From a virus: a DNA stretch of 27,487 nt. This document shows positions 1 through 27,487 of this stretch, piece after piece. A program made the position numbers and the translations under genes. The notes beneath the pieces were generated by a model. The model was not told the origin of the DNA and did not search any database. It worked only from the letters and a program-made list of their open reading frames with translations. The stretch's first letter is position 1; each line of letters opens with the position of its first letter. The stretch spans positions 1 through 27,487 of the IMG/VR virus record IMGVR_UViG_3300020472_000140; one strand, given 5' to 3'.

Positions 1-225
1 ACTGTTGACTATACTGGTTTTGGTTGGGTACTAATTAAGAAGGGTGTCTTTGAGAACCTTCCTTATCCTTGGTTTGCGCCTAAGATGCAAGTCTTTGAGT
101 CTGGGGCAGTACAAGATATGTGTGGAGAAGATGTCTCATTCTGCTTAGATGCTATTGAAGCAGGTGATGAGATATGGTGTGATCCAAGAATTAGGGTGGG
201 TCATGAGAAAACAAGGGTAATTTAG
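1..225 (+). CDS. C-terminal part of probable GT-A glycosyltransferase (5' end outside window)
   Basis: The reading frame is open from base 1 and stops at TAG 223-225, giving 74 residues of a protein whose start lies upstream. The visible part contains YPWF at about residues 27-30, GEDVSFC at 43-49, and a closing block DPRIRVGHEKTRVI. A G-E-D-x-x-F-C element followed some 20 residues later by D-P-x-I-x-V-G-H is, as I recall it, the pattern at the C-terminal end of many family-2-like (GT-A fold) glycosyltransferases in marine phages. In those enzymes the ED pair lies near the active site and the late histidine can bind metal. The family call is inference from this short segment. The substrate cannot be told. 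It lies just upstream of two small genes on the same strand, with only 9 bases before the next start. Confidence 0.55.
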   Translation, partial: TVDYTGFGWVLIKKGVFENLPYPWFAPKMQVFESGAVQDMCGEDVSFCLDAIEAGDEIWCDPRIRVGHEKTRVI

Positions 226-234
226 GGGACCTCT

Positions 235-444
235 ATGACTTTATCAAAACAAGTACAAGACTCATTGGATGAGGCAGTTGCATCACTAAGGAATGCTCTT
301 GCCTTTGCAGCAAGAACAGAGGAACCTTATATTAGCAAACACATTGCTGATGTAATGTTTCAAATAGAAAATCTCAAGAACGTTTCTAATGTTCTTGCAA
401 TGTCTGAACAAATTATGAAACAATTAGATGAGGAAGAAGACTAA
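235..444 (+). CDS. small acidic hypothetical phage protein, 69 aa
   Basis: This is a 69-residue protein of unknown function. It reads as largely alpha-helical, with an amphipathic N-terminal helix carrying the LRNALAFAARTEEP stretch at about residues 18-31 and a very acidic end (DEEED). There is no signal peptide or membrane segment. The start ATG at 235 is supported by a good Shine-Dalgarno sequence, AGGGGA at 224-229, five bases upstream. Its stop codon overlaps the ATG of the next gene (TAATG), so the two are probably translationally coupled. I recall similar short proteins beside gene 25 in cyanophages, but none with a known function. Confidence 0.75.
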   Translation: MTLSKQVQDSLDEAVASLRNALAFAARTEEPYISKHIADVMFQIENLKNVSNVLAMSEQIMKQLDEEED

Positions 445-587
445 TGCCAATCCGAAAATCTCTCTCTGGTAACGACTTTGTAGAGAGTGTACCCAAGAAA
501 ACCTATCAAGGTGCTGGTAAACATACAAAATATGCTTCTACAAGTGCCAATAAACCCAAGAAAAGGTATAGAGGACAAGGAAGATAA
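444..587 (+). CDS. very small basic hypothetical protein, 47 aa
   Basis: The frame opens with the ATG at 444-446, which shares its first base with the stop codon of the gene before it (TAATG), and ends at TAA 585-587. The 47-residue product begins MPIRKSLSGNDFVESVPKK and ends KPKKRYRGQGR. It is strongly basic and rich in Lys, Arg, Gly and Ser, with no hydrophobic core, so it may bind nucleic acid or be disordered; that is inference. AGGA at 431-434 is a suitably spaced ribosome binding site. I recall closely similar short proteins in cyanophage genomes at this locus, which supports it as a real gene despite its size. It is the last gene before the terminator at 591-615. Function unknown. Confidence 0.7.
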   Translation: MPIRKSLSGNDFVESVPKKTYQGAGKHTKYASTSANKPKKRYRGQGR

Positions 588-590
588 GAA

Positions 591-615
591 AGGAGACCTA
601 AGGGTCTCTTTTTTT
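591..615 (+). terminator. intrinsic (rho-independent) terminator
   Basis: GAGACC at 593-598 pairs perfectly with GGTCTC at 603-608 around the four-base loop TAAG. A-T and G-T pairs can extend the stem at 591-592 with 609-610. Seven T residues follow directly (609-615). It starts four bases after the stop of the 47-aa gene and would separate the small upstream genes from the baseplate block. Confidence 0.9.
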
Positions 616-617
616 AT

Positions 618-625
618 GATAAATA
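618..625 (+). promoter_or_regulatory. T4-type late promoter motif upstream of gene 25
   Basis: GATAAATA fits the T4-like late promoter core (TATAAATA in T4, NATAAATA in cyanophages) read by the sigma-like late factors gp55 and gp33. It sits directly after the terminator and 21 bases before the gp25 start. The context of fresh initiation after termination makes it the best supported promoter in the window. Confidence 0.7.
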
Positions 626-646
626 ACTTATATTTACCTTTTTTTC

Positions 647-1048
647 ATGCCTGTAGAAAGGATTAGTAGGGGATTTAAGGATGTTAGCATGTCCTTTCAG
701 GTCAATCCTATTACCTCAGACTTAATTGCAACCAAAAATGAGACTGCAATTGCTCGTTCTGTACGTAATTTAGTACTTACAAGACCTGGTGAAAAGTTTT
801 TTAATCCAAATCTAGGTTCTAGAGTCTATGAGACTCTATTTGACAACATGGATGATATATCAGCTTCTATTGTAGAGGATGATATTAGAGATACTATTGA
901 TAATTATGAACCAAGAGTGAAATTAGTAAGTGTAAAGGCAACTCCTGACTATCTGGGCAATGCTTTTGATGTAGTTATAACTTATAATATTATAGGAATT
1001 GATGCTCTTCCTCAACAATTAGCATTTGCACTACAGCCAACAAGATAA
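647..1048 (+). CDS. 25: baseplate wedge subunit gp25
   Basis: The 133-residue product is nearly the same length as T4 gp25 (132 aa). The GPW/gp25 family core is clear: VRNLVLTRPGEKFFNPNLGS (about residues 39-58), then LFDNMDD, then an NYEPRV element near residue 88 that parallels NYEPRI in T4. In the T4 structure gp25 sits in the inner ring of the wedge with gp6 and gp7, and is the site where sheath assembly begins. The start at 647 agrees with the usual N-terminus of marine phage homologues (MxVERISRxFKD). There is no recognisable Shine-Dalgarno sequence; the ATG follows a run of seven T residues and one C. The stop TAA (1046-1048) abuts the gp6 ATG with no gap, so coupling is likely. Confidence 0.93.
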   Translation: MPVERISRGFKDVSMSFQVNPITSDLIATKNETAIARSVRNLVLTRPGEKFFNPNLGSRVYETLFDNMDDISASIVEDDIRDTIDNYEPRVKLVSVKATPDYLGNAFDVVITYNIIGIDALPQQLAFALQPTR

Positions 1049-3136
1049 ATGGCATTAGTTAATTTTACAGATCTAGATTTTAATCAAATAAAAACTTCTT
1101 TGAAGGATTATTTGAGAGCGAATTCCAATTTTACTGACTATGACTTTGAAGGATCAAACCTTTCAAGCATAATTGATGTATTGGCATACAATACATACAT
1201 CAATTCTTACAATGCTAACATGATTAGCAATGAAGTTTTCATTGACAGTGCCACTTTAAGAGAAAATGTAGTTGCATTAGCAAGAAATATAGGTTATACA
1301 CCCAGATCTATCACTGCATCAAAGGCAATAATTTCATTTTTTGTAGATACAACTGGATTTACTACTAAACCAGTCACTCTAACCCTTAAAAAAGGTGTTG
1401 TAACCACTGCTGCATCAGTATTTGGGTCAGAAAGTTACTCATTTGCTATTCCAAGTGACATTACAGTGCCTGTCGTAGATGGAATTGCTACATTTCTCAA
1501 TATAGAAATTTATGAAGGCACATTTTTAACCTCAAATTTCACTGTTTCTGCAGAAAACCCTGCACCACCTACAAAATACATCTTAGAAAATTCAAATATT
1601 GACACTTCTACCTTAGAAGTGCAGGTTCGTCCTACTCAAGCAAGTACTAGTTCTAAAAAATACGTATTTTCTGATACTTTAATAGAAGTTACTTCCTCTT
1701 CTAGGGTATATTTCATTCAAGAAGTAGAAGATCAGAGATATGAGCTCATTTTTGGTGATGGTGTCTTTGGAGAAAAACTAGAATCATTAAATTATATTGA
1801 AGTTTCTTATATTACCACAAATGGAGCTGCTGGAAACAATGTTTCATCATTTTCATTCAATGGTAGAATTTTAGATAACAACAATAACCTTGTAAGTACA
1901 GGAATTTCAATTATTACTACTATAGAAGACTCTGTAGGTGGTAAAGAAATTGAATCTACAGATTCAATTAAGCGTTTTGCACCTAAAATTTACTCTACTT
2001 ACAATAGAGCTGTTACAGCAGGTGATTATGAAGCATTAATTCCTAAAATTTACCCTGAAGCAGAGTCTGTTTCTGTTTTTGGGGGTGAAGAGTTAAATCC
2101 ACCTCAATGGGGAAAGGTTTTTATCACTATAAAACCATTTTATGGTCCATATGTACCAGATTCTATTAAAAATAACTTAAAAACTCAATTAAGAAAGTAT
2201 TCTGTAGCAGGAATAGTAGCTGAAATACAAGATTTGAAATATTTGTATGTAGAAGTTGATGTAAATGCATATTATAACCCTAATTTAGCATCAAATGCAG
2301 CAGCAGTAAAAACAGTAGTATCAAATAATATTAATTCATATGCAGATTCATCTGAAATGAATAAATATGGAGCAAAATTTAGATATAGTAAGTTTCAAAC
2401 TGTTGTAGATAATAGTAATGAATCTATAACATCTAATATTACTAAAGTTACGATACGTAGGGATATGAAACCCCTATTAAATCAAGCTGCTGAATATGAA
2501 TTGTGTTTTGGAAATCCATTTTATATAAAAAATATGAATGGTTATAATATTCAATCATCAGGATTTAATATATTTGGTCAAGCTGATACGCTCTATTTGG
2601 GAGATAAACCAGCAGCAAACAAGCAAACTGGAACTTTATTCTTCTTTAGATTGCAATCTAGAAATAATCCAGTGATAGTAAAGACTAATGTAGGAACAGT
2701 TTACTATAACAAAGGTGAAATTTTATTAAAACCAACTACTTTTACAAATACATCTAAGAAAATTCAAGAAATTCCAGTTATAGAAGTATCAGCTTGTCCA
2801 CAATCAAATGATGTAATTGGTCTACAGGATCTTTATTTACAATTAGATGTTAGTAAGAGTACAGTAGATATGGTAGCTGATACTATAGGTTCTGGTGAGG
2901 GATCTTCTGGTAGTAATTACACAGCTACCTCAAGTTATATTAGAGGAGATATAGCAAGATTGACTGAAGAGGAGGGTCAAAATACATCCCTCTCCTCCTC
3001 AGATACATATGTATTAGGAGGTACTATTCAACCAGAACTTCAAGGAAATCCAGCAGCACCTGACTCTACACCAACTACTACTACATCATCCTCTAGAGCA
3101 GTTACTCCTACTACATCATCGTCATCACCATATTAA
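1049..3136 (+). CDS. 6: baseplate wedge subunit gp6
   Basis: The 695-residue product matches T4 gp6 (660 aa) in size and position. Its N-terminal region contains DYDFEGSNLSSIIDVLAYNT at about residues 31-50, very close to the DYDFEGS/DLLAYNT block of T4 gp6. The middle has the baseplate-J-like part: YELIFGDGVFGEKL (about 231-244) and NRAVTAGDYEALIPKIYPEA (about 318-337). In T4, gp6 dimers form the continuous inner ring that holds the wedges together. The last 50 or so residues are low-complexity Ser/Thr/Pro (runs such as TPTTTTSSS), probably disordered and not part of the conserved fold. It starts immediately after gp25 without a spacer. Confidence 0.93.
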   Translation: MALVNFTDLDFNQIKTSLKDYLRANSNFTDYDFEGSNLSSIIDVLAYNTYINSYNANMISNEVFIDSATLRENVVALARNIGYTPRSITASKAIISFFVDTTGFTTKPVTLTLKKGVVTTAASVFGSESYSFAIPSDITVPVVDGIATFLNIEIYEGTFLTSNFTVSAENPAPPTKYILENSNIDTSTLEVQVRPTQASTSSKKYVFSDTLIEVTSSSRVYFIQEVEDQRYELIFGDGVFGEKLESLNYIEVSYITTNGAAGNNVSSFSFNGRILDNNNNLVSTGISIITTIEDSVGGKEIESTDSIKRFAPKIYSTYNRAVTAGDYEALIPKIYPEAESVSVFGGEELNPPQWGKVFITIKPFYGPYVPDSIKNNLKTQLRKYSVAGIVAEIQDLKYLYVEVDVNAYYNPNLASNAAAVKTVVSNNINSYADSSEMNKYGAKFRYSKFQTVVDNSNESITSNITKVTIRRDMKPLLNQAAEYELCFGNPFYIKNMNGYNIQSSGFNIFGQADTLYLGDKPAANKQTGTLFFFRLQSRNNPVIVKTNVGTVYYNKGEILLKPTTFTNTSKKIQEIPVIEVSACPQSNDVIGLQDLYLQLDVSKSTVDMVADTIGSGEGSSGSNYTATSSYIRGDIARLTEEEGQNTSLSSSDTYVLGGTIQPELQGNPAAPDSTPTTTTSSSRAVTPTTSSSSPY

Positions 3137-3171
3137 TCCTTTTATCAGCAGGAAATTAACACTACTATAAA

Positions 3172-6100
3172 ATGTCAGAAAATAACAGAGTCAAAATTAG
3201 TTCAGTTGTTAACAATCAACTTCCTGATTATGTGAGGGGAAATTTCCCTCTTGCTGGAGAATTTTTACAGCAATATTATACTGCCATAGAAAATCAAGGA
3301 TCTACGCTTGATATTCTACAAAATATTGATAAGTATATAAAAATTGATGAATTAACAAATCTTGTAGATTCTACAACTCTGTCTGATAATGTTGGAATAA
3401 CAAATAGTACTATAAATGTTAAATCTACCACTGGATTTCCTAATACTTATGGATTAATTCAGATTGATAATGAAATTATTACATATACTGGAATTACAAC
3501 TAATTCTTTTACTGGGTGTGCGCGAGGATTTAGTGGAATTACATCATATAGAAACGTTAATAAACCTGATGAGCTAGTATTCTCTGAATCAGGTATTTCC
3601 CTCCATTCTTCAGGAGCAGTAGTTAATAATTTAAGTATTAGATTTTTACAAGAATTTTTTAAAAAGGTAAAAAAACAAATTACGCCTGGTTTTGAGGAAA
3701 GAGCTCTTTCTGATGACATTGATAAAAGATTATTCATAAAACAGTCAAAAGATTTTTATTCATCTAAAGGAACTGATCAATCTTTTGAAATTTTATTTCG
3801 TGCGTTATATGGAGAAGATGTAGATATAATAAAACCAAGAGATTTTCTCTTTATTCCTTCAAATTCAGATTATAAGATATCTAAACAAATAGTAGTTGAG
3901 GCTATTGAAGGAGATCCTTTAGATCTTATCAATAGAAACCTATTTCAAGATCCTGTTGCTGGATTACCTAAAGCTACTGCAGCTATAAGTGATATTGAAA
4001 GAATTGTAAGGGATGAAAAAGAGTATTATAGGTTAAGTTTAGATTATGACAAACAAAGTGGTAGATTATTTGATGATTTTTCTATTCACCCCAATACCAA
4101 ATTAGTAGGTTCTGTTTCTGTAGGATCTACTGTTTTAACAGTAGATTCCACTGTTGGTTTTGGAACTACTGGAACTTTAGTTGCTAAGTATCTGACTAAT
4201 AAGTCATCTACCATAAAATACACATCAAAATCATTAAACCAATTTTATGGTTGCACTGGAGTTAATGTAAATCTTAATAGTAAGCAAGATATTAAATTGG
4301 ATGCTTTTGCTTATGGTTATTCTGGATTAGGAACAGCTAATGTAGTCAAAGTTAGAGTAACAGGTGTTTTAGGTAATTTAGATTTAGATTTTAATGTTGC
4401 TAATTATAATGAAATTGGAGATGTTATAGAACCTAGAGGATTAGGAATTAATTCTGCAGATTTAATTACCAAATCTTTACAACCTAACGTTTCTATAACT
4501 TATGATGTTGCATCTTTTGATCTTGTAGATTCCTCCAACTTTACATATCAATTAAATCTTTTTGATCCTCATAGTTTCATTATAGGAGATAGAGCTCTTA
4601 TTAATGATGTAGAATGCACTATCATAGGTTTGATTAGTTCTAAGGAAGTTTTAGTAAAAGGTGCAGGAGAATTATCTGCCAATGTAGATTATAAAATTCA
4701 AAGATTAATATCTAAAGCTAATCTATCTAATTATCCTGATGCAAATATATTTACTACAAATGTTCAAAATTCTTACATAGACGATGATGAAGAATATACT
4801 TGTGTTTATATTGCTTCTTCTTCCATTCCAGATTATCTTGATGAAGGTTTAGATATTAGACAAACAGACCTTCCATTTACTGGTGCATTTGCTGAAAGTA
4901 CTAATATTACTATTCCTAATCATGGACTAATTAGTGGTGAAAAAGTAAGATTTGTATCTGGAGGAGGTTCATTAGATATAAAAGAGGAAGAATATTTTGT
5001 TAAAAAGGTAGATATTGATACTATTAAAATTGCTAGAAGTTCTTCTAACGTAGATAATGATATTTTTGTATCATTTAGTGGAGGTGGCACAAATAATAAA
5101 TTTAAATTAGCAAAATTTGCTAACAAATCTATACAATCTCAAAAATTACTGAGAAAAATTAAACTCCCAATCAGTAGCATTTCAGAAACAACTGTACCTG
5201 GAAAAATTGGTATATTGGTAAATGGAGTTGAAATTCTTAATTATAAATCATCTGATATTATTCATTATGGTTCATTATCTGAAATAGATGTTACTAGTGG
5301 AGGAAAAAATTATGATATAATAAATCCTCCTATTCTTACTCTTTCAGATAAGACTGGAATTGGATGTTCTGCCATTTGTGAAGTAGAAGGAAATATAGAG
5401 AGAATTGATGTAGTTGATGGTGGATTTGATTATCTAACTACACCAACTTTAAAAATAGATGGTGGAAATGGTAAAGGTTGTGTTGCATTTGCTAATTTAA
5501 AATTAATAGATCATTCTGTAGAGTTTGATTCTACACAACTTGGTGGGTTAGTAAATATCACTGATAATATTATAGGATTCTCTACATTTCATAAATTTAA
5601 AGATGGAGAACTTGTAATTTATAATCCAGAAGGTCAAACTGCTATAGCTGGATTGACTACAGGTGCTGCATATTATTGTTGTGTTAAAAGTGCAACTACA
5701 GTAACTTTGCATAAAAAATATGATGATTCTATAGATGGATTTTCACCTGTAGATTTAACTGGTTATGGTGCAGGTATTCATCAGTTTGATTGCAATTCTC
5801 AAAAGAGAATTATTAGTTCTGTTAGTGTTGCTAGTTCTGGAATTGGATATAGGAATAGATTAACCACAGTTACTTCATCTGGAATTAACACTTCTAATAA
5901 TATAATTAACATTAAAGATCATGGTTATAGTAATGGAGATAAAATAAGATATGATACTAAATCCACAACTCCTATCTCTGGACTTTCTACTCAAACTGAC
6001 TATTTTGTTTCTAAAATAGATAGTGGTTCTTTTAGACTATCTGAGGTTGGAATAGGATCTACAGCTCAAAATTTCTATTTACAAAATAAAGAATATATCA

Positions 6101-9100
6101 ATTTATTTTCTGGTGGTACTGGTATTCATGAATTTAATTATCCTCCCATAACAATAACAGTTGATGGTAATATAGGAGTTTCTACGTTTAGTGGTCAAAA
6201 TTTTAATGCAACATTAAGACCTATTGCTAGGGGATCTATAAAATCAGTTTATATTCCATATGGTGGTGTTGGTTATGGGTCATCTGAAATTATCAATTAT
6301 AACAGACAACCAGAATTTACTTTAAATAAGGGAAAAGATGCTCAATTAATTCCTATAGTATCTCATGATGGAAAAATAAAATCAGTAGTAATTAAGAATC
6401 AGGGTTCAGGATATAATTCTCCTCCAGAATTAGTTGTAAATGGAAATGGAAAAGGAACTGTTCTAGTACCAATATTAAAATCAGGAACCATAGATTCTGT
6501 AGTAGTATCTCATACTGGAATTGGATATAGTTCTTCACGTACAAATATTACAGTTACTCCAAATGGAGATGGTGCTAACTTATATTCTAAACCAAAAACA
6601 TGGACAATTAATAGTGTAGAAAGATTGATACAGAATAATCAGATTACATCTGATGATGGAGTAGTAAGTGAAGGATCTAGAGATGAATATGGTTTAGAAT
6701 ATTCTCATTTATATGTTCCTAGAAAATTAAGACAATCTGTTAATGTTAAGAAAGATCTAGGTGATAAAGAAGTTTTTGTTCCAGATTTACGTTTAGAGGG
6801 AGATATTGAACAAGATTCTATAAATCATTCTCCTATTATTGGATGGTCATATGATGGATCTCCAATTTATGGTCCATATGGTTATTCTGATAATGGTGGA
6901 GGAGAAGTAAAAATTCTTAAATCTGGATATTCTGTTTCTATATCATCAGAGAGACCTAATCCACTTACATCAGCAGGTGAAGAAATATATGAAAAAGGAT
7001 TCTTTGTTGAAGATTATGTGTATGAAGAAGGTAATGAATTAGATCAACATAATGGTAGATTTTGTAAAACTCCAGACTATCCTAATGGAGTATACGCTTA
7101 TTTTGCTAATATTAACCCAGATGTTAGAGATTCTGAAGGAGCATTTAAAAATTATAGACGACCACAATTCCCATATTTTATAGGTAATTCCTATAAGTCT
7201 AAATCTATTGATTACAACTTTTCTTTTAATTCCAATCAAGATGATATTGATATTAATAACACTGGTTTAATAAGAAATACTAGTGTTTATAATTTCTTAT
7301 TTAATAAATCTGTTTATGATTTTTTAGTAGATCCAAATTCTATTAAAAAACAAAAAACCTTCATAACTTCAACATCTACTGGATCAGTATCTAAGAGTGT
7401 AGGAATAAAAACAGGAGGTGATAATTATAAAGTAAATGATGTTATAGAATTTGATAATTCTGAAACTAGTGGATCTGGAATTCGTGCTGCTGTAAAAGAT
7501 ATTAAAGGAAAAACCATAACTGATATTAGTCTATCTAATACTACTTTTGAAAATGTAGAATTTGTTCCTCACGGAAAACCAGGTGAAATTGTAGGATATA
7601 CTACATCTCCTCATAATTTATTTTTATCAGAATATCTTACCATTAGTGGATTAAGTACTAATGGATTTACTAACAATCAAACAGTAACTGCTGGAGTAAC
7701 TACAAATAGATTTTCTTTAGATGTTGGAATAAGTTCTGCTGGTGCTACTGGTCTTGTTACTTTCTTTAATGTTAATGGTAGAATTTCAGATACATTTAAA
7801 GTTAGACCTAATGATGTTTTAGGTATAGGAACTGAGCAAGTAAAGGTATTAAATGTAGATTTGTATGATAGTAGACTTAGAGTTTTGAGAAATCACAATT
7901 CTACTATAGGATCTGCTCATACTGCAACTTCTAATTTAGAAACTAAACCAAGAAATTTTATTTTTAAAAATAATACTAGCAATATTGGTAAGAATCTTAC
8001 ATATAATAGGGAATTATATTTTAATCCTGCAGATTCTATAGCATTAGGAACTTCGTTTGGAGTTGGTATTGGTTCTACTGTAGTATTTTCTAATCCAGGA
8101 ACTGGAATAAGTGAAATATTTATTCCTACCAAATCCATTTATTTTAGAGATCATGGTTTAAAATTAGGAGATCAATTAACTTATAAGACTAATGATGGAA
8201 CTGCTTTGGGGGTTTCAACTGATGGTACTATGACCTTTACCCTCTCTAATGATCAAACTTTATTTGCTGCACCTATCAGTCGGGATTTGATTGGTATAGC
8301 TACTGCTAGAGTTGGATTAGGAGCTACTGGAGTATTCATAGGTATTAACAGCACTACTAATATTAGCACTTTATTTTTTACTGGAATTGGAACTGGTGTA
8401 AAACATAGTTTTAAAACAAACTATAATAATGTTTTAAGTGGTACAGTCACTAGAACTCTAGCAACAGTATCAACTGCTTCTACTCATGGTCTTAAGGATG
8501 ATGATGTTGTAAATCTTTCTGTTTTGAGTGGAGTAACCACTACTATAAATGTGGCATATAATGATTTTAATAGAAGATTAGTCATTAATCCTAGAACTTA
8601 TATTAAAGCAGGTATCAATACATCAGATAATACTATTAATATATCTGATCATGGTTATATTAGCGGACAGAAAGTTATTTCTACTGCTACAACTTCACCA
8701 GGAGGATTAGTAGATAATGGAATTTATTATGTTGCAGTTGTAGATAAAGATAAAATTAAATTATGCAATCAATATTACCAATCCTTAAAGGTTATTCCTG
8801 ATACAATCAATATCACTAGTGCTCAAGATGGTACTATTTCACCTATTAACCCTAAAATAGTTACACAAAAAAATCAGGAAATTAAATTTGATCTTTCTGA
8901 TTCTAGTTTATCATTTAGTGATAATGAAGTTCTATACAGTGCATTTGATTTTGCTCTTTATAATGACAAACTATTAACTAATAGATTTTATTCTTCATCA
9001 TTGACAGATACTTTTAATTTAACTTCATCTGGTAAAATTGGTATTGATACCACTGCAAATGTAACAATCAAAAATGTAGAACAAATTTCTAAAGTATTGT

Positions 9101-12100
9101 ATTATAATTTAATACCAATAAATGGTACTTTAAATAAAATAGTTAAACAAGAAATTGTTACAGATAATTTAAATATTAATAATTATAATACTTTAGATTT
9201 AAAAATAAATCCTTTAAATTTTTCTTATCCTGTAGTTAGTGTAGGAACTACAACTTTTAGTTTTTCCGCTATAAAACCTTCTCCAAAACTTCAATATAAT
9301 GAAACAGATGGTGATTTTTCTTATACCACTACTAGCAATAATGTATATGGACCTATAAATTCAGTTAATGTAATAAATGTGGGGCATGGGTATAGATCTC
9401 TTCCAGGAATTACTACTATCACATCTGATTTAGGTAATGGTGCTATATTAGAACTTTTTGGTTCTGATGTTGGTAGAATTCTTGATGTTGATATTCAAGA
9501 TATTGGATTTGATTATTCATCAGATAGAAGTCTTAAACCAGAATCTCAAATTCCTCAATTAATAAAAGTTGATGCTTTAGAATCTCTTAAAAAAATTGGT
9601 ATTACTTCATCTGGAAACAATTATCTAGAATCTCCTGGATTAGTTGTTTTAGATGGAACAACTCAGAAAGAGGTTGATGTTGATTTAGATTATGAATTAG
9701 GAGATGAGGAAGTTACTATTTTAAAGAATACCAAATCTTTAAACAATGTTACCCCAATAATTCTTCCAACTAGCAATTCTAATGGAATTAAAATTAGTGG
9801 AATGGATTTTGATTATGGTACAAAGTTAGTTACTGTAACCATAGGAGCTACATTTACAACTCTTGCAGACTTCCCATTTGAAATTGGTAAAAAAGTGATG
9901 ATTGAGGGAGTGAGTGTTGGGGTTGGTACTACTGGAATTGGTTATAACTCTGCAAGTTATGATTATAGATTATTTAAGGTTCTATCAACAGATGCTAATA
10001 TAGGTGGTGCTGCTGGATCTATTAGTTATAGTTTATCTGGTATTATTCCTGAAGGAAAAATTGCAGGAACATTTAAACCTGCATCTTCTGCTGGAAGAAT
10101 TATTAAGGAAGAAGATTTTCCAATTTTTGATATTTCTTTAAAAGGAAATAAATTTGATATTGGAGAAACTATAGTTTCGCATAAAGCTGTAGGAGTTCTT
10201 CAATCTTTCAATACAACAAACTCATTTTTAAAAATATCATCACCTCAAGATTATGAAGTAGGAGATACTGTTACTGGAGAATCTTCTGGAGTAAAAGGAA
10301 CTATTACTCAGGTTGTGGGATATAGATCTTTTTATGATGTAGAGTCTTCCTCTATAGTTAAAGAAGGTTGGCAAGATGATAGTGGATTTTTAAATACTGA
10401 TAATCAAAGACTATTTGATAGTGATTATTATCAATATTTTTCATATGGTATTAAATCTGAAGTTCCATTTGAAAAATGGGAAAATGCAGTATCATCTTTA
10501 AATCATACTGCAGGATTTAAACAATTTAGTGATTTAGTTATAAGAGAAGAAATTAGTGTAGGAATAAACACTATACAGACAGAAAGTAATTTTGATATTG
10601 TTACAGATTTAGTATCCATAATGGATATGAATAGTGTATTTGATTTTGATCTTGTTAGAGAAAAAACATTAAGAATAGATGATAAAGTAATTTCTGATCA
10701 GGTAATCTTTGAATCTAGAAGAATTAAAGATTTTACTTCTTCAATAGGTAATAGAGTATTGAACATTGATGATGTGAGTCCAACTTTTAATAACACTGAA
10801 AGAATAGATAAGTTTTCTGCTGTTGATATTTTTGAACTTCCAAGTACAAGATCTAGAAAATATATTACTTTTGTTCGTGATAGAAGATTTACTAAAGAAA
10901 GACAGGTTATGCTGGTTTCTTTAATTCATAATAATAAGGGTAATATGCTCTTAAACCAATATGGTACTATAGCCACTAATACAGATGGTGGAGAATTTAC
11001 CTCAGAATTGGGATCTTTTGATTTAGATATTAGTGGTGAAAATGGAAGATTATTATTCTTCCCCAAGAAGTTTCAAGTTAATAATTATGATGTTACATCT
11101 ATTGCATATAACATCTCAGATAGCGTAGCTGGAATAGGTTCTACTGATCTTGGTTCTATATGCGAAATTGTAAGTGGAACCACAGAGATACCATTAGGAA
11201 TTTCAACATCCCATTCAATTGTATCACTAGCTTCTACTTATAGAGCAGCTAAGATTTTAGTTTCATATGCAGCCACTGATAAGTCTTATTTTGAATATGA
11301 AGAATTAACTATGATCCATAATGGATCAGAAATTGATTTGATGGAATATGGACAATTAACATCAGACAATTTAGGTAGTGGATCTGGAACTCCTGGACTT
11401 GGTACTTATAGTGCTTCTTTTGTAGGATCTCGTATTAGTATTGATGTACATCCTAATGTAGCTACTGCTACCTCATATGTTGCCAATACATTATCTATTG
11501 ATGTGGCAACACATGCTGTATCTGGAATTGGTACAACTACATTACAAACAGGATTATTTGGTTCTAGAAGAACTTCTATATCTTCAAGTGGATCTCCATC
11601 TGCTACTACTGTAGCAACATATGATAATGAATCATATTCAGCTGCTTATTATCTTGCAGTTGTTACTAACACCACTGATAGTCATTATGCAGTATCTGAG
11701 TTGATTGTAATAGATGATGGTACAACATCATATCTTACTGAATATGGAAATGTAGAAACATCTGCACCAATTGGAACATTTGATGCTGAAGTGGATGAAA
11801 CTGATACTAATATAACATTTACTCCAATAGCAAATAAAAATGTTGTAGTTCAAGTATACCAAAATGCAATTGGAATAAAGGATGATGACAATACAGAAGT
11901 TCAAATTGATTTAGAAAATGCTAGTATTGATTCTGGTGAAGGAACTTATAGTGGTACTGGCGCTGATATAGCAAGAGCTTTTGAACTCACTCATAGGCAA
12001 AATCCAATATTTAAGAGGAATTTTGTAGGAGGAGCATCTACAGTAGTCAGTGCTCTTAGAGATACTGTTAGAATTCCAGATCATTATTTTGTAACTGGTG

Positions 12101-15100
12101 AAGAGTTAACTTATAGGTATTTGGGAGCAGGAACTACTTCTGCTATTGGTATTAGTACTCAAACTATATCTGGATATGGAAGCACAGATAAACTTCCAGA
12201 TAAAGTGTATGCTATTAAAGTTAATGATTCTACATTAAAGTTAGCATCCACTGCACAAAATGCATTAAAGACTGTTCCTATACATTTAGATATTAGTGCT
12301 GTTGGTGTAGGTACTTCTCATTCATTTACTTCTAAGAAACAAAATTCAAGATGTATTATTAGTATTGATAATGTAATTCAACAACCTATAGTTGCAACAT
12401 CAGTAACTACAGTTCTATCTGCAGCAGCAGATTCTGCTGCTGATAAGATAAAAATTTCTGGTATTACTTCTGTTACTGGTGGAGATCTATTAAAGATAGA
12501 TGATGAGATTATGAAGGTAAACTCCGTTGGAGTAGGAGATACAAATATTCTTTTAGTATCTAGACCTTGGATGGGATCAGCTTTAACTGCACATACTAGT
12601 GGATCTTTGGTTACAAAGATTGAAGGTAATTATAATATTGTTGATAATACTATTAATTTCTATGCTGCACCTGCAGGACTAGTTCCACTTTCAACTTCTT
12701 CTAATGAACCAGATGAAACAGACTTTGTTGGAATAGCGACTCATTCAACATTTAATGGAAGATCTTTCATGAGATCTGGAATTAAAGATACTACTGTTGA
12801 ACCTTATTCTAAGAATTACATCTTTGATGATGTTTCTGCTAATTTTACAGGTCTTACTACAGAGTTTACTCTTAAGCAAGATGGAAGCAATGTAGCAGGT
12901 TTCTCTACTAGTAATGCTATAGTCTTGGTTAATCAAGTATTCCAATCTCCTAAGAGAACTGGAGATGAGGTAACCGTTACTGGAGATTTCACTCTTATTG
13001 AAGATACTGATGCAGTAGGTGTTACTACTATTCAATTTACAGGTTCTACAAGTTCTGTTGCTTCTGATCCAAATACAGCAAATGTTCCTTTGGGTGGTAT
13101 TATAGTTTCTGTTGGATCTACAGAAGGTTTTGGATATCAACCTTTAGTGGCTGCTGGTGGTACTGCTGTTGTTTCTGGGTTGGGAACTATTAGTTCTATT
13201 AGTATTGGAAATAGTGGTTCTGGTTATAGACCAGGAGTGCAATCTGTGGTTAATGTAGGAGTTCAAACATTAAGTACTGGAGTCCCAGCTATTGAGTTTA
13301 TTGGTACTGCTGCAATTAGTAATGGTAATATTGTAAGTGTTGCAGTTACTAATCCTGGTACTGGATATACATCAACTAATCCTCCATTAGTTGTTATAGA
13401 TGAACCATTATCTTATGATAATATGCCATTGTTCTATACTTCATCTTCTAGTGGAGTTGGATCAGAAGCAACTGCAAATATAGTTGTTGGACAAGGTTCT
13501 AGTGTTATTGACTTCCAAATTATTAAGGAAGGATATGGTTATGGTGATTCAGGAGTTCTAACAGTAGGAGTGGGTGGTAGTGTAGGTATTCCAACTACTG
13601 TTGATTATAGCCCTTCTAGACAATTTGAACTTACCATTCAAGAAACTATTAGTGATACTTTTGCTGCATGGACTGTTGGTGATTTCCAAGTATTTGATCC
13701 TTTAGATTCTTTATTTGATGGCCAAACTCTTGCTTTCGCTTTAAAAATTGATGATGAGCAACAAACCATTAATACTGAAGTAGGATCTCCTATTGATGTA
13801 GAATATACACTTCTAGTGTTTATTAATAATATCCTTCAGGTTCCTCAGATTGGATATGAATTTAAAGGTGGTAGTTATCTTACATTTAAAGAAGCACCAA
13901 AATCAGGAGATACTTCTAAGATTTTATTCTATAAAGGAACTGGTTCAGTTGATACATCTCTTGTTGATGTTTTAGAAACTGTTAAAAAAGGTGATGAACT
14001 TAGATTGTATGATGATAATATTGAATTTGAGCAGGGTCCTAGAATAGTAACTGCTGTAAATGCAGCTGATAATGCTACTACTAATCCATATGATAGTGTT
14101 GGTATCAATACTGATGAAACTTTTGAAAGATCCATTACATGGTCAAGGCAACTTACTGATAAAGTTATAGATGGTAATGAAGTTACTAAAGATAGACCAC
14201 ATTACGAACCTTTAATTTATCCTACTAGTAATATAATTTCACCAGTATCAGCAAGTTCTACAATAGCTTATGTAGAAAGTGCAAGAACTTTCTTTGATAA
14301 TTCTTATGAAAATTATGATGGTCAAGGAACTGTACAAATCATATCTCAAGATGATTTGGTAGGAGCAGCAGCCACTGCAATAGTTTCTGGATTTGGAACT
14401 ATTAGTTCATTTGTAATTTCTAATTCTGGTATGGGATATACAGGCACTGCTGATGTTTCTATAGAACAACCTGTTGGATTTGGAACTACTCAAAGAGCAA
14501 CTGCCACTGCTGCAATGGATAGTGATATATTAGAATCTATTAGTCTAGATTCAGTTGGAAGTGGTTATACTACTGCTTCTCCACCTGCAGTTCTTATAGG
14601 AGCTCCTCAAGCATCTAGTGCTGTTGAGAAGGTTACTTCTGTTACTTATTCTGGAGATTTTGGAACAGTAGTTGGATTTGGTACAACTACTGTAGGTGGT
14701 AGAAATAGAATGATTTTTGATATGCATATTCCTTTAAATTCTCCTTTAAGAGATACTACAATAACAGGAACTGCAGTTACTTTGAGCTCTTTAACTGTTA
14801 ATGATTTCTTTATTGTAAATAATTCCAATGTTGGAAATGCTAATACTTCACTGAAGTCGTTTAATACTAATGGTATAACTACTACAGGAATATGTACTCA
14901 ATTCGTTGATAATGTTTACCAAGTAGTTGATGCTAATACTGTGAGTATTGCTAATACTGTTATTGGATTATCAACTGTAGGAGCAGCAACAACTTATATT
15001 AGAAGAGTATTTGTAAATATAGATAAATTTACATCTGACTCATTTGATTCATCTATATTAAAATTTGATTCCACTTCAACTAAATTTGATTCTAGTGGTA

Positions 15101-15291
15101 TAGGTGTTACTTATAGTGGAAATATATACCATCAACCTTTCTTTGGTGAATATAGTTTTGGTAAAGTTGGATTAGGAGTAAGAGCTGAACCAAGATCATT
15201 CAAGTTCTATGGAGATGGTGGAACTGGTGGGATATCCACTTCAGCATATATACAAAGGTTCAATCCTTTGAGATATACTGAATACGACTAA
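3172..15291 (+). CDS. 7: giant gp7-like baseplate wedge / structural protein, 4039 aa
   Basis: This single uninterrupted 12.1 kb frame encodes a 4039-residue protein directly after gp6, the place of gene 7 in T4. The first 230 or so residues contain SKDFYSSKGTDQSFEILFRA (residues 192-211) and LYGEDVDI, which line up with DFYSTKG...LFKVLYNEEVEI near the C-terminus of T4 gp7 (1032 aa) as I remember it. Most of the remainder is beta-rich, Gly/Ser/Thr/Asn-rich modular sequence: about 14 G-x-G-Y modules, several DHGY/NHG modules, StvGF modules, a YHYH-like domain (about 1220-1340) and three tandem repeats of about 130 residues (about 2560-2910). GWQDDSGFLN (from 2399) and a C-terminal FGEYSFGKVGLG block are features I recall in marine phage homologues. 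There is no signal peptide or membrane segment. The role is inferred as wedge core plus extended peripheral arms. The gp7 link rests on the N-terminal match and synteny. Confidence 0.8.
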   Translation: MSENNRVKISSVVNNQLPDYVRGNFPLAGEFLQQYYTAIENQGSTLDILQNIDKYIKIDELTNLVDSTTLSDNVGITNSTINVKSTTGFPNTYGLIQIDNEIITYTGITTNSFTGCARGFSGITSYRNVNKPDELVFSESGISLHSSGAVVNNLSIRFLQEFFKKVKKQITPGFEERALSDDIDKRLFIKQSKDFYSSKGTDQSFEILFRALYGEDVDIIKPRDFLFIPSNSDYKISKQIVVEAIEGDPLDLINRNLFQDPVAGLPKATAAISDIERIVRDEKEYYRLSLDYDKQSGRLFDDFSIHPNTKLVGSVSVGSTVLTVDSTVGFGTTGTLVAKYLTNKSSTIKYTSKSLNQFYGCTGVNVNLNSKQDIKLDAFAYGYSGLGTANVVKVRVTGVLGNLDLDFNVANYNEIGDVIEPRGLGINSADLITKSLQPNVSITYDVASFDLVDSSNFTYQLNLFDPHSFIIGDRALINDVECTIIGLISSKEVLVKGAGELSANVDYKIQRLISKANLSNYPDANIFTTNVQNSYIDDDEEYTCVYIASSSIPDYLDEGLDIRQTDLPFTGAFAESTNITIPNHGLISGEKVRFVSGGGSLDIKEEEYFVKKVDIDTIKIARSSSNVDNDIFVSFSGGGTNNKFKLAKFANKSIQSQKLLRKIKLPISSISETTVPGKIGILVNGVEILNYKSSDIIHYGSLSEIDVTSGGKNYDIINPPILTLSDKTGIGCSAICEVEGNIERIDVVDGGFDYLTTPTLKIDGGNGKGCVAFANLKLIDHSVEFDSTQLGGLVNITDNIIGFSTFHKFKDGELVIYNPEGQTAIAGLTTGAAYYCCVKSATTVTLHKKYDDSIDGFSPVDLTGYGAGIHQFDCNSQKRIISSVSVASSGIGYRNRLTTVTSSGINTSNNIINIKDHGYSNGDKIRYDTKSTTPISGLSTQTDYFVSKIDSGSFRLSEVGIGSTAQNFYLQNKEYINLFSGGTGIHEFNYPPITITVDGNIGVSTFSGQNFNATLRPIARGSIKSVYIPYGGVGYGSSEIINYNRQPEFTLNKGKDAQLIPIVSHDGKIKSVVIKNQGSGYNSPPELVVNGNGKGTVLVPILKSGTIDSVVVSHTGIGYSSSRTNITVTPNGDGANLYSKPKTWTINSVERLIQNNQITSDDGVVSEGSRDEYGLEYSHLYVPRKLRQSVNVKKDLGDKEVFVPDLRLEGDIEQDSINHSPIIGWSYDGSPIYGPYGYSDNGGGEVKILKSGYSVSISSERPNPLTSAGEEIYEKGFFVEDYVYEEGNELDQHNGRFCKTPDYPNGVYAYFANINPDVRDSEGAFKNYRRPQFPYFIGNSYKSKSIDYNFSFNSNQDDIDINNTGLIRNTSVYNFLFNKSVYDFLVDPNSIKKQKTFITSTSTGSVSKSVGIKTGGDNYKVNDVIEFDNSETSGSGIRAAVKDIKGKTITDISLSNTTFENVEFVPHGKPGEIVGYTTSPHNLFLSEYLTISGLSTNGFTNNQTVTAGVTTNRFSLDVGISSAGATGLVTFFNVNGRISDTFKVRPNDVLGIGTEQVKVLNVDLYDSRLRVLRNHNSTIGSAHTATSNLETKPRNFIFKNNTSNIGKNLTYNRELYFNPADSIALGTSFGVGIGSTVVFSNPGTGISEIFIPTKSIYFRDHGLKLGDQLTYKTNDGTALGVSTDGTMTFTLSNDQTLFAAPISRDLIGIATARVGLGATGVFIGINSTTNISTLFFTGIGTGVKHSFKTNYNNVLSGTVTRTLATVSTASTHGLKDDDVVNLSVLSGVTTTINVAYNDFNRRLVINPRTYIKAGINTSDNTINISDHGYISGQKVISTATTSPGGLVDNGIYYVAVVDKDKIKLCNQYYQSLKVIPDTINITSAQDGTISPINPKIVTQKNQEIKFDLSDSSLSFSDNEVLYSAFDFALYNDKLLTNRFYSSSLTDTFNLTSSGKIGIDTTANVTIKNVEQISKVLYYNLIPINGTLNKIVKQEIVTDNLNINNYNTLDLKINPLNFSYPVVSVGTTTFSFSAIKPSPKLQYNETDGDFSYTTTSNNVYGPINSVNVINVGHGYRSLPGITTITSDLGNGAILELFGSDVGRILDVDIQDIGFDYSSDRSLKPESQIPQLIKVDALESLKKIGITSSGNNYLESPGLVVLDGTTQKEVDVDLDYELGDEEVTILKNTKSLNNVTPIILPTSNSNGIKISGMDFDYGTKLVTVTIGATFTTLADFPFEIGKKVMIEGVSVGVGTTGIGYNSASYDYRLFKVLSTDANIGGAAGSISYSLSGIIPEGKIAGTFKPASSAGRIIKEEDFPIFDISLKGNKFDIGETIVSHKAVGVLQSFNTTNSFLKISSPQDYEVGDTVTGESSGVKGTITQVVGYRSFYDVESSSIVKEGWQDDSGFLNTDNQRLFDSDYYQYFSYGIKSEVPFEKWENAVSSLNHTAGFKQFSDLVIREEISVGINTIQTESNFDIVTDLVSIMDMNSVFDFDLVREKTLRIDDKVISDQVIFESRRIKDFTSSIGNRVLNIDDVSPTFNNTERIDKFSAVDIFELPSTRSRKYITFVRDRRFTKERQVMLVSLIHNNKGNMLLNQYGTIATNTDGGEFTSELGSFDLDISGENGRLLFFPKKFQVNNYDVTSIAYNISDSVAGIGSTDLGSICEIVSGTTEIPLGISTSHSIVSLASTYRAAKILVSYAATDKSYFEYEELTMIHNGSEIDLMEYGQLTSDNLGSGSGTPGLGTYSASFVGSRISIDVHPNVATATSYVANTLSIDVATHAVSGIGTTTLQTGLFGSRRTSISSSGSPSATTVATYDNESYSAAYYLAVVTNTTDSHYAVSELIVIDDGTTSYLTEYGNVETSAPIGTFDAEVDETDTNITFTPIANKNVVVQVYQNAIGIKDDDNTEVQIDLENASIDSGEGTYSGTGADIARAFELTHRQNPIFKRNFVGGASTVVSALRDTVRIPDHYFVTGEELTYRYLGAGTTSAIGISTQTISGYGSTDKLPDKVYAIKVNDSTLKLASTAQNALKTVPIHLDISAVGVGTSHSFTSKKQNSRCIISIDNVIQQPIVATSVTTVLSAAADSAADKIKISGITSVTGGDLLKIDDEIMKVNSVGVGDTNILLVSRPWMGSALTAHTSGSLVTKIEGNYNIVDNTINFYAAPAGLVPLSTSSNEPDETDFVGIATHSTFNGRSFMRSGIKDTTVEPYSKNYIFDDVSANFTGLTTEFTLKQDGSNVAGFSTSNAIVLVNQVFQSPKRTGDEVTVTGDFTLIEDTDAVGVTTIQFTGSTSSVASDPNTANVPLGGIIVSVGSTEGFGYQPLVAAGGTAVVSGLGTISSISIGNSGSGYRPGVQSVVNVGVQTLSTGVPAIEFIGTAAISNGNIVSVAVTNPGTGYTSTNPPLVVIDEPLSYDNMPLFYTSSSSGVGSEATANIVVGQGSSVIDFQIIKEGYGYGDSGVLTVGVGGSVGIPTTVDYSPSRQFELTIQETISDTFAAWTVGDFQVFDPLDSLFDGQTLAFALKIDDEQQTINTEVGSPIDVEYTLLVFINNILQVPQIGYEFKGGSYLTFKEAPKSGDTSKILFYKGTGSVDTSLVDVLETVKKGDELRLYDDNIEFEQGPRIVTAVNAADNATTNPYDSVGINTDETFERSITWSRQLTDKVIDGNEVTKDRPHYEPLIYPTSNIISPVSASSTIAYVESARTFFDNSYENYDGQGTVQIISQDDLVGAAATAIVSGFGTISSFVISNSGMGYTGTADVSIEQPVGFGTTQRATATAAMDSDILESISLDSVGSGYTTASPPAVLIGAPQASSAVEKVTSVTYSGDFGTVVGFGTTTVGGRNRMIFDMHIPLNSPLRDTTITGTAVTLSSLTVNDFFIVNNSNVGNANTSLKSFNTNGITTTGICTQFVDNVYQVVDANTVSIANTVIGLSTVGAATTYIRRVFVNIDKFTSDSFDSSILKFDSTSTKFDSSGIGVTYSGNIYHQPFFGEYSFGKVGLGVRAEPRSFKFYGDGGTGGISTSAYIQRFNPLRYTEYD
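6832..7200 (+). other. YHYH-like domain within the giant gp7-like protein
   Basis: Residues about 1220-1343 contain HSPIIGWSYDGSPIYGPYGY, then HNGRFCKTPDYPNGVYAYF and PQFPYFIG. The order of GWxYDGxPIYGPYGY, NGRFxxTPxYPxGxYxYF and a closing aromatic P-Y-F element is that of the YHYH family, found in secreted bacterial proteins and in marine phage structural proteins. In the phage form PYFIG stands where others have the YHYH tetrad. The biochemical role is unknown. It is the most clearly bounded globular domain in the giant protein. Confidence 0.65.
10852..11905 (+). repeat. three tandem ~130-residue domain repeats in the giant protein
   Basis: Three units can be aligned by eye. The first landmark is LIHNNKGNMLLNQYGTI (from base 10918), MIHNGSEIDLMEYGQL (from 11311) and VIDDGTTSYLTEYGNV (from 11707), giving periods of about 130 and 132 residues. 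Each is followed by a second landmark, LGSFDLDI, LGTYSASF and IGTFDAEV, that leads into a strand ending in Pro. The DNA is diverged, so these are old protein-level duplications and not recent DNA repeats. Confidence 0.75.
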
Positions 15292-15294
15292 ATA
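15288..15294 (+). promoter_or_regulatory. late promoter-like motif CTAAATA
   Basis: CTAAATA, followed by ACT, overlaps the stop codon of the giant gene (15289-15291) and lies 21 bases before the ATG at 15316. It differs from GATAAATA at 618 mainly in its first bases and keeps the same downstream AACT and the same spacing to the start codon. Confidence 0.45.
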
Positions 15295-15315
15295 ACTCTA
15301 AATTGTAAAGACAAG

Positions 15316-16599
15316 ATGGCAAAACTGGGCATAAGCACTGGATCACAGCCAAATGATGGAACAGGTGATACCTTACTGTCTGGTGCTGAAAAGATAAATG
15401 AAAATTTTGATGAAGTTTATACTTTATGTGGAGATGGAACTAATTTAGCTCCAGGAATTGTAACGGCAATTGCTGCTGGATCTAATATAAGTATTAGTAC
15501 TGCTTTTGGGCAAGTTACTGTTACTGCTCTTGAGACAACTGGTATATCTTCTTATTGGAACTTAAATTCAACAGGAATAAACACTGTAGGAAGAAATGTT
15601 GGTATAGGAACAACCACAGCTGTGGCTGGATTAACAGTTCTTGGTGGAGGAAGAATTAGTGGATTTCTTACAGTAACTGATGGTTTAGTGGTCAGTGCTG
15701 GATCAAGGATTATAGGAGAGACTAGTATTATAGGTGGATTGCGAGCTACAGGTATAACTACTTTCACTTCCAATAGTGTTAATGCAGTTCAATTCAATGT
15801 AAGTGGTGTTTCTACTTTTGCTAGTTCTAAAACCTCCACAGGATTTACAACTAATACAACAAATACCAATCTTAATGTAACTGGTGTTTCTACTTTTGCT
15901 AGTTCTAAAACTTCCACAGGATTTACAACTAATACAACAAATACTAATCTTACAGTAACTGGTATTACAACCATTACTAATGGTACAGGTAATATTCTTT
16001 TTGGTTTTCAAGGAGGTACTACTGCTCCTAGAATAACTTTAAGCAATGTTGCTGGTAGTGTTGGAGGACAAATTCAACAGAATGTTGTTAGTGGTACTCT
16101 TACTATGAGTGCTGATACTGATATAGTAATTACTCCAACTAGAAATTTATCTCTTCAGGCTAATCTTCAGGCAACTAAAGGAATTACTGTTACTGGGGTA
16201 GGAACATTTTCAGAGTCTATAACCACTGCTGGATTATGTACTGCTGGTGAGTATGGTGGTCCCACTGGTGGACGTTGGCAAGTTGGTGCTTCTGGCACTG
16301 CTCATTATACCTTTACTGGTCCTGGATTTGGAGGAACAGTAACTAGTGATCCAACTCTATATCTTGCTAGAGGACAAACTTATTATTTTAATAATACTTC
16401 TACTGGTCAACTTAGAATACAAACAGGTGCTAATGGATCTGTAAGTAGTCAATGGAATGTTGGTGTCACTAACAATGATGCTGACCAAAATGTTCAGTTG
16501 CAATTTGAAGTTCCTTATAGTGCTCCTAACACTCTTTATTATCAAGCTACTAACTTTAATACTATGGGTGGTAGTATTGTAATTTATCCATCTATATAA
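15316..16599 (+). CDS. fibre-like virion structural protein with cupredoxin-like C-terminus, 427 aa
   Basis: The N-terminus (residues 1-40) has the NDGTGDTLLSGAEKINENFD element that is common at the start of phage fibre and tail-adhesin proteins. A shaft follows, with repeats of the GVSTF / GITTF type (about 75-310), including two almost identical 26-residue units. The last 83 residues (from DPTLYLARG at 345) resemble the cupredoxin-like domain found at the ends of many marine phage structural proteins: a TYYF strand, a GVTNN turn, LYYQ and MGGSIVIYP. The usual metal-binding His, Cys and His of that pattern are absent here (Gln365, Ala411, Phe414), while Met417 remains. No strong ribosome binding site is visible. 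It lies between the gp7-like and gp8-like genes, a place with no counterpart in T4. It is probably a trimeric baseplate-attached fibre; this is inference. Confidence 0.75.
   Translation: MAKLGISTGSQPNDGTGDTLLSGAEKINENFDEVYTLCGDGTNLAPGIVTAIAAGSNISISTAFGQVTVTALETTGISSYWNLNSTGINTVGRNVGIGTTTAVAGLTVLGGGRISGFLTVTDGLVVSAGSRIIGETSIIGGLRATGITTFTSNSVNAVQFNVSGVSTFASSKTSTGFTTNTTNTNLNVTGVSTFASSKTSTGFTTNTTNTNLTVTGITTITNGTGNILFGFQGGTTAPRITLSNVAGSVGGQIQQNVVSGTLTMSADTDIVITPTRNLSLQANLQATKGITVTGVGTFSESITTAGLCTAGEYGGPTGGRWQVGASGTAHYTFTGPGFGGTVTSDPTLYLARGQTYYFNNTSTGQLRIQTGANGSVSSQWNVGVTNNDADQNVQLQFEVPYSAPNTLYYQATNFNTMGGSIVIYPSI
15805..15960 (+). repeat. two tandem 78-bp repeats in fibre shaft
   Basis: Units 15805-15882 and 15883-15960 differ at only four bases by my count. 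Each encodes 26 residues beginning GVSTFASSKTSTGFTTN. A third, decayed unit begins with GITTI at 15961. In-frame tandem repeats of this kind allow a fibre shaft to change length by recombination or slippage. Confidence 0.9.
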
Positions 16600-16606
16600 T
16601 TCTTCA

Positions 16607-16613
16607 ATAAATA
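16607..16613 (+). promoter_or_regulatory. late promoter-like motif ATAAATA
   Basis: The gap of 30 bases between the fibre-like gene and the gp8-like gene contains AATAAATAACT, a match to the T4-like late core. The ATAAATA core ends 16 bases before the ATG at 16630. Confidence 0.55.
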
Positions 16614-16629
16614 ACTAAAAAATAACAAA

Positions 16630-18198
16630 ATGGCTGCCATTATAACTGATCAACTTAGAATATTGAATGCGAAGAATTTTGTGTCTGCTGCAACTTCTTC
16701 AGTTAATTCTTATTATTCTTTTGTTGGTTTACCTAATGCTACTAGTTATTCCTCTACATGGAATGCTAATCCTCCTTCCCCAAAAGATTGTTTTGATCAG
16801 GAAGATGATTATTGGGATACTATGGTAGCGTTGAAGAAGATTACAACTTCTGATATACGTAGAATGGTGAAAAAGAACACTTGGACTTCAGGTGTAACTT
16901 ATGATATGTATAGAAGTGATATTAGTAGAACCAATATAGCAAAACCATCTGGTGCAACTAGTTTAGCTGCATCAAAATATTTTATAGTAAATGAAGATTT
17001 TAAAGTTTATATTTGTCTTCAGAATGGAACAAATCCAGAAAATACTTCTGGTAGACCATCTTTAGATCAACCTACCTTTACAGATCTTGAACCTAAAGCA
17101 GCAGGTAATAGTGGTGATGGATATGTTTGGAAATATCTTTATACTATTAAACCATCTGAAATTACCAAATTTGATTCTACTCAGTTTATTCCAGTTCCAG
17201 ATGATTGGGGAACTAGTGTAGAAAATGCTCCAGTAAGAGATAATGCATCTAGTAGTGGCCAATTAAAAATTGTTACTGTTATTAATAGAGGATCTGGAAT
17301 AGGAACTGCTAATAGAACCTATACAGCAGTTCCTATCAATGGAGATGGTAGTGGAGCGGAAGCAACTATAGTTATTAATAATGATGCAAAAGTAGAATCT
17401 GTAGATATTTCTAAAGGTGGAAGTGGTTATACTTATGGTACTTTAGATTTAGCATCTGGTGGGGTTCCTGATGGAACCACTGCTCCCGTGTTTAATGTTA
17501 TAGTTCCACCTCAAGGTGGTCATGGAGCAGATATTTATAGAGAATTGTGCTCAAGTAATGTTTTAATGTATTCTAGAATTGAAAATGATGCTGCAAATCC
17601 TGATTTTATTACAGGAAATCAGATAGCTAGAATAGGAATTGTTGAGAATCCAGAAGCTTATGATTCTACTTCAAATCTTGAACTTTCTAAATCTAGTGCT
17701 CTTTATGCTTTAAAATTGACTGGAGCTGGTCATACTAATGCTACCTTTAATTTAGATGGTGAATTTACTCAAACTATTGGTGTGGGATCTACTGCTGTTG
17801 GTAGAGTTGCTTCTTATGATCAAGCTACAGGTGTTTTAAAATATTGGCAAGATAAAAGTTTAGTTGGATTTAATAGCAATGGAACTTTAAGAACAGACCC
17901 TACTTATGGATTTGTTCTTAATAGATTTACAGCAAATCCATCTAGTGGAGGAAATGTTAATATTGCCAGCAACGAAAGTACTCTAGGAATAGATACTAGT
18001 TTTGGAAGTTCTGGAAATCCTGGTATAAGTACAGTAATAAATAATAGAACATATTATCTTGGCCAGAGTTTTATTCAGGGAGTATCTAATCCTGAAGTTA
18101 AGAAGTACTCTGGAAATATAATTTATATTGATAATAGACCTTCTATTACTAGGTCTTCTAACCAAAGAGAAGATATCAAAGTCATTTTGCAATTCTAA
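16630..18198 (+). CDS. 8: baseplate wedge subunit gp8-like, 522 aa
   Basis: The N-terminal half follows T4 gp8: residues 1-60 resemble its opening, with YYSFVGLP and a W-x-x-NPPSP segment; residues 58-72 contain a DYWDTMVALKKI segment like DMWTHMMGTVKV; and SGDGYVWKYLYTI (161-173) corresponds to GDGYVWEYLFEIP in T4 gp8, the strongest single match. T4 gp8 has 334 residues. The extra length here falls largely in the C-terminal half, which includes G-x-G-Y type modules (SRGSGI-like near 220, KGGSGYTYG at 262-270) of the kind seen in the giant neighbours. In T4, gp8 is a dimer on the outer side of the wedge, bound to gp7 and gp10. Only six bases separate it from the next gene. Confidence 0.85.
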   Translation: MAAIITDQLRILNAKNFVSAATSSVNSYYSFVGLPNATSYSSTWNANPPSPKDCFDQEDDYWDTMVALKKITTSDIRRMVKKNTWTSGVTYDMYRSDISRTNIAKPSGATSLAASKYFIVNEDFKVYICLQNGTNPENTSGRPSLDQPTFTDLEPKAAGNSGDGYVWKYLYTIKPSEITKFDSTQFIPVPDDWGTSVENAPVRDNASSSGQLKIVTVINRGSGIGTANRTYTAVPINGDGSGAEATIVINNDAKVESVDISKGGSGYTYGTLDLASGGVPDGTTAPVFNVIVPPQGGHGADIYRELCSSNVLMYSRIENDAANPDFITGNQIARIGIVENPEAYDSTSNLELSKSSALYALKLTGAGHTNATFNLDGEFTQTIGVGSTAVGRVASYDQATGVLKYWQDKSLVGFNSNGTLRTDPTYGFVLNRFTANPSSGGNVNIASNESTLGIDTSFGSSGNPGISTVINNRTYYLGQSFIQGVSNPEVKKYSGNIIYIDNRPSITRSSNQREDIKVILQF

Positions 18199-18204
18199 AG
18201 AATC

Positions 18205-21200
18205 ATGCCACAGGAAACCAATTTAAACGTCGCTCCTTACTTTGACGATTTTGATTCTAAAAGTAGTTATTGTAAAATATTATTTAAACCAGGAACACCA
18301 GTACAGGCTCGTGAATTAACAGGAATTCAATCTTTAATTCAAAATCAAATTGAAAAATTTGGTAGTCATATATTTAAGGATGGTGCTTCTGTTACTGGGG
18401 GTGGAATTAAATTTAATGGTGCTTATAACTCAGTTAAAATTCAAAGATCAAATGAAGGAATAGATGTAAGAACATATTTGGCTGATTTAGTTGGTAAGGT
18501 TGTAATTGGTAGCAATTCTGGAGTTAAAGCTAAAATAAAATCATATATTGGTCAACCTAGTGCATCTAATAATTATGTATTGTTTATTTCATATTTAAAC
18601 ACTGGTGGTCAAGGAAATGAAGTATTTGTTGATGGAGAAAGTTTATTATTAGATGGTACTGTACTATCTACACGTAATAATTTAATTTTTCAACCAGGTC
18701 AACCAATTGCTCAAACTGTTACACTAGGTGCTTCAGCTGTTGGAAGTGCAGCTGTTTTATCTGCTGGAATTTATTTTGTAAGAGGATATTTTGTAGATGT
18801 TCCTGGACAAACAGTTGTTATAAGTCCTTACTCACGTAATGCTGATGCTCAAATTGGACTAGAAGTTAAAGAAACTATTGTAAACTCAGATTCAGATTCT
18901 TCTTTAAATGATAATGCTGCTGGATATAGCAATTACTCTGCTCCAGGTGCTGATAGATTAAGTATAAAGGTAAGATTAAAAGCAATATCTATAAATGAAA
19001 GAAAACCATCCAATTTTATAAGTTTGATGGAGGTTAGGAATGGTAATTTACTTTATGTGCGCACAGAATCTGATTATAATGATATAGGAAATGAATTAGC
19101 TCAGAGAACATTTGATGAATCAGGAAATTATTATGTCAGACCATTTTCTCTTAATGTTAGAGAAACTTTGAATAATTATCAAGGAAATAATGGGATTTTT
19201 AATTCAAATCAATTAACTTATAATAACAATACTCCTTCTGATGATTTGGCAACTTATAGTATATCTCCAGGAAAAGCTTATGTTGGAGGATTTGAAGTAG
19301 AAACTATAACTCCTACTTTTTTAGATCTTAATAAACCAAGAACTACAAAACTTTTAGAGGGGCAAAGTATCAATTATGTTACTGGACCTACATTTACTTT
19401 AAATAGAGTTTCTGGATCTCCTATTTTAGGAATAGGAACTGATTATACAGTAAGTTTAAGAGATCAAAGAATAGGAGCTGCAGCAACTACAGCTGCTGGT
19501 GCTGAAATTGGATTAGCACGTGTATATGATTTTGCATTAGAAGCTGGATCTTATAATACTTCTAATCCTAGCGAGAATGAATGGGATATTGCATTATATG
19601 ATATTCAGACATACACAAAAGTAGCTTTAAATACTCCAGCAACACTTGCTGTTCCTACTCATGTTAAGGGAAAGTCTAGTGGAGCTACTGGATTTTTAAG
19701 AAGTGCTGTAACTAGTTCAACTGATGTTACTTTATATAATACAAAAGGTAAATTTATTACTGGAGAACAATTTATTTTTAATGGAATAGACAGTAGTAAT
19801 ATTTCAGTAGGATCTACATCTTATACCACTAGTGATATTAAGTCTATTAATGGAACTGTAAGCACTGCAAGTACGTTTAATTCTGATGTTAAACTAAGCG
19901 TATTTTCTAATATAGGACAAGTTAATATAACAAATCCTCCTTCATCAGGTGCTTCTGCAGGTATCAGTACAGTTACTTTTACAGATCCAACTAAATTCTT
20001 TGTTGGAATTGCTACTGTTGGAAATATTGTAGAGTATGCAAATCCAGGAAAAAGCACAGTTTCTTATGCAAGAGTTGAAAGTGTATCACAACATTCTTTA
20101 ACTATTTCTGGAGTTAGCAGTGTTACTGGAATATGTGATGGTGGTCTTCCTTCTACTACTATTAATCCATCAAATTTTAAGATATTATCTTCTCAATTCC
20201 AATCTTCTACTGATAATACCTTATATACAGAGCTACCTAAAGATAATGTTTCTAATGTAGATTTAACAGATTCTCATATAACAATTAGAAGACAATTTGA
20301 TGTAACTATTTCTGGTAACACAACTGGTGCTGTTAGTAGTGGTGATGCTAATCAAACATTTTTGCCTTATGATGAAGAAGATTATGTTTTGATAAGAACT
20401 GATGGAACTACAGAACCTTTATCAGCAGATAAGTTTACATTTAATACTGGGTCTACTGCAGTAACAGTTAGTGGTTTATCTGGATCTGGTCCTTCTAAAC
20501 TTATTGCAACTCTTAGAAAAGTAAAAGTAAAAGAGAAAATTAAAGAAAAGCAAAAGATTAATATTTTAACAATAGCAAATTCTAAAAATTCTCAATCTGG
20601 AATTGGAACTACTACTTTAAATGATGGACTAACCTATGGTACAGTTTATGGAACTAGGGTTCAAGATGAAGAGATTTCTTTAAATACTCCTGATGTAACT
20701 AAGGTTTATGGAATATATGAATCATTAAATGTTGGCGCTCCAAGTTTACCAGTATTAACTTTATCTTCTATTAATAGTGATACTGCAAAAACAGGTGATT
20801 TGTTAATTGGAGAGAAATTTATTGGAGATACAAGTCAGTGTTGCGCAATTTATGCTAGTAAAAATACTGACAGTGCTATTAACTATATTTCACTAAATGA
20901 TTATGGTTTGCTGGTTGGAGAAACAGTTACTTTTGAAGAGTCTGGTATTACTGCTACAGTGGACGCTCTTGCTGTAGGTTCTCACAACATAACTGATGAA
21001 TTTGTTTATGATGATGGTCAAAAAAGCACCATCTATGATTATAGTAGGATAGTAAGAAAATCTGGATATGATGCACCATCTAAACAAATAAGTATAATAT
21101 TTGAATCTGCTTATTTTTCTGCAGCAGATACTGGAGATATTACTACTATAAATTCTTATAATAATTTTGATTATAAGAATTTACCTGCAATAAATGACAC

Positions 21201-24200
21201 TAGAGTAAGTGATATTATTGATATAAGACCTAGAGTTAGTGATTTTTCAGGAACTTCCAGATCTCCTTTTGAATTTTTGGGTAGATCTTTTGATGGAGAT
21301 GGTAATTCAGCTGCAAATATTTTAGCATCTGATGGTTCTATATTGTTGGATTATTCATTCTTCTTGCCTAGATTTGATAAAATTTATCTATCTAAAAATG
21401 GAACTTTCCAATTAGTGAAAGGAATACCAGCTGAGACTCCAGAATTCCCTGTTCCTATTGATGGAGCATTGGAAGTTGCTTCTATTAAATTACCTGCGTA
21501 TTTGTATAATGTTAATCAGGTAAGTATTAATATTGCTCAATATAAGAGATATCAGATGAGTGATATCAATAAACTTGAAAAAAGAATTGAGAATTTAGAA
21601 TTTTATACATCATTAACTTTATTAGAAAGTGAAACTTTAAATATGCAAATCACTGATAGTGATGGTTTGAATAGATTTAAATCTGGATTTTTTGTAGATG
21701 ATTTCGCAAATACAGAAAATCAAATAAAAACTACCATAGTAAAAAATTCTATTGATTATAACAATGGAGAACTTAGACCATCTCCATTTACCACTGAACT
21801 TGATCTACAGTTAGATTTGAATAGTGCAAATGGAATTATAAAAACTGGTAGATGCTTAACTTTAGATTATGAGGAGGTTGTATATGTTGATCAACCTTTT
21901 GCTACAAGAGTAGAAAATGTTACTCCATATCTTGTGAGTTATTATGGAGGAACTCTAGATCTACTTCCATCATCTGATGTATGGGTAGATCAAGTTGTAT
22001 TAGAAGCAAAGCAGGAAGATCTGACTACTTATACTGAATCAACTGAACAATTAGATGCTGGAGGATTTGATTCTAGAACTGGTTATAGTCCAGTAACTTG
22101 GGGTGCTTGGAATCATAATTGGACAGGACATGAAACTGTATCTAATTCTAGTAGTTCGTCGTGGCAAGGTAATCAGTTAGTACAAACTACAACTACATCA
22201 CAAAGACGTGTTGGAAGTTCTACTAGGACAGGTACTAAGCAACTTACTAGAGAAACATTTAGTACCATTAATGAGGGACCTAAAGTTATTAATACACAAA
22301 TATCTGCTCATATGAGGTCTAGAAATATTAAGTTTGATGCTAGAACTTTAAGACCTAATACTAGCATGTATGCATTTTTTGATGGTCAGGATGTAGCAAA
22401 ATATATTATTCCAAAACTTGTTGAAATTTCAATGACAACAGGAACTTTTGAAGTTGGTGAAACTGTTGTGGGAACTGATTCTAATGGAAAGGAATTAATT
22501 AGATTTAGAGTAGCACAATCAAATCATAAACGTGGACCTATTGATTCTCCTTCTCAAACGTATGGACCCAATCCATATTATCAATTTACTTCTCTTTTTG
22601 GATCTTCAGTTTTAGGACAGCAAGGTGCAAGATTAACTCTTTCAGCACCTATAGTAGATACAATTACTCCTAATATAGCGGTTAACGGTGTAGATGATGC
22701 AAATATTTTAGGAGATTCTGATACAATTGGAGCTTCTAGTATAGTTAATGTCCCAGAATTATATTCTTCAACATCTGTTATTTTAAATATAGATTTGGCT
22801 AGTTTATCTACTAAATCAAATAATACTTTCTTTGGATATATTGAAAGAAATCTTAGATTAGTAGGACAAACATCCAATGCTCAAGCTACTGTTTCTAATG
22901 TAAGACTTAAGAGTGATAATCTAGGAAATTTAATTGGATCTTTCTTTATTCCAAATCCTAATGATATAACCTCACCAAAATTTGATGTAGGTAAAAAGGT
23001 ATTCAGACTTACAAGTAGCGCACTCAATGCCCAAAATGAGGGACTTGTTACTACAGATGCTACAAAAATATTTGAAGCAACTGGAGATATTGAAACTCTT
23101 CAATCTACTATTATTAGTGTAAAAAATATCCATACTAATGTTATAACAAGAGTTGAAAGTAAATCACTATCAGGAGGTACAACTTCAACATCATCTTCAA
23201 GAGTAGTAGATACCAGAGTCCCACCAAGAATAGTACCACCAAGAATAGTACAACCTCCAAGGACATATGCAGCTACTCCTGTGCTTGAATTACCACAACC
23301 TGTACCACCAGCAATAGATGATACTCCACCTCCAATAATTCCTGTTCCAGAACCCATCCCTCCTGCTCCTAAAGTTATTAATGTTCCTAATAAAGGTGGA
23401 ACTGAAATAGTAAAGCAAGTAGAAAATGTTAAAGAAATTTTCGAGGAATTTGTAGCATTACCTCCAGAGTATCAGGCAGGTGGTAATAAAGATATGTCTG
23501 AGGTAGTGGTAGGAGCGTTGGGAGTTGAAGGTGTTGATATGAGTTTGACAACCTTTAGAGAAACTTTCCCTGAGGTTGTTGATCCAATAGCTGCAGCATG
23601 GATTCAAGTAAAAGGAAGTGATGAATCTTTAAATGAAGGTGGTGCTTTATATTGGAGCACTCAGATTGCTGTAGAGTTAGGACCAGATGCTGCTGCAGAA
23701 GATATTCAGGATAGAATGGTAGAGCATCTTGAATTTGCTGCTGATGCAGAGAAACTTGCAGAGTTTGCAGAATGGGTAGATGAAGAAGTTGCTGCAGGAA
23801 CTGAACAAGGACAAGAGTTTGCGGCAGGGGCTCAAACTCTACAAAACATAACTGGTCTGGTAGCTGGCAGTGGTGATTATTCTTCATTAGATGATTCTTG
23901 TGGAATGGGTCAAGAAGATCCTTTAGCACAATCTTTCTATGTAGGAGATGGAAGTGGTATTTTTATTACTAGAGTAGATCTTTATTTTGGAACTAAAGAT
24001 GAATTCTTACCAGTAACTGTTCAATTGAGAACACTGAAAGCAGGTGTTCCTACTACTGAAGTAATTCCTTTTGGTGAAGTCGTATTAGAACCAGAACAAG
24101 TTAATGTATCTTCAGATGCTAGTGCTGTTACTGAAGTTAGATTCCCATCTCCAGTATATCTTCCAGGCGGAAAATCTTATAGTGTAGTTCTTTTATCTAC

Positions 24201-26376
24201 AAGTAGTGAATATACTGCTTGGATTTCTAGAATGGGAGAAACTGATGTTCAAACAAGAGATAATCCAGAATCTGAGCAAATAATTGTTGGAGTTCAACCT
24301 ACATTAGGTTCTTTATTTAAGTCTCAAAATGGAGAAACTTGGAATCCAAGTCAATATGAAGATCTTAAATTTACTCTTTATAGAGCAAGATTTTCAAGTT
24401 TAACTGGAACTGTTAGTTTTACAAATCCTCCTTTATTGACATATTCTGAGAATGTTGCACCTTTGCTTAAAGATTCTCTTGAAATTAAGTCAAATAGAAT
24501 AAGAGTAGGATTCAATACTACCATATCAGATGCTGCTATATCTATTGGTAATTTAATTTCACAGCAAGGAAGTAATGCTACTGGCAGATATGTTGGTTCT
24601 GGAGGAACAGCAACTGGTAATTTAACTATCACTAATGCTGGTGTAGGATATACTCCTTCCTCTGGTAGCACAACATATAATTTTGTTCCTATGGTTACTG
24701 AGACTGGAACTGGTAGGGATGGAACATTGAATATGACCATAACCAATGGAGTGGCAGTTGCCGCAACTGTTGCTAGTGGTGGTAGTGGTTATTCTGCAGG
24801 TGATGTTATTGGAGTTTCTACTGTTGGATCAACTTCTCTAGGATCTGGTATTAAATTCTCTATAGCTTCTATAACTGGAGTTAATGAATTTGTTCTTGAT
24901 AATGTTCAAGGGGAATTTGCAACTGGTATTGGAAAAACAATTCAATATATTGCAGGTGCTGCTTCTACAGATCTTAATGGTGCTGCTGGTGGAAATGTAT
25001 TCCTATCAGGAACTCCTGCAGTAACTAATGATGGACTTCATATAAAAGTTAACCAAAAAAATCATGGAATGTATTCATCTCAGAATACAGTAACTATTGA
25101 TGGAGTCGATACTGATCTTCCTCTTACTCAATTAGCTGCAGAATATTCTAACGCTTCCACAGGATCTATTGTATTAGATGATGCAACAAACTTTGCTGAA
25201 TTTGAAAATGTTGGTGTTGGTTCTACAAATTTAGGATACATTAAGGTTGGATCAGAAATTCTTTCTTATAGTGGAGTTACTTCCAATACATTAACTGGTG
25301 TAACTAGAGGAGTTGATTCTACTTCTACATTAACTCATGATGCACTTGATTTTGTTCATAAGTATGAATTAAATGGAGTTTCTCTGAGAAGAATTAATAC
25401 TAATCACAATTTAGCAGACGCTACTGTTACTGATCCTAGAGGATTGGATTTCTATAATATTAAAATAGATATGTCTTCTAATGGTATTAATAGATCCACT
25501 GGAACTAGTTTACCTAAACTTAAGTTTAATCAAACTAAATCTACTGGTTCTACTAATGTTTTATCTACTGAAAATATACCATTTGATATTATAACTCCCA
25601 TAGTTCAGAACATGACACCAACAGGAACTACTATAAATGGTCAAGTTAGAACTGTCACATCTACTAGTGTAGATGGATCAGAAACTCCTTTTGTAGATAA
25701 AGGATTTAATGATATTAGTATTGTGGGTGATAATTATATGTCTAGTCCTAGAATGATAGCTTCTAGAATTAATGAAACTACATCTTTACCCAATCTTCCT
25801 AACAATAAATCATTTACTTTCAATTTAGAGTTATCAGCAGTAGATCCTTCTCTTTCTCCTGTAGTTGATTTGGATAGGGTGGCTGTTATTTTAACTTCTA
25901 ATAGGTTAAATCAACCTATAACAGACTATACAACAGATAACAGAATTAATACATTACAAGATGATCCTAATGCATTTGTATATGCATCCAAACAAATTGC
26001 TTTAGAATCTGGAGCAACTGGAATTAGGGTCAATTTGGAGGGTCATATTAATTTGACTAGTGATCTTAGGGCATTCTATGCTATCTCAGAAAATCCAAAT
26101 GATGAATTAGTTTATCAAGCTTTCCCAGGATATGATAATTTATTGTCTACTGGACAAATTATAGATCCTGCAAAGAACAGTGGTCTTCCTGATAAAGTTT
26201 TACCTAAAACTGATGTCATAGCATATACTCCAGATCAAGTGGTGTGGAATGATTATAAATTTACTATAGATAATCTTGCTACCTTTAAATACTTTAGTAT
26301 TAAATTGGTAGGAACTGGAACAAATTCATCTCAACCACCTAGAGTGAGAAATCTTAGAGTAATCGCACTTGCATAA
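18205..26376 (+). CDS. giant DUF4815-type virion structural protein, 2723 aa
   Basis: The N-terminus has NVAPYFDDFD and KPGTPVQARELTGIQSLIQN (about residues 7-47), the opening of the DUF4815 family of marine T4-like phage structural proteins. Further family blocks that I recall are AYVGGFEVE (about 358), DIIDIRPRVSDF (about 1005), SDINKLEKRIENLEFYTSLT (about 1120, possible coiled coil), MRSRNIKFDARTLRPNTSMY (about 1370) and DPLAQSFYV (1905). Between the last two lie a proline-rich linker (about 1671-1726) and an acidic Ala/Glu-rich segment (about 1731-1892) that look inserted. Residues 2140-2340 carry G-x-G-Y and StvGF-type modules shared with the 4039-residue protein. The C-terminus (VVDLDRVAVILTSNRLN near 2552, then a beta domain) is again family-like. 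It stands where T4 has 9, 10, 11, 12 and wac, so it probably builds the baseplate periphery or fibres; the precise role is inferred. Confidence 0.82.
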   Translation: MPQETNLNVAPYFDDFDSKSSYCKILFKPGTPVQARELTGIQSLIQNQIEKFGSHIFKDGASVTGGGIKFNGAYNSVKIQRSNEGIDVRTYLADLVGKVVIGSNSGVKAKIKSYIGQPSASNNYVLFISYLNTGGQGNEVFVDGESLLLDGTVLSTRNNLIFQPGQPIAQTVTLGASAVGSAAVLSAGIYFVRGYFVDVPGQTVVISPYSRNADAQIGLEVKETIVNSDSDSSLNDNAAGYSNYSAPGADRLSIKVRLKAISINERKPSNFISLMEVRNGNLLYVRTESDYNDIGNELAQRTFDESGNYYVRPFSLNVRETLNNYQGNNGIFNSNQLTYNNNTPSDDLATYSISPGKAYVGGFEVETITPTFLDLNKPRTTKLLEGQSINYVTGPTFTLNRVSGSPILGIGTDYTVSLRDQRIGAAATTAAGAEIGLARVYDFALEAGSYNTSNPSENEWDIALYDIQTYTKVALNTPATLAVPTHVKGKSSGATGFLRSAVTSSTDVTLYNTKGKFITGEQFIFNGIDSSNISVGSTSYTTSDIKSINGTVSTASTFNSDVKLSVFSNIGQVNITNPPSSGASAGISTVTFTDPTKFFVGIATVGNIVEYANPGKSTVSYARVESVSQHSLTISGVSSVTGICDGGLPSTTINPSNFKILSSQFQSSTDNTLYTELPKDNVSNVDLTDSHITIRRQFDVTISGNTTGAVSSGDANQTFLPYDEEDYVLIRTDGTTEPLSADKFTFNTGSTAVTVSGLSGSGPSKLIATLRKVKVKEKIKEKQKINILTIANSKNSQSGIGTTTLNDGLTYGTVYGTRVQDEEISLNTPDVTKVYGIYESLNVGAPSLPVLTLSSINSDTAKTGDLLIGEKFIGDTSQCCAIYASKNTDSAINYISLNDYGLLVGETVTFEESGITATVDALAVGSHNITDEFVYDDGQKSTIYDYSRIVRKSGYDAPSKQISIIFESAYFSAADTGDITTINSYNNFDYKNLPAINDTRVSDIIDIRPRVSDFSGTSRSPFEFLGRSFDGDGNSAANILASDGSILLDYSFFLPRFDKIYLSKNGTFQLVKGIPAETPEFPVPIDGALEVASIKLPAYLYNVNQVSINIAQYKRYQMSDINKLEKRIENLEFYTSLTLLESETLNMQITDSDGLNRFKSGFFVDDFANTENQIKTTIVKNSIDYNNGELRPSPFTTELDLQLDLNSANGIIKTGRCLTLDYEEVVYVDQPFATRVENVTPYLVSYYGGTLDLLPSSDVWVDQVVLEAKQEDLTTYTESTEQLDAGGFDSRTGYSPVTWGAWNHNWTGHETVSNSSSSSWQGNQLVQTTTTSQRRVGSSTRTGTKQLTRETFSTINEGPKVINTQISAHMRSRNIKFDARTLRPNTSMYAFFDGQDVAKYIIPKLVEISMTTGTFEVGETVVGTDSNGKELIRFRVAQSNHKRGPIDSPSQTYGPNPYYQFTSLFGSSVLGQQGARLTLSAPIVDTITPNIAVNGVDDANILGDSDTIGASSIVNVPELYSSTSVILNIDLASLSTKSNNTFFGYIERNLRLVGQTSNAQATVSNVRLKSDNLGNLIGSFFIPNPNDITSPKFDVGKKVFRLTSSALNAQNEGLVTTDATKIFEATGDIETLQSTIISVKNIHTNVITRVESKSLSGGTTSTSSSRVVDTRVPPRIVPPRIVQPPRTYAATPVLELPQPVPPAIDDTPPPIIPVPEPIPPAPKVINVPNKGGTEIVKQVENVKEIFEEFVALPPEYQAGGNKDMSEVVVGALGVEGVDMSLTTFRETFPEVVDPIAAAWIQVKGSDESLNEGGALYWSTQIAVELGPDAAAEDIQDRMVEHLEFAADAEKLAEFAEWVDEEVAAGTEQGQEFAAGAQTLQNITGLVAGSGDYSSLDDSCGMGQEDPLAQSFYVGDGSGIFITRVDLYFGTKDEFLPVTVQLRTLKAGVPTTEVIPFGEVVLEPEQVNVSSDASAVTEVRFPSPVYLPGGKSYSVVLLSTSSEYTAWISRMGETDVQTRDNPESEQIIVGVQPTLGSLFKSQNGETWNPSQYEDLKFTLYRARFSSLTGTVSFTNPPLLTYSENVAPLLKDSLEIKSNRIRVGFNTTISDAAISIGNLISQQGSNATGRYVGSGGTATGNLTITNAGVGYTPSSGSTTYNFVPMVTETGTGRDGTLNMTITNGVAVAATVASGGSGYSAGDVIGVSTVGSTSLGSGIKFSIASITGVNEFVLDNVQGEFATGIGKTIQYIAGAASTDLNGAAGGNVFLSGTPAVTNDGLHIKVNQKNHGMYSSQNTVTIDGVDTDLPLTQLAAEYSNASTGSIVLDDATNFAEFENVGVGSTNLGYIKVGSEILSYSGVTSNTLTGVTRGVDSTSTLTHDALDFVHKYELNGVSLRRINTNHNLADATVTDPRGLDFYNIKIDMSSNGINRSTGTSLPKLKFNQTKSTGSTNVLSTENIPFDIITPIVQNMTPTGTTINGQVRTVTSTSVDGSETPFVDKGFNDISIVGDNYMSSPRMIASRINETTSLPNLPNNKSFTFNLELSAVDPSLSPVVDLDRVAVILTSNRLNQPITDYTTDNRINTLQDDPNAFVYASKQIALESGATGIRVNLEGHINLTSDLRAFYAISENPNDELVYQAFPGYDNLLSTGQIIDPAKNSGLPDKVLPKTDVIAYTPDQVVWNDYKFTIDNLATFKYFSIKLVGTGTNSSQPPRVRNLRVIALA
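23221..23250 (+). repeat. exact 15-bp tandem repeat in proline-rich linker
   Basis: The 15-mer CCACCAAGAATAGTA occurs twice head to tail (23221-23235 and 23236-23250) and encodes PPRIVPPRIV. It sits in a linker with more prolines up to about base 23380 (PQPVPPA, TPPPIIPVPEPIPPAP). The linker is probably extended and flexible. Confidence 0.9.
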
Positions 26377-26377
26377 T

Positions 26378-26599
26378 ATGAAACATATCAATGTAGAAGG
26401 ACATAGTAATTTAGTCCGTGAAAATAATAGTAATGCTATTTTAAATACAAATTACTCTGAATATGATAATTATATCAAGAATCGTTCTAAAAGAAAGCAA
26501 GGATCTGATAGAATAGATACTATGGAGAATGATTTGAAATCTTTAAAGGATGATATTAATGAAATTAAAAGTTTACTAAGAGCATTATCTAATGGCTAA
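26378..26599 (+). CDS. small hypothetical protein with C-terminal coiled coil, 73 aa
   Basis: The most likely start is the ATG at 26378, one base after the stop of the giant gene (TAA 26374-26376). An in-frame TTG at 26369 would add three residues inside that gene, with no better ribosome binding site. The 73-residue product begins MKHINVEGHSNLVRENNSNA and ends in a heptad-like helix, IDTMENDLKSLKDDINEIKS, followed by LLRALSNG. I recall small proteins of this layout (an N-terminal SNLVR motif and a C-terminal coiled coil) before gene 13 in cyanophages. The function is unknown; a small virion or chaperone-like partner is possible. Its end overlaps the next gene by eight bases. Confidence 0.75.
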   Translation: MKHINVEGHSNLVRENNSNAILNTNYSEYDNYIKNRSKRKQGSDRIDTMENDLKSLKDDINEIKSLLRALSNG

Positions 26600-26981
26600 A
26601 AACACTCTTACATTTGATCCTAGTTCTGGTGTTGCTTATGGTGTCAATCTCACCCTCAATACTGGAGCAGATTTAGATGCAGACTATACTGTAGTTGGTA
26701 CATCTGGGACTGCTTTTGATTTTACTGGATATAGTGGTTCTGCTCAACTTGCAAAGAGTGTAGCAATTGGTTCATCACAACATGCAATAAAAACCTTTGA
26801 AGTTGGTTTTACTAGTGCTAAAGGTGGAGAGTTTAGATTGTCATTAGGTTCTACAGCAACTAGAACATTGTCAGAAGGTAGATATGTATATGATGTTTTG
26901 ATTGGATCAGGTTCATCAGTTTATAGAATAGTATCAGGAGATGTGTTAGTTATAGCAGGTATCTCTTCTGCTCCTTCATAA
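26592..26981 (+). CDS. small beta-rich structural protein, 129 aa
   Basis: The 129-residue product has a beta-sandwich-like pattern: TLTFDPSSGVAYGVNLTLNT at the start, FDFTGYSGSAQLAKS (about residues 42-56), an FRLSLGSTAT strand, then GRYVYDVLIGSG and VYRIVSGDVLVIAGISSAP at the end. The FDxTGYxxxxQ element and the closing Y-x-V...I-x-x-G-x-V-x-V strands resemble the N-terminal domain of phage baseplate upper proteins (BppU-like) and of similar small cyanophage proteins; this is a resemblance, not a proven family assignment. It takes the place of wac (fibritin) just before gene 13 but shares no visible coiled coil with it. The start overlaps the preceding gene by eight bases. Confidence 0.7.
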   Translation: MAKNTLTFDPSSGVAYGVNLTLNTGADLDADYTVVGTSGTAFDFTGYSGSAQLAKSVAIGSSQHAIKTFEVGFTSAKGGEFRLSLGSTATRTLSEGRYVYDVLIGSGSSVYRIVSGDVLVIAGISSAPS

Positions 26982-26984
26982 ATA
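26977..26984 (+). promoter_or_regulatory. late promoter-like motif CATAAATA
   Basis: CATAAATA, followed by AACTT, overlaps the stop codon of the 129-aa gene (26979-26981) and ends 24 bases before the gp13 ATG. It matches the cyanophage NATAAATA late core and probably starts the neck genes. Confidence 0.6.
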
Positions 26985-27008
26985 AACTTATAATAGTAAA
27001 GTAGATAA

Positions 27009-27487
27009 ATGGCGCAACCAAGCACACGTGGAGAACTAATAGACTATTGCAAAAGGCAGTTAGGTGCTCCTGTGCTAGAAATTAATGTTGCAGATGAGCA
27101 GATAGAAGATATTGTAGATGATGCTGTCCAGTTCTTTCAAGAAAGACACTTTGATGGTGTTTACCAGTCATATAGAAAATATCAAATAACTCAAGCAGAT
27201 ATTGATAGAGGAAAGGCTACTGGTGGAGCAGGTATAACAACTACTACAGTAGACACAACAGTTGGAGTTACTACTCAATTTAGTTATACTGAGAATAGTA
27301 ATTATCTTCCTATTCCTCCAGAAGTTATAGGAGTCACTAAAATATTCCATTTTGATGGAAGTAATACTATCACTAACAATATGTTCAGTGTGAAGTATCA
27401 GTTATTCTTAAATGATATTTACTATTGGGGTGCTACTGAACTTCTTTCTTATGCAATGGTAAAGACATATCTAGAAGATATTAATTT
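27009..27487 (+). CDS. 13: neck protein gp13, N-terminal part (3' end outside window)
   Basis: The frame opens with ATG at 27009 and runs off the window after 159 full codons. The N-terminus MAQPSTRGELIDYCKRQLGA, followed by PVLEINVADEQIEDIVDDAV and QFFQERHFDGV, matches what I recall of gp13 in marine T4-like phages. T4 gp13 (309 aa) works with gp14 to complete the neck and let filled heads join tails. The context fits, since T4 has 13 directly after the baseplate and wac genes. A Thr/Val/Gly-rich stretch (about residues 64-85) interrupts the helical part and looks like a loop. The visible part is about half the expected length. The start lacks a good Shine-Dalgarno sequence. Confidence 0.88.
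   Translation, partial: MAQPSTRGELIDYCKRQLGAPVLEINVADEQIEDIVDDAVQFFQERHFDGVYQSYRKYQITQADIDRGKATGGAGITTTTVDTTVGVTTQFSYTENSNYLPIPPEVIGVTKIFHFDGSNTITNNMFSVKYQLFLNDIYYWGATELLSYAMVKTYLEDIN

Follow-up and report, generated by a model that had tools for sequence, protein, structure and literature searches.

Closest described systems

The copper loop of amicyanin has the form C-x2-H-x2-M, and the first histidine of the HPxHxHG motif of multicopper oxidases is a type 1 copper ligand. Copper-free cupredoxins are already known: the receptor-binding domain of ephrin has the cupredoxin fold, has lost copper by substitutions at the ligand positions and binds protein (PMC6485061). In phage T4, gp9 forms a trimer: it attaches to gp7 by its N-terminus, and the long tail fibre sits on its C-terminal domain (PMC3004832).

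The stretch of DNA analysed here (hereafter the window) comprises 27,487 bases and is a single IMG/VR virus record. A gp9-like protein encoded in it ends in a domain that shares with the type 1 cupredoxins (amicyanin, plastocyanin, pseudoazurin, rusticyanin) a predicted fold and, in its phage relatives, the C-x2-H-x2-M spacing; unlike them, the window copy lacks the Cys and both His, and the domain belongs to a virion protein. The first His of the relatives lies in an HPF motif, which resembles multicopper oxidases more than it does the PHN motif found in small cupredoxins. Ephrin is alike in having a cupredoxin-fold domain with substituted ligand positions, but it is an animal signalling protein, and no close sequence relation to the phage tip is claimed. 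The T4 gp9 socket for the long tail fibre shares the N-terminal domain family and the gene neighbourhood, whereas its C-terminal domain has no sequence match to the cupredoxin tip and is absent from the Foldseek matches listed for the tip.

Gene setting and domain layout

The gp9-like gene and its parts are as follows.

15316..16599, + strand: gp9-like baseplate wedge/tail fibre connector, 427 aa (phrog_677, Pfam T4_gp9_10_N and gene order)
15331..15540, + strand: N-terminal anchor, T4 gp9/gp10 N-terminal domain, residues 6–75 (Pfam PF07880; phmmer)
15541..16251, + strand: beta-rich repetitive shaft, residues 76–312 (alignment of six sister gp9s)
15796..15963, + strand: tandem repeat in the shaft, 78-nt (26-aa) period, 2.2 copies (Tandem Repeats Finder)
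16252..16596, + strand: predicted C-terminal cupredoxin-fold domain, residues 313–427 (AlphaFold2, Foldseek, family alignment)

The open reading frame matches phrog_677 (baseplate wedge tail fiber protein connector; 3.1e-38) and Pfam T4_gp9_10_N (1.8e-7); the PF07880 score of 31.8 bits exceeds the cut-off of 25, which identifies a gp9/gp10 N-terminal domain. Searched with phmmer against T4 chains, the protein finds gp10 (E 5.8e-5) and gp9 (E 0.059). The gene order in the window is gp25 (647), gp6 (1049), a gp7-like baseplate wedge giant (4039 aa, 3172–15291), the gp9-like gene, gp8 (16630) and a structural protein of 2723 aa (18205). The gp9-like gene thus adjoins the genes of both wedge proteins, gp7 and gp8, as expected of a gp9 connector, an order shared by RB11-B and P-TIM68. 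The nearest isolates for gp8 are Kyanoviridae and similar cyanophages, at 60–66% identity. By its domain matches and neighbours, the frame is assigned as the T4 gp9-like baseplate-wedge/tail-fibre connector of a cyanophage-like myovirus. By analogy with T4 gp9, it would be a trimer.

An earlier note, made from the letters of the window, had described a fibre tip at 16253–16596. The domain is real, well above what chance would give, and is C-terminal here, although its first base is 16252 (the earlier start is one base out of frame), and the protein is a gp9-type connector between baseplate wedge and fibre, not the tip of a long fibre. The same note's view that the fold is cupredoxin-like was borne out by structure prediction (see below).

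The whole protein is matched by 121 phage records and the C-terminal domain alone by 296. The shaft varies strongly in length and sequence among close relatives, as seen in the alignment of six sister gp9s. The copy number of the 78-nt repeat and the next shaft segment differ in sister viruses that are near-identical at both ends.

Two observations concern the neighbouring genes. The gp7-like giant contains a YHYH domain (PF14240, E 6.6e-20; window 6811–7116, residues 1214–1315). In addition, one segment of phrog_460 (head closure Hc2) is matched both by gp8 (16630–18198, residues 203–269) and by the 4039-aa protein (residues 1065–1133), which suggests that the two share a small beta module.

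Predicted fold and relation to cupredoxins

AlphaFold2 models the window domain with eight strands (mean pLDDT 90.0, pTM 0.83). Foldseek matches of the model in the PDB are dominated by cupredoxins (probability 0.99–1.00), with modest TM-scores of 0.4–0.6. The best of them is a three-domain nitrite reductase (E 9.5e-6), with rusticyanin, plastocyanin, pseudoazurin with an amicyanin loop, amicyanin and multicopper oxidases further down; the list also holds SO1698, SufI and coagulation factor V, none of which carries electrons by copper. A ligand-keeping relative, L008, gives a similar list and a pLDDT of 92.9. The alignment behind the predictions (67 rows) includes ligand-keepers and may draw the model toward the family fold, so the two models are not independent of each other. 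As modelled, the window domain is a Greek-key beta-sandwich of about eight strands that matches solved cupredoxins, which places it in the cupredoxin superfamily.

At the level of sequence, the relatives carry His-Pro-Phe followed by Cys-x2-His-x2-Met, the latter with amicyanin spacing. A search of the PDB with the family profile finds amicyanin (E 4.8e-5), followed by a nitrite reductase with an amicyanin loop, plastocyanin and pseudoazurin, and the Cys, His and Met of the C-terminal loop of the phage profile land on the copper ligands of amicyanin. The first His (His1) is placed less directly. In sequence alignments it falls two residues before the corresponding His of amicyanin and plastocyanin, so its placing rests on its loss together with the other ligands and on a weak local profile match between the HPF stretch and the type 1 His of multicopper oxidases (P 0.003); this match is confined to the HPF stretch, and global hhalign of the family against multicopper oxidase domains gave no match. 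Copper binding by the ligand-keeping relatives is putative.

Pfam and PHROGs gave no cupredoxin family above cut-off for the tip. In a mixed alignment, PF00127 gave weak matches to three of the sequences (best E 0.02), and it gave none to the window itself. A single-sequence search of the PDB with the window protein returned matches to the gp9/gp10 N-terminus plus one marginal match (E 0.57). Since such a search misses the cupredoxin relation, the family profile is needed to see it.

Ligand columns in the window copy

The columns that correspond to the copper site are located as follows.

16405..16407, + strand: codon of Gly364, His1 ligand column; Ala364 in L003–L007 (HMM alignment, codon table)
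16408..16410, + strand: codon of Gln365, column of the conserved Pro of HPF (family alignment)
16546..16548, + strand: codon of Ala411, Cys ligand column (HMM alignment, codon table)
16555..16557, + strand: codon of Phe414, second His (His2) ligand column (HMM alignment, codon table)
16564..16566, + strand: codon of Met417, axial Met column, kept (HMM alignment, codon table)

Type 1 copper proteins, which are blue or green with copper bound, have a site of two His, a Cys and an axial Met; with Gly364, Ala411, Phe414 and Met417 in these columns, the window copy falls outside this definition. Leu366 takes the Phe position of HPF. Residue 364 is Gly in the window and Ala in most sister viruses (L003–L007). 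The register of residues 364 and 365 hinges on the placing of a one-residue gap, and neither register brings a His, a Cys or another good ligand nearby.

Most of what the earlier note had said about this site agrees with the family alignment. Its letters at 365, 411, 414 and 417 are those of the translation, and the change of Cys to Ala411 and of the second His to Phe414, with Met417 retained, is confirmed; the column it gave to the first His, Gln365, shifts to Gly364. The ligand pattern that it ascribed to marine phage relatives is the one whose profile aligns with amicyanin, and the loss of three strong ligands with the Met kept is found in the translation, the family alignment and the census alike. 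Its suggestion that the fold is kept without the ligands agrees with purifying selection on the domain. Its statement that marine phage proteins end in this domain applies to about half of the ligand-keeping copies; the other half are internal to long proteins.

Ligands are kept or lost together

Viral contigs and phage records were scanned for the domain, yielding 376 distinct sequences, of which 362 have a residue in each of the four columns. His1, Cys and His2 are present together in 316 of the 362 and absent together in 46; no mixed copy was found. Some of the scans were biased by design (one required Cys-His and one Ala), and for this reason two scans with ligand-blind search words were counted apart: they gave 146 copies with all three ligands, 9 with none and, again, no mixed ones. 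The His1 column was selected by no scan.

Six groups can be told apart among the ligand-less copies: the window group, the FPF group, YNF (L441, L465), L037/L366, L065/L309 and L363. At His1, Cys and His2 the window group has Gly/Ala, Ala and Phe. The large FPF group has Phe, Ala and Val/Thr/Ile and occurs in fibres of ~630–1240 aa. Its members in fibres of ~800 aa (e.g., Synechococcus phage RN05-S and L034) resemble the window copy in having lost the same three ligands, in the change of Cys to Ala and in the retained Met, but differ in His1 to Phe, in His2 to Val/Thr/Ile, in the gene concerned and in the position of the domain, which is internal rather than C-terminal. The Met is kept in five of the six groups, with the reservation that the search word for L441/L465 required Met and that the YYQA...MGG pattern scan by design finds only losses retaining it. 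Because of this retention, the Met probably also serves packing. The all-or-none pattern would mark His, Cys and His as residues of a metal site, and Met as a residue of the fold as well.

In a tree of 129 rows with the ligand columns removed, the ligand state changes six times, and it changes five times in a tree from which the ligand loops were removed entirely, together with one highly divergent row; the domain tree is built on few columns and leaves many forks open. The window branches from within the ligand-keepers, and its end branch, at 0.72, is long beside the median of 0.23 for end branches. Constraining it to group with the FPF copies comes at a cost of 18.6 log units, and at p-AU 0.079 this grouping is not formally rejected. 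There are four to five independent pairs, all concordant for His1–Cys and His1–His2, too few for a significant sign test. Judging from the aligned sequences, similar all-at-once loss has occurred in several other marine phage fibre lineages.

One locus in the collection holds both states: in L065, a 696-aa protein (ORF at 3224) carries two adjacent degenerate ligand-less copies at residues 309–484 (DPL...STI and EPI...SSA), and the locus also encodes intact copies.

Conservation of the ligand-less tip

Ten columns are conserved at ≥85% in the ligand-keepers. The window retains the five non-ligand ones and the Met; its losses are exactly His1, the Pro of HPF, Cys and His2. Pooled over the domain, pN/pS is 0.16 among the sisters and similar, at 0.12, in a ligand-keeping group. 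Between the window and L005 the domain shows five nonsynonymous and no synonymous differences, which are small numbers. The tip is 96–98% identical among the sisters and, since the shaft changes in length and sequence among these same viruses, it is the conserved part of the protein. The sequence evidence indicates a domain that still works and whose ligands were lost selectively, rather than one in decay. Random decay of the tip was ruled out by the pN/pS of 0.16 and the retained fold residues.

Proposed course of the loss and alternatives

We consider it probable that the tip is a cupredoxin domain whose ligands were lost together and which now acts as a metal-independent binding or attachment module. 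Residues 313–427 would be the cupredoxin-fold end of a gp9-like connector, descended from a widespread marine phage domain with a type-1-copper-like site (His, Cys, His and Met, with C-x2-H-x2-M). Where the ligands are kept, a metal would join the His strand and the Cys-His-Met loop. In the lineage leading to the window and its sisters, the changes of His1 to Gly/Ala364, Cys to Ala411 and His2 to Phe414 and the loss of the HPF Pro would have come together, with the fold kept. The former metal pocket may be filled by Phe414 beside the small Gly/Ala364 and Ala411; the FPF group would have arrived at the reverse solution, with Phe at the place of His1. By analogy with T4 gp9, we picture the N-terminal domain docking on the baseplate wedge and the variable beta shaft spacing the tip, which may hold a fibre or touch the cell as a protein–protein or receptor-attachment module. 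Metal-independent binding or attachment at the end of the gp9 shaft is the most likely role, with ephrin as the known precedent, and we infer both this role and the plugging of the pocket.

The rival with the most weight, though still unlikely, is that the family never held copper and that His-Cys-His-Met, lost in the window lineage, either bound zinc or iron in a structural role or served packing. Our literature search found no paper showing copper on any phage copy, and the Met kept in five of six ligand-less groups implies that at least this residue packs. However, the spacing and the alignment of Cys, His and Met agree with amicyanin and plastocyanin, and the strict co-retention of His, Cys and His suits a metal site better than packing. 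It is very unlikely that the tip still binds metal at a changed site, through Met417, Gln365 and nearby Asn or Tyr. In favour of this, Met417 remains, as does the entire scaffold, all sisters share Gln365, and Gln is a possible weak copper ligand; against it, none of the four positions has Cys or His, Phe stands at His2 and Gly/Ala at His1, and ligand-less groups elsewhere replace the same three residues by other non-ligand ones. We give hardly any credence to a domain decaying under relaxed selection after the loss of an unneeded function. The long branch to the window would fit it, as would the dispensability of the tip in relatives (RN05-S has a gp9 without it, and in S-SM2 no gp9 is annotated between gp7 and gp8); against it stand the near-identity of the sister tips beside a varying shaft, the low pN/pS and the retention of the conserved fold residues.

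The reading of a ligand-less but working cupredoxin tip has a possible wider form, which we put forward tentatively and regard as somewhat doubtful: the virion fibres and baseplate connectors of marine tailed phages may harbour a large family of cupredoxin domains that bind copper and have gone unrecognised, with the metal site kept or dropped as a unit, and the window gp9 may be one of several independent copper-free derivatives whose pocket became a binding surface or a packed core. The literature search found no paper on this domain in phages, nor on a family of virion cupredoxins in which the ligands are lost all or none. If the relatives hold copper, marine phages would display metalloprotein modules on their tails, which bears on virion–host and trace-metal interaction. 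The strict all-or-none behaviour of the three ligands makes the question testable, since gp9 tips with and without the ligands can be matched at one gene position.

Occurrence in the gp9 position and in other proteins

Ligand-keeping gp9s lie between the gp7-like and gp8 genes in RB11-B, P-TIM68, L054 and L042. Among the collected proteins with a gp9-type start, as judged by a simple motif test, the site is kept in 31 and lost in 5, all five belonging to the window group. The slot between gp7 and gp8 is itself variable: the gp9 of RN05-S (L511) lacks the cupredoxin tip, and S-SM2 (L509) has no annotated gene there. The nearest relatives of the tip alone (L008–L014, 55–60%) sit in other gene settings, so the domain moves from one protein to another. 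RB11-B has, besides its ligand-keeping gp9 tip, a second copy of the domain in a 782-aa protein; this copy is very probably ligand-less, given that its score and open-frame length equal those of the FPF copy of RN05-S.

The domain is also matched in two marine bacterial MAGs, 11 times in G003 (via L474) and 6 times in G001 (via L470), either as cellular genes or in phage contigs binned with them, and some of these matches lie in very long proteins. A Prochlorococcus single-cell genome (L487) contains a 148-aa frame with SHLFYIK...YFCTSHQSM that resembles a free-standing member of the family.
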